Positions 1-34,154 of a stretch of 34,154 bases of DNA are shown piece by piece. The stretch lies in IMG/VR virus record IMGVR_UViG_3300025645_000230, positions 1-34,154 of that record; one strand, written 5' to 3'. Position 1 is the stretch's first letter; every line of letters begins with the position of its first letter. Below the pieces are notes generated by a model. That model did no database searches. It had not been told where the DNA came from and saw only the letters and a program-made list of their open reading frames with translations. Origin of the DNA: a virus. The translations under genes were made by a program, and so were the position numbers.

Positions 1-2
1 GG

Positions 3-134
3 CGTTTCAGCTATAGTGGGCAGGAGGTTGTTATTCGCAACTGTGGCAGAACGGATGGATTTATTGCTAACAACTTTTTTCGAGTGCCTGTGTCGGTGAT
101 CTGGTATTCTCGCTTAACACGCACAATCAACTAA
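3..134 (+). CDS. 3' end of an unidentified gene, probably a head-tail connector or minor tail protein
   Basis: The first complete codon is at 3 and the reading frame runs open to TAA at 132-134, giving the last 43 residues of a protein whose start lies outside the window. The tail is basic and aromatic (ends WYSRLTRTIN). It sits 21 bases upstream of the tail tube gene, where lambda-like phages keep tail-completion and head-tail joining proteins; that position is the only clue to function. The frame has no domain I recognise. Confidence 0.55.
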   Translation, partial: RFSYSGQEVVIRNCGRTDGFIANNFFRVPVSVIWYSRLTRTIN

Positions 135-155
135 ACACCAAACACAAAAAATATT

Positions 156-1097
156 ATGTCAGATGCTTCACGCCATGCCCTTTACTCTGTAGAGGAATCA
201 ACTTACGGGGTAACACCCGCAACTCCTTCATTCAAAAAACTACGCCATACGGCTGTTAGTCTTGGAATGTCGAAAGATATCACTGTTAGCGAAGAGCTAA
301 GAGAAGACCGCCAGATCAAATGTGCCAAGCACGGAGTAAAAGCCGTAGCTGGAGATATTGGTTTTGAAATTTCCTATGGATCTTATGACGAAGAGCTAGA
401 AGCTGTTCTGTTAGGCACTTGGGATGTAGACGGAGGCGGGGTAGGAATTGACCGCTTGAAGGGTGGAGTTACTCGCAGGAGTTTCACGCTTATGCGCCAT
501 TTCTCAGACCAGCTTGCAGCGGATAAGCCTTACTATGTTTACACGGGCGTAGAGTATAACACTCTAAACCTCACTGTAGCCCCCGTAGGGACGCTTACAG
601 GCTCTTTCGGCACTATCGGGCGTGATATGTCAGTAAATGAGACAGAGCCAGCAGGATCAGTTCTAGGGACAACAAGCGCAAACTGTCCTTTCAATGGATT
701 CACTGGATCTGTTAAAGTTGATGGCTCTATCATTTCAATCATCACGGAACTTACCTTGACTCTTGAAAATGGTCTTGAGGCTCGTAACGTAGTTGGATCA
801 GATCTAACTGAGTATCCAACTATCGGACGTTCTACCCTAACAGGATCAGCAACCATGTATTTTGAGAACGCTCAACAGGTTGAAAAGTTCATTAACGAGA
901 CAGAATCAAGCCTTGAATTTGAACTTAACGATGGAACTAACAAATATGAATTTTTGATTCCTCGCATCACTTATACAGGAGGGGCTAACCCCGATGTGAG
1001 CGGAGCGGGTGCAATCACCCTTGCAGTGCCTTTCCAAGCTCTGGTTGATGATACAACAGTATTATCTAACATCCAAATAGATCGCTCGGCAGTTTAA
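156..1097 (+). CDS. Major tail tube protein
   Basis: A 313-residue structural protein that should polymerise into the hollow tail tube through which DNA leaves the capsid. The N-terminus has the pattern of the Phage_tube_2 type of tail tube protein: an EESTYGVTP segment at residues 14-22, then a short beta segment and SEELREDRQI near residue 45. The rest is rich in Gly, Thr and Val as expected for beta-sandwich tube subunits. It is followed by the assembly chaperone and tape measure genes, the normal order. The ATG follows an A-rich leader (cacaaaaaatatt) without a Shine-Dalgarno sequence. Family assignment is by pattern recognition only. Confidence 0.85.
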   Translation: MSDASRHALYSVEESTYGVTPATPSFKKLRHTAVSLGMSKDITVSEELREDRQIKCAKHGVKAVAGDIGFEISYGSYDEELEAVLLGTWDVDGGGVGIDRLKGGVTRRSFTLMRHFSDQLAADKPYYVYTGVEYNTLNLTVAPVGTLTGSFGTIGRDMSVNETEPAGSVLGTTSANCPFNGFTGSVKVDGSIISIITELTLTLENGLEARNVVGSDLTEYPTIGRSTLTGSATMYFENAQQVEKFINETESSLEFELNDGTNKYEFLIPRITYTGGANPDVSGAGAITLAVPFQALVDDTTVLSNIQIDRSAV

Positions 1098-1123
1098 TTC
1101 TTTTCTGCCTCATGCTGGGAGGG

Positions 1124-1152
1124 GTGCGTATTCCCTAGCGATAATCACGCAC
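1124..1152 (+). other. Intercistronic hairpin between tail tube and chaperone genes
   Basis: GTGCGT at 1124-1129 is the exact reverse complement of ACGCAC at 1147-1152, and ATT/AAT next to them can extend the stem across a one-base bulge. No U-tract follows, so it is more likely an mRNA-processing or stability element than a terminator. It falls between the very highly expressed tail tube gene and the next cistron, where a 3' stabilising hairpin would make sense (inference). Confidence 0.3.
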
Positions 1153-1170
1153 ACTAATTAAAAAAAAAAT

Positions 1171-1656
1171 ATGAAAGACCTAGAAGCATTTGCAACATCA
1201 GAACTAAGCGAAGAGGGGGTAGTAATCCCCCTTAGAGACGTAGAAGGAAAAAAAACGGAACATTGGATTAAAATTAGAGGCACTGACTCAACGCCATTTA
1301 AAAAAAGCCAATCACGTTTTAGAAGAAAAATAGTTGCACTAACAGAACTTGAAGATAGCGACAAAGACATTGATACTACATTCAAGATTGAAGAGGAAAC
1401 GAGGATTTTGCTTTCTTCTTTAGTTGTGGATTGGAGTTTTAAAAACGATGACGGGTCGCCTTATCCATGCAGCGTTAAAAACATCAAAGAGGTGCTGGAA
1501 AAAGCCCCTGTTTTAGCACAAGAAATAGACGAGGCTTCAGCTAAAAGGAAAAATTTTACCAAGCGGAACTTAACAAAATCAGAGACTTCGCAAGAGAAGA
1601 ATTTAAGTTCCACCAAAAGCCAAAAGATAGCAAAGTCTCGCAAATTGACCACCTAA
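1171..1656 (+). CDS. Tail assembly chaperone, zero-frame product (lambda gpG-like)
   Basis: A 161-residue protein in the position of lambda gpG, between tail tube and tape measure. It should coat the tape measure protein during tail assembly and be absent from the virion. Residues 1-129 look like ordinary protein (acidic, mixed alpha/beta). The last 30 or so residues are a low-complexity Lys/Ser/Thr run (KRKNFTKRNLTKSETSQ), typical of coding sequence read in the wrong frame, which supports a -1 shift just upstream of that tail. Assignment rests on gene order, size and the frameshift signal, not on residue conservation. Confidence 0.7.
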   Translation: MKDLEAFATSELSEEGVVIPLRDVEGKKTEHWIKIRGTDSTPFKKSQSRFRRKIVALTELEDSDKDIDTTFKIEEETRILLSSLVVDWSFKNDDGSPYPCSVKNIKEVLEKAPVLAQEIDEASAKRKNFTKRNLTKSETSQEKNLSSTKSQKIAKSRKLTT

Positions 1657-1892
1657 AACAAGTTTGGAAAACTACAGGAGTTAAGCCAAAGGAATTAGAA
1701 GAAAGAAAGCCGTTAGATGAACACTTAATTTACATACTAAATTACTACCAAGAAATTAAAACCGATAAGCCTATTACCTATCAAGAAATTAGTTGCTGGT
1801 CTAAACTAACAGGAACGGAGGTAGTAGATTTTGAAATCAAAGGCATAATGGCTGTAGACCAGCAATTCCTAGCAAGCTTAAACAATGACTGA
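1171..1892 (+). CDS. Tail assembly chaperone, -1 frameshift fusion (lambda gpGT-like)
   Basis: A second reading frame opens at 1545, straight after a TAA, and stays open to TGA at 1890-1892, overlapping the tape measure start (ATG at 1885). It has no start codon of its own near its beginning but has good coding character (EFKFHQKPKDSKVSQIDHL, then a Trp/Tyr-containing region). Slippage at AAATTTT (1551-1557) joins residues 1-129 of the upstream frame to 111 residues of this frame, a product of about 240 residues. In lambda-like tails the G and GT proteins are both needed in a fixed ratio, and the T-like part recruits tail tube subunits. The coordinates span both frames. Confidence 0.75.
1551..1557 (+). 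promoter_or_regulatory. Programmed -1 ribosomal frameshift slippery site
   Basis: The heptamer A AAT TTT fits the canonical X XXY YYZ pattern in the zero frame of the chaperone gene (codons AAT at 1552 and TTT at 1555). A -1 slip re-pairs the tRNAs on AAA TTT. It lies six bases downstream of where the -1 frame becomes open. I did not find a clear stimulatory stem-loop downstream by eye. Confidence 0.75.
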
Positions 1893-4797
1893 AGACGTAG
1901 CAAGATTAAGATTATCGGTAGAATCTAGCGGGGTAGACAAAGCCCAAAGGAAGCTAAAAGACCTAGCCAAAACGGGGGGCAATGCAGAAGAGGGTTTAAA
2001 CAAAGCTTCAAAAGGCGGGAGACGGCTTACTGGATCTATGATAGCTCTAGTGGGCGGGGTAGGCGGCTTAACGTTAGCTGTTAAAAGCACTCTCAAATCT
2101 TGGTTTGCTTTCGATAAAGCAATGGTAGAGGTAAGCACTATTGCGGGTGTTACTAATAAAAGAATGACAGAGCTTAGGCGTTCTGCATTGCTACTTTCTC
2201 AAAGCTTAGGACTAGACGCAACTGAGGCAGCACAAGGTTTCTATCAAGCTTTATCTGCAGGGGTAGACGAATCGGAGGTTGTAGAGTTCATGCAGAATGT
2301 CGGCAAGTTCGGACAAGCTGCAATGACGGATACAGCAACCGCTACAGACCTTCTAACAACAGCTTTAAACTCTTACAATTTAGATGCTAGCCAAGCGGCT
2401 GAAGTTTCAGACAGACTATTTACTACAATTAAACTTGGTAAAACTAACGGCGAACAATTAGCTAGGAGTTTTGCTAGAGCCTCGGGAGCGGCTTCAGCGG
2501 GTGACGTTAGTATGCAAGAGCTTTTAGGAACTGTAGCGCAACTAACAAAAAAGGGAGTTCCAACAGCGGAAGCATTCACACAGATTAAGGCAGCAATTCA
2601 AGCCTTATACAACCCTTCCAGCGAGCTTGTAGATATTTATGACAAGCTAGGGGTTTCGGGCGGTAGACAGCTTATAAAACAGGAAGGATTAGCGGGTGCT
2701 TTAGATAAGGTCAGGACGGCAACGAATGGAAATGATGCCGTATTGATTAAAGCCCTTAGATCATCAGAAGCCTACAACGGAGCATTGTTTTTAACTGCAG
2801 AAAACCTAGAAGATGTTAGGGATCTAACAGCACAAGTAGCAAACGGAACGGGTGCGGTAGACGAAGCTGCAGCAAAGGTAGGCGAGCTATTAGAAAATAA
2901 AATTACAGCACTAAAGACCAGCTTCCTAATATTAAACGAAGACATAGAAAAAACCTATGGAATCATAGAGGGTGCAGGGGTGGTAATAGACGCACTAACA
3001 AAGAAGCTAAAAGAACTACAAAAGCAACAAGAGCAAACGGGGGGAGATCCCAAGAAAAAAGACTTTAGCGTGCTGTTTATTGAAGCCTTGACTAGCAACC
3101 TTTACGCAGAGGCAATGCAGAATGCCATGAGAGGTCAGGCAACAATGGAAGAGGGCATTAAGAAGTTTGAAAGAATCGCCATAGCTACAAACAAAGCAAA
3201 GAAGCAACTTGATGACATAAGCGGATTTGCTTTAGATTATTACGATGTACAAAAAAGAATAAACGCATTAGATGAAGGAGATATTCTTTACTCCGCAAAA
3301 CTAACCGCTTTAAAATTAGAGTTGGATTCTAAAAGAAATATTCTAAGGCTAGGGGGTGACCTTAAAACGGCTGAGGTGAAACGCTTAGTGGCTTTGGTAA
3401 AGGTAAACGAAGAGCTAGAATCTGGAGTCAAAACAGTTGAAGAATACGAAGCCGAAGTTTTAAAAATAGAAGGTGCTTACAAGAAAGCAAAAGCTATTAT
3501 TGAAAGGGTTAACAAGGCAACTGCTGGTGGTGTCTCCTTAGAACAAGAAAAGAAAAAGCTTGTTGATCTTAAGATAAAAGCTAGCAAATTATACCTAGCA
3601 GAAGAAGACAAAGTTTTAAGGAAGCTAAAAGAAGAAGAAAAAGTTTTCCTAGACATATTAGAAACGCAGACCTTCCTAAACAAAGGCGAAAAAGAGCAAC
3701 TGGCACTGATCCGAGAGAGAATCCAAGCTAGAAAAGAAGAAAATAAGGAAGCCGCAAAAACTCCAGAGCTAAAAGCTTTTGAGAGGCTAGCAGAATCTAC
3801 AAGAACGCCACAAGAAAGAGCAAGTGACGAAAGAAAAGAGGGGTTAGATATAATCTCTGCCTCTGGGGCGAGTGATGAAGATAAAGCAGAGCAAACTAGA
3901 AGAGTAGAGGGAAGATATCAGCAAGACCTAGAATCATTATCTGATATAGGCGGTTCTTCTTCAAACAAGGCAACGGATTTACAGGGAGACATTAACACGG
4001 AGGCTAAATCATTGTCCTTAGAATTCGGTTCTGATGATCCATACCAAGGGGAGATAGAAAGGCTAAAGGCTTTTGAAGCGGAAAAGTTAGAAATAGTTTC
4101 AGAAGCTACTAACCTAACAGAAAGTAAAAGGGCTGAAATAATGCTCAATATTCAGAATGACACTGCCAAGAAAATTTCAGCGGTAGAAGAAGCGCAATTT
4201 CAAGATCGGTTAGCTTTGGCTAGTGACTTTTTCGGCAACCTTTCAACAGTGGCAAAAGCCTTCGGAGAGAAAGGAGCAAAGGCGGCAAAAGCATTTGCCA
4301 TTGTGCAAGCAACAATCGACACTTACGCATCGGCTGTAGCGGCTTACAAGGCGGTTGTAGGGATACCATACGTTGGTCCTGCTCTAGCTCCTGTAGCTGC
4401 AGCGGGGGCTATTGCGGCTGGTCTAGCGCAAGTGGCAGCAATTAAGGCGCAAAAGTATCAGCAAGGGGGAATTGTGGCAGGTGCATCTTACGGAGGCGAT
4501 CAGATAAATGCCAAACTTAACAGCGGGGAAATGGTGCTAAATAAACAGCAACAATCTAACCTTTTTGCTCAAGCCAATAATCCCATAGGAGGATCAAGAG
4601 GCGGTAATGTAACTATCATAAATAATACTAGATCTGAATTTGATGCAGAAACTAAAACTAACAATGAAGGCGATATGCAAATAATTGTTAAGGAAGCGGT
4701 GGAGAAAGCAAAGATAGAACTAACAAATGAAGCGCAGGAAGGCGGTGGATCTTTTTTACCAGCACTAGAAAACTCATACGGATTAATTAGAAAATAA
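1885..4797 (+). CDS. Tail tape measure protein
   Basis: At 970 residues this is the largest gene, and it directly follows the chaperone pair. It sets tail length and is ejected with the DNA. Residues 70-330 match the TP901-type tape measure core (FDKAMVEVSTIAGVT, ATEAAQGFYQALSAG). The middle (about 340-780) is Lys/Glu-rich and predicted coiled coil. Residues 800-860 are strongly hydrophobic with Ala/Gly runs, likely membrane-interacting segments used at ejection. A Gly-rich stretch and an acidic C-terminus follow. At about 0.15 nm per residue this predicts a tail near 140-150 nm. The start overlaps the chaperone stop by 8 bases. Confidence 0.92.
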   Translation: MTEDVARLRLSVESSGVDKAQRKLKDLAKTGGNAEEGLNKASKGGRRLTGSMIALVGGVGGLTLAVKSTLKSWFAFDKAMVEVSTIAGVTNKRMTELRRSALLLSQSLGLDATEAAQGFYQALSAGVDESEVVEFMQNVGKFGQAAMTDTATATDLLTTALNSYNLDASQAAEVSDRLFTTIKLGKTNGEQLARSFARASGAASAGDVSMQELLGTVAQLTKKGVPTAEAFTQIKAAIQALYNPSSELVDIYDKLGVSGGRQLIKQEGLAGALDKVRTATNGNDAVLIKALRSSEAYNGALFLTAENLEDVRDLTAQVANGTGAVDEAAAKVGELLENKITALKTSFLILNEDIEKTYGIIEGAGVVIDALTKKLKELQKQQEQTGGDPKKKDFSVLFIEALTSNLYAEAMQNAMRGQATMEEGIKKFERIAIATNKAKKQLDDISGFALDYYDVQKRINALDEGDILYSAKLTALKLELDSKRNILRLGGDLKTAEVKRLVALVKVNEELESGVKTVEEYEAEVLKIEGAYKKAKAIIERVNKATAGGVSLEQEKKKLVDLKIKASKLYLAEEDKVLRKLKEEEKVFLDILETQTFLNKGEKEQLALIRERIQARKEENKEAAKTPELKAFERLAESTRTPQERASDERKEGLDIISASGASDEDKAEQTRRVEGRYQQDLESLSDIGGSSSNKATDLQGDINTEAKSLSLEFGSDDPYQGEIERLKAFEAEKLEIVSEATNLTESKRAEIMLNIQNDTAKKISAVEEAQFQDRLALASDFFGNLSTVAKAFGEKGAKAAKAFAIVQATIDTYASAVAAYKAVVGIPYVGPALAPVAAAGAIAAGLAQVAAIKAQKYQQGGIVAGASYGGDQINAKLNSGEMVLNKQQQSNLFAQANNPIGGSRGGNVTIINNTRSEFDAETKTNNEGDMQIIVKEAVEKAKIELTNEAQEGGGSFLPALENSYGLIRK

Positions 4798-4801
4798 TAA
4801 A

Positions 4802-7165
4802 ATGCCTTACTTAGAATGGAGCGATACAAACCTGCCTTTACCTAGCAGACTAACAGTAAAAAATGTTAGCGTAGCCAGCAGGAAAAAAATGGAGAGCGGT
4901 AGAACGCTTCAGCGTTTGCGCTATATGTCGCAACTTGAAGAAGGAACTGTTCAATGGACTTTGCTAAACGAAAAATTCCAAATCTTTAAGGGTGTTCACT
5001 CTCTATATTTGAGAAATGGAATGGATTGGTTCTTCATAGATTTGCCAGTTGGGGGATCTGACAAATTAACACGTTGCCAAGTAAGATTTATTGATGATTA
5101 CTCATGGGCTTATTCAAGCGTGGATCATGTTAGAGTAACTGCTAAAATAGAATTTTTAAAAGTGGAGTCTCCAGATTCACTTGCCCTTGCAAATTTAATT
5201 AGCAGTGGATCTTCAAGCCTTTTTGAAGCTGCACAGCCAATCAAAATGACATGGACAAATGTTGATGGAACGGCAAGCACATTAAAGAGGATTAGATATT
5301 TTTGGTTTCAAGTAGGAGGCGGCTATATAACTATGGCAAATCAGTTTTGGGATGGTGAACTGTATATTGGTAATACAATGCAATATCAATATTTCCCCGC
5401 AACTGGCAGCGAGCAATATTTTGTAACTGAGGCTTGGTCACCTCTAACAACTAGCGACCCTACCCCTAAAGATCCACAACCAAAAGTTGGAGGTTTCGAT
5501 TTTTTTTCCAGCCCTTATTTAAAGTATTTTGATATTAATCAAAGAGGGGGGTTCGATTATATGGAATTTTCGGGGCAACCATATTGGGAATGTGACCCTT
5601 TGCTTCAAATAAAAATCACCTCAACCTTTAGATGGTTTAGGCTTTATTCCAATCCTTACATTCTAAATCTCGAATATGTAATTAATCATCCTACACATGA
5701 TATTTACACAACCAATCAATTAATGCAGCTTGGTAATTGTGCCAATATTCAAAGCATAAAAGCGGTTGAAGGAGATTTTGTCGGGAGGTGTAATACTGGA
5801 GGTTTCCAAGCTAATGATAACGACAGTCTAACAGAATTAGATATTGGCTTGTTCGATATCGGCGATGCACAATCACTAAATATTTACCAATTCCGTATTT
5901 ATAATAATGACTCGCTTCAAAAAATAACATTGGGATCTTTAAAAGGGGAAAGAGCTAGATGCGCCCTTTCTGGCAATCCTATTTTAGATGAAGTTGTTAT
6001 AGATGGAGATTATATAATGTTTGAGTTGTCGCAAAGCTGGAGAGACAACAACTTGGATATTATCTCTTTGAAAAATGTAGTTGATAAAATGATTGGAAGC
6101 CCAAGACAAACAGCTTTGGGTAATAAAATTCAGCTTAGGGGCAATCCTTCTTGGGTGGGAGACTCTGCCACGGGAGAGTTATTTCCTTACAGGTGGCGAA
6201 AGGTTGGCATTGATAACATAACAAGCACGGCTACTAACTTCACAGTGGAAACTTCTGAGTCTCACCTTCTGATTGCTGGTGATGAAACAGTGTTAGAAAA
6301 TGTTGTTAGACAAATTGAAATCGACTCAATTAGTAGTAATTCTGTTCAGTTCCAAGTTAATACGGCTACAGATCATTTATTATCCCAAGGAGAGGAAGTA
6401 GAAATAATAAATGTAGAAAGGCGTTTCAACCTAACAGGTATTACCAGCACAGCTACAGAATTTACAATTACTACTGATATAGACCACAAATTAGTAGGAG
6501 GCGAAAGTTTGATTTTAGAAGGCGTAACTAGGGAGGTTGCCATTAACACAATAACAAGCACGGCAACAGAATTTACAGTTACTACATTGGTAGATCATGG
6601 TTTATCAGTTGGTCAGTCTATTGATATTGAAGGCATGACAAATGCAAACTACAACTCTACTTGGATTGTTGACACTATCCCAACTCCAGACACTTTCACA
6701 GTTTTAGATTCTAACAACTATGGCTCTGGCGGTAGCCAAGGAACATTAAACACGCTTTTTGTGCAGTATAATACAGCATGGTTTGTTAATACAACCCCAA
6801 CTTCTAACACCTTTACAATAAATGCTCAAGATGATTATGGGATTGGATTTGGTGGCGTAGCAAGGCAGCAAGATAATGCTTACAATAATACTTGGACTGT
6901 TCAAACAATTTTGACCTCTGACACTTTCCTAATCGGAAGTAATATTAATCTTGGAGCAGCAATAAACGGAAAGGTTCTGCAAGCGGATAACGTCTTCAAT
7001 GATCTTTGGGTAGTTGACTCTGTTATATCTTCTAGTATTTTTACTGTTCTATCTAACAATAATGCTGACGGGGCTATAGGTGGAATAATGAAAGAAGAAG
7101 ATAACGCTGATACAAAGTATGTTGAAGAAACGGCTTTGGCTAACAACTTTAGATTCGTTTGGTAA
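4802..7165 (+). CDS. Tail tip protein: gpM-like N-terminus fused to LRR-like and repeat adhesin domains
   Basis: A 787-residue composite protein. Residues 1-135 resemble lambda gpM-type minor tail proteins (W-rich, VQWTL near residue 38, KLTRCQVRF near 88) and sit in the gpM position straight after the tape measure. Residues about 255-430 look like irregular leucine-rich repeats of the BspA surface type (SLTELDIG, SLQKITLG, ILDEVVI spaced 20-25 residues apart). From about residue 470 to the end are 35-40-residue beta repeats built on ITSTATEFTVTT...DHGLSVGQ and on YN(T/S)TWxVxTIPTxDTFTV. This suggests a tip-anchored adhesin for host surface binding. Lambda gpM is only about 109 residues, so most of the protein is added material. 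Confidence 0.7.
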   Translation: MPYLEWSDTNLPLPSRLTVKNVSVASRKKMESGRTLQRLRYMSQLEEGTVQWTLLNEKFQIFKGVHSLYLRNGMDWFFIDLPVGGSDKLTRCQVRFIDDYSWAYSSVDHVRVTAKIEFLKVESPDSLALANLISSGSSSLFEAAQPIKMTWTNVDGTASTLKRIRYFWFQVGGGYITMANQFWDGELYIGNTMQYQYFPATGSEQYFVTEAWSPLTTSDPTPKDPQPKVGGFDFFSSPYLKYFDINQRGGFDYMEFSGQPYWECDPLLQIKITSTFRWFRLYSNPYILNLEYVINHPTHDIYTTNQLMQLGNCANIQSIKAVEGDFVGRCNTGGFQANDNDSLTELDIGLFDIGDAQSLNIYQFRIYNNDSLQKITLGSLKGERARCALSGNPILDEVVIDGDYIMFELSQSWRDNNLDIISLKNVVDKMIGSPRQTALGNKIQLRGNPSWVGDSATGELFPYRWRKVGIDNITSTATNFTVETSESHLLIAGDETVLENVVRQIEIDSISSNSVQFQVNTATDHLLSQGEEVEIINVERRFNLTGITSTATEFTITTDIDHKLVGGESLILEGVTREVAINTITSTATEFTVTTLVDHGLSVGQSIDIEGMTNANYNSTWIVDTIPTPDTFTVLDSNNYGSGGSQGTLNTLFVQYNTAWFVNTTPTSNTFTINAQDDYGIGFGGVARQQDNAYNNTWTVQTILTSDTFLIGSNINLGAAINGKVLQADNVFNDLWVVDSVISSSIFTVLSNNNADGAIGGIMKEEDNADTKYVEETALANNFRFVW

Positions 7166-7166
7166 T

Positions 7167-7685
7167 ATGAACACAACTTACACAGATGCAATAAAAGAGG
7201 TGGCTACACAAGCCCCGATAGATAACGCAATGATTGAAACTCTAAACATGAGCCATCCTACAGGCGGTGCTATTAACATAGTAAACGCAAGGGAAAGCTT
7301 TTCGGGTTATGCTAACAATACGGATCAAAATAAAATATTTTATCAGCCTTCAAATTTTGAAGTTAAGTTGCCAGAATCATCAAAAGAAGGGGTTCAATAT
7401 TTAAGCTTAGTAATTGCAAACTCAGACGGAAAAGCTGGAGAGTTTTTATCGTCTATTCCAGTGCAAAGTGACTACCCAATAATTGTAGTTTATAGAATCT
7501 ATTTAGGGTTAGATATTGCAGGGCAAGCAAGACCGCAAAACGATCCTCCTTTAAGCCTTGATGTTTTGAATGTTGAAATAACACCCTTCACGATTCAGCT
7601 AAGAGCTTCTTTTAAATCTATAATCAATACCAAATACCCAAGTGAGCGATACACTCTCGAAAAGTTTCCAGCCCTTGGAAATTAA
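7167..7685 (+). CDS. DUF1833-type tail tip protein (gpL-like)
   Basis: A 172-residue protein ending in the DUF1833 pattern (LRASFKSIINTKYPSERYTLEKFPAL), found in phage tail tip modules in the slot of lambda gpL. I chose ATG 7167 because it comes one base after the stop of the upstream gene; a further in-frame start at 7119 would overlap that gene. It lies between the M-like and NlpC/P60 proteins, exactly the lambda M-L-K order. No Cys ligands for an iron-sulfur cluster are present, unlike lambda gpL. Confidence 0.75.
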   Translation: MNTTYTDAIKEVATQAPIDNAMIETLNMSHPTGGAINIVNARESFSGYANNTDQNKIFYQPSNFEVKLPESSKEGVQYLSLVIANSDGKAGEFLSSIPVQSDYPIIVVYRIYLGLDIAGQARPQNDPPLSLDVLNVEITPFTIQLRASFKSIINTKYPSERYTLEKFPALGN

Positions 7686-8049
7686 AATAGCAAGTGATCT
7701 GGTAGGCATACCATATTTAAACAATGGGATTGATCTTAATGGGTTTGATTGCTGGGGTTTGGTATGGTATTTTTATAACGAGTTAGGGATAAAAACACCA
7801 AAGCCTACAGACATACTAACAGAAAAAACTAACAAGAAAAAAAAGAAGTCTTGGAAGCCTATTGATTACCCGAAAGAAACTTGCCTAGCTTCATTTAAGA
7901 GAAACGAAATTACAATGCACGTAGGCATATATATACCAACTCTAAGAAAGCTTCTTCATGCTGATAAAAACATGGGAGTCATTTGCGAGGATTTAAAATC
8001 CGCTCAAACTAACAGAGGAATGAAAGCTCAATTTTACAAATGGCACTAG
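7642..8049 (+). CDS. NlpC/P60 cysteine peptidase, tail tip (gpK-like)
   Basis: A 135-residue NlpC/P60 papain-like peptidase of the gpK type, acting during tail assembly or on peptidoglycan at infection. Visible motifs are GFDCWGLV with the catalytic Cys near residue 37, MHVGIY with the catalytic His near 93, and a third polar residue in LLHADKN near 106. The start is uncertain. GTG 7642 overlaps the upstream gene by 44 bases, while TTG 7675 would overlap by only 11; no ATG is available before the catalytic core. Lambda gpK also carries a JAB domain, which is missing here. Confidence 0.85.
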   Translation: MSDTLSKSFQPLEIKIASDLVGIPYLNNGIDLNGFDCWGLVWYFYNELGIKTPKPTDILTEKTNKKKKKSWKPIDYPKETCLASFKRNEITMHVGIYIPTLRKLLHADKNMGVICEDLKSAQTNRGMKAQFYKWH

Positions 8050-10709
8050 TAACAATAACAAAAGATCCAGTTGACCCTCACAAATCAACTAGGTGCATAA
8101 ATCTTGATAGAAAAATATCTATCAGAGATTGTGCTAATGAGATGTTAGGTAATTGGGAATCAGAGCCTTGGTTTTGTGTTATTGTTAGAGATGGTGATAT
8201 TTATTACCCTCTCAGAAAAGAATGGGATGAAGAAATAAGATCAGATGACAGGGTTCATTTTTTACCTTATGTTGGAGACTTTGGAATAAGTTTAATTCTA
8301 GCTATCATTATTATTATTTTAGTAGTGGCAGTTTTGTTTCTAACAATGCCCTCTCCATCAGACCCCCCAGAAAGCGGTGACCCTGTTTTCTCTATTGATG
8401 GAAAATCTAACAAGGCTAGATTAGGGCAACCGATTGAAGATGCTTTTGGTAGAAATAAAATTTGGTGTAGTTATGCTGGCAGACCCTTTGTAGAATATTT
8501 TTCTGACAATAGGCAAAGACTTTATCAGTGGTTCACTTTAGGGCATGGGAGATTTTTCATCTCAGATTATCTTATAGGCGATACTTCAATAACTAAAAAC
8601 CCAAAAGAACCCGCAATAAATACTGGAAGTGTTCCCCTGCCTAATGATGAGTTTTTCGTAGATGTAGATAACTCCATTACAGGTCAATCTGGTTTTAACA
8701 ATGTTACAACGTGTGAACAGGTTCAAGGAATAGAACTGTTAGGAACTAACCAAGATTTTGGAAACGAATGGGTAGGACCTTTTTCATTGAACCCGCCTAA
8801 CACTGAGGTTCAATATATAGCTAATGATTTTTCCCTGCCTAACGGATGTTATAGCGTAGATGATGAGGGTGATACCCGATCAGTTGGTATTCATGTTAGA
8901 TGGGAAATAAGAGCGATTGATAACGCTGGTAAGCCTGTAACTGGAACTTGGTATAATCTGCTAGAAGTAAACAGAAGCTATGCTACAGCACAGCCTATCA
9001 GAACAACCTACAAGAGGAACGCACCATTTCCCGCAAGATGGGAAATAAGATGTAAGAGGCTTGATAATGCTTACACTGATACTAACGGAACGGATGTTTG
9101 TTATTGGGATGGTGCGAAGGGTTATAGAGGAAACATAACACCAAGAAAATGGTCAACTACAGATAACGAGGGAATGTGGGATTTTCACGTTAGAACAATA
9201 GCTTCTCAAAACACTCAAAAAAATAAATTTCAAGTTTTGGCTACAAGGTTGCAACATGTAAGAACTTATCAATTTAATGTAAATGGAACTTGGACTATAA
9301 ATTATGGCAGAAATCCTATTTGGGCTATGGTTGAAATTCTCCGCAGACCTTGGGGGGCTAACTTGAGAGATGATCAAATAGATTTGGAGGCGATGTATAT
9401 TGCAGCGGAACAAGCTGATGCAGCGGGAGAAACTTTTGATTGGGTATTTAATCAATCAATGACAGTTTGGGAAGCTATCAAAGTTTGCTGTTCTGTTTGC
9501 CGATGCACTCCTATCATGAATGGTGGATTGGTAAGCGTTGTTAGAGATGTTCCGCAATATGTTCCAGTTGCACTTTTCAATAGTGAAAACATTCATCAAA
9601 ACAGCTTTAAAATTCAGCGTAGAGTTTTTAATAATGAGGCGCATGATGGATTGAAAGCAACATATCTGGATCAAGTAACGTGGCAGAATGAAACTGTTCT
9701 AGCTACTCTGGATACTCAGTTAGGATACAATCCTAAAACCATAAATTTAAGGGGTGTTAGTGACAGGGATCAAGCTCAAAAAATGGCAAACTATTTGTGG
9801 GCAAGCGAGCATTATAACAGAGAGATAGTAAAATTCAAAACTACCTATTCCGCTATATCTCTAACATATGGAGACTTGATTAAAGTTTCTACTGACATAG
9901 CTGATTGGGGGCAATCTGGTCAAATTGAAAAAATAGAACTTGGCAGAATTTTCACTTCATCAGAGCCTTTCGTTTTTACAGAGTTTGTAGATCACAACAT
10001 TACATTCAGAGATAAGTTAGGTGGCGTTTATGGACCTTTCTTAGTTGTTCCTTACGCTTCTAACCCTCCAGTGTATGAAGACATTTATAAATGTGAACTT
10101 GCAGCGGTTGGATCAGTTGACGAAACAAAAATCCCCGTTAATGATGACGTTCTAAAACCACAATATATTTTTGGAGAGGTTAATAAAGACGGGACTATTT
10201 GCAAAATAAATAAAATCAGCAATCAAGGAATTGATGAAATAGAAATTGAAGCTGTAGTAGAAAACTACGGAAGATTTCAATTCGATGGAGACACTGCCCC
10301 TCCGATAACTTACCCAGATTTAGAACCCGTTCCAGTTCCTCCTAATGTTACAGGCTTACGAATTGTGTCTTGGAATCCTCTTAACAGACAAATTATTGTA
10401 GAATGGGATGCTTCGACAAATCCAACTGCTTCAAGTTACCTAACAGAATATGGCTATGATGGTGTGAACTGGATTAGCACAGGATCTAGTCCTAGTACAA
10501 CTAAAGCTTTCCTTTTACCTGCAGAGATTGACTATCTAACAATACCAATATTAATTTCTGTTACTGGTCTTAATGCAGAAGGCTATGGAGATAGAACTGT
10601 AATATCTGAACGGGTAGACACTCCAAACTTGCTAGTAGATGATGAGACACCTTACAATGAGTTAGAAATAGCTAACACGAATGGAATACCTATAAAATTA
10701 AAATCATAA
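8040..10709 (+). CDS. Tail tip attachment protein, gpI+gpJ-like fusion
   Basis: An 889-residue protein that closes the tail tip and contacts the receptor. Residues 1-80 resemble the gpI-type beta-grasp domain (IRDCANEMLG, DDRVHFLPY), followed by one long hydrophobic helix at about 83-103 (ISLILAIIIIILVVAVLFL). From about 110 on it is J-like, with the LGQPIEDAFGR and GRPFVEYFSDNRQ segments seen in phage tip proteins. A fibronectin-like segment lies near the C-terminus (VPPNVTGLRIVSWNPLNRQ). Lambda gpJ is longer (over 1100 residues). ATG 8040 overlaps the end of the K-like gene by 10 bases. Confidence 0.85.
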   Translation: MALVTITKDPVDPHKSTRCINLDRKISIRDCANEMLGNWESEPWFCVIVRDGDIYYPLRKEWDEEIRSDDRVHFLPYVGDFGISLILAIIIIILVVAVLFLTMPSPSDPPESGDPVFSIDGKSNKARLGQPIEDAFGRNKIWCSYAGRPFVEYFSDNRQRLYQWFTLGHGRFFISDYLIGDTSITKNPKEPAINTGSVPLPNDEFFVDVDNSITGQSGFNNVTTCEQVQGIELLGTNQDFGNEWVGPFSLNPPNTEVQYIANDFSLPNGCYSVDDEGDTRSVGIHVRWEIRAIDNAGKPVTGTWYNLLEVNRSYATAQPIRTTYKRNAPFPARWEIRCKRLDNAYTDTNGTDVCYWDGAKGYRGNITPRKWSTTDNEGMWDFHVRTIASQNTQKNKFQVLATRLQHVRTYQFNVNGTWTINYGRNPIWAMVEILRRPWGANLRDDQIDLEAMYIAAEQADAAGETFDWVFNQSMTVWEAIKVCCSVCRCTPIMNGGLVSVVRDVPQYVPVALFNSENIHQNSFKIQRRVFNNEAHDGLKATYLDQVTWQNETVLATLDTQLGYNPKTINLRGVSDRDQAQKMANYLWASEHYNREIVKFKTTYSAISLTYGDLIKVSTDIADWGQSGQIEKIELGRIFTSSEPFVFTEFVDHNITFRDKLGGVYGPFLVVPYASNPPVYEDIYKCELAAVGSVDETKIPVNDDVLKPQYIFGEVNKDGTICKINKISNQGIDEIEIEAVVENYGRFQFDGDTAPPITYPDLEPVPVPPNVTGLRIVSWNPLNRQIIVEWDASTNPTASSYLTEYGYDGVNWISTGSSPSTTKAFLLPAEIDYLTIPILISVTGLNAEGYGDRTVISERVDTPNLLVDDETPYNELEIANTNGIPIKLKS

Positions 10710-10713
10710 AGCA

Positions 10714-11289
10714 ATGGCACTAACAACAAATAAATTCATTATACCAGATGGATCGGTAAATCAAAATATTCAAAAGATGACTTCAAGCAGTCTTGGACCT
10801 GCACAACTTTGGGACTTTGGAATTTTTGATTATAGGGACACTCTAACAGCTACAACCCCCGTAGCACTAACAGGGGGAAGCCCAGCAATCCTTACAAACA
10901 ATTCATCCACTGGAACATTCAAATCTTTACCAGATACGGCTGTAACTGATTTATGGATATCAGCAACAGATAAGTTTGATTTCTCTGAACTGAATATTGG
11001 TGACATGGTTGAGATTCGGTTAGATTGTGATGTTACAACTACGCAAGTAAACCAAGATTACTCAATAGATCTTGAATTAGCTCAAGCTACACTTCCTTAT
11101 ACATTACCAATCATCCAAAGCGAGAACGTAAAAACTGTAGGCTCTCACTCCGTTGTTAGATGGATGGGGTTTTACATGAAGGATTTAAATACCATTAACG
11201 GAGGGGCGCAATTTATTATTAATTCCGCAAGCAACCTTACTGTTAGGGTTTACGGGTGGTATATCAAATTAACTAAAAAAGGAAGATAA
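10714..11289 (+). CDS. Small structural protein, possible accessory tail fibre or tip protein
   Basis: A 191-residue protein I do not recognise. It is beta-rich with many Thr, Ser, Asn and Val, no Cys-based motif and no signal peptide. It starts 4 bases after the J-like gene and has nearly the same first residues (MAL). Position and composition suggest a jelly-roll-type accessory binding protein attached to the tip (inference). The C-terminal 50 residues (RWMGFYMKDLNTI, then LTVRVYGWYIKL) look like the closing strands of one domain. Confidence 0.5.
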   Translation: MALTTNKFIIPDGSVNQNIQKMTSSSLGPAQLWDFGIFDYRDTLTATTPVALTGGSPAILTNNSSTGTFKSLPDTAVTDLWISATDKFDFSELNIGDMVEIRLDCDVTTTQVNQDYSIDLELAQATLPYTLPIIQSENVKTVGSHSVVRWMGFYMKDLNTINGGAQFIINSASNLTVRVYGWYIKLTKKGR

Positions 11290-11311
11290 CTCTAACAACA
11301 AAAATAAAATT

Positions 11312-11500
11312 ATGAAAACAATGGATAAAATTAGATCAATAATTAGCTACTTATCTTTATTGCTGGTTGCCTTGGCAATCTTGGCAATAGGGGCTTGCTC
11401 AACTCCTGTTAGCGTTGGCTTTCAAGATGAGGGAATCAAAGGTTCTTATTCAGCTAAAGGGGGAGTGGAATTGGTAGTTGATCTTAGATCTAACAAGTAA
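11312..11500 (+). CDS. Small outer-membrane lipoprotein candidate, possible spanin or superinfection-exclusion protein
   Basis: A 62-residue protein with a basic N-terminus, a hydrophobic stretch (about residues 11-27) and a lipobox-like LAIGAC with the modifiable Cys at residue 29. The mature part is only about 34 residues (SVGFQDEGIKG...). It sits just before the amidase. A lipoprotein in a lysis cassette can be an o-spanin; an exclusion lipoprotein is an alternative. A spanin role needs an inner-membrane partner, and the one-TM gene two downstream could be one. The ATG follows an A-rich leader. Confidence 0.6.
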   Translation: MKTMDKIRSIISYLSLLLVALAILAIGACSTPVSVGFQDEGIKGSYSAKGGVELVVDLRSNK

Positions 11501-12094
11501 ATGGGATTTGAGCTAACAGGCATGTCGTGGAATCCTGCGGAGTTTGAATTGTATATTGAGCAAATACCTATTAACTCTTGGGCTAAATCGGTAACTGTTC
11601 ATCATACTTACTCGCCCAATCTAGCAGACCGCCCTAACGGCTGGAAAACTCAACATTTAGAAAACCTAAGAAACCACTACAAAAATATTCTGGGGTGGTC
11701 TGCAGGACCTCACTTGTTCACAGATGAAAAAGCAATCTTTGGTTTGAGTAGTTTATACAAGCGGGGCGTTCATGCTAAGAGCTTTAACAAGGATTCGATA
11801 GGAATCGAAATGTTAGGCAATTACGAAAGCGATGATCCTAAAACGGGGAGAGGCTTAGAGGTTGTTAAACTAACCGCTTTAACAGTTGCAATTTTGCTTA
11901 AAAAAATGCACCTTAAAGCAGACAATAAAACCGTTCTTTTTCATCGTGATGATCCTAAAACAAATAAAACTTGTTGCGGATCTTTGATAGAAAAGGAATG
12001 GTTTTTGTCTTTAGTAAATGAGCATTACGACTCAGAACAATCTCTAACAGTTGAAGAACGCCTTACAAAAATAGAAACCCATCTTGGAATATGA
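11501..12094 (+). CDS. Endolysin: N-acetylmuramoyl-L-alanine amidase (amidase_2/PGRP fold)
   Basis: A 197-residue zinc amidase that should cleave the MurNAc-L-Ala bond of peptidoglycan at lysis. Visible motifs are VTVHHTYSP with a zinc ligand His at 34/35, GPHLF near 71, GVHAKSFN near 91, and FHRDDPKTNKTCCG giving the second His (148) and the Cys ligand (158/159). The usual C-P is C-C here. There is no signal peptide or cell-wall-binding domain; the last 30 residues form a short helix. The start directly follows the stop of the lipoprotein gene, and the end overlaps the next gene by 4 bases (ATGA). Confidence 0.92.
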   Translation: MGFELTGMSWNPAEFELYIEQIPINSWAKSVTVHHTYSPNLADRPNGWKTQHLENLRNHYKNILGWSAGPHLFTDEKAIFGLSSLYKRGVHAKSFNKDSIGIEMLGNYESDDPKTGRGLEVVKLTALTVAILLKKMHLKADNKTVLFHRDDPKTNKTCCGSLIEKEWFLSLVNEHYDSEQSLTVEERLTKIETHLGI

Positions 12095-12378
12095 TAGCCC
12101 TAACATACTTAGCAAACGTGCAACTTGATTTTAATACTTGGAATGAAGCTGGAGGCTTGCTTGGCATGATCTTTGCAGCTTTATTTATTTTGATTGGAAC
12201 TTTCCAATGGCACTTAAAAGCACAAGACAAGGAACACACACAAACAGTAAAAGAGATTTTAAAAGATGAGCGGGAAGATAGGAGATTGGCAAGGTTAGAG
12301 CATACCGCATCCTATGAGAAGCTTTCAGATGTTATCTATAAGCTTTCTAAAAGTTTGAAGATGCGTGAAGGAGATTGA
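12091..12378 (+). CDS. Holin candidate, single transmembrane segment with basic/coiled tail
   Basis: A 95-residue protein with one transmembrane helix (about 22-41, GLLGMIFAALFILIGTF) followed by a charged helical region (EILKDEREDRRLARLEH). This resembles small hemolysin XhlA/BhlA-type holins and also i-spanins in topology. Its ATGA overlap with the amidase supports a lysis role: releasing or activating the endolysin, or pairing with the upstream lipoprotein as a spanin. The sequence alone does not settle which. Confidence 0.6.
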   Translation: MIALTYLANVQLDFNTWNEAGGLLGMIFAALFILIGTFQWHLKAQDKEHTQTVKEILKDEREDRRLARLEHTASYEKLSDVIYKLSKSLKMREGD

Positions 12379-12420
12379 TTCTCTAACAACCTTTGATTTT
12401 TTGTTTGCATTTTAATAGCC

Positions 12421-12630
12421 ATGCCTCATAAATGTAACAGCGAAAGCGAGCAACTAACTCCGCAAGAAAGACTTGCTGAATTTTGGAGCAGACCTTCCTC
12501 TTATGTTCAGCCTACAATCATTAAATCTGAAAGCGAAGAAATGACTACAGATAAATTCATGCAATCTTTTTCATCTTACGAAATGATTGCTGGGGGAAGA
12601 CAAGTTCCTAACAGAAAACCAAAATATTAA
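12421..12630 (+). CDS. Hypothetical small protein
   Basis: A 69-residue hydrophilic protein with no recognised domain. It is rich in Ser/Glu with QERLAEFWSRP near the N-terminus and a basic end (RQVPNRKPKY). It follows the holin candidate after 42 bases and precedes a small membrane protein by one base. Coding status rests on the open frame and tight packing. Confidence 0.5.
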   Translation: MPHKCNSESEQLTPQERLAEFWSRPSSYVQPTIIKSESEEMTTDKFMQSFSSYEMIAGGRQVPNRKPKY

Positions 12631-12631
12631 T

Positions 12632-12802
12632 ATGCCTCTAACCGTAACAATTTGGCTTTATTTCTTATTCGCATTGATGATTTTTAGTCTTTGTTGTGCT
12701 TTTGTTAATTGGATCTTTTCCGAGGTTAATAAAAAAAACTTGGAGGATTTAAAGCGAGAGGCAGACGAGAAGTATTTTGAGGCTAATCAAAAGCACTGGT
12801 AA
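12632..12802 (+). CDS. Small membrane protein
   Basis: A 56-residue protein with an N-terminal transmembrane helix (about 4-28, TIWLYFLFALMIFSLCCAF) and a charged C-terminal helix (NKKNLEDLKREADEKY). I chose ATG 12632, two bases after the upstream stop; an in-frame start at 12587 would lie inside the upstream gene and add an unlikely leader. One TM plus a coiled tail in a lysis region fits a second holin, antiholin or i-spanin (inference). Confidence 0.55.
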   Translation: MPLTVTIWLYFLFALMIFSLCCAFVNWIFSEVNKKNLEDLKREADEKYFEANQKHW

Positions 12803-13102
12803 ATGTATTCTTACACGGCTGAAGAAGATCCAGATCTAACAATGAATCCCAAGCCTCACGGGATAGAAATCTCATTGGATAATAGAGTGGTAATGGTTTG
12901 CTCTTATGGTGATGATGTCCCTATTTTTGCTACTGTAGAAAGTGATCCGCAAATCATAACCAATTTAGACCAAGTTATTTGCGCCTTATATGGTGGATTG
13001 CATGTAAAAAAGAAAGTGGCAGTGATGGCTTTATTTTGTTTAATGCTATTTGAAGCTTTATCTTTTCACGAAAGTAATCTAAAACTTGGGGCATCGCAAT
13101 GA
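12803..13102 (+). CDS. Hypothetical protein
   Basis: A 99-residue protein of unknown function that starts immediately after the upstream stop. The first 60 residues are mixed and acidic. A hydrophobic segment near residue 72-86 (VAVMALFCLMLFEAL) could be a membrane helix or a buried core helix. No family recognised. Confidence 0.5.
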   Translation: MYSYTAEEDPDLTMNPKPHGIEISLDNRVVMVCSYGDDVPIFATVESDPQIITNLDQVICALYGGLHVKKKVAVMALFCLMLFEALSFHESNLKLGASQ

Positions 13103-13164
13103 TGCGACAAGCCGAAAAGCAAAACGCTAAAAGGCATCAACAACAAAAACAAAAAAACCGATGA
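13099..13164 (+). CDS. Possible 21-residue leader peptide
   Basis: A short frame starting at ATG 13099, overlapping the upstream stop (ATGATG), and ending TGA at 13162-13164 across the start of the SSB-like gene. It encodes a very basic, Gln-rich peptide. It could keep ribosomes moving into the SSB-like gene by translational coupling, or it may be chance. Support is only the two overlaps. Confidence 0.2.
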   Translation: MMRQAEKQNAKRHQQQKQKNR

Positions 13165-13769
13165 TTATAAAAGAAAACAGCAGTAAGAGTAACGAGTATG
13201 AACCAATTGAAAAAGGTAGACATGAAGCAATTTGTGTTACAGTTGCGGGAATAGGCGAACAAGAAACATCTTATGGCGTAAAGAACCAAGTTATTATTAC
13301 TTGGGAAATACCCTCTATAGTTAGAGAGTGGACAAAGGACGGAGAAACACAGGAAGGAAGGGCGCAAATCAGCAGAACATTTACTTGCTCATTAGCACCT
13401 AAAGCATCCTTGCGTTTATTGTTAGAAAGCTGGAGAGATCGTGAGTTTACTCATGAAGAATTGCAAGGCTTTGACATAAGCAAATTGCTTGGAGTGCCTT
13501 GCACTTTAAAAATCAAGCATCAGACAAGCGCAGACGGCACAAAGATCTATGCTAACATTGCAGACGTTGAGCCATACGAAGGAAAAGTAAAACTTGAACC
13601 AGAAGCAAAGTTGGTCACTTATGATCCTTATAACCATGATGCAGAATCTTTCGGCAAGTTGCCAGATTGGATTGCTAACAAGGTTGCTGCCCCTACAAGC
13701 AGCGGTCTTGAGAATGTGCCTTTACCTCCTACGGCAGATGTCGAAGAAGTGGAAGACATGCCGTTTTAA
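13161..13769 (+). CDS. Single-stranded DNA-binding protein (phage SSB, DUF669-like)
   Basis: A 202-residue protein with the layout of phage SSBs: an N-terminal OB-fold-like region (KGRHEAICVTVAGIGEQ, then ITWEIPS), a Pro-rich linker (VPLPPTADVEE) and an acidic C-terminal tip ending EDMPF, like the DDIPF tip that recruits replication and repair proteins. The domain pattern (EKGRHEA..., WEIP..., LGVPCTLKI) matches the DUF669-type phage replication proteins I know. It begins the DNA-metabolism region and is followed by a strong terminator, so it may be highly expressed from its own transcript. Confidence 0.75.
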   Translation: MIIKENSSKSNEYEPIEKGRHEAICVTVAGIGEQETSYGVKNQVIITWEIPSIVREWTKDGETQEGRAQISRTFTCSLAPKASLRLLLESWRDREFTHEELQGFDISKLLGVPCTLKIKHQTSADGTKIYANIADVEPYEGKVKLEPEAKLVTYDPYNHDAESFGKLPDWIANKVAAPTSSGLENVPLPPTADVEEVEDMPF

Positions 13770-13795
13770 TTTCTTGTAGTAGTGTACAAAGAACA

Positions 13796-13839
13796 AACTC
13801 CCCGCTCTCGTTTTTTTCGTTCAATGAGGGCGGGGAGTT
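13796..13839 (+). terminator. Strong stem-loop terminator after the SSB-like gene
   Basis: AACTCCCCGCTCTC (13796-13809) pairs with GAGGGCGGGGAGTT (13826-13839) over 14 positions with a single G-U wobble, around a 16-base T-rich loop. The run attattttatt follows on the + strand. It is the most stable hairpin I see in the window. The next gene starts only 17 bases later, so that gene depends on readthrough or antitermination, because no room is left for a promoter in between. Confidence 0.8.
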
Positions 13840-13855
13840 ATTATTTTATTAAAAC

Positions 13856-14563
13856 ATGGAAACTAACATTTTTGACATTGAGACAGCTCCTTATTCAGAT
13901 GAGGAAATTCTTCAAAACGCAAAACCCTTTAATCCGCATGACGTAAAGCTTGGGAATTTAAAAGACCCCGAAAAGATTGCTGCCAAACTTGAATTGGCAG
14001 AAAATGGATACAAGCAAACCTTGTTAGACAAGGCAGCCTTAGATCCTCATACGAGCAAGATTTGCGCTATAGGATTAAACAAGGCACAATCTAGGGGAGT
14101 GCAAGTTCTTTGCGGAGTTGCAGAAGAAGAAATTTTAGAAATGTTTTGGGGATACTTTAGGACAAGTCATAATCCTTGGTGCTATTGGAGCGGATCTAAC
14201 AATAAGGAGTGTTTTGATCCAAGGCATATTATTGTTAGAAGCTGGAAGCTTGGTGTTTTAGTTCCTCATGCTGTGGTGAATACAAGAGGCTTTCTAACAG
14301 ATCAGTTTGTTGACCTTTCACAGATTTACATGTTTGGGGATAGCTACCCAAGTTACTGTAGTTCTGAGAACGCTTGCAAGCAGTTAGGGCTATTTGGAAA
14401 GGATGAAGGATGCGGAAGAATCTTTAGCAAAGAGATGCTTAAATTTGAAGGCGTAGAAGGAAAAAACTTTCACGAAGTTCTAAAATCTAACAATCAACTA
14501 GCCTTGAAATATCTGACAAATGATGTTGCAATGGAGAGAGGCATTGCCGAAAGAATTTTATGA
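13856..14563 (+). CDS. DnaQ-like 3'-5' exonuclease
   Basis: A 235-residue RNase-H-fold exonuclease. ExoI-type motif FDIET with D7 and E9 is at the extreme N-terminus. ExoII-like ECFDPRHIIVRSWKLG is near 118-133, with the Asp of FDP. An ExoIII-like YLTNDVAMERG is near 220, with its Asp at about 224. This is the pattern of predicted PolB-associated 3'-5' exonucleases in phages. It could process DNA ends or proofread for the host polymerase. It overlaps the next gene by 4 bases (ATGA). Confidence 0.75.
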   Translation: METNIFDIETAPYSDEEILQNAKPFNPHDVKLGNLKDPEKIAAKLELAENGYKQTLLDKAALDPHTSKICAIGLNKAQSRGVQVLCGVAEEEILEMFWGYFRTSHNPWCYWSGSNNKECFDPRHIIVRSWKLGVLVPHAVVNTRGFLTDQFVDLSQIYMFGDSYPSYCSSENACKQLGLFGKDEGCGRIFSKEMLKFEGVEGKNFHEVLKSNNQLALKYLTNDVAMERGIAERIL

Positions 14564-14907
14564 GTAGCCCTACACAAAGAAGTTTAAAAATGCTACGAGA
14601 CGAAGGTTACACGGCTCAAGTAGTAGAGCGTTGGTGCAGCTTCACGAAGCGTAGACATGACCTTTACGGCATCATCGACATACTGGCAATCAAAGACGGG
14701 GAAACTTTAGCAGTCCAGACAACTTCTGGATCTGGAGTTTCTGCTAGATTAAAAAAAATGTTAGCCAGCGAGAACCTAGAGCAAATTCTAAGGGCTGGTT
14801 GGCAAGTTCACATTCACGGCTGGAGAAAGCTAAAGGTAAAACGAGGAGGCAAGGCGATGAAGTGGGAGGTTAGATTAATTAATGTTAGAGATGAAGTAGA
14901 ATTTTGA
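14560..14907 (+). CDS. Nuclease-fold protein (VRR-NUC or Holliday-junction-resolvase-like)
   Basis: A 115-residue protein with a compact PD-(D/E)XK-like pattern: DLYGIIDILAIKDGE supplies a central Asp and TLAVQTTSGSG supplies the QxT in place of ExK. A basic segment follows (HGWRKLKVKRGGKAMKW). The core pattern resembles archaeal-type resolvases and VRR-NUC domains. The usual ExK is not clearly present, so catalysis is uncertain. Its coupling to the exonuclease supports recombination or debranching of replicated DNA. Confidence 0.6.
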   Translation: MSSPTQRSLKMLRDEGYTAQVVERWCSFTKRRHDLYGIIDILAIKDGETLAVQTTSGSGVSARLKKMLASENLEQILRAGWQVHIHGWRKLKVKRGGKAMKWEVRLINVRDEVEF

Positions 14908-14917
14908 TGTTAATATT

Positions 14918-14935
14918 TGTATCACGTTTGATACA
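14918..14935 (+). promoter_or_regulatory. Inverted-repeat operator candidate with possible promoter
   Basis: TGTATCA (14918-14924) and TGATACA (14929-14935) form a perfect 7-bp inverted repeat around CGTT in the 76-base gap before the phosphoesterase gene. The same segment has TTTG at 14916-14919, then 20 bases, then CAGATTTT, a loose match to the Bacteroidetes -33/-7 layout. It could be a regulator site over a promoter, or a small RNA hairpin. Confidence 0.35.
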
Positions 14936-14983
14936 CAAACAGATTTTAAGCCGTAATTTAGAATTAAAAAACAAACTAAACTT

Positions 14984-15847
14984 ATGAGCAAAAACTGGAA
15001 GATTAATAAAATGAATGACGTTGCACTTCTCACAATGAACGTGCCAGATAGACCCGTAGAAAACGGATGGGAGCAATACGTTCTCTTAACCTCAGATTGG
15101 CACTGGGATAATGCTCATGCTGATCTTAATTTGTTGAAGCGTGATTTTGACGAGGCTGTAAAACGAGATGCTCCAATCATGGCTTTTGGTGATCTGTTTT
15201 GCCTCATGCAAGGGCGTTATGATCCACGTAGAAGCCGTAGCGGAATGAGGCGTGATTTGGATGAGGATAATTACTTAGATCAAGTAGTAAACAAATCCGC
15301 TGATTGGATGAAGCCTTACAAGGATCATTTTTGCTTTGCTTCAAGAGGCAACCATGAGATTTCTAACCTCCGAAATAATGATACAGACGTAATAGAAAGG
15401 TTCTGTGAGCGAATGAGATTTGGAGGCTCTAACATTGTTACGGGTGGAATCGGTGGATGGGTTTTCTTTAGGGGGATTTATGGTGGCAGAAGTCACACGC
15501 AAAAAATGGCTTATCATCACGGAGCGGGAGGGGGAGGACCTGTAACAAAGGGAACGATCAAAGCTAACAGGAGATCAACATATTTACCTCAAGCAGATCT
15601 TGTGGTAGCTGGTCACATTCATGAGCGCTGGGCATTAACTCAAGTTCAAGAAATTATCAGCGAACAAGGGCAAAGAAGTTTGAAGGATCAAGTTCACATT
15701 GCCTTGCCAACTTACAAGCAAGAATATGATCCAGATGGTTACGATTTTCATAACTTAAACGAGCGACCTCCGAAGCCTTTGGGCGGGTGCTTTTTGCGGT
15801 TCTTCATGTATAAGGGAGCAATGAAATGCGAACAGATTTTTACATAG
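14984..15847 (+). CDS. Calcineurin-like metallophosphoesterase
   Basis: A 287-residue protein with the complete metal-binding series: SDWHWD (D38, H40), FGD near 70, GNHE near 122-125, YHHGAG near 182 and GHIHERW near 214-220. These motifs place it in the calcineurin-like superfamily, which includes Mre11/SbcD nucleases and phage phosphatases. Length and the lack of a capping domain leave the substrate open. Its place beside an exonuclease and a nuclease-fold protein suggests DNA end or hairpin processing (inference). An alternative start is ATG 15011. Confidence 0.8.
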   Translation: MSKNWKINKMNDVALLTMNVPDRPVENGWEQYVLLTSDWHWDNAHADLNLLKRDFDEAVKRDAPIMAFGDLFCLMQGRYDPRRSRSGMRRDLDEDNYLDQVVNKSADWMKPYKDHFCFASRGNHEISNLRNNDTDVIERFCERMRFGGSNIVTGGIGGWVFFRGIYGGRSHTQKMAYHHGAGGGGPVTKGTIKANRRSTYLPQADLVVAGHIHERWALTQVQEIISEQGQRSLKDQVHIALPTYKQEYDPDGYDFHNLNERPPKPLGGCFLRFFMYKGAMKCEQIFT

Positions 15848-15942
15848 TAAATACATTAAACAGGTCAATAGATATTTGATAAAATGACACGAATAAATCA
15901 AACTTAAAATTAAAGCCAGAAACGTGTTTACCTGCTATCGTT

Positions 15943-16024
15943 TTCGCATATAACCGCCAAGTCGGTTTGCGAAGGAAATACAATACAACACTTATTCCTT
16001 CAGTCTTTGCCCTATTCCTTCGCA
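15943..16024 (+). promoter_or_regulatory. Structured leader with competing hairpins upstream of the replication initiator
   Basis: In the 220-base gap 15848-16067, TTCGCA (15943-15948) and AACCG (15952-15956) pair with CGGTT (15963-15967) and TGCGAA (15968-15973). The same TGCGAAGGA segment can instead pair with TATTCCTTCGCA at 16013-16024, with one bulged base. The two folds exclude each other, as in attenuators or in origin elements. A G/T-rich stretch ending in TTTTTT follows at about 16035-16056, just before the initiator ATG at 16068. The rest of the gap shows no gene. Pairings found by eye. Confidence 0.4.
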
Positions 16025-16067
16025 GGAGTATAAAGGGGTTTAGATTGGGGGTTTTTTATTATAAATA

Positions 16068-16817
16068 ATGAATGATGAGAACAAGAAAAGCGGTTATATA
16101 TTACTGCACAGATCCCTTAGGGGGCACTGGATTTGGAATGATGCAAGCAAGTTGCAAGCATGGTTAGATATACTGCTGGAGGTCAATCATGCCGATAGAA
16201 AGGTCAATATAGGTATGCACGTTATTGATGTAAAAAGGGGGCAGTCGGTTAAGAGCATGGTAACATGGGCGAAGCGGTGGAATTGGAACAAATCGAAAGT
16301 TAATAGGTTTTTCAAATTGTTGGTAGATGAGCGAATGATTGTGCTAACACCGAATAAACAAACGACACACTTAACTGTTTGCAACTACGGGGATTATCAA
16401 GACGGGCGAAACGCAAACGAAACGCAAACGAAACACAAGCGAAACACAAGCGAAACACAAACGAAAACAAACAAAGAATTAAAAGAATTAAAAGAATTAA
16501 AACAAACAGAAAGCCATCTTGATTTTCTTGTTAATTATTCACAAAAAAACGAAACCCTTTTCTCAAGCGATAAATTTAAAGACGCTTGGTTGGATTGGTG
16601 CAAACATAGAAAAACAATTAAGAAACCATTAACCGAAAGGGGGGCAGCATTAACCCTTGGCGAATTGCACAAGCACGAAGAAGCAAGAGCAATCATGATG
16701 ATTGAAAAATCCATAGCTAACGGTTGGACGGGAATCTTTCCATTAACAAACAAAGGAATGGTTTCTTTTCAAGACATTAAGAAATTGGAAAGAGAAAAGA
16801 ACATGAAGAAATTATGA
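16068..16817 (+). CDS. Replication initiation protein (lambda O-like in role, winged-helix N-terminus)
   Basis: A 249-residue protein. The N-terminal 110 residues have the phage initiator pattern (GYILLHRSLRGHWIWND, then VKRGQSVKSMVTWAKRWNWNKSK, KVNRFFKLL, HLTVCNYGDYQ), a winged-helix DNA-binding domain. A low-complexity Thr/Asn/Lys linker (about 114-148) is encoded by DNA repeats. The C-terminal part (FKDAWLDWCKHRKTIKKP, then SIANGWTGIFP) resembles the DnaD/O-type helicase-loader segment. It is followed by a small coiled protein and the DnaB helicase, so it likely opens the origin and loads that helicase. Confidence 0.75.
   Translation: MNDENKKSGYILLHRSLRGHWIWNDASKLQAWLDILLEVNHADRKVNIGMHVIDVKRGQSVKSMVTWAKRWNWNKSKVNRFFKLLVDERMIVLTPNKQTTHLTVCNYGDYQDGRNANETQTKHKRNTSETQTKTNKELKELKELKQTESHLDFLVNYSQKNETLFSSDKFKDAWLDWCKHRKTIKKPLTERGAALTLGELHKHEEARAIMMIEKSIANGWTGIFPLTNKGMVSFQDIKKLEREKNMKKL
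16407..16461 (+). repeat. Five 11-bp iterons inside the initiator gene, candidate replication origin
   Basis: Five tandem copies of CGAAAC(G/A)CAA(A/G) start at 16407, 16418, 16429, 16440 and 16451, with a degenerate sixth at 16462. The 11-bp period is not a multiple of 3 but is close to one helical turn, so each copy presents the same face of DNA. That points to selection on DNA more than on protein. Lambda also has its origin iterons inside the O gene. An AT-rich repeat follows at once. Confidence 0.6.
16476..16502 (+). repeat. AT-rich 9-bp triple repeat, candidate DNA-unwinding element
   Basis: Three tandem GAATTAAAA units lie 14 bases after the fifth iteron. They are 8/9 A/T and fit the easily melted element that follows iterons in lambda-type and plasmid origins. 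In protein they encode a Lys-Glu-Leu repeat in the linker of the initiator. Confidence 0.5.
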
Positions 16818-16969
16818 GCGAAACACAAAAACAAATACACGAAAAGATAGAAAAATTATTTCATGAGATCAATGAGATCCATGAATCGAAACCAGAAGAA
16901 GCAAAACAAAAAATATCTATGGCACTTAACATGATCAAGATAGAATTTAAAAAGCTCAAATTAATTTAA
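16814..16969 (+). CDS. Small coiled-coil protein between initiator and helicase
   Basis: A 51-residue frame from ATG 16814 to TAA 16967-16969, overlapping the initiator stop (ATGA) and the helicase ATG (TAATG). It is Lys/Glu-rich and predicted helical (HEKIEKLFHEINEIHE, then QKISMALNMIKIEFKKLKL). The tight overlap on both sides supports translation. It might be a helicase-loading adaptor, but no family is recognised. Confidence 0.6.
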   Translation: MSETQKQIHEKIEKLFHEINEIHESKPEEAKQKISMALNMIKIEFKKLKLI

Positions 16970-18216
16970 TGAACTACACTAACAGCATAAGCGAGATTTA
17001 CGTTGCATCATCAATACTCAACGATCCAGAGCGAGCATTGTCCAAATTGAAAGCCGAAGGTGTCACTTCAGACTATTTCCATAATCACTTACCAAAAATG
17101 ATTTGGAAAATGTCTGAAGCGTTATTCAAAGAGGGTAGGACTCATGAAATTGAAATGCTTGAGTATTCCGATACGATAAAAGGACAAGGAAACGGAGAGG
17201 AGTTGAGTCACAGCATATCTAACATAAGAACCGAGTGGTGCGGTTGGGAATTTTTGAAGCAACACGTTAAAACACTCAAAACAATGCACGCTACTAGGTT
17301 TGCTTATAATAGTTTGAATGATGCAGTAGGACATCTTGAAGAAGGGCAATCAGCCGAAGAGATTTGCCAAGCAGCAAAAGACATTACCGAAGGCATTAAC
17401 AAAATACTTGAATCAGAAAGCGGTTGGAAGACGGCAGAACAAGGAGCGGAAGAATTTGCTGATCTTCTGAGGCAAATACACAATCAAAATTCCACAAGCG
17501 GAGTACCGAGCGGCATACAACAAATTGACGAAGTAACGGGGGGGCTTGGAGCAAATGAATTATGGGTGATAGGAGCGCAGACAAGTGGTGGCAAGACGGT
17601 TTTGATGTTTCAAATGATGGCTAATTTCTTAGCCCTCGGTAAAAACGTTTTGCTATTCTCATTGGAAACGGAAGCAAACCGAGTCCACGCAAGATTAGCA
17701 GCAAACACTCAAAGCATAGAAATGAATAAGATTCTTGGCAATGGCATCTCTCCAATGAATAAAAACGACTTCATAAAATTAAGATCATATATTGAGGACG
17801 TTATAGAATCCGATTGCCTAACAATTTGCGACTCTGATTCAATAAGCATGGAAAGCATCATTGCTAAATCACAACAAATAGCAGACACGGGCAAGACGAT
17901 TGGTTTGATAGTAGTCGATTATATCCAATTAGTGTCTCTAACACATGGCAAGGACAAATCAAGGCAAGAGCAAGTTGCCGAGGTTACAAGAACCTTGAAA
18001 CAATTAGCCAAAAGATATGGTTGTCCTGTATTGACCGCAACTCAATTGAATGATGACGGAAAAGTAAGAGAGAGCAGAGCAATAGCACATGACTCAGATG
18101 TTCTATTGATGATTTGCGATGACTCAGAAGGAGTTTATGTTTTGAAGAATCGAAACGGAGAACGCAATAAAACTTTAGACCTAACATTAAACGGGGCTTT
18201 TCAGCGTTTTGAATAA
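16969..18216 (+). CDS. Replicative DNA helicase (DnaB-like)
   Basis: A 415-residue RecA-fold helicase. The N-terminal domain (about 1-110) has the DnaB style (EIYVASSILNDPERA). A linker precedes GVPSGIQQIDEVTGGL, then Walker A GAQTSGGKT at about 202-210, LLFSLETEANRVHARLA, Walker B LIVVDYIQL near 313-321, and a TATQLND sensor segment. It should form the hexameric helicase that drives the replication fork, loaded by the upstream initiator. It is slightly shorter than bacterial DnaB (about 470). The next gene starts at the base after its stop. Confidence 0.93.
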   Translation: MNYTNSISEIYVASSILNDPERALSKLKAEGVTSDYFHNHLPKMIWKMSEALFKEGRTHEIEMLEYSDTIKGQGNGEELSHSISNIRTEWCGWEFLKQHVKTLKTMHATRFAYNSLNDAVGHLEEGQSAEEICQAAKDITEGINKILESESGWKTAEQGAEEFADLLRQIHNQNSTSGVPSGIQQIDEVTGGLGANELWVIGAQTSGGKTVLMFQMMANFLALGKNVLLFSLETEANRVHARLAANTQSIEMNKILGNGISPMNKNDFIKLRSYIEDVIESDCLTICDSDSISMESIIAKSQQIADTGKTIGLIVVDYIQLVSLTHGKDKSRQEQVAEVTRTLKQLAKRYGCPVLTATQLNDDGKVRESRAIAHDSDVLLMICDDSEGVYVLKNRNGERNKTLDLTLNGAFQRFE

Positions 18217-18543
18217 ATGAATTACAACAAATTTATTCCGAATAAAGCCACAAGCGAAAGCATCATAAAAGAAACCGCTATGCTATGGAATGTTAAGGAG
18301 GAGGACATGATCAAAAAGGGACGTTCTCAACCATTGGCCTTTGCTCGTCAAGTTGCCATGTTTCTAACATATGAGCTAACAGGTTTAAGCACAATTAAAG
18401 TCGGCAAGGTTTTTGGAAACCGAGATAGCAGTACTGTTTATTATGCCACTCAGCAAATTGCCCAAGCCATGCAACAAAGCCCCAAGATAAAGGAAGCGGT
18501 GGAGCAATTGCGTTTAAGAATACAAACAAATCCAGTCAAATAA
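18217..18543 (+). CDS. Stand-alone DnaA domain IV-like DNA-binding protein
   Basis: A 108-residue protein matching only the C-terminal duplex-binding domain of DnaA. KGRSQPLAFARQVAMFLTYE corresponds to the basic-loop and ARQ segment, LTGLSTIKVGKVFGNRD to the recognition helices, and SSTVYYATQQI to the signature DHSTV region. The AAA+ ATPase domain is absent. It is directly coupled to the DnaB helicase gene. It could bind DnaA-box-like sites to help origin opening, or compete with host DnaA (inference). Confidence 0.8.
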   Translation: MNYNKFIPNKATSESIIKETAMLWNVKEEDMIKKGRSQPLAFARQVAMFLTYELTGLSTIKVGKVFGNRDSSTVYYATQQIAQAMQQSPKIKEAVEQLRLRIQTNPVK

Positions 18544-18560
18544 TTTACACTGGAAAAAAA

Positions 18561-18692
18561 GAGCCTCCGCAAACCCATATAAAATAAAGGATAAGCAAAT
18601 CAATATGATTATGTGATTGCATTAATTCAAGTAATGGCTACCTTTTGGTCATCAGCGGGAGCAACCGCAACCAACCAACACATACTACAAAC
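18561..18692 (+). promoter_or_regulatory. Repeated promoter cassette, copy 1
   Basis: First of four related intergenic cassettes. TTG at 18617-18619, N19, then TACCTTTTG at 18639-18647 fits the Bacteroidetes -33/-7 promoter pattern. The quasi-palindrome TTGCATTAATTCAA (18617-18630) overlaps the -33 element and is a likely operator. Downstream come the shared block CATCAGCGGGAGCAACCGC, which can fold a short GCGG/CCGC stem, and an (AACC)n leader to ATG 18693. The 5' part (GAGCCTCCGCAAACCC) resembles the left arm of the terminator in copy 4, but no right arm is present. Confidence 0.65.
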
Positions 18693-18959
18693 ATGAAAAA
18701 CGAAAGAACAGACACTCAAATGGTAATAATAGCCGATTGGAAAATCTTAGCAGAGCATAGCGGAGAACAATACTATCTTGATATTGAATCGCCATGCGGG
18801 AATTACGGCAGTTCATTAATGTATTGCGAATCTTACGGAGACAATCCAGTTGTGCAATGTTACGAAATAGAAGAAACCCCCGCCTCAATGAAACGAGTTC
18901 CCCGTGAAGTAATTGAGCATGCTATCATTTGGGAATCAGAATTAAATTTTAACCTTTAA
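18693..18959 (+). CDS. Hypothetical acidic small protein
   Basis: An 88-residue acidic protein without a recognised domain; it has two Cys and alternating beta-like stretches (YYLDIESPCGNYGSS). I chose ATG 18693 because it sits at the end of the conserved cassette leader (catactacaaac-ATG), in register with the other cassette-driven genes; an upstream in-frame TTG at 18645 lies inside the promoter. It is first in its transcript. Confidence 0.6.
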   Translation: MKNERTDTQMVIIADWKILAEHSGEQYYLDIESPCGNYGSSLMYCESYGDNPVVQCYEIEETPASMKRVPREVIEHAIIWESELNFNL

Positions 18960-18968
18960 ACAATCTCA

Positions 18969-19013
18969 GCCCCCGCAAGGGGGCATTAACCAAAAACCAA
19001 AAACACTACTACC
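18969..19013 (+). repeat. GCAA-tetraloop hairpin plus translation leader, copy 1
   Basis: GCCCCC (18969-18974), loop GCAA, GGGGGC (18979-18984), then a CA-rich leader ending acactactacc-ATG. The whole block recurs almost unchanged at 20208-20253. The loop is a GNRA-type stable tetraloop. There is no U-tract, so an mRNA-stability or processing role is more likely than termination. Confidence 0.6.
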
Positions 19014-19415
19014 ATGAAAAAAGCTACAAGCCTCATTCAATATATTAAAGTCCGAGATCTTAAGATCGGCGACATTGTTAGAATTGGAAACGATGAACAC
19101 ACAATCCAAGAACTGCACCCCTACGGCACTTCTTATCACAGTCAGATTGTAGTTACGAATTTGACACCTCCGCAACATGCTCCGCACTTTGACAATTTGC
19201 ACGAATTTGAGTTAGTCGGCTTTATGTCGCCTCACTTCACAATTCCAGTAAAAGCAAAACGGAAGCGAGTCAGCAAAGTTGTGCAACGAGTCCAAGCGCA
19301 AGGATATGGAATTGAGCGACAGGGCAGAGAATGGCACGTCTGGAAAAAGGATGACCATTCAGTTACTGCGATCTATGACACACTGAAGGAGATCCCCGAA
19401 ACCAACCCCGTCTAA
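19014..19415 (+). CDS. Hypothetical protein with an SH3-like barrel candidate
   Basis: A 133-residue protein. Residues 10-70 (IKVRDLKIGDIVRIGNDEH, then IQELHPYGTSYHSQIVV) look like a small beta barrel. A basic hinge (KAKRKRVSKVVQRVQ) and a second small domain (GIERQGREWHVWKKDDHSV) follow. The basic hinge suggests nucleic-acid contact. No family recognised. It is preceded by the hairpin/leader repeat. Confidence 0.6.
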   Translation: MKKATSLIQYIKVRDLKIGDIVRIGNDEHTIQELHPYGTSYHSQIVVTNLTPPQHAPHFDNLHEFELVGFMSPHFTIPVKAKRKRVSKVVQRVQAQGYGIERQGREWHVWKKDDHSVTAIYDTLKEIPETNPV

Positions 19416-19427
19416 TTATTAAAATGT

Positions 19428-19455
19428 GCTACCCCTATAACGTCATAGGGGTAGC
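19428..19455 (+). terminator. 11-bp perfect hairpin, terminator or processing site
   Basis: GCTACCCCTAT (19428-19438) pairs perfectly with ATAGGGGTAGC (19445-19455) around AACGTC. It lies 13 bases after the stop of the preceding gene. It is followed by caatctaacatt rather than a U-run, so it may be a weak terminator or a 3' end protector. Confidence 0.5.
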
Positions 19456-19473
19456 CAATCTAACATTACAAAC

Positions 19474-19803
19474 ATGAAAACTAGAAACATGAACGAAGAC
19501 AAACAATATGAATTGAGCGCAATAGCAAACAATCTTGCATCAATTTTAAATGCCGAAAAAACGGCAAAAGGAAACACTCTTGAGGGCACTAATGATTTAG
19601 TGAAACGTCATTGCATAAGGCTATTGCTCAAGGCTTGGAGGTCTCAACGTTATACGAAGCAAGGAACAGCAGAAGCAACCCGTGCAGATTTCAACGTTAG
19701 CACAGTGGAGCAAGCCGTTTACTTGTATATCAATATCAAAGGCGTTGCTTTTTACGAATACAAGAAAGTGTATGATGACGCAATGGGGCTTCTGGCATTA
19801 TAA
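19474..19803 (+). CDS. Hypothetical helical protein
   Basis: A 109-residue mostly helical, mixed-charge protein (AIANNLASILNAEKTAKG, then STVEQAVYLYINIKG). No recognised family. The start at 19474 follows acattacaaac, the same start context as its neighbours; Met6 at 19489 is an alternative. It is separated from both neighbours by hairpins. Confidence 0.55.
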   Translation: MKTRNMNEDKQYELSAIANNLASILNAEKTAKGNTLEGTNDLVKRHCIRLLLKAWRSQRYTKQGTAEATRADFNVSTVEQAVYLYINIKGVAFYEYKKVYDDAMGLLAL

Positions 19804-19822
19804 AGCCGAAAGAAAATGAAAA

Positions 19823-19852
19823 TTTCACAAGTTGAGGGGGCAAGTTGTGAAA
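19823..19852 (+). terminator. 12-bp imperfect hairpin ending the preceding gene
   Basis: TTTCACAAGTTG (19823-19834) pairs with CAAGTTGTGAAA (19841-19852) with one G-G mismatch around AGGGGG, 19 bases after the preceding stop. An A-run follows on the + strand, so on this strand it is not a classical U-tract terminator. It insulates the gene from the cassette that begins next. Confidence 0.45.
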
Positions 19853-19857
19853 AAAAA

Positions 19858-19992
19858 GCCTCCCCCAAACCTATATAAAATAAAGGATTAGTAAAATAAG
19901 ATGATTATGTGATTGCATTAATTCAAGTAATGGCTATCTTTTAATCATCAGCGGGAGCAACCGCAACCGCAACCAAACCAAACACTACTACC
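19858..19992 (+). promoter_or_regulatory. Repeated promoter cassette, copy 2
   Basis: TTG at 19913-19915, N19, then TATCTTTTA at 19935-19943; the operator-like 14-mer is at 19913-19926. In this copy GATGATT just upstream (from 19900) is exactly complementary to AATCATC downstream, so the core could also fold as a hairpin. CATCAGCGGGAGCAACCGC and a CAACC-rich leader lead to ATG 19993 in the context acactactacc. Confidence 0.65.
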
Positions 19993-20199
19993 ATGAAACT
20001 TACAGAATACGAAAAGCAGCAAGTCATTATCGGAATTGAACAAGCTAACAGATTTATCAAAAAGGAATCTCCCCGCAATCCAGATCTAAGACCAGCAGAC
20101 GTTCAAGAAACTTTAGATCACACCATACAGCACAAGGCAAACATGATTAAAATGCTCGCTGATGATGTTGCAGCAACTTACCAAGAACTTTACGCCTAA
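19993..20199 (+). CDS. Hypothetical small helical protein
   Basis: A 68-residue, probably all-helical protein (TEYEKQQVIIGIEQANRF, DVQETLDHTIQHKANMIK). No recognised family. It is the first gene after cassette copy 2, and a GC hairpin follows 8 bases after its stop. Confidence 0.6.
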   Translation: MKLTEYEKQQVIIGIEQANRFIKKESPRNPDLRPADVQETLDHTIQHKANMIKMLADDVAATYQELYA

Positions 20200-20207
20200 T
20201 CAACCAA

Positions 20208-20253
20208 GCCCCCGCAAGGGGGGCATTAACCAAAAACCAAAAACACTACTACC
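20208..20253 (+). repeat. GCAA-tetraloop hairpin plus translation leader, copy 2
   Basis: GCCCCC-GCAA-GGGGGGC (20208-20224) then the same 29-base CA-rich leader to the ATG as at 18985-19013. The only visible difference from copy 1 is one extra G in the right arm. The conservation of the leader up to the start codon points to a translation-initiation role. Confidence 0.6.
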
Positions 20254-20661
20254 ATGAGCGATTATGAATTAAAAATTGAGATAGACGTTAGAGACATCAA
20301 ACTGTTTCAAGATGTTCTTGCCGATTGTCCAAATATTGACAGCTTCTTCACGAAGGAATTTTCCGATGTTTGGACTTATATCGGGAGTGACAAAGACGAT
20401 TGCATTTCTTTGATCAGCGAAGTCGAAGAATTGATTGAAAACTCAAACGCTGGGCTTAATTTTCATTACGAGATCGAAAGATGCAAACCCTTAACAGTAG
20501 GAGACGCATGGGACATATTATTAGACGGGGAATTTGCAACGGCAGAAGAATTAATATTAATCACTAAGATTAATGGATATAGCATGGAGACATTAGAATC
20601 CGTCCTTTACGCCAGAACCGCACTCCGTGATTTTGACCAACTTGAAGATGAAAGGAACTAG
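20254..20661 (+). CDS. Hypothetical strongly acidic protein
   Basis: A 135-residue protein rich in Asp/Glu throughout (YELKIEIDVRDIKLFQDVL, ISEVEELIENSNAG, ALRDFDQLEDERN), with an N-terminal beta strand then helices. Its negative charge would suit a DNA mimic or a binder of a basic host protein, but no family is recognised. It begins a run of five tightly spaced small genes ending at 21617. Confidence 0.6.
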   Translation: MSDYELKIEIDVRDIKLFQDVLADCPNIDSFFTKEFSDVWTYIGSDKDDCISLISEVEELIENSNAGLNFHYEIERCKPLTVGDAWDILLDGEFATAEELILITKINGYSMETLESVLYARTALRDFDQLEDERN

Positions 20662-20664
20662 CCA

Positions 20665-20847
20665 ATGGATTTAATAGAAGACGCAATAGCAAGTTACTTA
20701 AACGGAAACATTCAAGACGTGAGAACATGGATGGAGCATAACGGCATAACATTATCGAGCATGCTAAATATTTACATTTTAGACCATGATCCAGACAAGA
20801 CAGACATAATTCTTTTTGTTCAGCGTTTGCAATACCTACCACAATAA
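20665..20847 (+). CDS. Hypothetical acidic small protein
   Basis: A 60-residue acidic, helix-rich protein (LIEDAIASYLNGNIQDVRTW) starting 3 bases after the upstream stop. No recognised family. Coding status rests on packing and composition. Confidence 0.5.
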   Translation: MDLIEDAIASYLNGNIQDVRTWMEHNGITLSSMLNIYILDHDPDKTDIILFVQRLQYLPQ

Positions 20848-20850
20848 AAA

Positions 20851-21126
20851 ATGAACGAAAAAATAACCGATATTTCAAGCGGGGGAATTGATTGGGAAAA
20901 CATCAATCTCAACTCACCATTTGAAAGAAGCCTAAATTTAATCACTCCCTTAACCTTTGAAACGCTTTTGCTGGAGGTTGGTTGTAACATTCCAGAAATA
21001 ACAAAGGGAGCAATCATAATGCAATTCAAAGAAGATGTATCAAGCAGGGTAGAAGAAGCTTGGGAGATTTTCGGAGCAAACTTAGACGCAATATTTGCCG
21101 AGGCAAAAAAACAAAGAAAGGACTAA
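20851..21126 (+). CDS. Hypothetical protein
   Basis: A 91-residue acidic protein that starts 3 bases after the upstream stop. Residues 40-90 are helical (SSRVEEAWEIFGANLDAIF) and the end is basic (KKQRKD). No recognised family. Confidence 0.5.
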   Translation: MNEKITDISSGGIDWENINLNSPFERSLNLITPLTFETLLLEVGCNIPEITKGAIIMQFKEDVSSRVEEAWEIFGANLDAIFAEAKKQRKD

Positions 21127-21130
21127 CAGA

Positions 21131-21292
21131 ATGAGAAACTACTACATAAGAATTGGAGTTAAAGGAAACACTGACAAATCAATTTTTGAGAATGTCATGC
21201 CGTTCAGATCTTTCTTCGCAGCATGCAATTTTGCCCAAAGACTCAGCGAATCAGAAGGCGGGGAAATCGTGGAAATAAAATTGAGAGGATAA
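21131..21292 (+). CDS. Hypothetical small protein
   Basis: A 53-residue beta-alpha-beta-looking protein (NYYIRIGVKG, FFAACNFAQRLSES, EIVEIKLRG), possibly a ferredoxin-like half-domain. ATG 21131 is chosen because it follows the upstream stop by 4 bases; an in-frame TTG at 21095 lies inside the upstream gene. No recognised family. Confidence 0.55.
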   Translation: MRNYYIRIGVKGNTDKSIFENVMPFRSFFAACNFAQRLSESEGGEIVEIKLRG

Positions 21293-21296
21293 CAGA

Positions 21297-21617
21297 ATGA
21301 AAATAACAGGAAAAAAAGAAATAGTAAAAGCGGCTCTAACAAGGTTTCCTACAACCAGAGATAGTGATTTTATGCTTATTGCTTTTATTTGGTGGCAAGA
21401 GTTACCAGAAGAAGCAAAAAAAAATGAAGCGGTAAAAGCGTTTTTTGTTAGATTGTCTAATGGAGATTTCAGCAACCCCGAAAGCATAAGGCGAGCAAGA
21501 CAATTGATACAAGCCCAAGACGAAACACTAAGGGGGGAGTCATACAAATACAAAGTAACCAAGGAGGAGAAACTTGTTAGAGATGAGATCATCAATGACT
21601 CCCGTCAATATCCATAG
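21297..21617 (+). CDS. Hypothetical helical protein
   Basis: A 106-residue basic/acidic mixed helical protein with a Trp pair (IWWQELPEEAKKNEAVKAF). No recognised family. It is the last gene before cassette copy 3. Confidence 0.55.
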   Translation: MKITGKKEIVKAALTRFPTTRDSDFMLIAFIWWQELPEEAKKNEAVKAFFVRLSNGDFSNPESIRRARQLIQAQDETLRGESYKYKVTKEEKLVRDEIINDSRQYP

Positions 21618-21640
21618 TTAAAAAGATTTTGAGCCATGGA

Positions 21641-21658
21641 AAGGCAGCAAATTGCCTT
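21641..21658 (+). terminator. Short hairpin after the small-gene run
   Basis: AAGGCA (21641-21646) pairs with TGCCTT (21653-21658) around GCAAAT, 23 bases after the preceding stop. It is followed by aaataggcgg, not a U-tract, so termination is only suggested. Confidence 0.35.
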
Positions 21659-21693
21659 AAATAGGCGGTTTGATATAATGGGGGCAAAAAAAA

Positions 21694-21832
21694 GAGCCTA
21701 CGCAAAGCCTTATAGAATAAAGGATTAGCAAATCAATATGATTATGTGATTGCATTAATTCAAATGAAGTTTATGTTTCAACCATCAGCGGGAAGCACCG
21801 CAACCAACCAAACCAAACCAAACACTACTACA
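21694..21832 (+). promoter_or_regulatory. Repeated promoter cassette, copy 3
   Basis: TTG at 21750-21752, N19, then TATGTTTC at 21772-21779. The 14-mer at 21750-21763 is identical to the other copies even though the sequence right after it has diverged (ATGAAG instead of GTAATG), which marks the 14-mer as the constrained part. CATCAGCGGGAAGCACCGC and repeated AACC(A) lead to ATG 21833 in the context acactactaca. Confidence 0.65.
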
Positions 21833-22078
21833 ATGACCAGCAAAGAAAAAAGCCAATCCGTTCTTAACCTTTACAAGAAGTTTGAAAGCGAAAATTGCCA
21901 TGCCGAAAATTACCTTTTGCTTGCAAATTATATGCGAGACGATGAAGCAATTACGATTGCCCGTTTAAATATCGAATTCTCAAAACAGCACGGCTACGTC
22001 AATATGGATATGCGTAATTTAGCACATAAGTATTGCAACTGTTTCCACGCTATCCTAATCGCAAACTGCAAAGGATAA
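21833..22078 (+). CDS. Hypothetical small protein
   Basis: An 81-residue protein with three Cys and a helical pattern (QSVLNLYKKFESENCH, DDEAITIARLNIEFSKQHG). ATG 21833 lies at the end of the cassette leader; an upstream in-frame ATG at 21746 lies in the promoter. No recognised family. Confidence 0.55.
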   Translation: MTSKEKSQSVLNLYKKFESENCHAENYLLLANYMRDDEAITIARLNIEFSKQHGYVNMDMRNLAHKYCNCFHAILIANCKG

Positions 22079-22110
22079 TCAACCAACCAACCAACCACTA
22101 CACTACAAAC

Positions 22111-22569
22111 ATGAAAAAGCAAAAATCAGCAGTCGAGTTCCACGTGGAACTTTCGCAATGGTATCTCAAAAACCATAAGCCAAGCACGGGCAAAAACAGG
22201 AGACAGGATTCCTTCTTTACCACTTTGGCATATCAAGAAACCGAGTTCGGCAGATGCGGAGATCTTAACAATGCCGTAGACCCCTTGCATGAGCTTGAAT
22301 GGTCAGAGGCAATATTCGACAAGGCAGCGCATTTAGACGTAGCAATCAAGTTCCTAGCATGGGCGAAGCGTTCAATTGAAGAAACGGGAGACACGCCCTC
22401 AATGCTTCAGCTTGTGAATCAATTGCACAAGGACGTTCTCATGGGCGCTCAAAGCGTTTCAAGGAGTTCTTCAACACCTACAAACATGGTGAAGGCAAAA
22501 GTGCTTGAGGTAAAGGCGAGGTATTTAGACCGCTTCATGTATGAAGTTGAGTTCACGGAAAAAAAATAA
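22111..22569 (+). CDS. Hypothetical protein
   Basis: A 152-residue, mostly helical protein with several Trp (ELSQWYLKNHKP, HELEWSEAIFDK, IKFLAWAKRSIEE). ATG 22111 follows an AACC-repeat leader ending acactacaaac, like the other genes of the region; an earlier in-frame start at 22033 would overlap the upstream gene. No recognised family. Confidence 0.6.
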   Translation: MKKQKSAVEFHVELSQWYLKNHKPSTGKNRRQDSFFTTLAYQETEFGRCGDLNNAVDPLHELEWSEAIFDKAAHLDVAIKFLAWAKRSIEETGDTPSMLQLVNQLHKDVLMGAQSVSRSSSTPTNMVKAKVLEVKARYLDRFMYEVEFTEKK

Positions 22570-22590
22570 TAACAAAAGGAGAATAAGAAA

Positions 22591-22833
22591 ATGGATACAG
22601 AAAAAGAATACCCTCACCCTTACGTTGTTTGTTCTGGTCACCTTCAAGGGGTTTGCATAACGGCAGCAACCATGCTCGATTTTATAGCGGATTATATGGA
22701 AGACGATCTTTATACAGTCCAAGAATTGAAAGCAAAAATAAAGCATCAAGTAAAGATGTTAGAGCAAGCAGACAAGGACGTTAATTTAGTCCTCAAGAAT
22801 CACTACGAAGCAATAACAAAAGATTTAAAATAA
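22591..22833 (+). CDS. Hypothetical small protein
   Basis: An 80-residue protein with an acidic middle and a coiled C-terminus (VQELKAKIKHQVKMLEQADK). It contains Cys in YVVCSGHLQGVC. It follows the upstream gene by 21 bases and overlaps the next start by one base (TAATG). No recognised family. Confidence 0.55.
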   Translation: MDTEKEYPHPYVVCSGHLQGVCITAATMLDFIADYMEDDLYTVQELKAKIKHQVKMLEQADKDVNLVLKNHYEAITKDLK

Positions 22834-23018
22834 TGAACGCAAAAACAGAACACTTAACGGAATCAGATTTGCAATATGCAAAGCAGCACGGCTTGAGCAT
22901 TGAGGATATGGTTTCCTTTAAACAAGACATGCAGCAAGAAGTAGAATTTGAAATCAAAGCACGGCAGCAAGAAGATTACGCCGAGGCGATGCAATGGGCA
23001 AACCCAGAAATAGATTAA
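22833..23018 (+). CDS. Hypothetical small acidic protein
   Basis: A 61-residue acidic helical protein rich in Gln and Glu (DMVSFKQDMQQEVEFEIK). It is joined to both neighbours by TAATG overlaps, so it is likely translated by coupling. No recognised family. Confidence 0.5.
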   Translation: MNAKTEHLTESDLQYAKQHGLSIEDMVSFKQDMQQEVEFEIKARQQEDYAEAMQWANPEID

Positions 23019-23125
23019 TGAAAGAGATTAATAGATTCTTGTTAGAAACCGTGGCAATCATTTTGATTTTTTCGATAATGGGTTTTGCTATGGGAGTTTT
23101 AGCGATAGAAATAATAAAACAATGA
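23018..23125 (+). CDS. Tiny single-pass membrane protein
   Basis: A 35-residue frame from ATG 23018 to TGA 23123-23125, overlapping the genes on both sides (TAATG and ATGA). One hydrophobic helix (about 10-31, VAIILIFSIMGFAMGVLAI) is framed by a charged N-terminus and a Lys near the end. It may modulate a host membrane protein or act in exclusion (inference). Confidence 0.55.
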   Translation: MKEINRFLLETVAIILIFSIMGFAMGVLAIEIIKQ

Positions 23126-23394
23126 AAATAGAAAAAGTAATAAAAAGCGAACTCAACCCAAGACAGATTTGGATCTTACAGCAATTACTCGAAACGGATA
23201 AGAAAACAATGAGGGATCTGACAACTGATTTTATGAGCAGAGTGAACCTAACAAATGCAATAGACGTGTTAGAGCAGCGGAGGTTTGTTGTTAGGTCGAG
23301 AGAAGCAAATTATAATTCCGAGCAAGATCGAAGACTTGTAATGGTTGGAATTACCGAAGGGGGCAAAAATAAAATCAATAGCATTATGCGGTGA
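23122..23394 (+). CDS. MarR-like winged-helix regulator
   Basis: A 90-residue protein with the MarR-type core: NPRQIWILQQLLE (helix), KKTMRDLTTDFM and RVNLTNAIDVLEQRRFVVR (recognition helix and start of wing), then EQDRRLVMVGITEGGKNKI (the DxR wing motif and return helix). It lacks the dimerisation helices of full MarR (about 140 residues). It is the only clear transcriptional regulator in the early region and is a candidate ligand for the 14-bp quasi-palindrome in the four cassettes, the last of which begins 78 bases after its stop. Confidence 0.7.
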   Translation: MKIEKVIKSELNPRQIWILQQLLETDKKTMRDLTTDFMSRVNLTNAIDVLEQRRFVVRSREANYNSEQDRRLVMVGITEGGKNKINSIMR

Positions 23395-23471
23395 ATAGAC
23401 ATCAAAATCACCGCAAAGCAGGTCATATGACCTTAAAAGCAGTTCATTCATTGTAGTAAGTGAAAAAAAGC

Positions 23472-23624
23472 AGCCTCGCAAATCCTTGTTAAATCAAAGG
23501 TTTGCGGGGTTTCTTGCATAATAAGATGATTATGTGATTGCATTAATTCAAGTAATGGTCATATTTCATCCATCAGCGGGAAGCACCGCAACCAACCAAC
23601 CAACCAACCAAACACTACAAAAAC
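23472..23624 (+). promoter_or_regulatory. Repeated promoter cassette, copy 4, with its own terminator
   Basis: TTG at 23538-23540, N19, then CATATTTC at 23560-23567; the operator-like 14-mer is at 23538-23551. Unlike copies 1-3 it begins with a complete hairpin terminator (23474-23509). CATCAGCGGGAAGCACCGC and four AACC repeats lead to ATG 23625 in the context acactacaaaaac. Confidence 0.65.
23474..23509 (+). terminator. Hairpin terminator at the head of cassette copy 4
   Basis: CCTCGCAAATCCTT (23474-23487) pairs with AAAGGTTTGCGGGG (23496-23509) through CGCAAA/TTTGCG and CCTT/AAGG with one bulged A, followed by TTTCTTG. It would end transcripts coming from the MarR-like gene before the next promoter. 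Confidence 0.6.
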
Positions 23625-23990
23625 ATGAGAAACCAAATAACAGCAGAACAAGACTTTAAACGCCATTGCAGACTTGCCGTCGCTTACAGTGAAACAATTC
23701 ACAACTTTGATTTAGAAGATGAATACATGGAGCGGGAATCTAAGCATTGGGATTTTTGCACAAGTAAGGGAAAGACACTGCCTAACCAAGATAAGGAATA
23801 TTTTGCACAATCCCCTTATTCATCTATTGAAGTTTGTGGCAGTGGATACGTTCTGAGAAATCACGTTACGGGCAAGCGTTTTCCCTTCGCAACTTATAAA
23901 GCTGCAGTAATGGCAAGGGGTGGAGTTTCACAACGCTACCAAGCCATTAACAGGGGAGATACTCCAGCACTTAGCACGGCTGGCATCTAA
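23625..23990 (+). CDS. Hypothetical protein
   Basis: A 121-residue protein. The N-terminal half is charged and helical (YMERESKHWDFCTSKGK); the second half looks like a small beta sheet (SSIEVCGSGYVLRNHVTGKR). No recognised family. It is first after cassette copy 4. Confidence 0.6.
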   Translation: MRNQITAEQDFKRHCRLAVAYSETIHNFDLEDEYMERESKHWDFCTSKGKTLPNQDKEYFAQSPYSSIEVCGSGYVLRNHVTGKRFPFATYKAAVMARGGVSQRYQAINRGDTPALSTAGI

Positions 23991-23998
23991 CCAACCAA

Positions 23999-24014
23999 CC
24001 CCCCGAAAGGGGGG
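23999..24014 (+). repeat. GAAA-tetraloop GC hairpin
   Basis: CCCCCC-GAAA-GGGGGG lies 8 bases after the stop of the preceding gene. It has the same architecture as the hairpins at 18969 and 20208 but a different GNRA loop and no sequence homology outside the stem. A CAACC-rich leader to ATG 24043 follows. Confidence 0.6.
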
Positions 24015-24042
24015 ACAACCAAACAACCAACCAACCGAAAAA

Positions 24043-24180
24043 ATGGGAAACAATAACAACGTAATTATTTACACAAGCGCAGCAGATTTTTATGAGGGCA
24101 TTTATGAACTCACAAAATACGGAGTAAAATTTATTGGTCATCATAACGAATTGAAAATTGAATTGCTCGGAGGATATTAA
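24043..24180 (+). CDS. Hypothetical small protein
   Basis: A 45-residue protein (VIIYTSAADFYEGIYELTKY, then VKFIGHHNELKIELL). I chose ATG 24043 over the in-frame ATG 23920, which is inside the upstream gene and would read through the GC hairpin. The beta-alpha-beta pattern is plausible for a tiny folded domain. No recognised family. Confidence 0.5.
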   Translation: MGNNNNVIIYTSAADFYEGIYELTKYGVKFIGHHNELKIELLGGY

Positions 24181-24201
24181 ACCAAACAACCAACAAAAAA
24201 A

Positions 24202-24402
24202 ATGAAAATTAAAAAAGGGAATTACATCAAGTCCAAGGAGAACCCGCAATTGGGGCAATTTAAAGTCATGGAAGATAACGGGGTCTGGTTTAAGATCGTA
24301 GGAAAAAGAAACGCAATTATGCTCTTTCATTCCGTAGCACGGCAGAAGTGGCAAGTAGTCGCAAAAGATGACTCTTCAGCAATCGCAAATATTCAATACT
24401 AA
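24202..24402 (+). CDS. Hypothetical small basic protein
   Basis: A 66-residue basic, beta-rich protein (KKGNYIKSKENPQLG, then FKIVGKRNAIMLFHSVARQK). It could be an SH3-like nucleic-acid-binding barrel (inference). It starts after an A-rich leader. Confidence 0.5.
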   Translation: MKIKKGNYIKSKENPQLGQFKVMEDNGVWFKIVGKRNAIMLFHSVARQKWQVVAKDDSSAIANIQY

Positions 24403-24406
24403 AACC

Positions 24407-24616
24407 ATGAATCAAATCACATTAACTCCCGCTTATGGGAGAGATTACAAAAGCGCAAAAGCAATAAAAGCCGATTGGGATTCTGGCAAAGATTTTTTGA
24501 TTGCTCAATATGGTCATCCTTATGACGGCAAGCCAGCAAACAAGTCAGACATGAAAGGCGTTGCTGTATCAATTCGCTATTCACAGATGCGGAAGGTCAC
24601 AATAATTCAAAACTAA
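24407..24616 (+). CDS. Hypothetical small protein
   Basis: A 69-residue protein with a Gly/Tyr-rich core (TPAYGRDYKSAKAIKADWDS, IAQYGHPYDGKPANKSD). ATG 24407 is chosen because it comes 4 bases after the upstream stop. No recognised family. Confidence 0.5.
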   Translation: MNQITLTPAYGRDYKSAKAIKADWDSGKDFLIAQYGHPYDGKPANKSDMKGVAVSIRYSQMRKVTIIQN

Positions 24617-24621
24617 AAACG

Positions 24622-25023
24622 ATGAAAAGAAAAACCGATGCGGAAAGAAGCGAGACGGAGAAAATATTTTGGAAGATCCAAGGGTCAGAAGTATTTGAGC
24701 GCAAGGGGCAAGAGATTGATCTCATGGGGGAATTGATTGCTCTTTGTGATTCAATGCGAAAAAATAAAGTCCCCGATAGAGAATGGTCTTTGGGGGAAGA
24801 TTACGGCTTCACCATGGCTGATTTAATGACAGGATCATACTACGCATTAGCAGAATTACACGCAGGGCAGCATAGCGAGACCTACGCAGCCTTGTGTGCT
24901 GTGGCGACAATATACCAACCAAGTGCCTACGGCTACGACTACGAGCGAGGCACGGGCGAGGAAACAGTATACGAAGCGATTGGTTATCATTTATTTGATC
25001 CAATTAACGACAAAATGATCTAA
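24622..25023 (+). CDS. Hypothetical protein
   Basis: A 133-residue protein with a charged helical first half (KRKTDAERSETEKIFWKIQ) and an Ala/Tyr-rich second half (ALAELHAGQHSETYAALCAV). No recognised family. It is the last gene before the modification island. Confidence 0.55.
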   Translation: MKRKTDAERSETEKIFWKIQGSEVFERKGQEIDLMGELIALCDSMRKNKVPDREWSLGEDYGFTMADLMTGSYYALAELHAGQHSETYAALCAVATIYQPSAYGYDYERGTGEETVYEAIGYHLFDPINDKMI

Positions 25024-25094
25024 AACGGGCTTTTTGATTAAAGTAAGCATTTAATGTTGACTACATCAAACTTAAAAGACAGTTTACCCGCATC

Positions 25095-25400
25095 ATGAGT
25101 TTAGAAGAAAACAGCATTTTTATGGATTGGACTCCTAAGGAATTATCAGCATTAAAATCAGCAACGCAAAAATTGCGAGCGAAGCAACCAGACAAGCCCA
25201 GACGAATTAATTTAAAGACAGGAGTCAAGGGTTGCCATTACCATAGAGGGCACGGCAAGTATTTAATCTACGCATTAATTGACGGAGCGCAAGTCTACGC
25301 TGGAAGAATGGAACACTTTGACAAAGAAAAAGCAATCGCTTTGCAGCAAATCAAAATAGAAGAATACAATAATAAACTACTATCAAAAAATGAAGATTGA
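25095..25400 (+). CDS. AP2-like DNA-binding protein
   Basis: A 101-residue protein. Residues about 42-92 (GVKGCHYHRGHGKYLIYALI, then DGAQVYAGRMEHFDKEKAIA) follow the three-strand-plus-helix pattern of AP2-type DNA-binding domains common in phage homing endonucleases and integrases. No nuclease domain is attached. It starts the cluster that leads to DpdA and overlaps the next gene by 11 bases. It may guide or regulate the modification genes (inference). Confidence 0.6.
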   Translation: MSLEENSIFMDWTPKELSALKSATQKLRAKQPDKPRRINLKTGVKGCHYHRGHGKYLIYALIDGAQVYAGRMEHFDKEKAIALQQIKIEEYNNKLLSKNED

Positions 25401-25581
25401 AAAAAAGCACGGAGGTGTTAGAAAAGGAGCGGGAAGACCGAGGATTGACGAGGTAAGAATTACCCTTTCAATGCTTACCGATGAACAAACGGCTCTTAGG
25501 TTTAAAACATTAGCAGCAACATTAAATTTGTCCTACCCGAAAACCTTAAGGTTCTTGTTAGATCAAAATAAAAACAAATGA
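25390..25581 (+). CDS. Small GRP-motif DNA-binding protein
   Basis: A 63-residue protein starting with a basic Gly-rich GGVRKGAGRPRID motif (AT-hook-like) followed by a ribbon-helix-helix-like segment (EVRITLSMLTDEQTALRFK). Overlaps on both sides (the next by ATGA) tie it to the ParB-like gene. It is a candidate autoregulator of the island. Confidence 0.6.
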   Translation: MKIEKKHGGVRKGAGRPRIDEVRITLSMLTDEQTALRFKTLAATLNLSYPKTLRFLLDQNKNK

Positions 25582-26129
25582 AAATTGTAGAAAGAAAAAT
25601 CAAGGATCTCATTCCTGCAGAATACAACCCAAGACAATTAAGGGAAAAGCAATTTGAGGAAATCGAAAAGAGCCTTTCTAAATTTGGCTTTGTTGATCCT
25701 GTTATAGTAAACAAGAAAGCACCGAGAGAAAACGTAATAGTTGGAGGACATCAGCGCTGCAAGGTTTGGAAATCGTTAGGAAACGAAACAGTTCCAACTT
25801 TCGAGGTGAATCTCTCTCTCGAAGAAGAACGAGAATTAAATGTTAGATTAAACAAAAATACTGGAGAATGGGACTTCGATTCTCTGGCTAATTATTTTGA
25901 ACAAGAAGAATTGATTGAGTGGGGTTTTGAAGAATACGAGCTTGGCATGGTGGAGGATGTTGATTTAGACGACTTCTTCGATGACGAGGAAAAGGAATCT
26001 TCAGATGCGCTTCCTAAAATTGTGTTAGAATACACTGAAGAAGAACATAAAAAAGTGACCGAGGGCTTAAAGAAGATTGCTGGCACTCCAGAAAACGCTG
26101 TTTGGAAACTTCTCGGCTTCAAGGAATGA
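25578..26129 (+). CDS. ParB/sulfiredoxin-fold protein, probable DpdB-type partner of DpdA
   Basis: A 183-residue protein. The N-terminal 90 residues carry the ParB/Srx core: LIPAEYNPRQ, QFEEIEKSLSKFGFVDPVIV and GGHQRCKVW (residues 56-64), the nucleotide-binding box of this fold. An acidic tail (DVDLDDFFDDEEKESS) follows. In bacterial dpd clusters a ParB-like ATPase, DpdB, is required with DpdA to insert the modified base. The ATGA coupling to the DpdA-like gene supports the same role here. A general chromosome-partition role is unlikely without ParA. Confidence 0.75.
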   Translation: MKIVERKIKDLIPAEYNPRQLREKQFEEIEKSLSKFGFVDPVIVNKKAPRENVIVGGHQRCKVWKSLGNETVPTFEVNLSLEEERELNVRLNKNTGEWDFDSLANYFEQEELIEWGFEEYELGMVEDVDLDDFFDDEEKESSDALPKIVLEYTEEEHKKVTEGLKKIAGTPENAVWKLLGFKE

Positions 26130-26860
26130 AAATCTACCTTGCGGGAACTTCCCCCGACAACTTGAGGAAGTTGGAACAAAAAGCAAACATTCTCGAAAGC
26201 TTCGCCTACATGAAGAAGCACAAGAAGGACATTCATTTGCTGCTAAGAAACAATTTTATGTTAGATAGCGGCGCTTTTACATTCATAGGTGACAAAAAAA
26301 CAAAAATCAATTGGCGTATATATACTGAAGAATACGCCAAATTTATAAACGAGAACAATATAGAATTATTTTTTGAGTTAGACATCTATTCCGTCATTGG
26401 AACAAAAGAAACCGAAAATTTGAGAACTTCAATTGAAAGCATGACTAACAAGAAATCAATTCCTGTTTGGCATATCTTTCTAGGTATTGATTACTACAAA
26501 TGGATGGTAAAAAATTACGACTACATAGCAATAGGAGCAAGCGGGAGGCACGATAGTAAATGGACAAGAACCAACCCAGAAAAATTAAAAGCGTTAGTTC
26601 AATATGCGAAGAAGCGAGGAACAAAAGTCCACGGCTTAGGTTATACTGTAATGAAAACGCTTAAAGAAATTCCTTTTCATTCGGTTGATAGCACGACTTG
26701 GCAGCATAACGGGCATAGATTCGGAAAGATATACAAGTTTACAGGAAACGGAATGAAGAACATCCACCCTAAGAAAAACGTCAAAAACAAAAACGGATTG
26801 ATAGACCACAATTTTAAAGAATGGGTAAAGTTTCAATCTTACGCAGAAAGCAATCTTTAA
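26126..26860 (+). CDS. DpdA-like DNA transglycosylase (phage TGT family)
   Basis: A 244-residue enzyme that should exchange guanine in DNA for a 7-deazaguanine base. TGT-family landmarks are in order: MLDSGAF (D47), FELD (D86), IAIGASGRHD (about 134-143), HGLGYT (about 169) and SVDSTTW (D188), matching the catalytic and substrate-binding Asp/Gly positions of tRNA-guanine transglycosylase. The Cys-rich zinc site of tRNA TGTs is not visible, as in phage DpdA proteins. ATG 26126 (in ATGA with the ParB-like stop) is chosen. It is followed by deazaguanine synthesis genes. Confidence 0.85.
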   Translation: MKIYLAGTSPDNLRKLEQKANILESFAYMKKHKKDIHLLLRNNFMLDSGAFTFIGDKKTKINWRIYTEEYAKFINENNIELFFELDIYSVIGTKETENLRTSIESMTNKKSIPVWHIFLGIDYYKWMVKNYDYIAIGASGRHDSKWTRTNPEKLKALVQYAKKRGTKVHGLGYTVMKTLKEIPFHSVDSTTWQHNGHRFGKIYKFTGNGMKNIHPKKNVKNKNGLIDHNFKEWVKFQSYAESNL

Positions 26861-26861
26861 C

Positions 26862-27617
26862 ATGAATGTTCTTGGTCACATAGCGGTTGGTCTAATTGGT
26901 TATGCTATAAGCAAAGATCCGCTTTTCTTGTTGGGTTCTATCCTCCCCGATGCACCTTTGATAGCAAATGAAATGCGGAGGACTCAATTCAATAAATGGG
27001 ATGTTAAAGGCAAGTGGTTGTATGATGTTACTCACTCCCTTTATACTCCAGTTGTCCTTTTCTTTATTTCACCAATCACAAGCCTTGCTTTCCTAATCCA
27101 CATTCTGTTAGACGTTCCTTTTCACAGCAGTGCTTTTCGATGGAAGCCGTTTCTTTTTAACAGATACAAATCTACCAAGAAAGCTTTGCTGTTAAGCGGT
27201 GGTGCTGACAGTGTTGCTTGCTTCATGACTGAAAAGGATTATGATTGCTATTACTTTAACTATGGGCAAGAGTATCACAGTAAAGAATACCGTTATGCTG
27301 AAAAAATTTGCGAGAAATACGGCAAGAAATTAAATGTGATAAATTGCCAATGGGGACATGATGCAAAAAACCGAAACTTCATGCTGATTTCAACCCTAAC
27401 ACAATTAGGATATGATGAAGTGATAATAGGAACGAGAAACCTCCTTCCATTCTTCGACAAATACAAAGACAGCAATTGGTTTAGCCTCAAAATATATCAG
27501 TATTTACTACGTGTTTATATCAATACTCCTTTAGTCGGTCTTTTCAAAAAGCAAATAAGCAATAAATGCCAACAAGAAGGCTATTATTCAAGTGAGAATT
27601 ACAAAAAGAAAAAATGA
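26862..27617 (+). CDS. Fusion of a membrane metal-hydrolase-like domain with a truncated QueC
   Basis: 251 residues in one uninterrupted frame. Residues 1-105 have the YdjM/DUF457 pattern of membrane-bound metal-dependent hydrolases: GHIAVGLI (H6), LLGSILPDAP (D30), VTHSL (H58) and HILLDVPFH (H80, D84, H88), with hydrophobic helices. Residues 106-251 are QueC-like: LLSGGADSVA (the SGGxDS pyrophosphatase loop, 112-117), FNYGQEYHS, and NTPLVGLFKKQ near 221. QueC normally ends with a four-Cys zinc site (CxxCxxC type); here the protein stops just before it, leaving only one Cys (C236). It may make an amide or nitrile form, or be altered. It overlaps queD by ATGA. Confidence 0.75.
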   Translation: MNVLGHIAVGLIGYAISKDPLFLLGSILPDAPLIANEMRRTQFNKWDVKGKWLYDVTHSLYTPVVLFFISPITSLAFLIHILLDVPFHSSAFRWKPFLFNRYKSTKKALLLSGGADSVACFMTEKDYDCYYFNYGQEYHSKEYRYAEKICEKYGKKLNVINCQWGHDAKNRNFMLISTLTQLGYDEVIIGTRNLLPFFDKYKDSNWFSLKIYQYLLRVYINTPLVGLFKKQISNKCQQEGYYSSENYKKKK

Positions 27618-28057
27618 TATATCTATCAACCAAAATAATTCCGTTAGGGTCAACTACATTTAGACAATGGAGGGCTGATAGTCATTGCAAATACATTCAT
27701 GGCTACAGGCTTCTAAGCAAAATCTGGTTTACTGCGGATAAATTAGACAAGAACAATTGGGTCTTTGATTTTGGAGACTGCAAGCGATTAAAATACATGT
27801 TAGAATATCAATTTGACCACACATTTTGCTGCGCTGCAGATGATCCAGAGATTGAAACATTCAGAAGACTAGAAGAAAGGGGATTGTTGCAGTTGAGAGT
27901 GATGGAAGAGGCAGTAGGAATTGAGGCAACCGCAAAGTGGGTCTTCAATCTTGCCAATAATCATGTAGAGGATAGAACGAGGGGAAGGGCTTGGGTTTCT
28001 AAGGTGGAAGTTTGGGAGCATGAAGGGAATAGCGCAATTTACGAAATAGACAAATGA
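27614..28057 (+). CDS. queD: 6-carboxytetrahydropterin synthase, QueD-like variant
   Basis: A 147-residue member of the QueD/6-PTPS family, which turns dihydroneopterin triphosphate into 6-carboxytetrahydropterin. Visible are SHCKYIHGY (catalytic Cys 25), NWVFDFGDCK (48-57), FDHT (D68, H69) and VEVWEHEG near the end. The zinc-binding HGH is HGY here (H29, Y31), and the upstream part is shortened, so the metal site differs from E. coli QueD. ATGA overlaps join it to the fusion before and queE after. I call it queD because of context and the conserved Cys and DH. Confidence 0.85.
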   Translation: MIYLSTKIIPLGSTTFRQWRADSHCKYIHGYRLLSKIWFTADKLDKNNWVFDFGDCKRLKYMLEYQFDHTFCCAADDPEIETFRRLEERGLLQLRVMEEAVGIEATAKWVFNLANNHVEDRTRGRAWVSKVEVWEHEGNSAIYEIDK

Positions 28058-28797
28058 AAGACTATCTAACATTAAGCGATGATCTCGCTTTTTACACAAT
28101 CGAAGGAGAAGGAGAGCACATAGGAAAGCCGTCAGTATTTCTAAGGTTATCGAATTGCAATCTAACCTGTAAGGGGTTTGCAACAGAAGATTCTCCCCAT
28201 GGTTGCGACTCTTACATTTCTTGGTCAAAGAAAAACAAATACACCTTTAAAGAATTAAATGATTTTTTTGCTCGTAATCTTTTCGATGGATATTTGAGAA
28301 GGGGTGCTATTTTAAAAATAACGGGAGGAGAACCATTGCTTCAAAGGGTTGCGCTCAAGGCTTGGCTTATTACATTTGAGGAACGCTTCGGCTTCATGCC
28401 TTGGATTGATTTTGAAACAAACGGAACTATTCTTGTAGATGACGAATACTGGGGAGAAGATAATGAAAAAGTTTCCTTCACAGTTTCACCAAAGCTTTCT
28501 AACAATGGAGATCCAGAAAAGGTTAGATACAAACCCAAAGCAATTAAATGGTTGAGCGACAACGGCGCTTGCTTTAAGTTTGTGGTAAGCGAGCAAGAAC
28601 AGGTAAAAGAAATCTATGATATGTTCATAGAAAAAGGATTGGTTGCCAAATCAAGAGTTTGGTTGATGCCTTGCTGTGGCAGCAGGGAAGAACACACTCA
28701 GAAATCCGCAATGGTAGCAGAACTCTGCAAATGGAATAATTTCAACTTCTCCCCAAGACTGCAACTGGTCATCTGGGACATGGCTCTCAAGGTCTAA
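28054..28797 (+). CDS. queE: 7-carboxy-7-deazaguanine synthase (QueE, radical SAM)
   Basis: A 247-residue radical SAM enzyme that rearranges 6-carboxytetrahydropterin to 7-carboxy-7-deazaguanine. FYTIEGEGEHIGKPSVFLRL is the QueE N-terminus, and the Fe-S cluster cysteines are C35, C39 and C51 (CNLTC, then GCDSY, so Cx3C followed by an 11-residue insert before the third Cys). GGEPLL (91-96) binds SAM. The classical spacing is Cx3Cx2C; longer loops are known in QueE. VSPKLSN and CFKFVVSE are further conserved parts. It is coupled to queD by ATGA. Confidence 0.92.
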   Translation: MKDYLTLSDDLAFYTIEGEGEHIGKPSVFLRLSNCNLTCKGFATEDSPHGCDSYISWSKKNKYTFKELNDFFARNLFDGYLRRGAILKITGGEPLLQRVALKAWLITFEERFGFMPWIDFETNGTILVDDEYWGEDNEKVSFTVSPKLSNNGDPEKVRYKPKAIKWLSDNGACFKFVVSEQEQVKEIYDMFIEKGLVAKSRVWLMPCCGSREEHTQKSAMVAELCKWNNFNFSPRLQLVIWDMALKV

Positions 28798-28809
28798 CAA
28801 TTTTTAAAC

Positions 28810-29667
28810 ATGAAAAAGGAACACGTAAACATTAGCGACATCATCAACAAAATTCCAAGCAACTTAGGGCAAGGGCATAGAATTTACGGCATACCAAAAG
28901 GGGGTTGGAACATTGCCAACCTTCTAGAGAAGCAAGGATACGGATTGATTGAGTATGACGTTACAAAGGCAACTCTCATTGTTGATGATATTGTAGACTC
29001 TGGGGCAACCAAGGAACGCTACCAGCAGTTAAACGCAAAGGCAGACTTCTTTGCGCCATACGACAAGACCATTGAGCCAAACCTTCCTTGGATTGTGTTT
29101 CCTTGGGAGGGAGGGCAAGAGGCAAGTGTTGAGGATTGCGTAGTAAGGCAACTGCAATATTTGGGGGAGGACATCAATAGGGAAGGATTGTTAGAAACAC
29201 CAAAGCGAGTAGTAAAAAGTTGGAGCAAAATCTTTGGCGGCTACAATGAAGATCCAAAGGATCATATTAAGCTATTCGATTCTGAGGGATGCGATGAAGT
29301 CGTTCTCTTGAAAGATATAGAGTTTTATTCAAATTGTGAGCATCACATTCAGCCATTCTTTGGCAAAGCGCATATTGCTTACATTCCTAACAAGAACGTT
29401 ATTGGAGTGTCTAAGCTCGCCAGAATCCTTGAAGTATTCACAAGGCGACTGCAAATCCAAGAACGCATAGGAACACAAGTAGCAGACGTATTGATGGAAG
29501 AGTTAAAACCCCATGCTGCTGCCTGTTTAATTGAAGCAAAGCACTTCTGTATGGTCTGCCGTGGAGTAGAGAAGCAAAACTCAACAATGATGACCTCTGC
29601 CTTGCGTGGAGTATTCAAAACAGACGCAAGCGCAAGAGCAGAGTTAATGTCCATGATTCAAAAATGA
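28810..29667 (+). CDS. folE: Fusion of a phosphoribosyltransferase domain with GTP cyclohydrolase I (FolE)
   Basis: 285 residues. Residues 1-102 form a small type I phosphoribosyltransferase: RIYGIPKGGWNIA, the PRPP loop LIVDDIVDSGAT (56-67) and the terminal WIVFPWEGG. Residues 103-285 are GTP cyclohydrolase I: INREGLLETPKRVVKSW, FYSNCEHHIQPF (C156, H158, H159), GVSKLARILEVFTRRLQ, CMVCRG (C227, C230) and TSALRGVF, with all zinc ligands present. FolE makes dihydroneopterin triphosphate, the first intermediate of the deazaguanine route. The added domain could salvage a purine base. It starts 12 bases after queE. Confidence 0.9.
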   Translation: MKKEHVNISDIINKIPSNLGQGHRIYGIPKGGWNIANLLEKQGYGLIEYDVTKATLIVDDIVDSGATKERYQQLNAKADFFAPYDKTIEPNLPWIVFPWEGGQEASVEDCVVRQLQYLGEDINREGLLETPKRVVKSWSKIFGGYNEDPKDHIKLFDSEGCDEVVLLKDIEFYSNCEHHIQPFFGKAHIAYIPNKNVIGVSKLARILEVFTRRLQIQERIGTQVADVLMEELKPHAAACLIEAKHFCMVCRGVEKQNSTMMTSALRGVFKTDASARAELMSMIQK

Positions 29668-30050
29668 GCGAAGAAGTTCAAATCGACAAAAGTATAGCGG
29701 GAAGACCGAGGATTGTCTTTGATCTTGAGATCATCGAAAAGCTCGCAGGGCTTGGTCTTAGGCATGAAGACATAGCTGACTGGCATGATTGCACCACTAG
29801 AACAATCGAACGAAGAATAGCGGAAGACGATGAGTTTTGTCGGGCTTATAAAAAGGGAAGAAGCCGACTTAAAGCACGATTGAGACAAGCGCAATTAGAC
29901 GCTTGCTGGAGTGGCAGCATACCTATGATGATTTGGATGGGTAAGCAATTGTTAGACCAGAAAGATAAAACGCAAAACGAGACAGACATCCAAATGAAGG
30001 ACATTACGCCAACTATCAACTTGATTGCTAAAAAGCCAGATGGCGAATGA
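29664..30050 (+). CDS. Small terminase subunit
   Basis: A 128-residue protein directly before the large terminase (overlap 11 bases). The N-terminal helix-turn-helix (GLGLRHEDIADWHDCTTRTI) and the RRIAEDDEFCRAYKKGRSRL segment are typical of small terminase subunits that recognise the packaging site. A Trp/Met-rich helix follows (PMMIWMGKQLLDQKDK). It overlaps the folE fusion by 4 bases (ATGA), linking the modification island to packaging transcription. Confidence 0.8.
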   Translation: MSEEVQIDKSIAGRPRIVFDLEIIEKLAGLGLRHEDIADWHDCTTRTIERRIAEDDEFCRAYKKGRSRLKARLRQAQLDACWSGSIPMMIWMGKQLLDQKDKTQNETDIQMKDITPTINLIAKKPDGE

Positions 30051-31491
30051 TTATGAATTAAACATAGGATTGCACGACAAGCAGTCTGAAGCGTTCTTTT
30101 CTACCGCCAATGAGGTTCTCTACGGGGGAGCAGCGGGAGGCGGTAAATCGCACTTGATGCGGATTGCTGCAATAAATTGGTGCTGCGAGGTGGCAGGGCT
30201 GCAAGTATATCTCTTTCGGAGGGTTTCTGAGGATCTTTATAAGAATCACATGGAGGGAGCGGGAGGTTTTCACGCCTTGCTTGGTCAGTGGATTGGTGCT
30301 GGATTGTGTTCCTACAATGCCTCCAAAAACGTAGTTCAATTCTGGAACGGCTCAAAGATTTGGCTTTGTCACTGCCAACATGAAAAAGACAAGTTTAAAT
30401 ATCAAGGTGCTGAGATTCACGTCTTGATGATTGACGAACTAACACACTTCAGCGAATCAATTTACAGATACTTGAGAGGACGCTGCCGAGTTGGTTCTTT
30501 ATCTCTGCCTAACAAGTATGAGGGATTATTCCCTAGGGTTCTTTGCGGCTCAAATCCTGGCGGGGTTGGTCATACTTGGGTTAAGAGAACTTTTGTAGAT
30601 AATGCTCCTTACAAATCCATTGTTAAGATGGAGAAGAAAGAAGGGGCAATGCGGAGGCAATACATTCCCGCACTTCTAACGGATAATCCTACTCTTGATT
30701 ATGAAGAATACTCTGGAAACTTGGAAGGGCTTGGTTCTCCAGACTTGGTTAAGGCAATGCTAAACGGAGATTGGAACATTGTAGCGGGAGGAGCGTTAGA
30801 CGACCTTTGGCGTTCAGATGTTCACGTTTTAAAACGCTTTAAGATTCCTTTCTCATGGAGGTTAGATAGAACGTTTGACTGGGGAAGTTCTACGCCCTTC
30901 TCGGTGGGCTGGTGGGCTGAAGCAAACGGGGAAGAAGCGGAGTTAGAAGACGGCTCTACATTCTGCCCGCCTAAAGGAACGCTGATAAGGATAGCTGAGT
31001 GGTATGGTGCTGAACAGGTAGGAACTAACAAGGGCCTTGCTCTAACGGCAAAAGAAATAGCCAGAGGGATTCTTGAAATGGAAAAGCAGTTACTTGAATT
31101 GGGCTGGATAGCTGGCAAGGTCAATGCGGGGGCTGCAGATAACCAAATATCTAACGTAATAGAAAAGAACGCTGACACTATAGCCAAGAAGATGGCAGAT
31201 GAAAAAGTCACTTGGCTTAAATCTAACAAGAGTGCAGGATCAAGAATTGTTGGACTCGATTTAATCAGAAGTAGAATGAAATCCGCAATTGATGGAGAGG
31301 GTGCTTCAATCTACTTCATGAATAATTGCTTGGCAACGATAGCTACTCTGCCTATAATGAGGCGTGACCCTAACAATCCAGAGGATGTTCTCAAGGGTGC
31401 TGATGATCATGCTTATGATGAAATCCGCTATAGAGTCTTGCACGGAAATGTTAGATCAGCTACAAACATTAAGATAACTCACGTTACCTAA
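30040..31491 (+). CDS. Terminase large subunit
   Basis: A 483-residue packaging motor. Walker A GGAAGGGKS at 29-37, Walker B VLMIDE at 128-133, then the coupling segment CGSNPGG near 171. The nuclease half has FDWGSS near 279 and later acidic residues (ADNQI near 366, ADDHAYDEIRY near 454) for the RNase-H-like metal site. ATG 30040 is chosen over TTG 30025 because it is the first ATG and gives a standard N-terminus. It drives DNA into the prohead and cuts the concatemer. Confidence 0.95.
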   Translation: MANDYELNIGLHDKQSEAFFSTANEVLYGGAAGGGKSHLMRIAAINWCCEVAGLQVYLFRRVSEDLYKNHMEGAGGFHALLGQWIGAGLCSYNASKNVVQFWNGSKIWLCHCQHEKDKFKYQGAEIHVLMIDELTHFSESIYRYLRGRCRVGSLSLPNKYEGLFPRVLCGSNPGGVGHTWVKRTFVDNAPYKSIVKMEKKEGAMRRQYIPALLTDNPTLDYEEYSGNLEGLGSPDLVKAMLNGDWNIVAGGALDDLWRSDVHVLKRFKIPFSWRLDRTFDWGSSTPFSVGWWAEANGEEAELEDGSTFCPPKGTLIRIAEWYGAEQVGTNKGLALTAKEIARGILEMEKQLLELGWIAGKVNAGAADNQISNVIEKNADTIAKKMADEKVTWLKSNKSAGSRIVGLDLIRSRMKSAIDGEGASIYFMNNCLATIATLPIMRRDPNNPEDVLKGADDHAYDEIRYRVLHGNVRSATNIKITHVT

Positions 31492-31504
31492 CAACTATAA
31501 TTTT

Positions 31505-32950
31505 ATGCCAGAAGTTGACCACCAGCACCCGCTTTATGAAGAATTAAGACCTTCATGGGATCAAGTAAATGACTGTATTAAGGGAGAGCGACAAGTAAAG
31601 AAGAAGAAGGACATCTACTTGCCAAAGCCTAACCCCTCTGATGTTAGTGCGGAAAATGAGACTCGTTATAATCAGTATCTAACAAGAGCAGTATTTTACA
31701 ACGTAACAGCCAGAACTTTATCTGGATTAGTTGGACAGGTATTTTCAAAAGATCCAGTTGTAGAAGTTCCAACATTGTTAGATTCTATCATTGAAGACTC
31801 AGATGGCTCTGGCGTTTCTCTTGTTCAGCAAAGCAAATGCGTCTTAGGTCATGTCCTAGCTAATGGCAGGGCTGGCTTGTTTGTTGACTACCCTACAGTT
31901 GAAAGAGTAGCGACAAGACAAGATCAGTTAGATGGATCTATTCGACCTAACATCCTTCACTATGATGCGCCTTCAATCATCAACTGGCGAAGCGAAAGAC
32001 AGGGTGCAAAGAATCGTCTAACACTAATTGTTCTATCGGAAACCTATGTAGATAGTGACGATGGATTTAAAGAGGAAATTGTAGAGCAATTCCGTGTCCT
32101 AAGATTGGTTGAAGGCATTTACCAAGTGCAGATCTACAGGAGAAGCACGGCACAGGGAAGCGGGGCTTATGGCTTGGTTGAGGAATACACTCCGACAAGC
32201 GCACAAGGAACGCCTCTAACACAAATCCCTTTCCAATTTATCGGCTGGGAAAATAACGATGAAGAACCAGACCTTCCCCCGCTTTATGATCTATCGGTTT
32301 TGAATCTGGCACATTATCGCAACTCTGCAGATTATGAGGAAGCTTGCTACATTGTCGGGCAACCTACGCCATACATGACGGGCTTAGATCAGTCATGGGT
32401 GGATGATGTTTTGAAGGGGCAAGTTCACTTAGGATCTAGATCAGCCGTGCCACTGCCAGAAGGCGGCTCTATGGGGCTTGTGCAAGCCTCTGCTAACTCT
32501 ATGCCCAAAGAGGCGATGGATACAAAGGAGCGTCAAATGGTGGCGTTAGGGGCAAAGCTCGTAGAGAATAAAAACGTCCAAAGAACAGCGACTGAAGCGG
32601 GGATGGATAACGCATCCGAAACAAGCGTTTTAGCTTCTGCAGCTAACAATACAGCGGAGGCATTTAGAACGGCTCTTGGATGGTGCATGGAGTTTGTCGG
32701 AACAAATGGAGAAGTTGATTTTGAACTGCATACAGATTTCGTAAATCACACTCTTAATCCGCAAGAGCAAGGGGCTTTACTTTCCCTCTGGCAAAACGAT
32801 GTTCTAACATGGGATGAGCTTAGAGATAATCTAAAGAAAGCTTCCATTGCAGAACTGCCTAACGATGAAGCAAGAGACATTATTGACGCAAGCGCATTAG
32901 ATGGGCTGGATCAGATTGATGATGAAGTTGATGATGTAGAGAATGGCTAG
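31505..32950 (+). CDS. Portal protein (DUF4055)
   Basis: A 481-residue protein with the DUF4055 portal pattern: YNQYLTRAVFYNVTARTLSG near the N-terminus, LANGRAGLFVDYP, and a C-terminal helical crown. It forms the dodecameric ring at the capsid vertex. The order terminase-portal-MuF is standard. The end overlaps the next gene by 8 bases and has an acidic tail (DQIDDEVDDVENG). Confidence 0.88.
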   Translation: MPEVDHQHPLYEELRPSWDQVNDCIKGERQVKKKKDIYLPKPNPSDVSAENETRYNQYLTRAVFYNVTARTLSGLVGQVFSKDPVVEVPTLLDSIIEDSDGSGVSLVQQSKCVLGHVLANGRAGLFVDYPTVERVATRQDQLDGSIRPNILHYDAPSIINWRSERQGAKNRLTLIVLSETYVDSDDGFKEEIVEQFRVLRLVEGIYQVQIYRRSTAQGSGAYGLVEEYTPTSAQGTPLTQIPFQFIGWENNDEEPDLPPLYDLSVLNLAHYRNSADYEEACYIVGQPTPYMTGLDQSWVDDVLKGQVHLGSRSAVPLPEGGSMGLVQASANSMPKEAMDTKERQMVALGAKLVENKNVQRTATEAGMDNASETSVLASAANNTAEAFRTALGWCMEFVGTNGEVDFELHTDFVNHTLNPQEQGALLSLWQNDVLTWDELRDNLKKASIAELPNDEARDIIDASALDGLDQIDDEVDDVENG

Positions 32951-33992
32951 ATCTATTACAGACATAGCAACTAGGCATCAAGTGATGCTTGAGAGGCTCA
33001 AAGCTGGAAAAGCAAAAGACTATCGTGTTTTAGCGAAAAAGTTTGAGGCTGATTTATTGACTGCAGCTAACAGGCTTGGAGTTGATTCGTTAGATCAGCT
33101 AACAAAAAAGGAATTGAATCTATTGCTTCGCAATGTGACCAAGTTGAATAAAAAATATCAAGCTGCAATCGTAAAGGATCTTGATAAAGATCTGCGAAAG
33201 TTGGCAAAGGATGATGCGATTTTTGAACGTCAAACTATCAACTCTTTTCTCGTTACTGGCAATGCAGCCTCGGCAGCAAACTTGGCTTATGCTGCAGCTT
33301 TAACTTCCCCTATTAGCGCAACTGGAGAGTTGTTAGAACCATTTATTAAGAACTGGTCTAGGACAAGGGTAACACAAGTCAGCGGGGTTATTCGCAAGGG
33401 ATACAAGGAGGGGCAAACACTAAGCCAGATGACGCAGCTAATAAGAGGCACAAGGGCTAACAATTTTAAGGATGGTTTAACCTCTTTGCAAACAAGACAA
33501 GCACAAGCAGTAATCAGAACAGCGGTGCAACATGTTAGTGCTACTGCTAGGATGCAAACTTGGGAGGCTAACAAGGATATAGTTAAAGCATACAAGTGGC
33601 GTTCCACATTAGACGGGAGGACAACGCAAAGATGCAGAAGCCTAGACGGGTTAGAGTTTGAGATGGGCAAAGGACCGATGCCCCCTATTCACATTAATTG
33701 CAGATCAACAATTAACTTTGTGTTAGATGAGGCTTTAGGTTTAGGCGATTTAGATAAGGGGGCTACAAGATCAGCACTAGGCGGGGAAGTTCCAGCAAAG
33801 CAGACTTATTACGATTGGCTAAAAACCCAGCCTAAAGACTTTCAAAGATCAGCAATCGGAAAACAAAAAACGACTTGGCTAAATGACGGAACTTTAAACT
33901 CTGAGCAATTCGCAAAGCTCAATCTTGATAAGAATTTCAAACCCTTATCGTTAGATCAGATGAGAGAAAAAAGAGCAATGATGTTAAAGTAA
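32943..33992 (+). CDS. Head morphogenesis protein (MuF/SPP1 gp7-like)
   Basis: A 349-residue minor head protein. The C-terminal part has the MuF/gp7 signature, TLDGRTTQRCRSLDGLEF (from about residue 221) followed by PPIHINCRSTINFV. The N-terminal 150 residues are helical with an Ala-rich stretch (GNAASAANLAYAAAL). Proteins of this family sit inside the capsid near the portal and may be ejected with DNA. It overlaps the portal gene by 8 bases and the following gene by one base (TAATG). Confidence 0.85.
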   Translation: MARSITDIATRHQVMLERLKAGKAKDYRVLAKKFEADLLTAANRLGVDSLDQLTKKELNLLLRNVTKLNKKYQAAIVKDLDKDLRKLAKDDAIFERQTINSFLVTGNAASAANLAYAAALTSPISATGELLEPFIKNWSRTRVTQVSGVIRKGYKEGQTLSQMTQLIRGTRANNFKDGLTSLQTRQAQAVIRTAVQHVSATARMQTWEANKDIVKAYKWRSTLDGRTTQRCRSLDGLEFEMGKGPMPPIHINCRSTINFVLDEALGLGDLDKGATRSALGGEVPAKQTYYDWLKTQPKDFQRSAIGKQKTTWLNDGTLNSEQFAKLNLDKNFKPLSLDQMREKRAMMLK

Positions 33993-34154
33993 TGGAATTA
34001 AGTAATACAGCAAAGAACAGCGTAACCAATGATCTGTTAATCAGCAAAGCCTCTAACGAAAGTTATCGTAAGGGCTATGATAGGATCTTTGGAAAGAAAA
34101 CAATCTCTGGCAAGTTGCCAACAGAACAAAAAACAAAAACCAAACAAGGAAAAT
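33992..34154 (+). CDS. Start of a hypothetical head gene, cut by the window edge
   Basis: ATG 33992 overlaps the MuF stop (TAATG) and the frame is open to the last base (54 codons, then a single T). It is hydrophilic, with KASNESYRKGYDRIFGKKT and a Lys/Thr/Gln-rich end. The last T could begin a stop codon, which would make a protein of 54 residues, or the gene may continue. A small gene at this position before a scaffold or capsid gene is common. Confidence 0.6.
   Translation, partial: MELSNTAKNSVTNDLLISKASNESYRKGYDRIFGKKTISGKLPTEQKTKTKQGK

Follow-up and report, generated by a model that had tools for sequence, protein, structure and literature searches.

What does a QueC-like enzyme do when it lacks the zinc-binding end of QueC and is joined to a domain resembling a membrane metal hydrolase? 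The question is raised by a gene at positions 26862..27617 (stop included) of the window, by which we mean the whole stretch of DNA analysed, a virus contig of 34,154 bases. The gene starts with ATG, runs as a single uninterrupted frame on the plus strand, where the other window features described below also lie, and encodes 251 amino acids comprising a YdjM/PLPC-like N-terminal half and a compact QueC-like C-terminal half. Considering its neighbors, its conserved residues and its predicted fold, we propose that the fusion on balance probably stands in for QueC in a phage 7-deazaguanine DNA pathway, converting 7-carboxy-7-deazaguanine (CDG) to the amide (ADG) and perhaps onward to the nitrile (preQ0).

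Conservation of the fusion

The fusion protein ends in ...GYYSSENYKKKK, its stop overlapped by the start of the QueD gene at 27614. No CxxCxxC motif occurs anywhere in the protein or in the three downstream frames, and no frameshift restores the zinc-binding end that the earlier note had found missing. IMG/VR, scanned by pattern with the entire protein, an alignment and each half on its own, yielded 12 distinct fusion proteins on 15 contigs, the window included, the other 11 being from 92% down to about 39% identical to the window copy. In every one (12/12) the halves are joined and the same truncated end lacks the zinc cysteines of the C(x)8CxxCxxC motif; searches with each half apart found fusions only and no split forms in IMG/VR. 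The joining of a membrane-type domain to a QueC devoid of its zinc cysteines, as the earlier note had described it, is thus both real and conserved. Beyond IMG/VR, the 252-aa UniProt entry A0A6J5N497, annotated as QueC, matches the fusion over its full length at 58% identity. No fusion relatives were found in GTDB genomes, and tblastn against 50,697 phage records returned no match to the whole fusion (window copy and that of relative L006) or to the N half alone, while matches to the C half alone were confined to the PP-loop region of QueCs.

Both halves are under purifying selection, with Nei–Gojobori dN/dS values over four pairs of 0.12–0.36 for the N half and 0.06–0.16 for the C half, the N half being higher in each pair (4/4). 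Nothing beyond the window being a metagenomic virus contig speaks for an error of sequencing or assembly or for a gene in decay. Both are excluded: the same architecture and the same end recur in the 12 distinct proteins, spread over 15 contigs, A0A6J5N497 matches as well, and dN/dS stays within 0.06–0.36 across both halves.

Gene neighborhood

The gene order in the window is ParB-like, DpdA, fusion, QueD, QueE, FolE. A ParB-N domain protein (25578..26129; PF02195, E=8.8e-8), conserved upstream of DpdA, precedes the DpdA-like DNA guanine transglycosylase (26126..26860; phrog_887, E=2.8e-49), and the fusion is followed by QueD (27614..28057; PF01242, E=3.7e-17; phrog_2389), QueE (28054..28797; phrog_2076, E=7.2e-47) and FolE (28810..29667; PF01227, E=5.3e-69), after which come genes that, from their translations, we take to encode terminase and portal. 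ParB, DpdA, QueE and FolE also adjoin the fusion in its relatives (DpdA, QueE and FolE by tblastn), in the order QueE, FolE, ParB, DpdA, fusion in one of them (L049); the window QueD has tblastn counterparts in three relatives (L001, L002, L010), and a QueD-like frame, recognized by eye, lies directly downstream of the fusion in four (L003, L004, L006, L050). Judged by the presence of DpdA together with FolE, QueD and QueE, the fusion lies in a phage 7-deazaguanine DNA-modification cassette. Neither a second QueC-family gene nor a separate QueF was found in the virus records searched, which are fragments and whose silence is no proof of absence; the hits to the QueF model coincide with FolE genes. 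In phage MT835752.1, which has the same gene order, the position of the fusion is taken by a QueC-like gene that is not fused and has CxxCxxC intact. Among the genes scanned around the fusion there is no CD-NTase and no QatA/B/D, the pairings of the Cap9 and QatC defense ligases.

Two further observations concern these clusters. The window FolE carries an N-terminal phosphoribosyltransferase-like domain (phrog_8995, aa 53–103) with a TLIVDDIVDSGAT motif; the same FolE fusion occurs in relative L010, and in Flavobacterium phage immuto_2-6A a stand-alone phosphoribosyltransferase gene separates QueE from FolE (L025, 8924–9319). The link between phosphoribosyltransferases and phage 7-deazaguanine clusters is a recurrent one. 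In addition, Cellulophaga phage phiST (L023) and Chryseobacterium phage MA9V-3 (L026) have FolE, QueD and QueE and no QueC-family gene.

The QueC-like half

Residues 106–251 (27177..27614) form a QueC-like N-type ATP pyrophosphatase domain. The Pfam QueC model PF06508 matches aa 109–167 above its cut-off (E=1.8e-8; 34.6 bits vs 22), whereas the QueC equivalog model TIGR00364 falls far short of its own (33.7 vs 150.3 bits). An AF2 model of the fusion (pLDDT 81, pTM 0.75) finds its best structural match in Cap9 (9nto; Z 16.4, 143 residues aligned, 2.7 A), followed by the QueC structures 3bl5 (Z 14.7) and 2pg3 (Z 13.8), in agreement with the QueC core that the earlier note had recognized and proposed to examine by structure comparison.

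Motif alignment locates the SGGADS pyrophosphate loop at aa 112–117 (27195..27212); Y134-x-Q136-x-Y138 with E142 (27261..27287), the counterpart of YxQxHxxE with Tyr in place of His; KNRN at aa 169–172 (27366..27377), the counterpart of VPxRN, in which R171 corresponds to E. coli R99; YKDS at aa 201–204 (27462..27473), the counterpart of YPDC with Ser in place of Cys, its Tyr and Asp being the base-recognition pair; and K229 (27546..27548), the counterpart of QueC K165. A C-terminal YYSSE (27582..27596) replaces the zinc module, with Y242 aligned to E. coli Y189 close to the truncated end. Invariant in 12/12 are SGGxDS, Y134, Q136, E142, R171, N172, Y201, D203, S204, K229 and Y242.

Set against the QueC signature (PMC13329287), the fusion thus keeps SGGxDS; from YxQxHxxE the Tyr and Gln, the Glu being shifted; from VPxRN the RN; from YPDC the Tyr and Asp; and also the Lys and, in line with Y189, a C-terminal Tyr. 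Missing are the YxQxH His, the VP of VPxRN and some tens of residues ahead of that motif, the zinc module, and the Cys of YPDC, which reads YKDS in every fusion member. The absence of the C-terminal zinc cluster, as first noted, is confirmed but is not the whole loss, since the loop before VPxRN and the YPDC Cys have gone as well.

Do these remnants suffice for catalysis? In E. coli QueC, alanine mutants of Y35, R99, Y131 and Y189 are inactive (PMC13329287); their counterparts Y134, R171, Y201 and Y242 are invariant in all 12 fusion proteins, the last of them aligned near the short end. Cap9 recognizes 7-deazaguanine through a Tyr/Asp pair that stacks on the base and reads it; B. subtilis QueC has this pair too (PMC13279940), and the fusion retains it as Y201/D203. 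Most simply, we infer that the C half still activates CDG. In a tree of QueCs, a branch of 4.5 changes per column leads to the fusion family, which the tree does not place; because of this long branch and unsettled placement, the substrate of the family may have changed.

The N-terminal half

The first 105 residues (26862..27176) make up a helical domain resembling YdjM and Zn_dep_PLPC, a likeness that rests on weak Pfam matches in relatives, an hhalign comparison with E. coli YdjM and helices predicted by AF2. The window copy itself matches only PF00882 (E=0.031), whereas in single-sequence Pfam scans the relatives reach 5e-5 for PF00882 Zn_dep_PLPC (L015) and 4.5e-5 for PF04307 YdjM (L006), all below the curated gathering cut-offs (best relative 23.7 vs 26.8 bits for PF00882 and 23.5 vs 29 bits for PF04307). 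The hhalign comparison gives E=0.0016 but a probability of 16%, with PD, THSL and HxxxD in register, and a MAFFT alignment brings the N-terminal GH into line with that of YdjM as well; the second Asp/His of YdjM (DIDH) and its HRG are missing. A search of the PDB for folds like that of the N half found no match of weight (best VIA, Z 3.5), PHROGs returned no family for it, and among nine 7-deazaguanine phages the only trace of an N-domain or YdjM relative is a short, stop-containing match in MA9V-3. No glutamine amidotransferase domain is present, the N half matching only models of the PF00882, PF04307 and DUF4184 type. We read the N half as a YdjM/PLPC-like domain with a probably altered metal site, its membership of either family being unconfirmed; the YdjM-like pattern that the earlier note saw here therefore holds at the level of weak homology, in the aligned GH, PD, THSL and HxxxD, and does not extend to any Pfam score above cut-off.

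Seven residues of this half are invariant in 12/12. H6 of the GH motif (26877..26879), D30 of PD (26949..26951) and H58 of THSL (27033..27035), all aligned with YdjM, and H80-x3-D84-x3-H88 (27099..27125) are putative metal ligands, and E37 (26970..26972), singled out by conservation, is a possible one. The hydrophobic segment aa 64–82 (27051..27107), with a Kyte–Doolittle mean of 2.35 (2.1–2.5 in most fusion members), is a candidate membrane helix; a second segment from about aa 7 is borderline. Of the membrane tethering once suggested for this protein, an association with the membrane is plausible from the strong hydrophobicity of aa 64–82.

Could the N half be a mere membrane or scaffold anchor with a dead metal site? 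We regard this as possible, at a likelihood well below even. The hydrophobic segment, the loss of the second Asp/His of DIDH and of HRG, and the higher dN/dS of the N half in 4/4 pairs all fit such a role, but the invariance of H6, D30, E37, H58, H80, D84 and H88 in 12 proteins diverging to about 40% identity exceeds what an anchor would need. Most likely the N half serves to localize or stabilize the shortened QueC half; a hydrolytic role is possible.

Zinc-cysteine loss in phage QueCs

The loss of the zinc cysteines, which according to the earlier note a normal QueC needs, turns out to recur and is not unique to the fusion. In a small, hand-picked panel of 12 phage QueCs, in which host QueC confounds the product, CxxCxxC is absent from 7: those of HD01, RHEph04, R5C, Knedl, Pan1 and Me-ZS1, which are full-length and lie in QueD/FolE clusters, and that of immuto. 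Knedl, a member of Iggyvirus, reportedly has the dPreQ0 genes, as phage Iggy does (PMC11008142), and the DNA of CP220 is reported to be fully dADG (PMC8306585), whereas the QueC of CP220 retains both CxxCxxC and FPDC. Because CP220 keeps the cysteines and Knedl is without them, the state of the zinc site does not track the product in these few cases. This speaks against the earlier suggestion that zinc loss might halt the reaction at the amide, and we conclude only that cysteine loss alone does not predict an amide stop, the panel being small and host QueC a confounder.

Several QueC-family members outside the fusion family show variations of their own. In the QueCs of L064, L065, L066, L067, L027 and L028, full-length proteins from QueD/FolE clusters that in most cases include a DpdA-type gene, a conserved HTxYDGxYPPT-type motif replaces the zinc cysteines; the QueC of immuto_2-6A (L034) is likewise without these cysteines, and its C-terminal end is different. 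In MT835752.1 and BS162P1 (L020, L022), the QueC-like gene next to DpdA keeps CxxCxxC but is without the YPDC Tyr and the loop before VPxRN; the two form a separate long-branch pair.

Proposed function and alternatives

In the pathway that we favor, FolE, QueD and QueE would make CDG, and the QueC-like half would bind it and adenylate its carboxylate with ATP. Attack of ammonia on the activated CDG would yield the amide and perhaps the nitrile, and DpdA would exchange the resulting base into DNA. The QueC-like half would be a shortened QueC able to function with its zinc module gone, as seems to be the case for other phage QueCs; the YdjM/PLPC-like half would be helical, bind metal and probably have one or more segments inserted in the membrane. 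We hold this view because the gene sits among DpdA, QueD, QueE and FolE in records with no second QueC-family gene, because it keeps the counterparts of the four essential E. coli QueC residues and the Tyr/Asp pair, because its AF2 model matches Cap9 and QueC and both halves are under purifying selection, because MT835752.1 has an unfused QueC-like gene at the same place, and because six full-length phage QueCs and that of immuto lack CxxCxxC as well. It is weakened by the TIGR00364 score of 33.7 against 150.3 bits, the motif losses, the long branch and the alignment of Y242 near the end.

The product admits a narrower version of the same explanation, in which the enzyme stops at the amide and the DNA carries dADG. 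This is conceivable rather than probable. The Cys-to-Ser change in YPDC and the loss of the zinc module in all members are in its favor, as are the precedent of dADG as a known phage DNA base (PMC6884629) and the lack of a separate downstream enzyme in the cluster; yet the dADG phage CP220 keeps CxxCxxC and FPDC, and the phage QueCs without CxxCxxC include that of Knedl, from a genus credited with dPreQ0, host QueC confounding both comparisons.

A different chemistry is improbable. Instead of ammonia the enzyme might use a different amine, or a second substrate might be supplied or trimmed by the fused hydrolase, giving an N-substituted or otherwise new 7-deazaguanine. Cap9, the closest structure, joins CDG to a protein amine and not to ammonia (PMC13279940), none of the putative ligands in the fused metal domain varies, and YPDC has become YKDS on the substrate side in every member. 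Against this, nothing direct points to a second substrate, DpdA would need to accept a new base, and the N half could equally be a plain anchor. Should the metal domain nevertheless join in the chemistry, through another amine or through processing of the product, an undescribed 7-deazaguanine DNA base made at the membrane would be the outcome, an equally long shot.

Less probable still, to the point of being very doubtful, is that the fusion is DpdL, which a 2023 study reportedly predicted to be the CDG decarboxylase of dDG phages. The idea suits FolE–QueD–QueE–DpdA clusters that have no normal QueC, but decarboxylation needs no ATP-pyrophosphatase fold, and phiST and MA9V-3, with their FolE, QueD and QueE, carry neither a PF06508 gene nor an intact relative of the N domain; because these two phages do without it, a QueC-less pathway does not need the fusion protein.

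The finding suggests that about 145 residues, without the zinc module, can be enough for a phage QueC. It also opens two points to test: what the amide step and the nitrile step each require of QueC, and whether a modified base is made at the membrane in some phages.

Comparison with known systems

The QueC superfamily gains a domain architecture not described in the examined part of the results of a 2026 survey (PMC13329287). The earlier note knew of no such architecture, and it proves both unusual and conserved. Neither a YdjM–QueC fusion nor a zinc-less phage QueC is described in the literature searched, gkad657 and gkad622 (NAR 2023) lying outside it. We regard the architecture as new within the literature examined; it may have been described before.

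With QueC, the fusion has in common the PP-loop fold, SGGxDS, the RN of VPxRN, the YxD pair, the Lys, the C-terminal Tyr and the FolE/QueD/QueE cluster context. It differs in having a C half of about 145 aa as compared to about 220 for QueC, in the missing zinc module, the Cys-to-Ser change in YPDC and the deleted loop before VPxRN, in its extra N domain and in scoring far below the TIGR00364 cut-off. The full-length zinc-less QueCs of Knedl, Pan1, HD01, RHEph04, R5C, Me-ZS1 and immuto have lost the same cysteines and share the QueD/FolE context, in most cases with a DpdA-type gene; unlike the fusion, they have VPxRN and the YxDC-type motif essentially intact and bear no extra domain. Cap9 of type IV CBASS (PDB 9nto), the closest structure to the C half and likewise a compact QueC-like domain, has both the CxxCxxC zinc motif and YxDC intact (PMC13329287) and acts with a CD-NTase, of which none is seen in the cluster of the fusion. 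As for the N half, the inner membrane protein YdjM (PF04307) has GH, PD, THSL and HxxxD in register with it, whereas the N half scores below the cut-offs of both that family and zinc-dependent phospholipase C (PF00882) and is fused to a QueC-like domain. A further parallel is Gat-QueC of phage 9g and archaea. Like the fusion, it belongs to a DpdA phage pathway and bears an additional domain ahead of QueC; there the added domain is a glutamine amidotransferase, whereas here it is YdjM/PLPC-like.
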